Source: Bacteroidales bacterium
GTDB lineage: Bacteria > Bacteroidota > Bacteroidia > Bacteroidales > UBA12170
Reading direction: 5' to 3'
DNA length: 34,984 nt
NCBI GenBank assembly: GCA_021158405.1
Contig: JAGGUP010000185.1
Coordinates: 1-34,984 of the forward strand
The notes below the pieces were generated by a model. The model saw only the letters and a program-made list of their open reading frames with translations. It did no database searches and was not told where the DNA came from. Positions within the stretch are counted from its first letter, which is position 1, and each line of letters begins with the position of its first letter. Shown here piece by piece: positions 1 to 34,984 of this stretch. Both the position numbers and the translations under genes were made by a program.

Positions 1-2
1 GC

Positions 3-986
3 TCAAATGCATCTTTAGCGCATACTTTTGCTTTTGCTTCTGCCGATGCCAGTTTCGATACCATTGGCGCTTTAAAATTTGAAGTTGATGGCAAAGTAGC
101 GAAAACAAAAACACAAAGTAATGCTGCCGATATCACAAACTATATTAAAAATTGGTCTAAAAAATTGGGAGCTGTTGATTGCGGGATTACGAAATTGCAA
201 GACTATCATATCTATTCTGTTGGCGGAAGAGGCGAACGTTACGATAAAGTTTACGAAAAGAAATACGAGTTTGCAATTGCTTTTACGGTAGAGATGGATT
301 ACCGCATGATGCAGTCAGCTCCAAAAGGGCCGGCAATTATGGAATCTGCTCAGCAATATTTGGAGGCAGGAAGAATTGCTGTTCAAATGGCTCATTTTAT
401 TCGAAAACTAGGCTATGAAGCCAGGGCGCATATTGATGGAAATTATGAAGTAGTTTGTCCGCTGGTTGCGCGCGATGCCGGATTAGGAGAAATTGGCCGA
501 ATGGGATTGTTGATGACACCGAAATTAGGGCCAAGAGTGAGAATTGCTGTTGTAACGACTAATTTACCTCTGGAAATAGACAAAGCTAAAAACGAATATT
601 CTGTTGTTGATTTTTGTACAAAATGTAAAAAATGTGCAGATGCTTGTCCTAGTCAGGCGATATCTTTTGACAATCAGGAAAATATTGATGGTCTGTTACG
701 CTGGCAAATCAATCAGGAAGCTTGCTTTACCTATTGGACAGCAATTGGCACTGATTGTGGTCGTTGCATAAGTGTTTGTCCTTATTCTCATCCCGATAAT
801 CTGCTTCATAATCTGGTACGTTTGGGAATTAAAAACTCATCTTTTTTCAGAACTTTTGCACTTGAAGCCGATGATATGCTTTATAAAAGAAAACCCGAAT
901 CAAAACCGCTTCCGGAGTGGATGAAGGTGAGAGTTAAGAGTGAGGAGTTAAGAGTTAAGAGTGAGGAGTTAAGAGTGAGGAGTTAA
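3..986 (+). CDS. Reductive-dehalogenase/QueG-like 4Fe-4S protein, 5'-truncated by the window edge
   Basis: The frame is open from base 3 with no stop, so this is the 3' part (about 327 codons) of a longer gene. The visible part has the stretch GLGEIGRMG followed by TPKLGPRVR, which is characteristic of the reductive dehalogenase/epoxyqueuosine reductase superfamily. A ferredoxin-type cluster pair follows: CTKCKKCADACP, then CGRCISVCPYSHP. Family members use cobalamin and two 4Fe-4S clusters for reductive chemistry; the substrate cannot be told here. Any Tat signal or membrane anchor would lie upstream of the window. The last 18 or so residues (VKSEELRVKSEELRVRS type) are encoded by a heptamer DNA repeat and are probably not part of the fold. 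The superfamily call is firm; dehalogenation itself is unproven and unlikely to be safe to assume. Confidence 0.75.
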   Translation, partial: SNASLAHTFAFASADASFDTIGALKFEVDGKVAKTKTQSNAADITNYIKNWSKKLGAVDCGITKLQDYHIYSVGGRGERYDKVYEKKYEFAIAFTVEMDYRMMQSAPKGPAIMESAQQYLEAGRIAVQMAHFIRKLGYEARAHIDGNYEVVCPLVARDAGLGEIGRMGLLMTPKLGPRVRIAVVTTNLPLEIDKAKNEYSVVDFCTKCKKCADACPSQAISFDNQENIDGLLRWQINQEACFTYWTAIGTDCGRCISVCPYSHPDNLLHNLVRLGIKNSSFFRTFALEADDMLYKRKPESKPLPEWMKVRVKSEELRVKSEELRVRS

Positions 987-1007
987 GAGTGAGGAGTTAA
1001 GAGTTAT
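931..1007 (+). repeat. Heptamer tandem repeat GAGTTAA/GAGTGAG, 11 units
   Basis: Eleven consecutive 7-bp units start at 931: seven GAGTTAA, four GAGTGAG mixed in among them counting the last as the variant GAGTTAT. Because 7 is not a multiple of 3, the reading frame rotates through the array. The preceding gene enters the repeat and stops at the TAA of the eighth unit (984-986). The rest of the array is intergenic. Confidence 0.9.
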
Positions 1008-1098
1008 TAATTATAATCAGTATTTTGTGTTTGTGGTATAGCTTTTTTCTTCAACTAAAACCCGAAATGTTATTTTATCACTCCATTATAAAAAACTG

Positions 1099-1106
1099 TA
1101 CTTTTG
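1099..1106 (+). promoter_or_regulatory. Bacteroidota -7 box TACTTTTG for the M16 peptidase gene
   Basis: TACTTTTG fits TAnnTTTG and is followed by CGCCCG. The start codon is only 7 bases beyond the box, so transcription would begin at or next to the ATG and give a leaderless or nearly leaderless mRNA. I see no clear -33 TTG at the usual distance. Confidence 0.6.
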
Positions 1107-1113
1107 CGCCCGA

Positions 1114-2349
1114 ATGGCAGAATATCAGGTACATCAGTTAAAAAACGGGATTCGTTTAGTGCATCAACAATTTGGGGATGTCAACAATGGGCAGGTTGCT
1201 CATTTGGGATTAATCATTGATAGAGGTTCACGCGATGAATTGCCTAATCAAAACGGGTTGGCTCATTTTATTGAGCACGTTATTTTTAAAGGCACGGAAA
1301 AGCGAAAAGCTTATCATATTTTAAGTCGGCTAGAAGATATTGGAGGAGAATTGAATGCTTATACTTCAAAAGAAGAGACCGTTATTGAGGCTGCTTTTCT
1401 TTCGAAACATTATGCCCGAACACTAGAACTATTTGCCGATATTGTTTTTCATTCTGTATTCCCTGAAAAAGAAATAAAAAAAGAACAGGAAGTGGTAATT
1501 GATGAGATAAACTCATACAAAGACACGCCTTCTGAACAGATTTTTGATGATTTCGATTGTTTGCTTTTTCCTGAACATCCGCTTGGAAGAAATATTCTAG
1601 GCACAAAGAAATTAGTGAAAGCATTTGATAGAGAAACAGTTATTCAGTTTATCAAACAAAATTACACAACAGATAAAATGGTTATATCCTCTGTGGGAGC
1701 CATAGAATTTTCGAAATTGGTCAAGCTTTTTGAGCGTTATTTTGGAGATGAACCGGAGAATATTTCTTCTTCTACTCGAGAAACGGTGAATGGATATATT
1801 CCCGTGGAGCAGATTAAAAAGAGAAGGTTGTTTCAGGCGCATTGTATGATTGGGAATAGAGCTTATGGACTTAAAGATGATAAGCGGATGGCCTTTTCAC
1901 TTTTGAATAATTTTTTAGGAGGTCCCGGCTTAAACTCACGATTAAATTTGGCTATTCGCGAGAAATACGGCTTTACTTATAATTTGGAATCGAATTATAC
2001 AATTTATACCGATTCAGGGAATTTTTCCGTTTATATGGGTACAGATAAAAATTATTTGGATCGAAGTATTGAGCTGGTTCATAAAGAATTAAAAATGCTG
2101 CGCGATAAAAAATTAGGACCTCTTCAATTGAAAAAGGCGAAGCTTCAATTTTCTGGTCAGATTGCCATTTCGGAGGAATCGAATGCTGTGAAAATGAATA
2201 ATAATGGCCGAAGTTTATTGAGTTATGGCCGAATCAGCACCCTTGAAGAAGTGCATTTAAAAATTCAAAAAGTGACTGCTGAAGAAATCCTTGAAGTGGC
2301 CAATGAAATTTTCGATCCTAAGCAAATGAGTATGTTAGTTTTTAAATAA
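1114..2349 (+). CDS. M16 family (pitrilysin/insulinase-like) zinc peptidase
   Basis: 411 aa. The inverted zinc motif HFIEH (H51, E54, H55) is present, and the third zinc-ligand Glu is E131 in VVIDEINSYKDTPSE, 75 residues after H55, as expected for M16. So this is the catalytically competent type. The second half (about 190-400) carries the R/Y-type C-terminal M16 domain, including GGPGLNSRLNLAIREKYGFTYN, which helps form the clamshell chamber. No signal peptide is visible, which suggests cytoplasmic peptide degradation or processing. A TAnnTTTG promoter abuts the start. An O-methyltransferase gene follows after 6 bp, so the two are probably co-transcribed. The substrate is unknown. Confidence 0.9.
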   Translation: MAEYQVHQLKNGIRLVHQQFGDVNNGQVAHLGLIIDRGSRDELPNQNGLAHFIEHVIFKGTEKRKAYHILSRLEDIGGELNAYTSKEETVIEAAFLSKHYARTLELFADIVFHSVFPEKEIKKEQEVVIDEINSYKDTPSEQIFDDFDCLLFPEHPLGRNILGTKKLVKAFDRETVIQFIKQNYTTDKMVISSVGAIEFSKLVKLFERYFGDEPENISSSTRETVNGYIPVEQIKKRRLFQAHCMIGNRAYGLKDDKRMAFSLLNNFLGGPGLNSRLNLAIREKYGFTYNLESNYTIYTDSGNFSVYMGTDKNYLDRSIELVHKELKMLRDKKLGPLQLKKAKLQFSGQIAISEESNAVKMNNNGRSLLSYGRISTLEEVHLKIQKVTAEEILEVANEIFDPKQMSMLVFK

Positions 2350-2355
2350 GGGAAA

Positions 2356-2991
2356 ATGATTGATCCTGGAATTGAAAAATACGCCGAGGAGCACAGCTCT
2401 CAACACAAGCAAGTTTTATATGAACTGTATAGGGAAACGAATCTGAAAGTAATGCATCCCCGAATGCTAAGTGGCAGTCAGCAAGGTCGTTTCTTAAGTA
2501 TGCTTTCCCATATGATTCATCCTCAAACAGTTTTAGAAATTGGAACTTATACTGGATATTCGGCGATTTGTCTTGCCGAAGGTTTAGCGGAAGATGGGAA
2601 AATTCATACACTCGAACTTGATCCTGAATTAGAAGAAATTGCCAGTAAATATTTTAAAAAAGCAGATGTAGAAAAGCAAATTATTCAATATTTTGGTGAT
2701 GCAATGAATATCCTTCCCGGTTTGGATTTGCTGTTCGATTTGGTTTTTATCGATGCCGATAAAGAGAATTACTCGAATTATTATCGCCTGATTTTTGATA
2801 AAGTACGTTCGGGTGCTTATATTCTTGTTGACAATGTTTTGTGGAGTGGGAAAGTAATTGAACCTTTGAAAAAGGGGGATAAAGATACTGCCGGAATACT
2901 CGAATTTAATCATCTTATTCAGAAAGATGAACGAGTGGAAAATGTGCTTTTACCTTTGCGCGATGGATTGATGTTAATTCGGAAGAAATGA
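2356..2991 (+). CDS. SAM-dependent O-methyltransferase (PF01596, catechol-OMT-like)
   Basis: 211 aa, class I Rossmann methyltransferase. The SAM-binding loop is EIGTYTGYS (61-69). The divalent-metal and catalytic acids sit at D133 (FIDADKENY) and D159-N160 (ILVDNVLW), matching the COMT/CCoAOMT pattern. Length is typical for the bacterial family. The gene starts 6 bp after the M16 peptidase stop and likely shares its transcript. Such enzymes methylate catechol-like hydroxyls or a tRNA base (TrmR in Bacillus is from this family), so the acceptor remains open. Confidence 0.88.
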   Translation: MIDPGIEKYAEEHSSQHKQVLYELYRETNLKVMHPRMLSGSQQGRFLSMLSHMIHPQTVLEIGTYTGYSAICLAEGLAEDGKIHTLELDPELEEIASKYFKKADVEKQIIQYFGDAMNILPGLDLLFDLVFIDADKENYSNYYRLIFDKVRSGAYILVDNVLWSGKVIEPLKKGDKDTAGILEFNHLIQKDERVENVLLPLRDGLMLIRKK

Positions 2992-3025
2992 ATTTTGATG
3001 TTTTAATTTTTTGATGTGAAAATAG

Positions 3026-3057
3026 GCTAATAATTATTGGTAAAAATTAGCACATTA
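3026..3057. repeat. Degenerate intergenic repeat with ATTAGCACATTA
   Basis: This lies between the convergent O-methyltransferase and folB genes and overlaps the folB stop. GCTAAT (3026-3031) and ATTAGC (3046-3051) form a 6-bp inverted repeat. The 12-mer ATTAGCACATTA (3046-3057) recurs with one change at 4279-4290. It may serve as a weak terminator, but there is no good T-run on either side. Confidence 0.35.
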
Positions 3058-3417
3058 TTTCAGCTCATCAGTAGTTAGGCTAACACTAACGCTTTTCATT
3101 TTCCCTCCGAGTGGCGGATTTAATTTTTGAACTTTAACTTTGCTCCATTCCACTTGGGGAAATTCGTTCTGAATAGCCATTAAAATTCTGCGTGAAATAT
3201 GTTCGAGAAGATTGGAGCTGATTTCCATCTCTTTTTTTATAACTTGATAGACTTCCAGATAGTTTACTGTTTTACGTAGGCTATCTGTTTTTTCTGCTTC
3301 ACTAGTATCTGTCTTAAAATAAAAGTCAACTACAAAGCTAGTTCCAATAATTTTTTCTTCTTCAAAACACCCGTGGTAGGCATAAAATTCCATCCCTTCT
3401 ATGGCAATCATCGACAT
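3055..3417 (-). CDS. folB: Dihydroneopterin aldolase
   Basis: 120 aa from the ATG at 3417 (MSMIAIEG). It converts 7,8-dihydroneopterin to 6-hydroxymethyl-dihydropterin plus glycolaldehyde in folate synthesis. YAYHGCFEEE (12-21) matches the conserved YGYHG...EER pterin-binding segment, and VKVQKLNPP carries the conserved lysine near the C-terminus. An upstream in-frame ATG at 3504 would add 29 residues. I reject it because a TAnnTTTG promoter lies inside that extension and the family is usually about 118-122 aa. No other folate gene is adjacent. Confidence 0.9.
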   Translation of the reverse strand: MSMIAIEGMEFYAYHGCFEEEKIIGTSFVVDFYFKTDTSEAEKTDSLRKTVNYLEVYQVIKKEMEISSNLLEHISRRILMAIQNEFPQVEWSKVKVQKLNPPLGGKMKSVSVSLTTDELK

Positions 3418-3441
3418 TTTTTTCTCTTTTAAAATGGGTGG

Positions 3442-3449
3442 CAAAGGTA
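3442..3449 (-). promoter_or_regulatory. -7 box TACCTTTG for folB
   Basis: On the minus strand TACCTTTG is followed by CCACCC, giving a start site near 3435 and a leader of about 18 nt. It lies within the longer folB ORF and therefore decides the start at 3417. No -33 TTG is seen at the usual spacing. Confidence 0.6.
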
Positions 3450-3609
3450 CAAATCTTTTAAGATGGTGAAGCTTTGATTTTGGGTCCAAATAAGGAAAAC
3501 ACATCGCATTTTAATTTCAGTGTATACTAATGATTTTTAATTTATTGTACTCATTGCGGTTAATTTTAGTGTGTTTACACATTGTAAATACGGTCAGGGC
3601 AAACCTAAT

Positions 3610-3743
3610 TTAACCGCAGAGAACGCAAAGATCCCGATAGCTATCGGGACGCAATGAACGCAAAAAAACAGTATAGATAATATAGCATCCTTGCGCTTAT
3701 TTTTGCCATAGGTATCCCTTCGGGAGCGAACCTTGCGGTTTAA
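3610..3743. repeat. Small inverted-repeat (REP/MITE-like) element, about 130 bp
   Basis: The ends are AACCGCA (3612-3618) and TGCGGTT (3734-3740), in inverted orientation, with related ACGCAAAG and CCTTGCG stretches inside. Internally there is a perfect 18-bp palindrome, TCCCGATAGCTATCGGGA (3632-3649), and a second hairpin, TCCC-TTC-GGGA (3715-3725). There is no coding capacity, so any mobility would need a transposase in trans. The remainder of the gene-free stretch 3418-3930 holds the folB promoter on the left and the ybaB promoter on the right, and otherwise nothing I can assign. Confidence 0.6.
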
Positions 3744-3897
3744 AATAATAAATTCTAAATGTTGTTGTTCTCTTATACAGAACTCACTGATTGACTGCGA
3801 ATTTTTGATTATTTAAAGGAAAAATAATTGTCTTAAGTTATGATGCATTTGCCTTATAATTACGGTTGCTAAACACACGAAAATTACTCAAAGAAAG

Positions 3898-3905
3898 TAT
3901 ATTTG
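3898..3905 (+). promoter_or_regulatory. -7 box TATATTTG for ybaB
   Basis: TATATTTG followed by CATCTG. The expected start site is near 3912, giving a leader of about 19 nt before the ATG at 3931. No TTG lies at the usual -33 distance. Confidence 0.55.
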
Positions 3906-3930
3906 CATCTGAAACGAAAATAAATAAAAA

Positions 3931-4233
3931 ATGCTGAATAAATTAATGGGCAGTCTGGGGCCAATGAAAGAGGCCATGGACAAAGCTAAAAAGAAGCTGG
4001 ATACAATCACCGTAAAAGGCGAAGCTGAAGGCGGTATGGTTTCCGTTTATATGAATGGAAATCGTAAAGTAAAGGAGATTAAGATCAATCAGAAATTGAT
4101 AGATGATGGTGACAAAGAAGCCATTGAAGAGTTGATGCAATTAGCGATTAACAAGGCTTTAGAACATGCGGAAAGTGTTAACGAAATGGAAATGGCCAGT
4201 GCCGCTCGTGGCATGATGCCGGGGATGTTTTAA
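3931..4233 (+). CDS. YbaB/EbfC family nucleoid-associated protein
   Basis: 100 aa, the usual family length. The N-terminal helix is rich in Lys/Met (LMGSLGPMKEAMDKAKKKL). The central sheet contains GEAEGGMVSVYMNGNRKVKEIKIN, the family signature. The C-terminal amphipathic helix ends in a Met/Gly-rich tail (MMPGMF). YbaB proteins dimerise as tweezers and bind DNA; in many bacteria the gene lies beside dnaX-recR, which is not the case here, where it stands alone with its own promoter. Identification is by family pattern. Confidence 0.88.
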   Translation: MLNKLMGSLGPMKEAMDKAKKKLDTITVKGEAEGGMVSVYMNGNRKVKEIKINQKLIDDGDKEAIEELMQLAINKALEHAESVNEMEMASAARGMMPGMF

Positions 4234-4248
4234 TTATTTGATGATTCT

Positions 4249-4307
4249 TTGATTTGTTAATCAGTTTAAAATAAACATATTAGCGCATTAATATATTGGC
4301 AAATCAA
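4249..4307. repeat. Imperfect inverted repeat between convergent ybaB and lipB
   Basis: TTGATTTG (4249-4256) pairs with CAAATCAA (4300-4307), and weaker TTTGATG-type matches extend the arms outward. The interior contains ATTAGCGCATTA (4279-4290), nearly the 12-mer at 3046-3057. It lies at the shared 3' end of two convergent genes and could act as a weak terminator or be a decayed intergenic repeat. Confidence 0.4.
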
Positions 4308-4318
4308 CACATCAAAAA

Positions 4319-5035
4319 TCAGTTCTCTATTTCGAAAAACTTTAAGTTGAGCACTTGTGTTAAATGTTGCTTGAGGCTGGTTTTTATTTTTTCTAAATCA
4401 GGAGCATAGCCCAGTTCTTTTTCCATAGAAGTTACTCCTTTATCAGTAAATCCACAAGGATTGATGTAATCGAAGTAATCCATATTGGTTATTACATTGA
4501 GAGCAAAACCATGCATGCTTACTTGACGGCTAATTTTAACACCGATAGCAGCGATTTTTCGTTCCGGTTTATCTTTGTTTTCTGCAAGCCAAACGCCAAT
4601 AGAATCCCTTTTTCTATAGCTCACTAAACCATATTCTTGAAGTGTAAGAATAATAGCATCTTCCATTTTTTCGATATACTGTTTTGTTCCAATCTGCAAA
4701 CCTTCTAAATCAAGGATAGGATAACCTACTAATTGTCCCGGACCATGATAAGTAATATCTCCGCCACGATTTGTTTTAATAAAATCAGCATTTTTTGCCT
4801 GCAATTGAATTGTATCGATTAACAAATTTGATTCATCTCCACTTTTTCCTAAGGTGTAAACATGAGGGTGTTCACAAAAAATAAGATGATTGTATTGAGC
4901 ATTTTTTTCGCATTGAGGAAGCGTTTCATTACATTTTTTGATATAAAGAATTTCCTGAAAAAGTTTCTCCTGATAAGCCAAAGCCTCCTTATATGGAATA
5001 AGCCCTAAGTCGGTATATATTGTAAAAACATCCAT
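4319..5035 (-). CDS. lipB: Octanoyltransferase (lipoate synthesis)
   Basis: 238 aa from the ATG at 5035 (MDVFTIYTDLG). It moves octanoate from acyl carrier protein to the lipoyl domains of GcvH and the E2 subunits. The family motif RGGDITYHGPGQ spans 90-101. The catalytic pair is K167 (GVKISRQVSMHGFALN) and C194 (NPCGF). A longer ORF reaching 5122 would overlap the lipA 3' end by 80 bp; its extra 29 residues do not look like LipB. The chosen start lies 7 bp after the lipA stop, so lipA and lipB form one transcription unit, with LipA acting on the LipB product. Confidence 0.94.
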   Translation of the reverse strand: MDVFTIYTDLGLIPYKEALAYQEKLFQEILYIKKCNETLPQCEKNAQYNHLIFCEHPHVYTLGKSGDESNLLIDTIQLQAKNADFIKTNRGGDITYHGPGQLVGYPILDLEGLQIGTKQYIEKMEDAIILTLQEYGLVSYRKRDSIGVWLAENKDKPERKIAAIGVKISRQVSMHGFALNVITNMDYFDYINPCGFTDKGVTSMEKELGYAPDLEKIKTSLKQHLTQVLNLKFFEIEN

Positions 5036-5042
5036 TAAAATA

Positions 5043-5912
5043 TTATTTGGAGATGTGTTTTTCGGCATGATAGGATGAACGAACCAAGGGTTCGCTTTCC
5101 ACATGGGTGAAGCCTTTTTCAATTCCCGCTAATCGGTAGCGTTCAAAAACATCAGGATGGATATATTCTTTAACAGGAAGATGTTTGCTTGAAGGTTGAA
5201 GATATTGCCCTATCGTTAATACTTGACAGCCAACTGCACGCAAATCGTCCATGGTTTCCAATACATCCTTTTCTGTTTCTCCTATGCCTACCATAATTCC
5301 TGATTTAGAAATAATTCCGTAGTCCGAAATTCGTTTTATAAGCTCTAAGCTTCGGTCGTATTTTGCTAAACTTCTCAAGCGAGGAGTCAGGATTCTGGTG
5401 GTCTCCATATTGTGAGAAATTACTTCGGGACGAGAATCCATCATGGTTTTTAAATCGTCGTAATTGCCGCTAAAATCTGGGATTAAGGTTTCGATTGTTA
5501 CTTCAGGAGTGCGTTCCTTAATTCTTCGGACGGTTTCTGCCCAGATAGCAGCTCCGCCATCTTCCAGATCGTCTCTATCCACGGAAGTTAAAACCACATG
5601 TTTTAGTTTTAATAGTTCAACGGACTCTGCAACACGTTTGGGTTCTTCTATATCTACGGCCAAAGGTTTGCCTGTTTTTACGGCACAAAACTTACAAGCG
5701 CGAGTACAAATATCACCTAAAATCATTAAAGTAGCAGTTCCTCTTCCCCAGCAATCTTCCATATTTGGACATTGCCCGCTAGTGCAAATGGTATGTAATT
5801 TATTCTGCTTTATAATCTCTTTTACACCTAAATAAGTTTTCCCGTAAGGGATCTTAATCTTAAGCCAATCGGGTTTTATACGTTTATTTTGACGTTCTTT
5901 TCGGATATTCAT
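5043..5912 (-). CDS. lipA: Lipoyl synthase (radical SAM)
   Basis: 289 aa from the ATG at 5912 (MNIRKERQNK). It inserts two sulfurs into protein-bound octanoyl groups. The auxiliary 4Fe-4S cluster ligands are C43, C48 and C54 (CTSGQCPNMEDC). The radical-SAM motif is C69, C73 and C76 (CTRACKFC). RSSY near residues 278-281 supplies the serine ligand typical of LipA. An in-frame ATG at 5960 lies upstream of the promoter element and its 16 extra residues are not family-like, so it is rejected. First gene of the lipA-lipB pair. Confidence 0.95.
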   Translation of the reverse strand: MNIRKERQNKRIKPDWLKIKIPYGKTYLGVKEIIKQNKLHTICTSGQCPNMEDCWGRGTATLMILGDICTRACKFCAVKTGKPLAVDIEEPKRVAESVELLKLKHVVLTSVDRDDLEDGGAAIWAETVRRIKERTPEVTIETLIPDFSGNYDDLKTMMDSRPEVISHNMETTRILTPRLRSLAKYDRSLELIKRISDYGIISKSGIMVGIGETEKDVLETMDDLRAVGCQVLTIGQYLQPSSKHLPVKEYIHPDVFERYRLAGIEKGFTHVESEPLVRSSYHAEKHISK

Positions 5913-5930
5913 TTCATCGAATTTGGGCGG

Positions 5931-5960
5931 CAAAGTTAAGCATAATGATTTTACTCCCAA
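5931..5960 (-). promoter_or_regulatory. lipA-lipB promoter, TTG-N19-TAACTTTG
   Basis: Minus strand: TTG (5958-5960), 19-nt spacer, TAACTTTG (5931-5938), then CCGCCC. Both elements and the spacing fit the Bacteroidota housekeeping promoter. The start site would be near 5924, giving a leader of about 12 nt to the ATG at 5912. Confidence 0.75.
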
Positions 5961-6000
5961 TAAGGGCTTGTATGAAAAAAACGCAAAGAAATAAGAGGAT

Positions 6001-6771
6001 CTAAAAACCCTGAATCAAAAATCCACCATCAACCGCAATGCTTTGTCCAGTTATATAACTTGCTGCCGGCATACACAAATACGCAACCAAACTAGACACT
6101 TCTTCCGCTTCGGCAATTCGTCCCATAGGTGTGTGATTAATAATGTCTTGGTAATAAGCTTCGTCTTGTAAAAGCTTTTCAACCAAAGGTGTTCGTGTAT
6201 ACCATGGAGCTACAGCATTGACGCGTATTCCGTCTTTGGCCCATTCTACAGCCAGATTTTTTGTTAATTGATAAAGTGCTGCTTTAGTCATTCCGTAGGG
6301 AGGCCCGGTGCGCAAATGAGTAAATCCCGCTACCGAAAGTAAGTTAACAATGGCAGCATTCCCCGTTGCTTTTAAAAAAGGGTAAGACATACGCGACATC
6401 TCAAAATTAGAGGTCATATTTGTTGAGATAATGTATTCATATTCTTCCAAGGTAAACTCAATAGCTTTTTTTCGAATATTTGTTCCTACATTATTTACAA
6501 GAATTTCAAAACTATCCCATACCTTTTTTATGGCATTAAAAGTATTGTTGCGTCCATCTTTGGAACTTACATCGGCAGCAAAACCAAAAGCGGTAAACCC
6601 TTGGTTTTTCCATTTGCCTAATTGTTGAGTGATAAGTTCCTGATTGCGGGCAATAATAAAAACAGTTCCTCCTAAATTAAGTATTTCGGTGGCAACAGCT
6701 AATCCAATCCCTTTGGTTCCACCTGTTATTACAGCTCTTTTTCCATCCAGCCGCCATTTGTTTTGTGTCAT
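6001..6771 (-). CDS. SDR family oxidoreductase, tropinone-reductase-like
   Basis: 256 aa classical short-chain dehydrogenase. The NAD(P) motif TGGTKGIG is at 16-23, NNVG at 93-96, and the catalytic triad is S146, Y159, K163 (YGMTK). Several blocks recall plant tropinone-reductase homologues: W-x-L-x-GK before the Rossmann motif, [26 protein letters not shown], and the C-terminal [20 protein letters not shown] with VDGGF. Those similarities are from memory of the family, not a search. The gene starts 1 bp after the upstream membrane-protein stop and is the last gene of the kinase operon. Substrate unknown; alternatives are sugar or 3-oxoacyl reductases. Confidence 0.85.
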
Positions 6772-6772
6772 A

Positions 6773-7237
6773 TTAAAAAAGTCTTAGATTGATAATTACA
6801 GGGTATATATGAGTAAAAGATTCAGCTAAAAGGATAATAATAAATCCCCATTCGTTTTTTAGATTTACAGGTTTTGTTATTCCATAAAGTATAGCAATAA
6901 AGGGAATGAATAAGGTGTACCACAACCATTCAGCACCCATCAGATGGTTCATATGAAAGAGCCGGAAAAGGACAGGCGGAAGTATGATTAAAGAGATAAC
7001 GACTCTTTTAGCAAGAGTGAAATTTCTGTAAAACAAAGTATATAAAAGGGCAAGAATAGCAGAAATTAGAAAAACTACGATTCCAATAAATGTTGAATCG
7101 TACAGATTAAGGAAGACCAAGATAATTCCTCCAATCAATCCTAGTGTGACTAATCCGCTGAGAATATGTTTGTTTCTAAGAGTCCAGTAAAGCCCTAAAA
7201 GAGAGGCGATGCCTAAAATAACCAAATCTATTTTCAT
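6773..7237 (-). CDS. Small multi-pass membrane protein of unknown function
   Basis: 154 aa, mostly hydrophobic, with about five or six predicted membrane segments and short loops (for example around [17 protein letters not shown] and KPVNLKNE). I do not recognise a family. The start codon overlaps the stop of the histidine kinase gene in an ATGA arrangement (7234-7237), and the SDR gene begins 1 bp after its own stop, so translation of the three is likely coupled. The position suggests a role linked to the kinase, but nothing in the sequence shows which. Confidence 0.75.
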
Positions 7238-10200
7238 ATTATTATGTGTTTGGGGAATTGTAAAATAAAGAGAGTTCCGATGTTTACATTTGATTCAAAG
7301 CGAATATTTCCTTGAGCATTTTCTGTCATTTTTTTAACCAAAGCCAATCCTAATCCCATTCCTCCTGTTTTTGTTGTAAACCGAGGTTCGAAGATATGAG
7401 ATTTTTCTTTTTCTGAAATACCACAGCCATTGTCCGAAATCTGAATCTCAACTGTTTTATCTTGCACGGTAAGACTAATTTGAATTTCTCCTTCATCTTG
7501 TTCTGCTATTGATTGAATAGCATTCTTTAGTAGATTGTTTAAAATGCGAATAAACTGATTTCGGTCGGCATAAATAAATACTTCTTCTTCAGGGAGATGA
7601 GTTTCAAAACGAATGTATTTGTGACTTGAGAATAAATCTATAGCACTTACAAGTAATGGTTTAACAGCTATTGCTTCTGCTTTTATTTGATCGGATGTTG
7701 CAAAGCTTGAAAATTGCGAGGCAATGTTGGATAAGCTATCAATTTGCTCCGTAAGATTTTTTGTTATTTTTTGGAGTTTGTTATCAAAATCTTCTCCACC
7801 TTCTATCCACGCCTTTTCAAGGTATTGAATATTTAACTTCATTGGCGTGAGCGGATTTTTGATTTCATGAGCTATCTGTTGAGCCATTTCTCGCCAGGCT
7901 GATTCTCTTTGAGAACGGGCAAGTTTTTTTGCACTTTCGGATAATTCTTCCACCATGCGATTATATTCTAAAATCAAAGCGCCTATTTCATCATTTTTAT
8001 TCCATTCAATTTTTTCGTTGGGCATCTCAAGTCTCATATGATGAATTTTTTCTCTCAGAAGTTTTAATGGTTTTGAAAGGTAATTAGAGATAATAATAGT
8101 GAGGGAAAGAGTGAGCAGAATTAAAAACATATAAATATTAAGATAGGCGACCAAAAAGCCGGATATCTCTTCCTCTAACTCATGTTGTTTAGCAAAATAA
8201 GGCAGGTTTAAATAGGCTACTGTTTGGTTGTCGATGGAACGAAAAGGGATATATACGGAATAAAATTCTTGCAATCCAATATGTTCCTTATGCAAAAATA
8301 GCGAGCTTTTCATGCTTCCCAAATTATAAAAAGCAATCGGGTTTATTCTTTGTGATAAGAGCTCGGAATCAAATAATTGTGGACGCGAAGTGGCTAATAA
8401 TTTTCCCTCCAGATCATATAAATTTATATCCGTAAAAAAAACTTCAGAGAATTTAATCAGCAAACTTTCCAGATATTCTCTTTGATCCTGTGACGAAGTA
8501 TCAATATCCTGCAATTTATGTTCAAGCTCAATCAAAACGGAATGTGCTTTTTCCATTAATACACTTTTGTTTTTTTCTTCGTTCAAATAATTGAGGTAAT
8601 ACAAACTTGCTAAACCGATGGTAAAAAAAGAAAATAGCAAAATAGCCACCATATTGATTTGAAGCCTTGTTTGAAATCCAATATTTAAATTTGAATGGTG
8701 CTGACTCAAATAGATGATTAAAAACAAACCGGATATATTTAAACTGTAAAAAAGGAATAAAAAGGCCAAAGAGGCAATTTGCTCAAGCCAGGAAATAGCA
8801 GGTTTGCTTACAATTAAAACGTTTTGGTCATCTTGAACATAAACAAAGTGAGAATAGCCTTCAAATAAGAAGTAATTTTCGTCTTCAATTAAATTCTCGC
8901 CATAGGATTCTAAATTCTGTTTATAGTCGAATTTCCCAAACCATTCGCTCAATTTACCATCGAAATAATAGGCATAGGCATAATGGCTTAAAAAACGTAA
9001 ATCCCTGTTTTTTGCATCTGAAAGTAAAGCCGGCATTCCTAGTTCTTTGGGTTGGTATTTGGATAGGAATTCAACAAATAGTTTAGTTTTGGATCTGTCC
9101 GCTTTTTCAAATTCTATAATACCAATGTAATTCTTAGTTCTAAAATGATGATCAACCAAATAAAGAACATTTGATTCGATTGTATCTTTCGCTTCACTAA
9201 TTCGTTCTTCAAAGAAGGGAAAGCAAGGTGTTTCTACATCTTCAGGCAAAAGAAGCAATTGGCTTTCTGAATCGCAAAAAACCATGCTTATTTCATAATT
9301 CTTTGCTGCTTCTTTGAAATAGGATGCATTAATTAAAGCGATCAAATCTTCTTGAGAAAAATCAGCATTATTGAGCAGTGAAAATACCAGACTATCCGAA
9401 AGAATTTTTCCTCTTTCCGTTAGAAAATTATTTTCAAATAAAGGGTCGTTTTTCAATAAATAAGTGGATAGACTTGATTTACGAACGGCTTCCTCTTTTT
9501 GATTGGAGAGTGCCATATAATAAATGCCACTTATCAAAATGAAAAGGATTAAAAAATAAACATTTTTCCAAAAAGCGGTTTTGAATTTTTTTGGATAAAG
9601 ATAAAAAACAGAGAGGAAAAAGATAAATAAAAACAGTTGATTATATTGACTGATCGGATTTTGTTGAAGTGGTAAATAACCAAATATCAAAGCGATGAAA
9701 AACGAAATCAGTATATAGAATAGTTTATTATTTAAGTTTACTAATGCATATTCAATCAGCTTTTTACTAAGTATGAACCATGATAATTGCAAAAATATTA
9801 CAAGGATAAGTACAGTGTAACTGTAGAAATTCAAATTGGTGATGGCGGTTATCTCTAAGTTGATCTGAGAATCGAAAATCAGACTATGTAACAGTGCATA
9901 CAAACCATAATAAAGTCCCGAAAGTGTTAATAATACCGCAGTAGTTATACTGATTTGGACAACAGTTGATCTATTTTTAAATGCTTTTAGATCTGTATGA
10001 ATGTTAAAGTATAAGACACTGGAAAAAATCCAAATGCTTAAAAGAAAAAGCTGCCCTAGTGAGGAGTAAATGCTGAGGTTTGCATAGAGTTGAGCTTGAA
10101 AAAGAGGACTCTGAAAAAGGGCAGACGGAAATTCGATCCAACCAAAAAACAAAAGATAAAGGCCATTCAAGGCAATAAAAAATAGAATTTTAGTTGTTTT

Positions 10201-10908
10201 TGTAGTATTGATTATTTTGGCATTACTCAGAGCAATATCAACGCAAAAAACAAAAAAGATATAGGAAAATAGGAAAGTAAAAAAAAGCAAGAAAGGCATA
10301 TGTTTCGATGAAACAGAATCTCCTTTAAAGACAAATGAGAATAAAAAATCTCCTTCTTGATCGGTAATTTCATAAAAACCTCTGTTTTTCGATAATTCAA
10401 GTTCATTCTTAATGCCAAAAGATTCTAGAAAATAATCGTGTAAGAATTCGTTTTGTAAGGAATAATCGACCTGCAAAATCTTGACAGCGAGTAAAGTATA
10501 ATCTTCATTGGACGAACTTTGCATAAGTAGCCAATGCGGACCAATTTTTGAACAAGTAAGTTTCTGTTTGAGTAAACTATCAGAAGTAGGGATAAGGATG
10601 TGATTGTTTGTCCAGAATACCAGCTTGTGATCTTTGTATAAATAAAGTGCCAATTGTTCGTTTCGTCCATCTTGATTAATTAATGCTTTTTCTTCAAATT
10701 CCAAGAGACCTTGCTCTTCAAATATTTTATTTAGCTCAGCTAAAGTGGAACTAAGTTCGTCTGAAAAATCAAGAATTTTTTGCTGAAAATCAGCCTGGAC
10801 TTTTTCTTCTGTTTGACTTTGAGTATTGTTAATACTCAAACTTAAGCCAAGAAAAAAAAGCACAAAAAAGAAGAAAAAGCTAAAACTTGCGACTGATTTT
10901 TTACTCAT
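7234..10908 (-). CDS. Very large membrane sensor histidine kinase, NtrY-like C-terminus, orphan
   Basis: 1224 aa from the ATG at 10908 (MSKKSVASFS). Roughly twelve membrane segments are spread over the first ~950 residues, with two big presumably periplasmic regions (after segment 1, and between the 9th and 10th). A HAMP-like linker follows the last segment, then HisKA with His1014 in AHEIKNPLTPMK, then HATPase_c with N-box NNLLKNAIQ, G1 DNGCGIS, F-box FEPRFTT and G2 GMGLGLAL, so it should be active. The longer start at 10956 is rejected because a promoter candidate lies between. No response regulator is adjacent; a membrane protein and an SDR follow in the same operon. The signal sensed is unknown. 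Confidence 0.88.
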   Translation of the reverse strand: MSKKSVASFSFFFFFVLFFLGLSLSINNTQSQTEEKVQADFQQKILDFSDELSSTLAELNKIFEEQGLLEFEEKALINQDGRNEQLALYLYKDHKLVFWTNNHILIPTSDSLLKQKLTCSKIGPHWLLMQSSSNEDYTLLAVKILQVDYSLQNEFLHDYFLESFGIKNELELSKNRGFYEITDQEGDFLFSFVFKGDSVSSKHMPFLLFFTFLFSYIFFVFCVDIALSNAKIINTTKTTKILFFIALNGLYLLFFGWIEFPSALFQSPLFQAQLYANLSIYSSLGQLFLLSIWIFSSVLYFNIHTDLKAFKNRSTVVQISITTAVLLTLSGLYYGLYALLHSLIFDSQINLEITAITNLNFYSYTVLILVIFLQLSWFILSKKLIEYALVNLNNKLFYILISFFIALIFGYLPLQQNPISQYNQLFLFIFFLSVFYLYPKKFKTAFWKNVYFLILFILISGIYYMALSNQKEEAVRKSSLSTYLLKNDPLFENNFLTERGKILSDSLVFSLLNNADFSQEDLIALINASYFKEAAKNYEISMVFCDSESQLLLLPEDVETPCFPFFEERISEAKDTIESNVLYLVDHHFRTKNYIGIIEFEKADRSKTKLFVEFLSKYQPKELGMPALLSDAKNRDLRFLSHYAYAYYFDGKLSEWFGKFDYKQNLESYGENLIEDENYFLFEGYSHFVYVQDDQNVLIVSKPAISWLEQIASLAFLFLFYSLNISGLFLIIYLSQHHSNLNIGFQTRLQINMVAILLFSFFTIGLASLYYLNYLNEEKNKSVLMEKAHSVLIELEHKLQDIDTSSQDQREYLESLLIKFSEVFFTDINLYDLEGKLLATSRPQLFDSELLSQRINPIAFYNLGSMKSSLFLHKEHIGLQEFYSVYIPFRSIDNQTVAYLNLPYFAKQHELEEEISGFLVAYLNIYMFLILLTLSLTIIISNYLSKPLKLLREKIHHMRLEMPNEKIEWNKNDEIGALILEYNRMVEELSESAKKLARSQRESAWREMAQQIAHEIKNPLTPMKLNIQYLEKAWIEGGEDFDNKLQKITKNLTEQIDSLSNIASQFSSFATSDQIKAEAIAVKPLLVSAIDLFSSHKYIRFETHLPEEEVFIYADRNQFIRILNNLLKNAIQSIAEQDEGEIQISLTVQDKTVEIQISDNGCGISEKEKSHIFEPRFTTKTGGMGLGLALVKKMTENAQGNIRFESNVNIGTLFILQFPKHIII

Positions 10909-10912
10909 AATA

Positions 10913-10945
10913 CGAAAATACAATTTATAATTGATTTGAAACAAA
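10913..10945 (-). promoter_or_regulatory. Candidate promoter of the kinase operon, TTTG-N21-TATTTTCG
   Basis: Minus strand: TTTG (10942-10945), 21-nt spacer, TATTTTCG (10913-10920), one mismatch from TAnnTTTG. The ATG at 10908 is 4 nt beyond the box, so the mRNA would be almost leaderless. It lies back-to-back with the ahcY promoter. Confidence 0.4.
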
Positions 10946-10976
10946 GGTTGAGCCAAAATGAACTCGGAAAAAGTTT

Positions 10977-10984
10977 TATCTTTG
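10977..10984 (+). promoter_or_regulatory. -7 box TATCTTTG for ahcY
   Basis: TATCTTTG followed by CGCCCA, the same downstream extension as at the M16 peptidase, folB and lipA promoters. The start site would be near 10991, giving a leader of about 34 nt. The nearest upstream TTG (10948-10950) leaves a spacer of 26, longer than usual. Confidence 0.6.
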
Positions 10985-11024
10985 CGCCCATAAAACTATA
11001 TATCAACAAAATAAAATTAAAAAT

Positions 11025-12449
11025 ATGTCCAACACAATGACGCAAACAATTGATTATAAAGTAGCCGATATTAATTTGGCTGATTGGGGAAGAAAAGAAT
11101 TAGATATTGCTGAAAAAGAAATGCCAGGCTTGATGTCTATTCGTGAAAAATATAGTAAAACCAAGCCTTTGCAAGGCGTTAGGATTACCGGTTCTTTGCA
11201 TATGACGATTCAAACCGCTGTTTTAATAGAGACTTTAGTGGCTTTGGGTGCAGATGTGCGTTGGGCTAGTTGTAATATTTTTTCTACACAAGATCATGCT
11301 GCTGCCGCAATTGCCGCTACCGGCGTTCCTGTTTTTGCATGGAAAGGGGAGACTTTAAAAGAATATTGGTGGTGTACAAACCAAGCCTTAAGCTTTCCTG
11401 ATGGAAAAGGACCACAATTAGTTGTTGATGATGGTGGTGATGCTACATTGATGATTCATAAAGGATATGCTGCCGAAAAGGATACAAGCACTTTAGATGT
11501 TGAAGCTGAGAGTGTAGAAGAAGCAGAGATATTGGAGCTCTTAAAAGGTGTTTTGAAAGAAGATAATCAAAGATGGCATAAAACTGTTGCTGATTGGAAA
11601 GGCGTTTCGGAAGAAACTACAACAGGAGTTCATCGTTTATATCATATGTTTGAAACTGGCGAGCTTTTAGTTCCTGCAATCAATGTTAACGATTCTGTTA
11701 CCAAATCGAAATTTGATAATCTTTATGGCTGTCGCGAATCATTGGCTGATGGTATTAAACGTGCAACTGATGTTATGATTGCAGGGAAAGTTGTGGTTGT
11801 AGCCGGTTATGGTGACGTTGGTAAAGGTTCTGCTCACTCTATGAGAAGTTATGGAGCGCGTGTAATTGTTACTGAAATTGATCCTATTTGCGCTTTGCAG
11901 GCCTCTATGGAGGGATTTGAAGTCACCACTATGGAAGAAGCTGTAAAAGAGGGTAATATTTTTGTTACAACTACCGGAAACAAAGATGTTATCACTGCGA
12001 AACATATGAGCGAAATGAAAGATCAGGCAATTGTGTGTAATATTGGTCATTTTGATAATGAGATTCAAGTAACGAAAATGGAACAATTACCCGGAGTAGA
12101 GAAAGTGAATATCAAACCTCAGGTTGATTGTTATAATTTTGCCGATGGTCATTCCATTTTCTTATTAGCCGAAGGTCGTTTGGTGAATTTAGGTTGCGCT
12201 ACCGGTCATCCAAGTTTTGTGATGAGTAATTCATTTACCAACCAAACTTTAGCACAAATTGATCTTTGGGAAAAACGCAACGAATATGAAATTGGAGTCT
12301 ATCGTTTACCAAAATATTTAGATGAAGAAGTGGCTCGTTTGCACCTCGAAAAAATTGGTGTTAAATTATCTACTTTGTCAAAAGAACAAGCTGATTATAT
12401 TGGAGTAAAAGTTGATGGTCCATACAAGGCAGATCATTACCGTTATTAG
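11025..12449 (+). CDS. ahcY: Adenosylhomocysteinase (SAH hydrolase)
   Basis: 474 aa. It reversibly hydrolyses S-adenosylhomocysteine to adenosine and homocysteine, relieving product inhibition of methyltransferases. Recognisable blocks: [16 protein letters not shown] and [14 protein letters not shown] near the N-terminus, [13 protein letters not shown] for substrate contacts, [16 protein letters not shown] with the catalytic Lys/Asp region, and the NAD motif [10 protein letters not shown]. The 40-residue insert rich in Glu after the DDGGDA block is typical of the long bacterial/plant type. The C-terminal tail KADHYRY is the conserved end that reaches into the neighbouring subunit's NAD site. 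Monocistronic, with its own promoter. Confidence 0.97.
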
Positions 12450-12582
12450 AAATTTATTCGTCTTTTAATTTTTTTCATAAAAAGTGATAATTTTTTAAAA
12501 TTCTGATGAATTTGATTGTGATTCTTCATTGAACTAAGTTTTTTAATAAGCAAGCTATTTTAGGATAAAATAAATTTAATTT

Positions 12583-12630
12583 GCGATATTTAAGGGTGAA
12601 ATCTTTTAAATATCGCTTATTTTTTATTTC
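12583..12630 (+). terminator. Hairpin with T-rich tail, possible ahcY terminator
   Basis: Perfect 11-bp arms GCGATATTTAA (12583-12593) and TTAAATATCGC (12606-12616), 12-nt loop, followed by TTATTTTTTATTTC. The stem is AT-rich apart from its base, and it lies about 130 nt past the ahcY stop, so termination is plausible but not certain. Confidence 0.45.
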
Positions 12631-12990
12631 GATGACGGATTCTTTTTTATGTTCAATTGTCATCTATATTCTTTCGAATCTTTGGTTGTAAAAGTCTAAA
12701 AACCGTGATATACTTGCTTGTACGAGTTTTGAAAATTGCTGTGCCAAAAGAATAAAAAAATGAAATTACTTTTCGAAATTTATTTTTAAAAAAATAAAAA
12801 AAAACGAGATTTATATTTTTATTTATGCAGTTAATCTGCACGTAATCAAATTATTAGCAATAATGGTGAAAAAATAATTTCGATTTTTATAAAATTTATA
12901 TTCTCAATAAACACAGGCTTTTAGCTAAAACTCAAAGTTAATAACAGTGCTATGTTGATAATTTAAATTCCGTTTTAAAAAAATCATATT

Positions 12991-12998
12991 TACATTTG
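12991..12998 (+). promoter_or_regulatory. -7 box TACATTTG for nrdJ
   Basis: TACATTTG fits TAnnTTTG. The start site would be near 13005, leaving a leader of about 62 nt, longer than at most other promoters here. No TTG sits at the usual -33 position. Confidence 0.5.
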
Positions 12999-13066
12999 GT
13001 CAAGAGAAAAAAGGAGCCAAATTTAGGCGTTCTATTATCAAAAAATTAATATACCACAATAAAATT

Positions 13067-15760
13067 ATGGAAAAAGATTTGTTCGCTAACGTGTCATCTG
13101 TTGATGAAGAGAAAAAAGATGTAACGTCAAATTTCTATCGAAAAATAGAAGTGGAACGCTTTCAAAGCGAAGCTTTTTCGAAAGATGAAAAAAGCACCTC
13201 GGAAAATTTGGAGAAAAATGATTTAAGTAGAGTTCCAATCCAAAAATCATATTCTCATCAAGAAGTATTATTAGCAGCAGCCGAGTATTTTGGAGGCGAT
13301 GATTTGGCCGCCAATGTTTGGATGAATAAATATGCCTTAAAAAATTCTGCCGGCGATATTTTTGAGCTTACTCCCGATAAAATGCACAAACGGATTGCCT
13401 CTGAAATTGGTCGTATAGAAGAGAAATACCCAGATCCTATTTCAAAGGAAACGATTTATGATCTTTTGAAAGATTTTAAATATATTATCCCAGCGGGAAG
13501 TCCGATGGCTGGAATAGGTAATAATTTTCAAGCATCTTCTCTATCTAATTGTTTTGTTATAGGCAATGACGGAGAATCTGATTCCTACGGGGGAATTATG
13601 AAAATAGATCAGGAACAAGTACAGTTGATGAAGCGTAGAGGAGGTGTTGGACATGATTTATCTCATATTCGTCCTGCCGGATCTGCTGTTAAAAACAGTG
13701 CATTAACATCTACCGGAATTGTTCCTTTTATGGAGCGCTATTCTAACTCTACACGTGAAGTTGCCCAAGATGGTCGACGTGGAGCTCTTATGTTGAGTTT
13801 GTCGGTGAAACATCCGGATGCTGAAGCCTTTATAGATGCTAAAATGGTGCAAGGAAAAGTTACAGGAGCTAATGTTTCAGTAAAAATTACCGATGATTTT
13901 ATGCGTGCTGTTGTTGACGGAAGTTCTTTTAAGCAGCAATATCCTGTTGATAGTGAACATCCGAAAGTGGTAAAAGAAACGGATGCAAGTATACTTTGGG
14001 ATAAAATAATTCACAATGCATGGGCTTCGGCAGAGCCCGGAATCCTTTTTTGGGATACAATAATCAAAGAATCAGTTCCTGATGCCTATGCCGATATGGG
14101 TTTCAAGACCGTTTCTACCAATCCTTGTGGCGAAATTCCCCTTTGTCCATACGATAGTTGCCGTTTATTAGCGCTTAACTTATATAGTTATGTCGAGCAT
14201 CCATTTACGGATGATGCTGTTTTTAATTCAGAATTATTTGCAGAACATGTGCATTATGCACAGCGTATAATGGATGATATTATCGATCTTGAGATTGAAA
14301 AAATTGATCGTATCATCCATAAAATAGAAACCGATCCTGAAGATAAAGAAATAAAACGTGTTGAGTTAAATCTTTGGGAAAACATTAAAAGAAAAAGTAT
14401 TGAAGGTCGTCGTACAGGAATTGGTATAACTGCCGAAGGCGATATGTTAGCTGCTTTAAATCTTCGTTATGGTTCTGATGAAGCTGTCACTTTTTCAACA
14501 GAAGTACATAAATTATTAGCCATTGAAGCCTATCGTTCTTCTATTAATTTGGCTAAAAGCCGTGGAGCATTTCCTATTTTTAATTATGAGCGAGAAGCTG
14601 AAAACCCATTTATAAGTCGCATTAGAGAAGCAGCCCCTGAAGTAATTGAAGAGATGAAAAAATACGGGCGTAGAAATATTGCCTTACTCACTATTGCCCC
14701 AACTGGAAGTGTAAGTATCTGTACACAAACTTCATCTGGAATTGAGCCTGTTTTTCTAGTGGCCTATAAACGCAGACGTAAGGTGAATCCAAACGATAAA
14801 AATGTGAATATAAGTTTTGTTGATGAAGTGGATGATAGCTGGGAAGAATACAATGTTTTTCATCCAAAATTTATTGATTGGTTGAAAATTAAAGGATATA
14901 ATGAAAAAGAAATAAAAAATTATTCTGATAATGAATTGAATGCTCTCATCGAAAAATCGCCTTATCACAAAGCCACTTCCAATGACATTAATTGGGTGAA
15001 CAAAGTGAAAATGCAAGGGAGAATTCAGAAATGGGTAGATCATTCCATTTCGGTAACGGTAAATCTTCCTACAGATGCAAGCAAAGAATTAGTAAGCGAT
15101 GTTTATAAAACAGCTTGGGAATCGGGGTGTAAAGGAATGACCATTTATCGGGAAGGTTCTCGATCGGGTGTTTTGGTAGCTAAAACGGATAAGGAAGCAA
15201 ATACGTTTTGCGAAACGCAAGCTCCTGTTCGTCCAAAACGATTGGCCGCCGATGTTATTCGTTTCCAAAATGATTATGAAAAATGGATTGCCGTTGTTGG
15301 CTTAATGGATGGGAAACCCTATGAAGTTTTCACAGGTCAGGCAGATGATTTTTATTTGCCCCCTTGGGTTGAAAAAGGCACTGTAATTCGAAATAAAAAA
15401 GAAGGTGAACGTGCTCGTTATGATTTTCAATTCCTCGATAAACAAGGTTATAAAGTCACATCCGAAGGTTTATCGCGCACTTTTAATAAAACATTCTGGA
15501 ATTATGCAAAACTTATTTCTGGTATTTTACGTCACGGAATGCCTTTGTATCAAGCTGTTGAATTGATATCAAATTTGAATTTTGATACGGAAAGCATCAA
15601 TACATGGAAAAATGGCGTTGTTCGATCTTTGAAAAAATACATTCCGGATGGAACGAATGCAGCTAAAAATAAATGTCCCGAATGTGGTGTAGATGATGGA
15701 CTTATCTATAAAGAAGGTTGTTTAACTTGTAAACATTGTGGATTTTCTAAATGTGAATAA
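13067..15760 (+). CDS. nrdJ: Adenosylcobalamin-dependent (class II) ribonucleotide reductase
   Basis: 897 aa. It reduces ribonucleotides to deoxyribonucleotides using an adenosylcobalamin-derived thiyl radical. The active-site block NPCGEIPLCPYDSC puts N352, C354 (thiyl radical) and E356 in place, with C365 and C162 (SNCFVIG) as the redox pair; the C354 to C365 spacing equals that in the Thermotoga enzyme. The C-terminus has a zinc-ribbon/redox tail, CPECG...CKHCGFSKCE, typical of long NrdJ proteins. The N-terminal ~65 residues are charged and low-complexity, and I see no ATP-cone. One subunit suffices, and no nrdB is nearby. Implies access to vitamin B12 and oxygen-independent deoxynucleotide supply. 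Confidence 0.95.
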   Translation: MEKDLFANVSSVDEEKKDVTSNFYRKIEVERFQSEAFSKDEKSTSENLEKNDLSRVPIQKSYSHQEVLLAAAEYFGGDDLAANVWMNKYALKNSAGDIFELTPDKMHKRIASEIGRIEEKYPDPISKETIYDLLKDFKYIIPAGSPMAGIGNNFQASSLSNCFVIGNDGESDSYGGIMKIDQEQVQLMKRRGGVGHDLSHIRPAGSAVKNSALTSTGIVPFMERYSNSTREVAQDGRRGALMLSLSVKHPDAEAFIDAKMVQGKVTGANVSVKITDDFMRAVVDGSSFKQQYPVDSEHPKVVKETDASILWDKIIHNAWASAEPGILFWDTIIKESVPDAYADMGFKTVSTNPCGEIPLCPYDSCRLLALNLYSYVEHPFTDDAVFNSELFAEHVHYAQRIMDDIIDLEIEKIDRIIHKIETDPEDKEIKRVELNLWENIKRKSIEGRRTGIGITAEGDMLAALNLRYGSDEAVTFSTEVHKLLAIEAYRSSINLAKSRGAFPIFNYEREAENPFISRIREAAPEVIEEMKKYGRRNIALLTIAPTGSVSICTQTSSGIEPVFLVAYKRRRKVNPNDKNVNISFVDEVDDSWEEYNVFHPKFIDWLKIKGYNEKEIKNYSDNELNALIEKSPYHKATSNDINWVNKVKMQGRIQKWVDHSISVTVNLPTDASKELVSDVYKTAWESGCKGMTIYREGSRSGVLVAKTDKEANTFCETQAPVRPKRLAADVIRFQNDYEKWIAVVGLMDGKPYEVFTGQADDFYLPPWVEKGTVIRNKKEGERARYDFQFLDKQGYKVTSEGLSRTFNKTFWNYAKLISGILRHGMPLYQAVELISNLNFDTESINTWKNGVVRSLKKYIPDGTNAAKNKCPECGVDDGLIYKEGCLTCKHCGFSKCE

Positions 15761-15779
15761 TTAAGGAGATTTTCATAAA

Positions 15780-15811
15780 AAAGGCTCCGGAGATTTTTCT
15801 TCGGAGCCTTT
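15780..15811. terminator. Bidirectional intrinsic terminator between nrdJ and the YgaP-like gene
   Basis: Arms AAAGGCTCCG (15780-15789) and CGGAGCCTTT (15802-15811) with a 12-nt loop. On the minus strand the stem is followed by a run of T, a good terminator for the gene at 15831. On the plus strand the tail TTTGTGT is weaker but still plausible for nrdJ. Confidence 0.85.
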
Positions 15812-15830
15812 GTGTATTCAATACGTTTGC

Positions 15831-16037
15831 CTATTTCTTTTTCGAACATGTATTATATCCAAAAATAGCATAAAGCCCACAGAAATTTAAGAGTCCGGTT
15901 AATAATAAAACAATGGCTATAATAATCAGCACTAAGCCTACAGTTCCGCTAATAATTCCGAAATAATAGAGTAGAGCAATAACAATTGCAGCTACAAGTC
16001 TAAAAACTTTGTCAAATACTCCGATGTTTCTTTTCAT
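15831..16037 (-). CDS. YgaP-like membrane protein (DUF2892)
   Basis: 68 aa. It begins MKRNIGVFDKVFRLV, the usual opening of the DUF2892 family, followed by two membrane helices (about 13-30 and 33-50) and CGLYAIFGYNTCSKK at the end, where the family's conserved cysteines lie. The same module forms the membrane anchor of YgaP rhodanese; here it stands alone. Its promoter candidate sits about 120 bp upstream, just past the methyltransferase stop, and the strong hairpin downstream ends its transcript. Function unknown. Confidence 0.85.
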   Translation of the reverse strand: MKRNIGVFDKVFRLVAAIVIALLYYFGIISGTVGLVLIIIAIVLLLTGLLNFCGLYAIFGYNTCSKKK

Positions 16038-16157
16038 CTGTTTATAATTTTATGTTTTGGTCAGAAGCGGCTCTTCCCCAAATCAAGCCTCAATTTATTC
16101 CAAATTTATTTCTAATTTATATATCTATGTCTAAATTCATTTGGTTTGATGATGCGA

Positions 16158-16165
16158 CAAATATA
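16158..16165 (-). promoter_or_regulatory. -7 box TATATTTG for the YgaP-like gene
   Basis: Minus strand TATATTTG followed by TCGCAT. The start site would be near 16151, leaving a leader of about 114 nt, the longest in this window. No -33 TTG at the usual spacing. Confidence 0.4.
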
Positions 16166-16178
16166 CAAAAACATTTAA

Positions 16179-16865
16179 CTATATAGATATGTTTTTATGA
16201 GCAATAAAAACGGTCCATAAATAATAGCGCCAAACAACATCACTATTTTTAAAGCCTATTCTTCTACACCAATTAAAATAATTCTCAACAGACGTATGAA
16301 AGTCGTGATTATCTTGATGGTTCATCCAAAGCTTCCATTCTGATTTAGGAACATTTTTTCCTTCTGACGAAAGTTTCCAGTTTTCCATATGTTGCTGGTA
16401 ACGCGCCTTGGTACTTCCTGCAAATTGATCACCAAAAATCAGTACTCCTTTTGGCGAAAGCCAGGAATAAATTTTCGTAAGTAATTTCTCTTTTTGAGGA
16501 TCGGTAAGGTGATGAAGCGCAATACTGGAAACTATTAAATCAATGGAGTCCGTCTCAAATTCGAGCGTATTAAAATCTTCGTTTAGGTATTTAATGTTTG
16601 AATAGTCTTTTAAACGCTGTTTTACTTCAGAAAGTATGGAAGCTGATAAATCAACAGCCAAAATATCTGCTTCAGGATATTGATTTACAATGCCTTCAGA
16701 TAAGTTTCCGGTTCCGCAGCCCAGATCCACAATGCGTTTAGGATTTAAATCTTTTGGAACATAATCCAAAATCATCCAAAGCATTTCGCGGTAGCGAGGC
16801 ACCAAACGTTCAAGCATTTCGGTATATTCACTACTGATTAGGTTATAGAAACTTTCAACATCCAT
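16179..16865 (-). CDS. Class I SAM-dependent methyltransferase
   Basis: 228 aa from the ATG at 16865 (MDVESFYNLIS). SAM motif I is VDLGCGTGN (46-54), the acidic residue of motif II is in ILAVDLSAS, and motif IV/post is DLIVSSIALHHLTDPQKE. Methyltransf_25/11 type; the acceptor cannot be inferred. An alternative ATG at 16898 would add 11 residues and overlap the M14 gene end by 23 bp; the chosen start lies 10 bp after that stop. Either way it is translationally close to the M14 carboxypeptidase gene and probably on the same transcript. Confidence 0.85.
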   Translation of the reverse strand: MDVESFYNLISSEYTEMLERLVPRYREMLWMILDYVPKDLNPKRIVDLGCGTGNLSEGIVNQYPEADILAVDLSASILSEVKQRLKDYSNIKYLNEDFNTLEFETDSIDLIVSSIALHHLTDPQKEKLLTKIYSWLSPKGVLIFGDQFAGSTKARYQQHMENWKLSSEGKNVPKSEWKLWMNHQDNHDFHTSVENYFNWCRRIGFKNSDVVWRYYLWTVFIAHKNISI

Positions 16866-16875
16866 CGGGTTAGTT

Positions 16876-18003
16876 TTAGAGGTCGTCAGCAATTTCATAA
16901 ATAGGGTTTAAGGCGGATGCTCCAAGATTCATTGAGCGCTCGGGCGACCAACCAAAAATTTCATCCGGCATATCTGCATTGTCTTTAAAAGGCATTTCCA
17001 AGGTCACGGACAGGCACTTGAATCTTTCGCCTATTCCTTTTCCACAAACATTTAGATTCGCTTGCCCTGCTTCGTTTTTGGGATAACCGTGAGTAGTTTG
17101 AAAATCGGGACTTATACGTTTCAGACTTGCTGAAAATTTTTCATTCAGCATTTTTAAATGAGCATCGTAGGAGGGGATTCCTTCTATTGAGGAAATAAAA
17201 TTATACGGCAATCCTTCATCGCCATGAATATCTAAATTTAAATCTACTCCGGTTAATTCCATTGTTCTCAAAATATGGTACACTTCCGGAGATGTTTCCC
17301 GATTTGGATTTGCCCATTCGCGATTGAGATTTACTCCCGCTGCATTTGCTCTCAGGTTTCCGAGCAAAGAACCATCCGGATTCACATTTGGAACGACATA
17401 AAAAACAGCTTTTTCCAAGAGTTTACAGGCAATTGGATCAGTATCATCAAGAAGGCGATTTAATAATCCTTCTATAAACCATTCGGCCATACTTTCACCC
17501 GGATGCTGGCGAGCAATTATCCAAATACGTTTTTTAGATTCGTCGTCTTCATCTCCTATAACCAGCATATCCAAATCGCGTCCTTGAAATGTTTTGCCTA
17601 TATTTACTAAGAAAGCATTTGGCGACATTTGAGCTGTACTCAATAAATTGAGATGCTGTTCGTGAGAATAAGGAGCAAAATAAGCAAAATACATACTGTT
17701 GTATTCCGGCATAAATTCAATAGTCAATTTTTCACCGTCATAAGAAGTGGGCACTCGAAACCAGGTAATTCTATCGTAAGATGCAACTGCCTGATAATCT
17801 ATCCATCCTTCAGGATAAGATGTTTCTGAAGCATTCAGAATGTTTATTTTCAGGTCTAATCCTTGGACTTCTTGAACACGGAAATAGAACCATTGTAAGA
17901 ATTCGGCATTCGTATCTTTGCGGATGTTTAATTCAATATTTTGGTGATCGAAAGCAGAAATAACTTCAATATTTCCGGCATCAAAAGCGGATGAAATATG
18001 CAT
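16876..18003 (-). CDS. M14 family zinc carboxypeptidase, cytosolic carboxypeptidase (CCP)-like
   Basis: 375 aa. It has the CCP architecture: an N-terminal beta-sandwich domain (about 1-120, with WFYFRV and YFAYFAPYS) then the peptidase domain. Zinc ligands are H167 and E170 (RQHPGES) and H260 (DIHGDE); the general base is E336 (TLEMPF); R228 in NLNREW is the substrate-binding arginine region. All key residues are present. No signal peptide, so cytoplasmic. Eukaryotic CCPs trim polyglutamate side chains and C-terminal residues from tubulin; bacterial homologues have unknown substrates. First gene of a pair with the methyltransferase. Confidence 0.9.
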   Translation of the reverse strand: MHISSAFDAGNIEVISAFDHQNIELNIRKDTNAEFLQWFYFRVQEVQGLDLKINILNASETSYPEGWIDYQAVASYDRITWFRVPTSYDGEKLTIEFMPEYNSMYFAYFAPYSHEQHLNLLSTAQMSPNAFLVNIGKTFQGRDLDMLVIGDEDDESKKRIWIIARQHPGESMAEWFIEGLLNRLLDDTDPIACKLLEKAVFYVVPNVNPDGSLLGNLRANAAGVNLNREWANPNRETSPEVYHILRTMELTGVDLNLDIHGDEGLPYNFISSIEGIPSYDAHLKMLNEKFSASLKRISPDFQTTHGYPKNEAGQANLNVCGKGIGERFKCLSVTLEMPFKDNADMPDEIFGWSPERSMNLGASALNPIYEIADDL

Positions 18004-18025
18004 AATTAATAACTTTGTTTGAGAA

Positions 18026-18033
18026 CAAATATA
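18026..18033 (-). promoter_or_regulatory. -7 box TATATTTG for the M14-methyltransferase pair
   Basis: Minus strand TATATTTG; start site near 18019, leader about 16 nt to the ATG at 18003. A TTTG lies upstream with a 16-nt spacer, shorter than the usual 18-21. Confidence 0.5.
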
Positions 18034-18088
18034 TTAATTAATTGCCAAACAAATAATCGTTAATTATCTATCATAAAGGACAAACGCA

Positions 18089-18289
18089 TCAATAGCTTTG
18101 AGCACTATCAATAGGGATAATTATCCAAGCAATAAGATAGGCCAATAATCCAATACCTCCAACAATTACAGCGAGCGACCAGATTAAGCGGATGATGACT
18201 TTATCTACATTGAAGTAATCGCCTAATCCGGCACAAACACCGCCAAAAACTTGGTCGTTTGATTTTCTATACAGTTTTTTTGTTCCCAT
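18089..18289 (-). CDS. PspC domain-containing small membrane protein
   Basis: 66 aa. The whole protein is one PspC domain: KLYRKSNDQVFGGVCAGLGDYF, then VDKVIIRLIW, then a hydrophobic helix ending LIAWIIIP. The family includes the inner-membrane partner of phage-shock proteins, but stand-alone PspC proteins without pspA/B neighbours, as here, are common in Bacteroidota and their role is unclear. A TAACTTTC sequence upstream (18352-18359, minus) might be a weak -7 box. Flanked by the symporter gene upstream (80 bp) and the M14 gene downstream. Confidence 0.88.
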   Translation of the reverse strand: MGTKKLYRKSNDQVFGGVCAGLGDYFNVDKVIIRLIWSLAVIVGGIGLLAYLIAWIIIPIDSAQSY

Positions 18290-18369
18290 TATTCTAACAA
18301 ATTATATTTTCAGTTTTTTTCTAATTCATAACTTTGATGCAGAATAAAAACGAAAGTTACAAGCCAACA

Positions 18370-20205
18370 TTATTCCGTAATTAATTTTCCCCAAGTTTTA
18401 AATAATCCGAAAGAACTTAGTGCGCTAATTCCTGTAAAAATAAATCCCCATAGGTAATTAGCATAAATAAAATAACCTGTTGCAAATAAGAAGCTATAAA
18501 CTGCTGCTGAGCCTAAAACCATGCATAAAATCCCTGTTGGAACATCCCATTTGAGTGAGCTTTCTTTTTCGGTTGTAAGACCTTGTCTTTTTGCTCTTTC
18601 GATAAATTTTGCCCAACCCGGTCCTCCAGGTTTTATTTTAGTATAAAAAGAAGCAAGGGTCTTATCGTCTACCGGATTTGTTAAAAAGGTTACTGTAAGC
18701 CAACTTATGGTTGTTAATAGCACTCCTGAAACAATTTTAATACTTCCCCAAGCTGTTCCGGAATAGATTTCGCCAAATAGGCTTATCGAATTATCAGCGA
18801 GTAGATAGTGATTTTCATAAAGAACAAAACCAAGTGCAAAAACAAATGAAGTCACCATACCTGTTATTTCGGTCCAAACATTAATTCTCCACCAAAACCA
18901 ACGAAGAATATAAATTAGACCTGTTCCCGCACCAATTTGAAGTAAGATATTGAAAGCCTGCAAAGCATTTTTCAGAACCAAAGCCAAAAGAACAGCAAAA
19001 AACATAAGAACTATAGTTGATAATCTGCCTGCCATTACTTTTTGTTTTTCGGTAGCATTTTTATTAATAAACCGGCCGTAAAAATCGTTTACAATATAGG
19101 AAGAACCCCAATTTAGTTGAGAAGCGGTGGTTGACATAAAAGCGGCAATGAGCGACGCGACTACTAAGCCTAAAAATCCAACGGGTAAATAACGTGAAAG
19201 CATGGCTGGATAAGCAAAATCGTTTCTAATAATATTTGGGTCGACATCTGGAAAAGCATCTCTAAGAGAAGCTAAATCGGGGAAGATAATTAAAGATCCC
19301 AGAGCAACTAAAATCCAAGGCCAGGGACGCAGTGCGTAATGAAAAAAGTTAAATAATAAAGTGGCTCCCATGGCATTTTTCTCGTTTTTAGCAGAAAGCA
19401 TTCTTTGTGCAATATATCCTCCGCCGCCGGGTTCTGCGCCCGGATACCATACGCTCCACCATTGGACAGACAAAGGAATAATGAAGATGGCAATCAATAA
19501 TTCGGTATTATTGAAATCAGGAAAGAAAGAAAGTTTGGGAAAGACTTCAGGATGTGCAAGCATAGCGGATAAGCCACCAATATCGTCACTGTTTACAATA
19601 AAATAGGCAGCGCCAAAAGCCCCCGCCATTGCAATGGAAAATTGGTAAAAATCGGTAAATAAAATACTACGCAAGCCTCCAAGAGCACTGTAAAAAACCA
19701 CAACTACAGAAGCTAAAATTAATGTCTGTTCGGCAGGCCATCCCATCATAGCGGCACTAATTTTTATCAGAGCCAAAGAAACGGATGCAATAACCATAAT
19801 ATTAAAAAAAGCACCGAGATAAATTGCACGAAAACCGCGTAAAAAAGCAGCAGCTTTTCCACTGTATCTAATTTCGTAAAATTCCAGATCGGTTAAAACT
19901 TTGGATCGATTCCACAGTTTTGCATACACAAAAACGGTGAGCATTCCCGTTAATAAAAAAGCCCACCAAAGCCAGTTTGAGGAAACCCCATTTTGGCGAA
20001 CCATATCAGTAACCAAATTTGGTGTATCTGCAGAAAAGGTAGTTGCTACCATCGAAACACCTAAAAGCCACCAAGGCATGGATCTGCCCGACACGAAAAA
20101 ATTAGCAGCGCTTTTACTCGCTGATTTTGAAGACCAAATAGCGATAGTGAGAAGTCCGATAAAAAAAATAATTAAAATGATCCAATCGAGTGTTGCTAGT
20201 GCCAT
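18370..20205 (-). CDS. Sodium:solute symporter (SSS family)
   Basis: 611 aa with about 13-15 membrane helices. Family landmarks are DFFVSGRSMPWW-like (here NFFVSGRSMPWWLLG) near residue 40, SALGGLRSILFTDFYQF, and the SSS sodium-site region LVVASLIAAFMSTTASQLNWGSSYIVND. It resembles the sugar/proline-type SSS transporters of Bacteroidota; the solute cannot be named from sequence. A cytoplasmic loop with charged residues (FIERAKRQGLTTEKESS) precedes the last two helices. It has a full promoter and stands divergent to the DUF2851 gene. Confidence 0.92.
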   Translation of the reverse strand: MALATLDWIILIIFFIGLLTIAIWSSKSASKSAANFFVSGRSMPWWLLGVSMVATTFSADTPNLVTDMVRQNGVSSNWLWWAFLLTGMLTVFVYAKLWNRSKVLTDLEFYEIRYSGKAAAFLRGFRAIYLGAFFNIMVIASVSLALIKISAAMMGWPAEQTLILASVVVVFYSALGGLRSILFTDFYQFSIAMAGAFGAAYFIVNSDDIGGLSAMLAHPEVFPKLSFFPDFNNTELLIAIFIIPLSVQWWSVWYPGAEPGGGGYIAQRMLSAKNEKNAMGATLLFNFFHYALRPWPWILVALGSLIIFPDLASLRDAFPDVDPNIIRNDFAYPAMLSRYLPVGFLGLVVASLIAAFMSTTASQLNWGSSYIVNDFYGRFINKNATEKQKVMAGRLSTIVLMFFAVLLALVLKNALQAFNILLQIGAGTGLIYILRWFWWRINVWTEITGMVTSFVFALGFVLYENHYLLADNSISLFGEIYSGTAWGSIKIVSGVLLTTISWLTVTFLTNPVDDKTLASFYTKIKPGGPGWAKFIERAKRQGLTTEKESSLKWDVPTGILCMVLGSAAVYSFLFATGYFIYANYLWGFIFTGISALSSFGLFKTWGKLITE

Positions 20206-20227
20206 AGTTTTTAGTACATAATTTGCA

Positions 20228-20258
20228 CAAATCTAAGGAATAATCAATAGGTTACAAA
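20228..20258 (-). promoter_or_regulatory. Symporter promoter, TTTG-N19-TAGATTTG
   Basis: Minus strand: TTTG (20255-20258; the TTG is 20255-20257 on the complement), spacer of about 19 nt, TAGATTTG (20228-20235). One of the best full promoters in the window. Start site near 20221, leader about 16 nt. Confidence 0.75.
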
Positions 20259-20290
20259 TGGATTTTTTCACCAGCAAGAATTTTTTTAAA

Positions 20291-20321
20291 TTGAAATCCG
20301 CTTCTCAAAATCGTATCTTTA
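20291..20321 (+). promoter_or_regulatory. DUF2851 promoter, TTG-N20-TATCTTTA
   Basis: TTG (20291-20293), 20-nt spacer, TATCTTTA (20314-20321), one mismatch in the last base of the -7 box. Start site near 20328. It lies inside the longest possible ORF and so favours the start at 20357. Confidence 0.5.
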
Positions 20322-20356
20322 ACATTCCAAAACGCATTTATAATACCCGAATTCCC

Positions 20357-21625
20357 ATGAATGAAGATTTTTTACATTACCTCTGGCGGTTTCGTTTGAT
20401 TCAATCGCCACTTTTTACAAGCCAAAATAAAGAAATAGTCGTCTTGAATCCCGGTATGCACAATACAGATGCAGGACCGGATTTTATTTTAGCCAAAATA
20501 AAGATTGGAGATACCATTTGGGCAGGAAATGTTGAGTTGCATATACAAGCGTCCGACTGGAATAGACATCTGCATCAAAATGATAAAGCATACAATAGTA
20601 CTGTTTTGCATGTGGTTTATTGCTGCGATAAAGATATTCGACTAGAGAATGGCGAATCTATTCCTTGTGTAGAACTTAAGGATAAATTCAATCCTGAATT
20701 ACTCGAAAAATATGAAGGTTTTTTAAGATCAAAAAAATGGATTCCTTGCAGCGGACAATTGGCAGATTTTCCAAAAATAAAATTGAACGCTCTTTATTCC
20801 CGGATGAGTATTGAACGCTTAGAAGAGAAAACGCAAGTCATTCTTAAGCGCTTAGAAAAGAATAAAAACGACTGGGAAGAAACTTTTTATCAAGTTTTAG
20901 CCGGCGGTTTTGGTTTAAAAATAAACCAAGAGGTTTTTCTAAGATTGGCAGAATCGCTATCACTAAAAAAAGTAATCTGGCAGCACACGAATCTTTTTCA
21001 AATAGAAGCTTTGTTGTTTGGACAAGCGGGATTACTTCAAAACAATTCTTTTACAGATGATTACCCATTAAGTCTGAAAAAGGAATATGACTATTTGACT
21101 AAAAAATATCAACTCAATCATTTGCCGGGATATTTATGGAAATATCTTCGATTAAGACCGTATAATTTCCCGACAATACGAATTTCACAATTTGCAGCAC
21201 TGGTTTTTTCAAGTCAAAATTTGTTTTCAAAAATAATTGAACTAGAAAAAATTGAGGAGCTAATCAAACTTTTTCAGGTGTCAACTTCCACGTATTGGGA
21301 TACACACTATGTATGGGATAAAAAAACTTTATTAAGCCCTAAAAAATTAAGCGATGAACGAATTAATTTACTGTTAATCAATGTTGTAATTCCTTTTCTT
21401 TTTTTGTATGGCAAGCAAAGAAATCAAGAAAAATTAATAGACAGAGCATTACATTATTTGGAATTAATATCAGGTGAGAAAAATAAATCTACCAAGGGTT
21501 TTGCTCGAGAAGGATTGTTATTTCATTCGGCATTTCAAACACAGGCTTTACTTCAATTAAAAGCCAGATACTGCGACTTGAAAAAATGTCTGGAATGTCC
21601 CATTGGGCTTCATTTATTAAAGTAA
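20357..21625 (+). CDS. DUF2851 family protein
   Basis: 422 aa from the ATG at 20357 (MNEDFLHYLWRFRLI), which is how the family usually starts. An in-frame ATG at 20258 would add 33 residues rich in Phe/Lys that precede the promoter. Conserved-looking blocks: NPGMHNTDAGPDFILAKI, WAGNVELHIQASDWNRHLH, and YNSTVLHVVY, which recall a nuclease-like beta-rich core with acidic/histidine residues. The C-terminus has four cysteines (CDLKKCLECPIG) that could bind metal. A conserved Bacteroidota protein of unknown function; I do not assign an activity. Confidence 0.85.
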   Translation: MNEDFLHYLWRFRLIQSPLFTSQNKEIVVLNPGMHNTDAGPDFILAKIKIGDTIWAGNVELHIQASDWNRHLHQNDKAYNSTVLHVVYCCDKDIRLENGESIPCVELKDKFNPELLEKYEGFLRSKKWIPCSGQLADFPKIKLNALYSRMSIERLEEKTQVILKRLEKNKNDWEETFYQVLAGGFGLKINQEVFLRLAESLSLKKVIWQHTNLFQIEALLFGQAGLLQNNSFTDDYPLSLKKEYDYLTKKYQLNHLPGYLWKYLRLRPYNFPTIRISQFAALVFSSQNLFSKIIELEKIEELIKLFQVSTSTYWDTHYVWDKKTLLSPKKLSDERINLLLINVVIPFLFLYGKQRNQEKLIDRALHYLELISGEKNKSTKGFAREGLLFHSAFQTQALLQLKARYCDLKKCLECPIGLHLLK

Positions 21626-21655
21626 TTATATTATTTTTCAGTTTCTTATACAGTT

Positions 21656-21686
21656 TTGGTTAAATCCCTGTATTTCTTTATTATTG
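21656..21686 (+). promoter_or_regulatory. Candidate promoter of the K+ channel-USP genes, TTG-N20-TATTATTG
   Basis: TTG (21656-21658), 20-nt spacer, TATTATTG (21679-21686), one mismatch from TAnnTTTG. The start site would be near 21693, favouring a TTG start codon at 21708 for the channel. Confidence 0.4.
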
Positions 21687-21707
21687 CAGTTGATTAATAA
21701 TTTTTTT

Positions 21708-22703
21708 TTGAAAAACCATACAAATCTGAACCGGTTGTTTTATGCTGCTTTCTCACTAATAATTGTGATGATAATCGGTACAGTAGGGTTTATGTATTTT
21801 GAAGGGGATACGCTTTTAAATTCGGCTTTTATGACCGTTATCACCATTTCAACGGTTGGATACAGTCTCTTGCACGAGTTGACCGATGACGGAAAAACAT
21901 TTATAATATTCTTGATTATTATAAGTTTGGGAGTTTATGCATACTCAATTTCTATTATAACAACCTATTTTGTTGAAGGAAATGTGGAGAGATTACTTCG
22001 CGGTAGAATATCTAAAAGGAACAAAAAGATGAAAGATCATACAATTGTTTGTGGTTATGGCCGAATAGGTCAACAAGTTACTGAGGAATTATTGGCCTAT
22101 AATATGCCTTTTTTAGTGATTGATGAAGAAGCTGAGGTTATTGCGTCCAGCACGAATTCGAAGCTAGTGTTTTTGGAAGGCGATGCTACGAATGATGAAG
22201 TTTTATTGAAAGCCGGCATCGAAAACGCACGTGCTTTAATAATTGCTTTACCTTTAGATGCAGATAATCTTTACGTATCACTTTCGGCCAGAGCACTTAA
22301 TAGTAAAATAATAATTATCAGTAGAGGTACGGATGAGAGCGCAGAAAAAAAATTACATATGGCAGGTGTTGATCACGTTATTCTTCCTGAAAAAGTTGGT
22401 GGTGCCCATATGGCTAAACTTGTAATTAAAAAAAATGTAGTTGAATTTTTAGATCATCTCTCCTACAGGGGCGACTCTTTAACTAATTTGGAGGAAATTG
22501 ATTATATAGATTTGCCTGATGAATACCATAATAAAACAATACTTGAAATAGGGATACGAAAAAAATCTGGAGCTAATATTGTTGGATTTAAGACTGCGGA
22601 GGGTGAATTTGTTATCAATCCTACCCCGGATATTAAAATAGAACTTGGATCAAAACTCTTTGTTTTGGGTACTCCCGAACAAATAAAATCGCTACGAAAA
22701 TAA
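21708..22703 (+). CDS. Two-helix K+ channel with RCK (TrkA-N and TrkA-C) domains
   Basis: About 331 aa. Two membrane helices (about 10-30 and 64-88) flank a pore loop with filter TISTVGYS (46-53), where the usual TVGYG ends in Ser. Then comes an RCK/TrkA-N Rossmann domain with GYGRIG (116-121) and a TrkA-C domain near the end (about 260-330). RCK domains gate such channels by binding ions or nucleotides. No ATG precedes helix 1: candidates are TTG at 21684, 21690 and 21708. I take 21708 because the promoter candidate ends at 21686, but this is uncertain. A universal stress protein gene follows after 6 bp. Confidence 0.88.
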   Translation: MKNHTNLNRLFYAAFSLIIVMIIGTVGFMYFEGDTLLNSAFMTVITISTVGYSLLHELTDDGKTFIIFLIIISLGVYAYSISIITTYFVEGNVERLLRGRISKRNKKMKDHTIVCGYGRIGQQVTEELLAYNMPFLVIDEEAEVIASSTNSKLVFLEGDATNDEVLLKAGIENARALIIALPLDADNLYVSLSARALNSKIIIISRGTDESAEKKLHMAGVDHVILPEKVGGAHMAKLVIKKNVVEFLDHLSYRGDSLTNLEEIDYIDLPDEYHNKTILEIGIRKKSGANIVGFKTAEGEFVINPTPDIKIELGSKLFVLGTPEQIKSLRK

Positions 22704-22709
22704 TTACCT

Positions 22710-23528
22710 ATGACTAAATCTATTCTAGTACCTACTGATTTTTCTTTAGTATGTGAAAATGCGATGATGCATGCTGCCGGTATTGCAAAACAAATTAAAG
22801 CCAATTTAATTTTAACGCATGTTATCAATAAGGATACTCGAATTTATTTGAAAAAAAACAATCAAAGCAAAGAAACAGTTTCGGACTATCTAAGAGATTA
22901 TCAAAAAAGATTGATGGAACAATTTGGTCTTCGGGTTGATTTTCGTGTTCTTGAAGGAAGAATAACAGAACAAATTCCAAAATTAATTAAAGAACTCGGA
23001 ATTGATTTGTTGATGTTTGGTACTCACGGTAAAAAGGGGATGCAAATTATTACGGGAAGTCATGCCATGAAATTAATTTCTGTAATTGATATTCCCGTTC
23101 TCGTAGTTCAAAAAAGAGGTTTTGATAGCGGGTATAAAACAATCGTATTTCCTGTAAATAAATCGACTCAATACAATACAAAACTTGATTGGACAATTTT
23201 TATTGCATCTAGTTTTGGTGCCACAGTAAAGTTATTTATATACAATGAAACAAGAAAAAAGGTAAGGGTGAAAATGGAAACTGTATTGAGAAATATTCGA
23301 AGTGCTTTTTCTGCCCATAAGATAAATTTTACGGAAGATACTGCAAAATTTGAAGCTAATTTTCCCAAACAAATTATGGAATTTGCTATTTCAAATAGTG
23401 CTCAATTAATAAATATTAAAGTAGATAATGACGAATTTGAACCTTCATTTATTGTGGGTTCACCGGAAGAGAAAATACTATTTAATACCGCACAAATCCC
23501 TGTTTTTTGTGCGCAACAAAAACCATAA
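22710..23528 (+). CDS. Universal stress protein, two tandem Usp domains
   Basis: 272 aa. Domain 1 (about 1-135) starts [16 protein letters not shown] and has the ATP-loop pattern [19 protein letters not shown] followed by IPVLVVQK, so it is of the ATP-binding type. Domain 2 (about 140-272) keeps the fold pattern ([11 protein letters not shown]... [21 protein letters not shown]) but the Gly-rich loop is degenerate, so it probably does not bind ATP. Only 6 bp after the K+ channel gene and 11 bp before the symporter gene, so the three are likely one transcript. Linked channel and Usp genes suggest adenylate control of ion flux, an inference. Confidence 0.9.
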
Positions 23529-23539
23529 AATCAAACCGA

Positions 23540-25183
23540 ATGATCAAAAAAATTAGCGTAATTGCTGTAATACTTCTCATTGTCTTTAATTTTTCGTCTG
23601 CTTTTGCTCAGGATGCTATAGATTCGTCTGAGAATACAGAACAAGTGAAAGAACAAACTTCAAGCGAAAAAATCAATGCTTTTTTCGAGCCTATTGTGGC
23701 AAAAATGGCGACCGTTTTGTTCTTCGATCCTTTTGAAGCCCTTGGATTGCATGATCCCGTCATCTATGACGAAGCGGGAAATCCGGTTCTCGACGAAGCG
23801 GGAAATCCTTTAAAAAGTCATATCCCGATAATTGTTGCCTGGTTAATTTTAGGGGCGCTTTTCTTTACTTTTTATATGGGATTTATAAATATTAGAGGAT
23901 TCAGACATGCGATTGATGTGGTAAGAGGAAAATTTGATAACCCTGAGGATGCAGGAGAAGTAACCCATTTTCAGGCACTTACAACTGCTTTGTCGGCTAC
24001 TGTTGGCTTGGGGAATATTGCAAGCGTTGCTATCGCAATAGTTGTTGGAGGTCCGGGAGCTACTTTCTGGATGATTTTAGCAGGTTTATTGGGCATGTCA
24101 ACGAAGTTTGTTGAGTGTACTTTAGGTGTCAAATACAGAAAGATTGATATTTTTGGTACTGTCTCGGGAGGTCCCATGTATTATTTATATATGGGAATGA
24201 AAAACCGAGGCATGAAAGCCTTGGGGGCTATACTATCAGTTGTTTTTGCCGTTTTAGCTATTGGAGGTTCATTTGGCGGTGGCAATATGTTTCAGGCCAA
24301 TCAGGCATTTGCTCAATTTAGAACAATTTTTCCGGTTATAGGGGATTATGGTTGGGTTTTTGGAGTTGTATTGGCAATAATGGTTGGCTTAGTTATTATT
24401 GGTGGCATAAAAAGTATTGCAAAAGTTACAGATAAAATAGTTCCTTTTATGGCAGCCCTCTATGTGGGAACAGCCTTGATTATTATTTTTATGAATATAA
24501 GTCATACCGGAGAAGCTATTCGTTTAATTTTAGAAGGAGCTTTTTCACCTTCAGCTATGAAGGGAGGGCTAATTGGTGTGTTAATCGTTGGTTTCCAGAG
24601 AGCTTCATTTTCGAATGAAGCCGGAGCTGGATCGGCTGCAATTGCTCACTCAGCTGTAAAAACGAAAGAGCCTGTTAGTGAGGGATTTGTAGCTTTGCTC
24701 GAACCTTTTGTTGATACCGTGGTTATTTGTACCATGACAGCGCTCGTTATTATATTTACAGGAAGTTATTTGAATCCCGATGGATTGGAAGGATCAGAAC
24801 TCACCTCTCAAGCTTTTGGAACTGTATTCTCCTGGTTTCCCTATCTATTGGTTATTGCTATATTTTTGTTCGCTTTTTCCACCATGATTAGTTGGTCTTA
24901 TTATGGTCTAAAAAGCTTCGATTATTTATTTGGCGGTATGTCTGAAAAGTGGTTTGGATCACGCAAATATGCAGCAAATCTATACCGTGGTTTATTCTTG
25001 CTTTTTATTGTCATAGGGTCTTCTTCCACTATGGGAGCTGTTACCGATTTTTCGGATATGATGATACTTAGTATGGGACTTCCCAATGTGTTGGGATTAA
25101 TAATCATGGCTCCTGAAGTGAAAAGAGATTTGAAAGATTATTTAGCTAGAGTAAAAAGCGGAGAGATAAAAAAATACAAATAA
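23540..25183 (+). CDS. Alanine/glycine:cation symporter (AGCS family) with a secreted N-terminal extension
   Basis: 547 aa from the ATG at 23540 ([15 protein letters not shown]). A signal-peptide-like segment ends near SSAFAQ (about residue 23). About 60 further residues follow, containing a twofold [16 protein letters not shown] repeat, before the AGCS core. Core landmarks: [30 protein letters not shown], then [11 protein letters not shown], and [16 protein letters not shown], where the family's substrate and Na+ site lies. These transporters import alanine or glycine with Na+. The upstream in-frame ATG at 23507 overlaps the Usp gene and gives a non-signal N-terminus, so it is rejected. Confidence 0.92.
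23768..23808 (+). repeat. Two direct copies of a 17-bp sequence, 24-bp period, in the AGCS gene
   Basis: GACGAAGCGGGAAATCC occurs at 23768-23784 and 23792-23808. The 24-bp period equals 8 codons, giving DEAGNP twice in the predicted periplasmic extension (from about residue 77). The exact nucleotide identity suggests a recent duplication. Confidence 0.85.
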
Positions 25184-25188
25184 ATCCT

Positions 25189-25196
25189 TAAATTTG
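25189..25196 (+). promoter_or_regulatory. -7 box TAAATTTG for the LysM protein gene
   Basis: TAAATTTG begins 6 bp after the AGCS stop. Start site near 25203, only about 5 nt before the ATG at 25208, so nearly leaderless. No -33 TTG at normal spacing. The gene may also be read from the upstream operon. Confidence 0.5.
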
Positions 25197-25207
25197 TCGT
25201 TTTAAGA

Positions 25208-27583
25208 ATGATGCATAAAAACATAAAAATACTTCTTCGCTTACTAGTACTAAGCCTCTTTATTGGGCATTTTTCCACTTTAGTATACGGACAACAATGG
25301 GGTCTTGTGGAAAAGTCAACTGTGACAAAGCAAGTTGGGAATCAGATTTATTATTTACATACCATTGAAAAGGGAAACACTTTATTTAGTCTGTCCAAAG
25401 TCTATAAAGTAAGTGTTAATGACTTAAAAGCAGCCAATCCCGGATTGAATAATGAACTCAAACTAGGAGCTGTTATTCTTATACCAAAAGAAAGCAAAGC
25501 AAAACCAATAGCCTCAACGCCCACTATTAATTACGATAATTATTTTTATCATGTGGTAAAGCAAGGTGAAAAGCTTAGTGGAATAGCTAAGATTTATGGA
25601 GTTAAAGTAGATGATATAATTAAAATCAATAACCTAAATAAGTCGGCAATTTCCATTGGTTTTTATCTGAAAATTCCAGACATTGGATATGAAACGCAAT
25701 TGCCCCAAAAAGTACAGCCGAAACAATCCACTGTCAAAAAATCCAAATATTTTGAATATATTGTTCAGTCCAAAGAAACTTTATTCAGCATTGCCAAACG
25801 TTATGGAATTGGAGTAGAAACATTAAAGTATATTAATAATCTTAGCTCAAACTCGATTCAAGTCGGCCAAATTATATTACTTCCCAAAGTTTTGAAAGAT
25901 TGGCAAAGTGAGGAAAGTAAAAACTATATAATTCATCAAGTTCAAGCCAGAGAAGGATTGTTTGGAATTGCACGAAAATATGGTGTGACTATTGATCAGA
26001 TAATCGCCATCAATACAGATTTAAGTGCAAAACTTTCTATTGGACAGGAGATTAAAATTCCTCGTAATTCCAATGTTAAAGGATATATAGAACATCAGGT
26101 TTCTGCCAGAAAAGAAAAATTATCTGATATTGCTCGGGCTTACAAAGTTTCTGTAAATGAATTGAAAGATTTAAATCCTGGAGCTCCATCTAAAATTAGA
26201 AGAGGAGAAACGGTGTATATTCCAATCGATTTTGTTGATCAATCGGAGGATGCTTTAACGATAGATTTTCCAGAGGAAGAGGAGCCAATAAAAGTTGAAC
26301 CTGAATTTTATACGCAAAATAAAAATCATGTTTTCAATGTTGCTTTGATGCTTCCTTTGTATTTAAACGAAGTCGACAGTATGTTAAACATCGCTCCGCA
26401 AGAGCTTTTAACTAACCGGCAAGAGTTGAAAGCTTTTCGGTTTTTGGAATTTTATGAGGGAGCTCAATTGGCGGTCGATAGTCTTCGTAAATTGGGCATG
26501 CAATTAAATTTTCATGTATATGATGTTACGGACAACGAAATGGAAACAGCTTTGCTTTTGCAAGACAGAGCAATGGCTGATATGGATTTGATTATCAGTT
26601 TGTTATTTAGCCGTAGTTTCGCATTGGTTTCTAATTTCAGTAGAGAAAACCATATTCCACTGGTGAATGTGCTTTCTAAGCGTGGGCAAATCGTTTATGA
26701 AAACCCTTATGTGTACAAGTTAAGCCCTAATCCAGATGCTAAGTATTATCGCATTGCGGATTTTGTAGGTCAAAATTTTTCTAATTTTAATACAATTATC
26801 GTTCGGAATAATCCTTATCAATTGTCAAATGAGTACAGTTTACTTTCTGGTCTTTTAAGTGAAAAAGTAAAGCCCAAAGCAGCACGCTCCAACAATCTGG
26901 TTTTACAAAAAATTGATTCTTATATGGAAGGAAGGCTGCCCACTTTTCTGGATACTTTGAATAGAGAAATTATAAAAAATGATTATACTTTTGACTTGAA
27001 TGATGTAATCGATCATCCTTTTGATACCACCTGGGTCAATAATAGAGTAAAAACGGTGGTTTATTCTAACGATAGCCTGAGAGGAATTATGGAGAATGCT
27101 TCTCTTTTCCGTGACAATCTAATTGTTGCCTTGGGAAGTGATGAAGTTTTTGCCGTTGAATTGCTTACGAGACTAAATTTTGTACGAGATTCGATTAGTG
27201 TTAAAATAATAGGCTTGCCCGATTGGCATACTTTTGAGAAGGTTGATGTAGATTATTCTCAACCACTTAGCTTAAGAGTAACTAGTGAAAATTTTGTGGA
27301 TTATCATTCCCCCTCCGTCTTGCGATTTGTAAATGAATTTCAAAAAACCTATAACAAAGAGCCCGAGATTGAGACCTATTCCTTTTTAGGGTACGATGCT
27401 ACTTTTTATTTTCTCCAAGCACTTTTCCGCTATGGAAATGATATGATGGAAAATATTCCAAAATTTCATATTCCCTTACTTCAAAATCAATTGAAATTTG
27501 AAAAGCAAAATAGAGGAGGTTATGAAAATATGTATTGGAATTTATACCGACAGGAAAATTATCAAAATATACTAGAGAAATAA
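25208..27583 (+). CDS. Exported protein with five LysM domains and a periplasmic-binding-protein-like C-terminal domain
   Basis: 791 aa. Signal peptide 1-28 ending in VYGQ. Five LysM repeats lie at about 48-95, 112-158, 180-226, 236-284 and 291-339, each with the HxVxxGxxLxxIAxxYxV pattern and a closing IP(K/R/I). From about 370 to the end is an alpha/beta domain opening VALMLPLYLNEV, with FYEGAQLAVDSLRKLG and later YDATFYFLQALFRYG, resembling type 1 periplasmic-binding folds such as in LpoA or amino-acid-binding proteins. LysM would hold it on peptidoglycan; the C-terminal domain may sense a ligand or contact a synthase, which is inference. Convergent with the next gene; the stops are 3 bp apart. 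Confidence 0.88.
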   Translation: MMHKNIKILLRLLVLSLFIGHFSTLVYGQQWGLVEKSTVTKQVGNQIYYLHTIEKGNTLFSLSKVYKVSVNDLKAANPGLNNELKLGAVILIPKESKAKPIASTPTINYDNYFYHVVKQGEKLSGIAKIYGVKVDDIIKINNLNKSAISIGFYLKIPDIGYETQLPQKVQPKQSTVKKSKYFEYIVQSKETLFSIAKRYGIGVETLKYINNLSSNSIQVGQIILLPKVLKDWQSEESKNYIIHQVQAREGLFGIARKYGVTIDQIIAINTDLSAKLSIGQEIKIPRNSNVKGYIEHQVSARKEKLSDIARAYKVSVNELKDLNPGAPSKIRRGETVYIPIDFVDQSEDALTIDFPEEEEPIKVEPEFYTQNKNHVFNVALMLPLYLNEVDSMLNIAPQELLTNRQELKAFRFLEFYEGAQLAVDSLRKLGMQLNFHVYDVTDNEMETALLLQDRAMADMDLIISLLFSRSFALVSNFSRENHIPLVNVLSKRGQIVYENPYVYKLSPNPDAKYYRIADFVGQNFSNFNTIIVRNNPYQLSNEYSLLSGLLSEKVKPKAARSNNLVLQKIDSYMEGRLPTFLDTLNREIIKNDYTFDLNDVIDHPFDTTWVNNRVKTVVYSNDSLRGIMENASLFRDNLIVALGSDEVFAVELLTRLNFVRDSISVKIIGLPDWHTFEKVDVDYSQPLSLRVTSENFVDYHSPSVLRFVNEFQKTYNKEPEIETYSFLGYDATFYFLQALFRYGNDMMENIPKFHIPLLQNQLKFEKQNRGGYENMYWNLYRQENYQNILEK

Positions 27584-27586
27584 TCC

Positions 27587-28921
27587 CTAGCTTTCCAATT
27601 CTTCTTCAATAAATTGAATCCCTAAAGTTGTTAGTTCTTTTAGAATTGGCTCGTAAATCACAGAGTCAAGTGGCAATTTTACTCCTGACGCTTTTATCTG
27701 TCCTGCTAAAATAAGTTTACACGCGATTGCAACAGGATAACCAACGGTTTTCGACATAGCCGTATGTGTTTGGTCTGTTCCTTCCACAGCCATGGTCGAC
27801 AAGATTGTTTTCTTTTTATCTCCAAAAGCAACTTCAAAACGGTGTTGCATTATAATCATATCCTTATCGTCTTTATCAAGCACCCATTTTTTAAGTAAAA
27901 TATGTTGTAAAATTTGAGCGGGAGTAGCCCGTTTTAATCCAATTTTAATTGGTTTAAAAAGATCAAGCCAACGAAGTTTATACATAATTTCACTATCCTC
28001 GTCAACGCCAACATATTTGGCTAATTTTGTTTCAACAGAGATTTGAGTTTCGTAGCGCAGAAATGAATTTACGAATTCACGATAGGTCATGTTTTCAGAA
28101 TCTTCAATAATAAAAGTATCGTCTGTCATACCCAATTGAACAAAAATATCCCAGCTACGCGAAAAACCAGGTCTGCGCATCGTTCCTCTCAGCATACTGG
28201 GAATATTATCCAAGCCATAGATTTCGCGGTATTTTAAGCTGTCGCGATTGGGGTAAATTTCAAACTCACCATAATTTAGAACTTCCGTTCTCAAAACGCG
28301 TTTAAATAATTTATGGTAAGGGATATACTTGTATTTTCCATTTCTAATAAACATGGATACGCCTTGTCCTGCTACAACTACGTTTCTAGGATTCCAAGTA
28401 AATTTATAATTCCACGGATTATTGTCATATTTTGGTGCTACCAAGCCACCTGTTGAAGATTGGAAACTTGTTATTTCACCCCCTTCGGCTTTAATGTTAT
28501 CGATTATCTGCATGGCCGACATATGATCTATACCGGGATCAACACCGATTTCATTAAGAATAAGCACGTTTTTTGCTATTGCTTCTTCGTTTAAAGCCTC
28601 AATTTGAGGTGATACATAAGAGGCGGTCACCATATTTTTGCTAAAATCAACACAGGCACGTGCCACTTTAAAATGCAGACTCGCAGGCAGCATAGACACT
28701 ACAATATCTGCTTTTTGTACTTCGCTGCGGCATTGTTCCTCATCATTTACATTAAAATAAAAGGCTTCTCCACGAGGATGTTGATTGATTTTTGCTTTCG
28801 CAGTTTCAACCGAAAGATCGCCTAAACGAATCTGCCAGTCAAAGTTTTCAGAATGATCGAGTAAATATTTTATCAGACTTGAGGCTGATAATCCGGCTCC
28901 TAAAATTAAAATGTGTTGCAT
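27587..28921 (-). CDS. Saccharopine dehydrogenase (glutamate-forming type)
   Basis: 444 aa. NAD(P) motif ILGAGLSASSL near the N-terminus, and the C-terminal saccharopine dehydrogenase fold with STGGLVAPKYDNNPWNYKFTWNPRNVV, matching the SDH half of the eukaryotic bifunctional enzyme AASS (and yeast Lys9). NEIGVDPGIDHMSA is another family block. The reaction is saccharopine to glutamate plus 2-aminoadipate semialdehyde. The LKR-like gene lies 85 bp upstream on the same strand, so the two halves of AASS are encoded as neighbours. A carboxynorspermidine-type activity cannot be fully excluded, but the partner supports lysine metabolism. Confidence 0.88.
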   Translation of the reverse strand: MQHILILGAGLSASSLIKYLLDHSENFDWQIRLGDLSVETAKAKINQHPRGEAFYFNVNDEEQCRSEVQKADIVVSMLPASLHFKVARACVDFSKNMVTASYVSPQIEALNEEAIAKNVLILNEIGVDPGIDHMSAMQIIDNIKAEGGEITSFQSSTGGLVAPKYDNNPWNYKFTWNPRNVVVAGQGVSMFIRNGKYKYIPYHKLFKRVLRTEVLNYGEFEIYPNRDSLKYREIYGLDNIPSMLRGTMRRPGFSRSWDIFVQLGMTDDTFIIEDSENMTYREFVNSFLRYETQISVETKLAKYVGVDEDSEIMYKLRWLDLFKPIKIGLKRATPAQILQHILLKKWVLDKDDKDMIIMQHRFEVAFGDKKKTILSTMAVEGTDQTHTAMSKTVGYPVAIACKLILAGQIKASGVKLPLDSVIYEPILKELTTLGIQFIEEELES

Positions 28922-28953
28922 GTTGTCTAAAATATGCGTTTCTAAATTTCTTG

Positions 28954-28961
28954 TAAAGGTA
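28954..28961 (-). promoter_or_regulatory. Weak -7 candidate TACCTTTA for the SDH gene
   Basis: Minus strand TACCTTTA, one mismatch from TAnnTTTG, 33 bp before the start. No -33 TTG. The gene may instead be read with LKR from upstream. Confidence 0.25.
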
Positions 28962-29006
28962 TATATTCCTTATTATTTACATTTGTATTAAGACAAAAAC
29001 TATTAA

Positions 29007-30317
29007 TTATTTTTTCTTTAGGAATTCGGCCATATAGGTAAAATCCGGAGTCAACTTTCCCTTATGTAAAATGAGCGCACGTTTAAATTCAGCCGGAACT
29101 TGCAGGTCCTCAAAAGAAACGCTATAATCGGCTTCTGCCAATTGTTTAACAAAATTTACAAGGACATTCCCAAAGGCTTCTGAAGATTCACGAGGAAGCT
29201 CGCTAGGCAAAATATCTACAGCCATAATTAAAAGACCGTCTCCTTCAAAACCCATAGTTGGAACGCGTGTTTTTGGATTGTAAACAAAAACAGGATCTCC
29301 AATATGCGTTCCCATATGAGTGGCTTCAATAGACCCATTTGGATCGCAAGTGACATCGCCAATAACTTTTAAGCGATGCTTGGTTTCATAGAGTTTTTCT
29401 AAAAAATCTTTGGTGATAATACGTGGATAGTGATCGTCCCAATACATGCAATTCATCAAAATACTGATGTGAGGAATATATTGTTCAAATTGACTCTTGT
29501 ATTTTTCGGGATTTTGATAATAATCCTGTAGTTCGAAGGTGTCGTTCTTATCGACAGGCGTTGATAAATCGGACTCTTTAAAAATAACCAAGTAAACACG
29601 ATCAAAAGAGAAACTGTTTTCATTTGATTTTTGTAGTAATTCTTTGGGACTTATTTCTTGAAATGGGAGCAGCGAAACAATCTCTTGAACGCCTTTAGAA
29701 GCGTTTCCATAACCGGTAATTCCAATAATTAATGGACCATTATTTGGATTGATGCCCTTTGTTTTTATATGATTACCAACTGCTTTAATAGCTTCGCGGG
29801 CTTCCTCAAGTGAGTTGTATTTATGCGATTGTTGTATGGAGGTGAATCCGCTTTCTTGTCCTAAAACTTTTAAGCGTTGTCCATAAGACCAAAGTGAATT
29901 AATCATGCCTGCCAAACCGGCAAATCGACCAAAAAAGATAAGGCGTTGATCCTTTTCGTTGGTTATCTTTTCGTACTCAATCAAGTTGATTTTATAATCA
30001 ATCATATTTTGAAGCAAAGGCATATTGTATTCTTGGCCTTTGATGGTATGAGAGAAAAATACATAGGTTTTATTTTCTTCGAAATAATTGATGGGCATTT
30101 CTTTTACTCCAAAAATTAAAGAAGCTTTCGAAATATCGGTTGTTATTTTAGCTCCGGCAATTCGATATTCTTCATCGGAAAAGACTCGTTTTTTTGAGGA
30201 TTCAACTAGAATTTCTAAGCCTTGATCTGTAAGCTGTTTAACGTGTATAGGTGCAAGTGCAGCACGACGTTCCATTTTGTATTTGTCCTCGTGGCGAATA
30301 GCGATTATTTTCCTCAT
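29007..30317 (-). CDS. Lysine-ketoglutarate reductase-like protein (saccharopine dehydrogenase, lysine-forming)
   Basis: 436 aa. An AlaDH/PNT-type N-terminal domain (IRHEDKYKMERRAALAP, AGAKITTD, FFSHTIKGQEYNMPLLQ) is followed by a nucleotide-binding domain (ITGYGNASKGVQEI) and a C-terminal part with IGDVTCDPNGSIEAT and VDILPSELPRESSEAFGN, which closely recalls the LKR half of AASS. It would condense lysine and 2-oxoglutarate to saccharopine. Located just upstream of the SDH gene; a -7 box lies about 40 bp before the start. The pair is a typical catabolic saccharopine route; the synthetic direction is less likely in bacteria. Confidence 0.88.
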   Translation of the reverse strand: MRKIIAIRHEDKYKMERRAALAPIHVKQLTDQGLEILVESSKKRVFSDEEYRIAGAKITTDISKASLIFGVKEMPINYFEENKTYVFFSHTIKGQEYNMPLLQNMIDYKINLIEYEKITNEKDQRLIFFGRFAGLAGMINSLWSYGQRLKVLGQESGFTSIQQSHKYNSLEEAREAIKAVGNHIKTKGINPNNGPLIIGITGYGNASKGVQEIVSLLPFQEISPKELLQKSNENSFSFDRVYLVIFKESDLSTPVDKNDTFELQDYYQNPEKYKSQFEQYIPHISILMNCMYWDDHYPRIITKDFLEKLYETKHRLKVIGDVTCDPNGSIEATHMGTHIGDPVFVYNPKTRVPTMGFEGDGLLIMAVDILPSELPRESSEAFGNVLVNFVKQLAEADYSVSFEDLQVPAEFKRALILHKGKLTPDFTYMAEFLKKK

Positions 30318-30357
30318 TTAACAGTTTTTTTTAGAGTAAGGCAAAGTGATTTCAGTG

Positions 30358-30365
30358 CAAAAATA
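30358..30365 (-). promoter_or_regulatory. -7 box TATTTTTG for the LKR-SDH genes
   Basis: Minus strand TATTTTTG followed by CACTGA. Start site near 30351, leader about 34 nt. No -33 TTG at the usual spacing. Confidence 0.45.
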
Positions 30366-30442
30366 CGGAATAGAAAGCGTTAAAAAAAAGAAACGCGAGA
30401 ATTAATAAATTAACTGTTTATTATGATTTTTTAAACATAAAA

Positions 30443-30469
30443 AACCCCGAGACACTTTGTCTCGGGGTT
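30443..30469 (-). terminator. Strong intrinsic terminator of the ECF-solenoid operon
   Basis: Perfect 11-bp arms AACCCCGAGAC (30443-30453) and GTCTCGGGGTT (30459-30469) with a 5-nt loop. Read on the minus strand the stem is followed directly by a T run, and it lies 20 bp beyond the last gene's stop. Confidence 0.93.
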
Positions 30470-30488
30470 AAAATCTATGGATTAGAGT

Positions 30489-31217
30489 TTAGTATTTTCG
30501 AACAGAAGAAGCCCCACTGATATCAATAAGATCAATACTTGGACTGCCTTTGTACCTTATACTTGAAGCTCCGGAAGCTTCCAATTCTAATTTCCCTGTC
30601 ACCCAGATACGGGCAACAGCAGCTCCTGAAGCGTCAATTTCGCAATTGTCTGTCTCAAGATCGAGAGCCTTGTAAACAGTTGCTCCTGAAGTTTCAATTA
30701 CAGCAGATTTTGCTCTACCGCTAAACGCTATTTTAGAAGCACCACTAAAGTCAGCTTCTAAACTTTCAATATCCAGTTTTAATTGAATTTCAGATGCTCC
30801 GCTAGCTTCAATCTCAAACGATTCTGTTGTTAGTACATCGTCACTGTAAATTGAAGCAGCTCCCGAAAGGTCAATTTCATCTATTGATTTGTAATAAATA
30901 GTGACTTTTAATTTGCTTGGGTCTCTGAAATCTCTTTTATTGTCTATCTCCAGAATGCCACCAAAAACTTTAGTAGTTACATAGGGCATAAGATTATCAT
31001 CAATCTCTAAAACCACCTTTTCTTTAGTCGCTTTAATCAAGGTTATTTCAAAAGCTCCGCCAACATCAATGCCGTGAAAACCATGCATATTGCGTGTTTG
31101 TTCAATCACATTACCGCTCCCTTTTATCCATCCAGAACTTGGAGTGGCAGCAATACTTGTTTGTAAAAACAATAGAGTTAACAGACTTAATCCTAATAAT
31201 TTAAATGTATTTTTCAT
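30489..31217 (-). CDS. Secreted head-GIN (DUF2807) beta-solenoid protein, SGA-repeat type
   Basis: 242 aa. Signal peptide 1-23 (ending SIAA). A N-terminal part with WIKGSGNVIEQTR and GIDVGGAFEITLI is the family opening. Seven SGA motifs (serine at 118, 139, 158, 177, 197, 215, 234) recur every 18-21 residues, one per predicted coil of a right-handed parallel beta-solenoid. Last gene of the operon, 11 bp after its GSGD-type paralogue and 20 bp before the terminator. Probably periplasmic or surface-located. Members of this family are often labelled putative auto-transporter adhesins, but no adhesin function is shown here. Confidence 0.88.
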   Translation of the reverse strand: MKNTFKLLGLSLLTLLFLQTSIAATPSSGWIKGSGNVIEQTRNMHGFHGIDVGGAFEITLIKATKEKVVLEIDDNLMPYVTTKVFGGILEIDNKRDFRDPSKLKVTIYYKSIDEIDLSGAASIYSDDVLTTESFEIEASGASEIQLKLDIESLEADFSGASKIAFSGRAKSAVIETSGATVYKALDLETDNCEIDASGAAVARIWVTGKLELEASGASSIRYKGSPSIDLIDISGASSVRKY

Positions 31218-31228
31218 GTTATTATGGT

Positions 31229-32032
31229 TTATTTAATTCTTACTATATCTCCAGATCCTGTGACTGTAATGTTTTTAAATTCGGGGCGCCCACTATAATA
31301 TAAATCCCCCGAACCGCTGATGCTGATATCAATACTTTTTAAAACAATTACACGAGCATCTCCGGAACTTGATTTTCTGATTTTTGCTTTTTCAATCTCA
31401 AATTCTCTCCCGGAAAAATCACCGGAGCCTGATTGCGATAATTCAAAATTATCTGTACTACCCACAAATCGGCTATCTCCCGAACCGTTCATTCTTAATT
31501 TGGCAGTCAGAAGATGAAGTTTGTTTGCAATTATGTCGCCAGAACCGGATTGTTTTAAATCCAGACTTTCGGTAATACCGCTAATAACCGCATCGCCGGA
31601 GCCGTTAACACTTCCAGTAACTACTTTGCTGTTTAACTCTGCTTCAAAATCGCCTGAACCAGTTACTCTAAACGAGAAATCAGGTGCTTTTAATTCTCCT
31701 TTTGTTTTAAAATCGCCTGAGCCGGAAAGGGAAACTTTTTTAAGATTTTTTACTTGGACATAAATTACCATTTTTCCAATATAATTCATCGACTTTCTCG
31801 TGAAAACGTGTAACTCACCGTTTTCAACTTCGGTAATAATATTTTCCATATACCTTGCCGGAGCGTTTACTTCCAAAGAATAGTGTCCAGTTTGCTCCAC
31901 TATAATATCGATAGAAGTGGAAGATCGAATGCTGGTAAAATTGCCCACGTCTCTTTTTTGCCTATCCACATTTGTAGCCTGAAGCATAAGAGCCAGTAAT
32001 AAAAAAATTAAACTTAAATGATATTTTTTCAT
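31229..32032 (-). CDS. Secreted head-GIN (DUF2807) beta-solenoid protein, GSGD-repeat type
   Basis: 267 aa. Signal peptide about 1-19 (LLLALMLQA). Opens with RDVGNFTSIRSSTSIDIIVEQ, as in DUF2807 proteins. Nine S-G-D motifs, eight of them GSGD and one SSGD (aspartate at 107, 128, 147, 166, 186, 205, 225, 243, 262), recur every 18-21 residues, one per coil. The register of the first repeats (21, 19, 19, 20) is the same as in the downstream SGA-type paralogue, which has two fewer coils. It starts 7 bp after the DUF4097-like gene. Exported; the aligned Asp row could bind cations, an inference. Confidence 0.88.
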   Translation of the reverse strand: MKKYHLSLIFLLLALMLQATNVDRQKRDVGNFTSIRSSTSIDIIVEQTGHYSLEVNAPARYMENIITEVENGELHVFTRKSMNYIGKMVIYVQVKNLKKVSLSGSGDFKTKGELKAPDFSFRVTGSGDFEAELNSKVVTGSVNGSGDAVISGITESLDLKQSGSGDIIANKLHLLTAKLRMNGSGDSRFVGSTDNFELSQSGSGDFSGREFEIEKAKIRKSSSGDARVIVLKSIDISISGSGDLYYSGRPEFKNITVTGSGDIVRIK

Positions 32033-32039
32033 AGCTTGT

Positions 32040-33110
32040 TTATTTTAAAATAATATTTGCACTTGCGTTATCAACAGATAACCGCATTGTTCCTTTTGCT
32101 TTTTCTTTAGATCCAAAATAGCCTTCCATCATTAAATCGGTCACGTCTTTTTGGAAATTGGTAATCGTAATTTTTTCTTTTGGGTAATTGAAAGAGCCCA
32201 GTTCAACATCTGTATAGAATGTGAAGTTTGAATTTTCATCAACATAAAGTTTTAGGCTGCAGAATTCACTACTTAGATCGATTAACTCAAAATCTGGAGC
32301 AATGGAGTATACTTTGAAACTTCCATATGCGGTTTTCATTTTCAAATTCTTTTTAAGTTGGTCAAGTTTAAATCCAGAAAACTCCAAGCTACCCGTTATG
32401 CTTTTAGCTTCGCCGATGCTTACTTTATCGTAAGAGGATTTCAGTATTAAATCGCCCACTTTTTCCAGGTTTACATTGCCCGAAAAGGAAGTCCGTAAAT
32501 TTAATTTGTTAGATTCTTCTATTTCGCATCCTCCATATTCAATTTCAATATTTCCTTCTGCAACGCTTGACGCTTGGAATTTACCAAAACTGACTTGAAT
32601 TTTATTGTTGGTAGAATACAGGTTATTAGCATTAAAATTGCCATATTCTACATCGATATCGGTGGCTCCATTGATATCTTCGAAGAAAGCACTGCCAAAC
32701 TCCGAATTTAGTTTTAAACGGCTATTTGCCGGATAATAAATAATAAAGTCGATGCTGATATTATTACTGCTTTTATTGAAAAAACCAGATTCAATACGGC
32801 TGATAATACTTACCAAATCTTTTCCTCCTTCAATTTCCAGTTTGATTCTTTTGAATCGTTCGTCGGCTTTAGATTGACTGCCGGCGTTGACGGTAATTGT
32901 AGCTTCAACACTTATTTTTTGCTTGTCCCAATTATAGGCTTTTATTTCTCCAAATTCAGTATTAATATCAAGCAGAACGCCTGCTTTGACATCAAAACTT
33001 TTGGATGTGCTTTTGGTGTATTCAGTTGCAAAAGCAGTGCTGCTAAAAAGCAATAGTGCGACTATGCTTAAGCCAATGGTTTTAAGTTTATTTTTAATAT
33101 TTTTCATCAT
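32040..33110 (-). CDS. Secreted DUF4097-like beta-solenoid protein
   Basis: 356 aa. Signal peptide 1-28 (ends STAFA). The rest is beta-strand repeats with an aromatic-Gly turn: TEFGEIKAY, SEFGSAFFE, VEYGNFNAN, VSFGKFQAS, IEYGGCEIE, TAYGSFKVY, VELGSFNYP and more, spaced about 18-25 residues apart. Matches the DUF4097/adhesin-like repeat families common behind ECF sigma genes in Bacteroidota. An unusually good Shine-Dalgarno (AGGAGG) precedes two adjacent ATGs (33110 and 33107); the second is at the better spacing. 19 bp after the anti-sigma gene, so in the same operon. Role unknown. Confidence 0.82.
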   Translation of the reverse strand: MMKNIKNKLKTIGLSIVALLLFSSTAFATEYTKSTSKSFDVKAGVLLDINTEFGEIKAYNWDKQKISVEATITVNAGSQSKADERFKRIKLEIEGGKDLVSIISRIESGFFNKSSNNISIDFIIYYPANSRLKLNSEFGSAFFEDINGATDIDVEYGNFNANNLYSTNNKIQVSFGKFQASSVAEGNIEIEYGGCEIEESNKLNLRTSFSGNVNLEKVGDLILKSSYDKVSIGEAKSITGSLEFSGFKLDQLKKNLKMKTAYGSFKVYSIAPDFELIDLSSEFCSLKLYVDENSNFTFYTDVELGSFNYPKEKITITNFQKDVTDLMMEGYFGSKEKAKGTMRLSVDNASANIILK

Positions 33111-33115
33111 TTAAT

Positions 33116-33121
33116 CCTCCT
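33116..33121 (-). promoter_or_regulatory. Shine-Dalgarno AGGAGG before the DUF4097-like gene
   Basis: Minus strand AGGAGG, 5 nt before the ATG at 33110 and 8 nt before the ATG at 33107. It is the only consensus-quality Shine-Dalgarno I noticed in the window, and the 8-nt spacing favours the second ATG. Confidence 0.7.
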
Positions 33122-33129
33122 ATTCTTAC

Positions 33130-33648
33130 TTATTGGGTTATACTAATGTTTGTGTTATTTACACATAACTGTGTGTAAATTTGATTTACCACTTCCGATT
33201 TTGCTTTGAGACTAAGGATATAAGCATTTTCCAGTTGTTTATTTCCTTGAGCTTGACCAAGTTTTTGTTCTAATTTTTCTGTGTTATTATCTAGCTTGCT
33301 CAAACGATCTTCAGCAGATTCAAAAAGCATCTCTTTGTTATTTGTTTTCATTGCGCAATCCCTTATTTCTATTATCTTTTCATCAGTTTGAGTGCTATAA
33401 TACATCTTCACGTGTAATAATTCTTCTGAAAGTTGGGGTTGTGTTTCCATACTTGGGAATTCTAATAGAGCAAAAATAGCAACCAGCAATAGAATGGTAA
33501 CAGAAGCTGCCAAAGCAAAAGTTGTTTTCGACGCAAAGAGAAAACCCTTATTATTTGTTTTTGGCTTTTCCATTCGGGATAATTTTGCAGCCATTTTTTC
33601 CAGATGATTTACCGAAGCTTCCTCATCGAAAAACGTTTTGTTTTCCAT
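33130..33648 (-). CDS. Single-pass membrane protein, candidate anti-sigma factor
   Basis: 172 aa from the ATG at 33648 (MENKTFFDEEASV); an ATG at 33678 would add 10 residues and overlap the sigma gene by 10 bp. The cytoplasmic N-terminal ~42 residues precede one membrane helix (about 43-62, FALAASVTILLLVAIFALL). The periplasmic part is helical, with a coiled-coil-like stretch (DRLSKLDNNTEKLEQKLGQ). I see no zinc-binding HxxxCxxC motif of ZAS anti-sigma factors. The assignment rests on position directly behind the ECF sigma gene and on the topology, so it is inference rather than family recognition. Confidence 0.65.
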   Translation of the reverse strand: MENKTFFDEEASVNHLEKMAAKLSRMEKPKTNNKGFLFASKTTFALAASVTILLLVAIFALLEFPSMETQPQLSEELLHVKMYYSTQTDEKIIEIRDCAMKTNNKEMLFESAEDRLSKLDNNTEKLEQKLGQAQGNKQLENAYILSLKAKSEVVNQIYTQLCVNNTNISITQ

Positions 33649-33668
33649 GATCTTGTTTTCTAAATTAT

Positions 33669-34244
33669 TTAAGCCCATTTCATTTCCCTTTCTGTTTGAA
33701 CTTTCTGAATCGCTTTTAATAGACTTTGTCGTGCTCGTGAATAACGCGTTCTGGAGAGGCCATAAGTAATGTTTTGAATAGTCGCAATCTCTTCGTGATC
33801 GTAACCTTCAAAAAGGTAAAGCGAAATAATAATGCGGTATTCTTGTTTAATTATTTTCATGGCTTCTTTTATATCTTCTAATCGACAATCATTTTCTATG
33901 TAATCTCCTTCTTCATCCGTTAGCAAAATCTGGCTTTCGTCTAATTCGTTTGTAGGTTTTTGTTTTCGAATAAAATCCATGGCATTATTTATTACTATTC
34001 TTTTTAGCCAGCCACCAAAACTTCCTTCTTCTCGATATAGTTGAATGCGTGTAAAAGCATTCAAAAAAGAATCTTGCATCACATCTTCCGCATCAGCCTG
34101 ATTTTTTAGAATTCGCAGTGCTGAATTATACATAGCTTTATAATAAAGCTGGTAAATTTCCATCTGCGCTTTCTGTTCGCCTTTTTTGCAAGCGGCTATC
34201 AGTTGATGATGAATATCGCGATATTTTGTTTTGGTGAACAACAT
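33669..34244 (-). CDS. ECF-type RNA polymerase sigma factor
   Basis: 191 aa. Region 2 includes ALRILKNQADAEDVMQDSFLNAF (core and -10 binding) and SFGGWLKRIVINNAMDFIRKQ; region 4 includes YRIIISLYLFEGYDHEEIATIQNI and SRARQSLLKAI, the -35 reading helix. Length and lack of region 1.1/3 fit ECF (group 4) sigma factors. It is first in an operon with a membrane protein and three exported repeat proteins, which suggests control of its own envelope regulon. A TATCTTGA upstream (34261-34268, minus) is a poor housekeeping -7; autoregulation through an ECF promoter is possible but I could not define one. Confidence 0.93.
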   Translation of the reverse strand: MLFTKTKYRDIHHQLIAACKKGEQKAQMEIYQLYYKAMYNSALRILKNQADAEDVMQDSFLNAFTRIQLYREEGSFGGWLKRIVINNAMDFIRKQKPTNELDESQILLTDEEGDYIENDCRLEDIKEAMKIIKQEYRIIISLYLFEGYDHEEIATIQNITYGLSRTRYSRARQSLLKAIQKVQTEREMKWA

Positions 34245-34306
34245 CTGTTATAATGACCTATCAAGATACAAATTGTTACACTCGGAACATAGAAAATTTA
34301 TTTTTC

Positions 34307-34339
34307 TTGAGAATGAACGCTCTACTTTTTGTATTTTTA
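34307..34339 (+). promoter_or_regulatory. Weak promoter candidate TTG-N22-TATTTTTA
   Basis: TTG (34307-34309), 22-nt spacer, TATTTTTA (34332-34339), one mismatch from TAnnTTTG, 14 bp before the last gene. A nearby TACTTTTTG has one base too many. Confidence 0.3.
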
Positions 34340-34353
34340 GAAAAATTATTTTT

Positions 34354-34984
34354 ATGAAAAGAGTTGTAGTGTTAGGAGCCGGTTTAGTGGGCGCTCCAAT
34401 GGCTTTAGATTTAGCCAAAAAAAATGAGTATGCTGTTTTATCAGTCGATTTTAATGAGTATAATTTCGCAAAATTGCAAAAAGCCGGAATTCAGACAAAA
34501 AAAATGGACTTTTCAGCAAGAGATTCTATTGAATCTGTCATTGCTGATGCGGATTTTGTTATCAATGCCACTCCGGGTTTTATGGGTTTCGAAAGTTTAA
34601 AACGCGTTATAAACTCAGGAAAGAATTGTATAGATATTGCTTTTTATCCTGAGAATATGTTTGATTTGGATGAGCTGGCAAAAGAAAAAGGAGTGGTTGT
34701 AATTTCAGATATTGGTGTGGCTCCCGGAATGAGTAATTTGCTTTCGGCTTATGGCACAACTTTGTTGGATGAAGCAGAAGACATAAAAATTTATGTGGGA
34801 GGATTGCCTGTAAAACGTGAATTGCCTTGGGAATATAAAGCTCCATTTTCGCCTGTGGATGTGATTGAAGAATATACCCGTCCTGCCCGTTTTGTCGTCG
34901 ATGGTCAGGTTATTACAAAAGCCGCCCTAACCGATGGAGAAATTATTGAGTTTCCTGTTATTGGTGAGTTGGAAGCCTTTAATA
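34354..34984 (+). CDS. Saccharopine dehydrogenase-family oxidoreductase, 3'-truncated by the window edge
   Basis: 210 codons are visible with no stop, running off the window. It starts MKRVVVLGAGLVGAPMA, a Rossmann dinucleotide motif, and continues with INATPGFMGF, IDIAFYPENMFDLDELAKEKGV, and DIGVAPGMSNLLSAYG, which fits the saccharopine dehydrogenase NADP-binding family (PF03435). IYVGGLPVKRELPWEYKAPFSPVDVIEEYTRPA is the start of the second domain. This shares the fold with the SDH at 27587-28921 but is clearly a different subfamily (for example lacking the STGGL..PKYDNNPWNYK block). The exact reaction, such as lysine dehydrogenase or carboxynorspermidine synthase type, is not clear. Divergent to the sigma gene. 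Confidence 0.82.
   Translation, partial: MKRVVVLGAGLVGAPMALDLAKKNEYAVLSVDFNEYNFAKLQKAGIQTKKMDFSARDSIESVIADADFVINATPGFMGFESLKRVINSGKNCIDIAFYPENMFDLDELAKEKGVVVISDIGVAPGMSNLLSAYGTTLLDEAEDIKIYVGGLPVKRELPWEYKAPFSPVDVIEEYTRPARFVVDGQVITKAALTDGEIIEFPVIGELEAFN

Follow-up and report, generated by a model that had tools for sequence, protein, structure and literature searches.

A conserved Bacteroidota operon links an ECF sigma factor and a putative membrane anti-sigma factor to exported-looking Toastrack proteins

We describe an operon of a Bacteroidales bacterium that runs on the minus strand from position 34244 to 30489 and encodes an ECF sigma factor, a single-pass helical membrane protein and three beta-solenoid proteins with a signal segment, here termed p3, p4 and p5. 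The window, that is, the whole stretch of DNA analysed, comprises 34,984 bases and corresponds to the entire contig C63 of a 2.9-Mb genome in 187 contigs. Because its core recurs in many Bacteroidota, the operon is probably an envelope-stress module. We lean slightly towards a specific form of this reading: an envelope-response switch that regulates itself and yields a set of periplasmic Toastrack proteins, of which p3 may feed back on the anti-sigma factor.

Results

Layout of the operon

Five open reading frames lie on the minus strand (34244–33669, 33678–33130, 33110–32040, 32032–31229 and 31217–30489). In the direction of transcription, the features are as follows.

34253..34280, minus strand: ECF-type promoter-like element TGTAAC-N17-GTC (TGTAACAATTTGTATCTTGATAGGTCAT), a spacing-17 pattern found 5' of sigma genes
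33669..34244, minus strand: ECF sigma factor, 191 aa (Pfam Sigma70_r2, 8.1e-16; Sigma70_r4_2, 1.1e-8)
33130..33678, minus strand: putative anti-sigma factor, 182 aa, assigned by position, overlap with the sigma gene and topology; no Pfam family
32040..33110, minus strand: p3, predicted exported Toastrack-fold beta-helix protein, DUF4097-like, 356 aa, assigned by model, structure match and family matches
31229..32032, minus strand: p4, predicted exported DUF2807 protein with nine GSGD/SSGD turns, 267 aa (PF10988, 4.2e-49)
30489..31217, minus strand: p5, predicted exported DUF2807 protein with seven SGA turns, 242 aa (PF10988, 3.3e-46)
30443..30469, minus strand: intrinsic terminator with a 12-bp stem, closing the operon

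The terminator (30469–30443) folds at −22.9 kcal/mol (z −5.9). Together with the five minus-strand frames, this bears out the sequence-only reading of a one-strand operon closed by a strong terminator. The gaps of 7–20 bp given in that reading hold for the last four genes, which are separated by 19, 7 and 11 nt; the 20-nt gap between the sigma and anti-sigma genes is instead probably a 10-nt overlap. The gene of the membrane protein most likely starts at 33678 and not at an internal ATG, because the LExxI..N..FD motif conserved at the N terminus of its family begins upstream of that ATG. The overlap is present in all eight loci of the genus.

The three solenoids share one fold

p3 itself matches neither PF13349 (DUF4097) nor any other Pfam family, and PF13349 is matched by 11 of 37 p3 family members; we therefore call p3 DUF4097-like rather than a member. 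An AlphaFold2 model of p3 is a beta-helix with a mean pLDDT of 93.3. The model matches 3lyc with Z 17.6 (219 residues, 2.9 Å) and five solved DUF2807 entries with Z 15–18, compared with about 12 (up to 12.2) for unrelated beta-helices. The match to 4qrk, named as a Toastrack example in an excerpt of Ravi et al. (PMC11237479), reaches Z 12.3, no better than unrelated beta-helices. The top structural match of the model is a chain of the Legionella Dot/Icm complex (Z 17.7). Foldseek TM-scores are low (0.17–0.37 by query, for E <= 0.001), the p3 profile aligns weakly with DUF2807 (hhalign probability 56% over 53 columns), and a profile search against PDB sequences returned nothing at E 0.01. A Toastrack beta-helix fold for p3 is supported by the predicted structure.

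p4 and p5 belong to DUF2807 (PF10988), scoring 167.2 and 157.7 bits against a gathering score of 24.2. Their solved relatives from Parabacteroides and Bacteroides (3lyc, 3jx8, 3ljy, 3pet, 4opw and 4ygu) are related to p4 and p5 in sequence and to p3 in fold, and are named only as putative adhesin, pectinase or lipid-binding proteins. The turn motifs are real repeats in both window proteins, with nine copies of GSGD/SSGD in p4 (0.04 in shuffles) and seven of SGA in p5 (0.23 in shuffles). The aromatic-Gly motif of p3 occurs seven times, which as a plain count is not above chance (shuffles mean 2.7, maximum 9).

p3, p4 and p5 are variations on one known fold, the Toastrack beta-helix, with different turn sequences. 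Of the three different solenoids proposed earlier, the distinct turns thus stand for GSGD and SGA, less clearly for aromatic-Gly, and the distinct folds do not: the p3 model and its matches to DUF2807 structures lead us to reject three unrelated solenoid folds. A recent duplication giving rise to p4 and p5 was likewise rejected, as a 44-row DUF2807 tree, which carries long-branch warnings, places them in separate lineages.

Export and location

Each of p3, p4 and p5 has a hydrophobic N-terminal segment and no lipobox, as judged by a simple hydropathy and pattern test rather than a signal-peptide predictor. Among proteins longer than 220 aa, the segment is present in 69/69 p3, 9/9 p4 and 35/35 p5 proteins, with a lipobox-like match in 0/69, 0/9 and 5/35, respectively. 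The Pfam and NCBIfam libraries contain models of sorting and translocator domains; to E 0.1, neither library lists a sorting or autotransporter domain (T9SS, translocator) for p3–p5. Matches at chance level up to the same E value were CBM_35 for p4 and gasdermin for p5. With neither such a domain nor a lipobox, the simplest reading of the sequences is that p3–p5 are soluble periplasmic proteins. The earlier proposal of surface or periplasmic repeat proteins is thereby narrowed to its periplasmic half.

These results also bear on the idea that the solenoids act on the cell surface as adhesins in attachment or biofilm formation, as the Pfam name of DUF2807 and the protein PGN_1547 would suggest. 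A PGN_1547 deletion mutant of Porphyromonas gingivalis is impaired in biofilm formation and attachment, according to an excerpt of the report (PMC10949514). Set against this, the near-complete lack of lipoboxes, broken only by the five p5 matches, and the lack of a listed sorting or autotransporter domain make a surface location quite unlikely.

A putative anti-sigma factor with no Pfam family

The model of the membrane protein is all-helical, with one long hydrophobic helix and a mean pLDDT of 84. It places helices at residues 3–37, a probable transmembrane helix at 49–73 and a helical distal domain at 85–176, which contains Cys108 and Cys172. A Pfam scan found no family in the window protein, and among 37 family members gave scattered weak matches with no anti-sigma family among them; Foldseek returned no solved relative at E 0.001 or better. 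A profile search pointed weakly to viral fusion proteins (best E 0.0014), which we took as chance. From its gene position, the overlap with the sigma gene and its topology, we infer that this protein is the anti-sigma factor.

In 14/37 anti-sigma proteins, Cys108 and Cys172 each have a counterpart in the alignment, either in the same column or a few columns away (matched by eye, L096 being the loosest case). The pair is absent from the other 23, five of which have a single cysteine elsewhere. Among 29 loci drawn from across the phylum, none has the pair; nine have a single cysteine, located in the distal half in two (L173 and L183). Since the pair is found in 14/37 and 0/29 proteins, a Cys108–Cys172 disulfide would be limited to some clades.

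Conservation of the cassette

p3 was detected in 32 of 60 genomes, the host genome included. We compared 41 loci, namely the window and 40 stretches around 41 outside p3 matches, the weakest of which (G038) was omitted. In 35 of these loci, p3 is preceded on its own strand by sigma and anti-sigma genes. Three of the six exceptions are cut by a contig end (L070, L085 and L099), two have no recognised anti-sigma gene (L086 and L100) and one has neither gene (L095). In a sample of 296 Bacteroidota genomes, 165 contain a match to the p3 profile, some of these matches being weak, with at most six p3 candidates scored per genome. In the phylum set, which consists of the 29 best-scoring loci outside the host genome from these 165 and is not a random sample, sigma and anti-sigma genes precede p3 in 29/29. 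These counts rule out a gene order unique to the host genome and strengthen the proposal of a dedicated system. What co-occurs across Bacteroidota is the sigma/anti-sigma/p3 core, with a DUF2807 gene directly downstream of p3 in 17/41 and 21/29 loci. One example is a Winogradskyella contig (L116), which carries a sigma gene recognised by Pfam, a membrane-protein gene, a p3 relative and a DUF2807 gene. In two genomes of a family of the host order (f51), the p3 profile found no match.

Within the 41 loci, p4 is confined to the genus cassettes, where it occurs in 8/8; p5 is found in seven of these eight, one of the seven being cut, as is the eighth locus. In the phylum locus L177, one downstream gene is labelled p4 but clusters in the tree with p5-type genes from its own family. 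In five other members of the order, the cassette has a DUF2807 gene followed by two small exported-looking proteins.

It is possible, if somewhat unlikely, that the same sigma/anti-sigma switch operates with p3–p5 as outputs only, that is, as scaffolds or as lipid or peptide binders with no signalling part. The DUF2807 genes vary in presence around a sigma, anti-sigma and p3 core that stays linked, an autoregulated operon requires no additional feedback protein, and the two small proteins that follow the cassette in the order look like effector cargo. However, p3 stays behind the anti-sigma gene even in loci that lack a following DUF2807 gene, and in other systems regulators are targets of Toastrack-type or Lia proteins. 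Both points speak against an output-only role.

A promoter-like element upstream of the sigma gene

The sigma70 regions 2 and 4 of the sigma factor pass the Pfam cut-offs (58 and 35 bits against 24 and 25.7). Upstream of its gene, the GTC box of the element ends 10 nt from the start codon, so the operon mRNA may be nearly leaderless. In a first set of 38 sigma upstream regions, one of which belongs to a sigma gene outside any cassette, TG[TC]A[AG]C-N17-GTC is present in 26, compared with a mean of 0.06 in dinucleotide shuffles at spacing 17; other spacings in the range 12–23 occur in three of the 38. The pattern was drawn from this set after inspection, and the phylum set is the better test: there, the N17 element is found in 15/29 regions (counted without a shuffle control, one locus having no upstream sequence), with several near-misses at the same position. 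The element is absent from 12/38 and 14/29 regions, and in both sets close relatives make the counts non-independent. Because the element recurs upstream of sigma genes in this way, the operon is probably self-activated. The coupling of the solenoid operon to the sigma factor, as first proposed, gains support from this conserved ECF-type element.

Similar TGTAAC-N17-GTC sites precede other genes, including another ECF sigma gene of the same genome (L202). The element is therefore of a general ECF kind, such as ECF promoters would show, and is no proof that this sigma factor reads it. The second sigma gene also offers some ground for regarding the five genes as passive neighbours, made on separate transcripts and preceded by an element that another ECF factor reads. 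The small gaps, the single terminator, the gene order kept across families and the fixed-spacing element upstream of sigma in most regions all argue against such an arrangement, which we consider highly improbable.

Possible further targets of the element

In the host genome, an initial strict pattern was matched by the operon alone. TGTAAC-N17-GTC occurs at 16 sites (8 for a reversed control), 11 of which precede a gene and point towards it. These genes include an ABC ATPase gene, named by eye, and an outer-membrane efflux (OEP) gene with an HlyD-like gene behind it.

In two orders, CBM9/DUF5916 genes are preceded by the element as well. In the genus, it is found within 250 bp upstream of DUF5916 relatives in 8/29 loci (0.01 in shuffles), two of the 29 having less than 100 bp upstream. 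In another family, it precedes DUF5916 in 11/30 loci, counted without a shuffle control; the 30 loci come from 39 rows listed, and 17 of the 22 cassette-bearing genomes have a DUF5916 relative. Two observations argue against a dedicated link between the cassette and DUF5916. Of 12 genomes examined that have no listed p3 match, although p3 may have been missed in them, as at most six candidates per genome were scored, six have DUF5916 relatives, and two of their nine genes carry the element. Conversely, G002 and G009 contain the cassette and no DUF5916 relative with the element.

The base before GTC differs between groups of sites. It is not C in 8/8 cassette and 8/8 DUF5916 sites of the genus and is C in 13/15 other upstream sites from three genomes (Fisher 9e-5, a post hoc comparison with non-independent orthologues). 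In the other family, the corresponding split for DUF5916 is 9:2 versus 8:5 and not significant (p 0.39). The evidence that the cassette sigma factor reads DUF5916 and other element-bearing genes is mixed, and we treat DUF5916 as a lead and not as part of the operon.

Discussion

Toastrack domains (DUF2154, DUF4097 and DUF2807) have been described repeatedly beside regulators, and an excerpt of that work mentions one operonically linked sigma factor (Ravi et al. 2024, PMC11237479). The Toastracks described there share their fold and their regulatory neighbourhood with p3–p5. They differ in that the excerpt argues for an intracellular location and describes frequent fusion to transmembrane domains (PMC11237479), whereas here three free-standing, exported-looking proteins accompany an ECF sigma/anti-sigma pair. 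In Bacillus subtilis, the yvlABCD operon, which encodes the Toastrack protein YvlB, is similar in being partly under the ECF factor sigma-W and tied to envelope stress (excerpt of PMC12791056). That operon has PspC and holin-like partners, which the present operon lacks, and the same excerpt describes no sigma or anti-sigma gene in it (PMC12791056). Pfam found no PspA, PspC or LiaI-LiaF transmembrane domain among the five operon proteins. The host genome does have a PspC gene and a LiaF-TM gene at another place (C35).

Enterococcal LiaX carries a DUF4097 domain. As an excerpt describes, this stress effector has an inhibitory effect, through its C-terminal part, on the LiaFSR system to which it belongs (PMC11601895), and in this it resembles the role proposed for p3. 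LiaFSR is, however, a two-component system of a Gram-positive, unlike the present ECF operon. In Bacteroides thetaiotaomicron, Dma/Das likewise pairs a Bacteroidota ECF sigma factor with an unusual membrane anti-sigma factor (excerpt of PMC13088901). The Dma domains span from the outer membrane to the cytosol (PMC13088901), whereas the present 182-aa protein is single-pass and helical and has no domain that would reach the outer membrane. We did not find the combination of exported Toastracks with an ECF sigma/anti-sigma pair in the open-licence literature searched, and an earlier mention of this sigma group with DUF4097 neighbours in ECF-classification work is possible. Known, then, are the types of part and the occurrence of Toastracks beside regulators; apparently new is the exported form with its own regulator, and its membrane protein has no Pfam family.

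In the autoregulated switch that we favour, the sigma factor would at rest be sequestered by the cytosolic helices at the N terminus of the single-pass anti-sigma factor. A signal at the helical periplasmic domain of the latter would release the sigma factor, which would then transcribe its own operon from the TGTAAC-N17-GTC promoter. The periplasm would fill with the soluble Toastrack beta-helix proteins p3 (DUF4097-like), p4 and p5 (DUF2807), which most likely provide scaffolds or platforms for binding where the envelope is under stress. p3 would most likely contact the periplasmic domain of the anti-sigma factor and adjust or shut off the response, much as the C terminus of LiaX acts on LiaFSR. 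The action of RseB on RseA provides a further analogy for such feedback.

A broader proposal, which we regard as speculative and rather doubtful, is a Bacteroidota-wide periplasmic Toastrack module: p3 would act as a co-regulator by binding anti-sigma factors of a new family outside Pfam, tuned by a disulfide in some clades, and the sigma factor would drive both the operon and the CBM9/DUF5916 envelope protein. If true, the module would be a Gram-negative, exported counterpart of the Lia and Yvl responses, in which Toastracks function beyond the cytosol. What these widespread domains do is unsettled; in this operon they appear as free, exported-looking proteins with their own regulator. The operon gives a direct test of the proposal, made in the excerpted work (PMC11237479), that the Toastrack is intracellular.

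Genes around the operon

The sigma/putative anti-sigma operon (hereafter the cassette) is flanked in the window by these genes:

34354-34984, + strand: saccharopine-dehydrogenase-like gene, divergent from the cassette sigma gene
27587-30317, - strand: alanine-dehydrogenase/PNT-domain gene and saccharopine dehydrogenase gene, downstream of the operon on the same strand

Relatives of the divergent gene adjoin the cassette at five other loci (L061-L063, L065 and L066) and likewise in two other families (L071, L072); close relatives of the downstream pair lie near the cassette at L061 and L064.

At five other loci of the order (L075, L080, L085, L086, L092), the DUF2807-bearing cassette is followed by genes for two small exported-looking proteins of about 164-179 and 205-224 aa. 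None of the four scanned had a Pfam match; as a guess, they may be outer-membrane barrels.

ECF-type sites at other genes

The ECF-type element of the cassette also precedes CBM9/DUF5916 relatives in two orders, 32-95 bp from the start codon (L131, L140-L145, L147; L219, L221, L223, L224, L226, L228-L231, L233, L240). Our search of open-licence literature found no paper on DUF5916.

Within the genome that carries the window, TGTAAC-N17-CGTC sites lie 14-140 bp upstream of the genes below, which are at L214:7671-8258 (contig C163), L216:2833-4370 (C35), L217:2443-2766 (C54), L200 (C138) and L198 (C105):

another ECF sigma gene
PspC gene, then LiaF-TM gene (C35)
DUF6249 gene
gene for an exported-looking protein without a Pfam match
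OEP (TolC-type) gene

Matching by eye found genes similar to those for PspC, DUF6249, OEP and the exported-looking protein, with such sites, in the compared genomes G006 and/or G010. The sites in the window's own genome likely mark a second ECF-type regulon.
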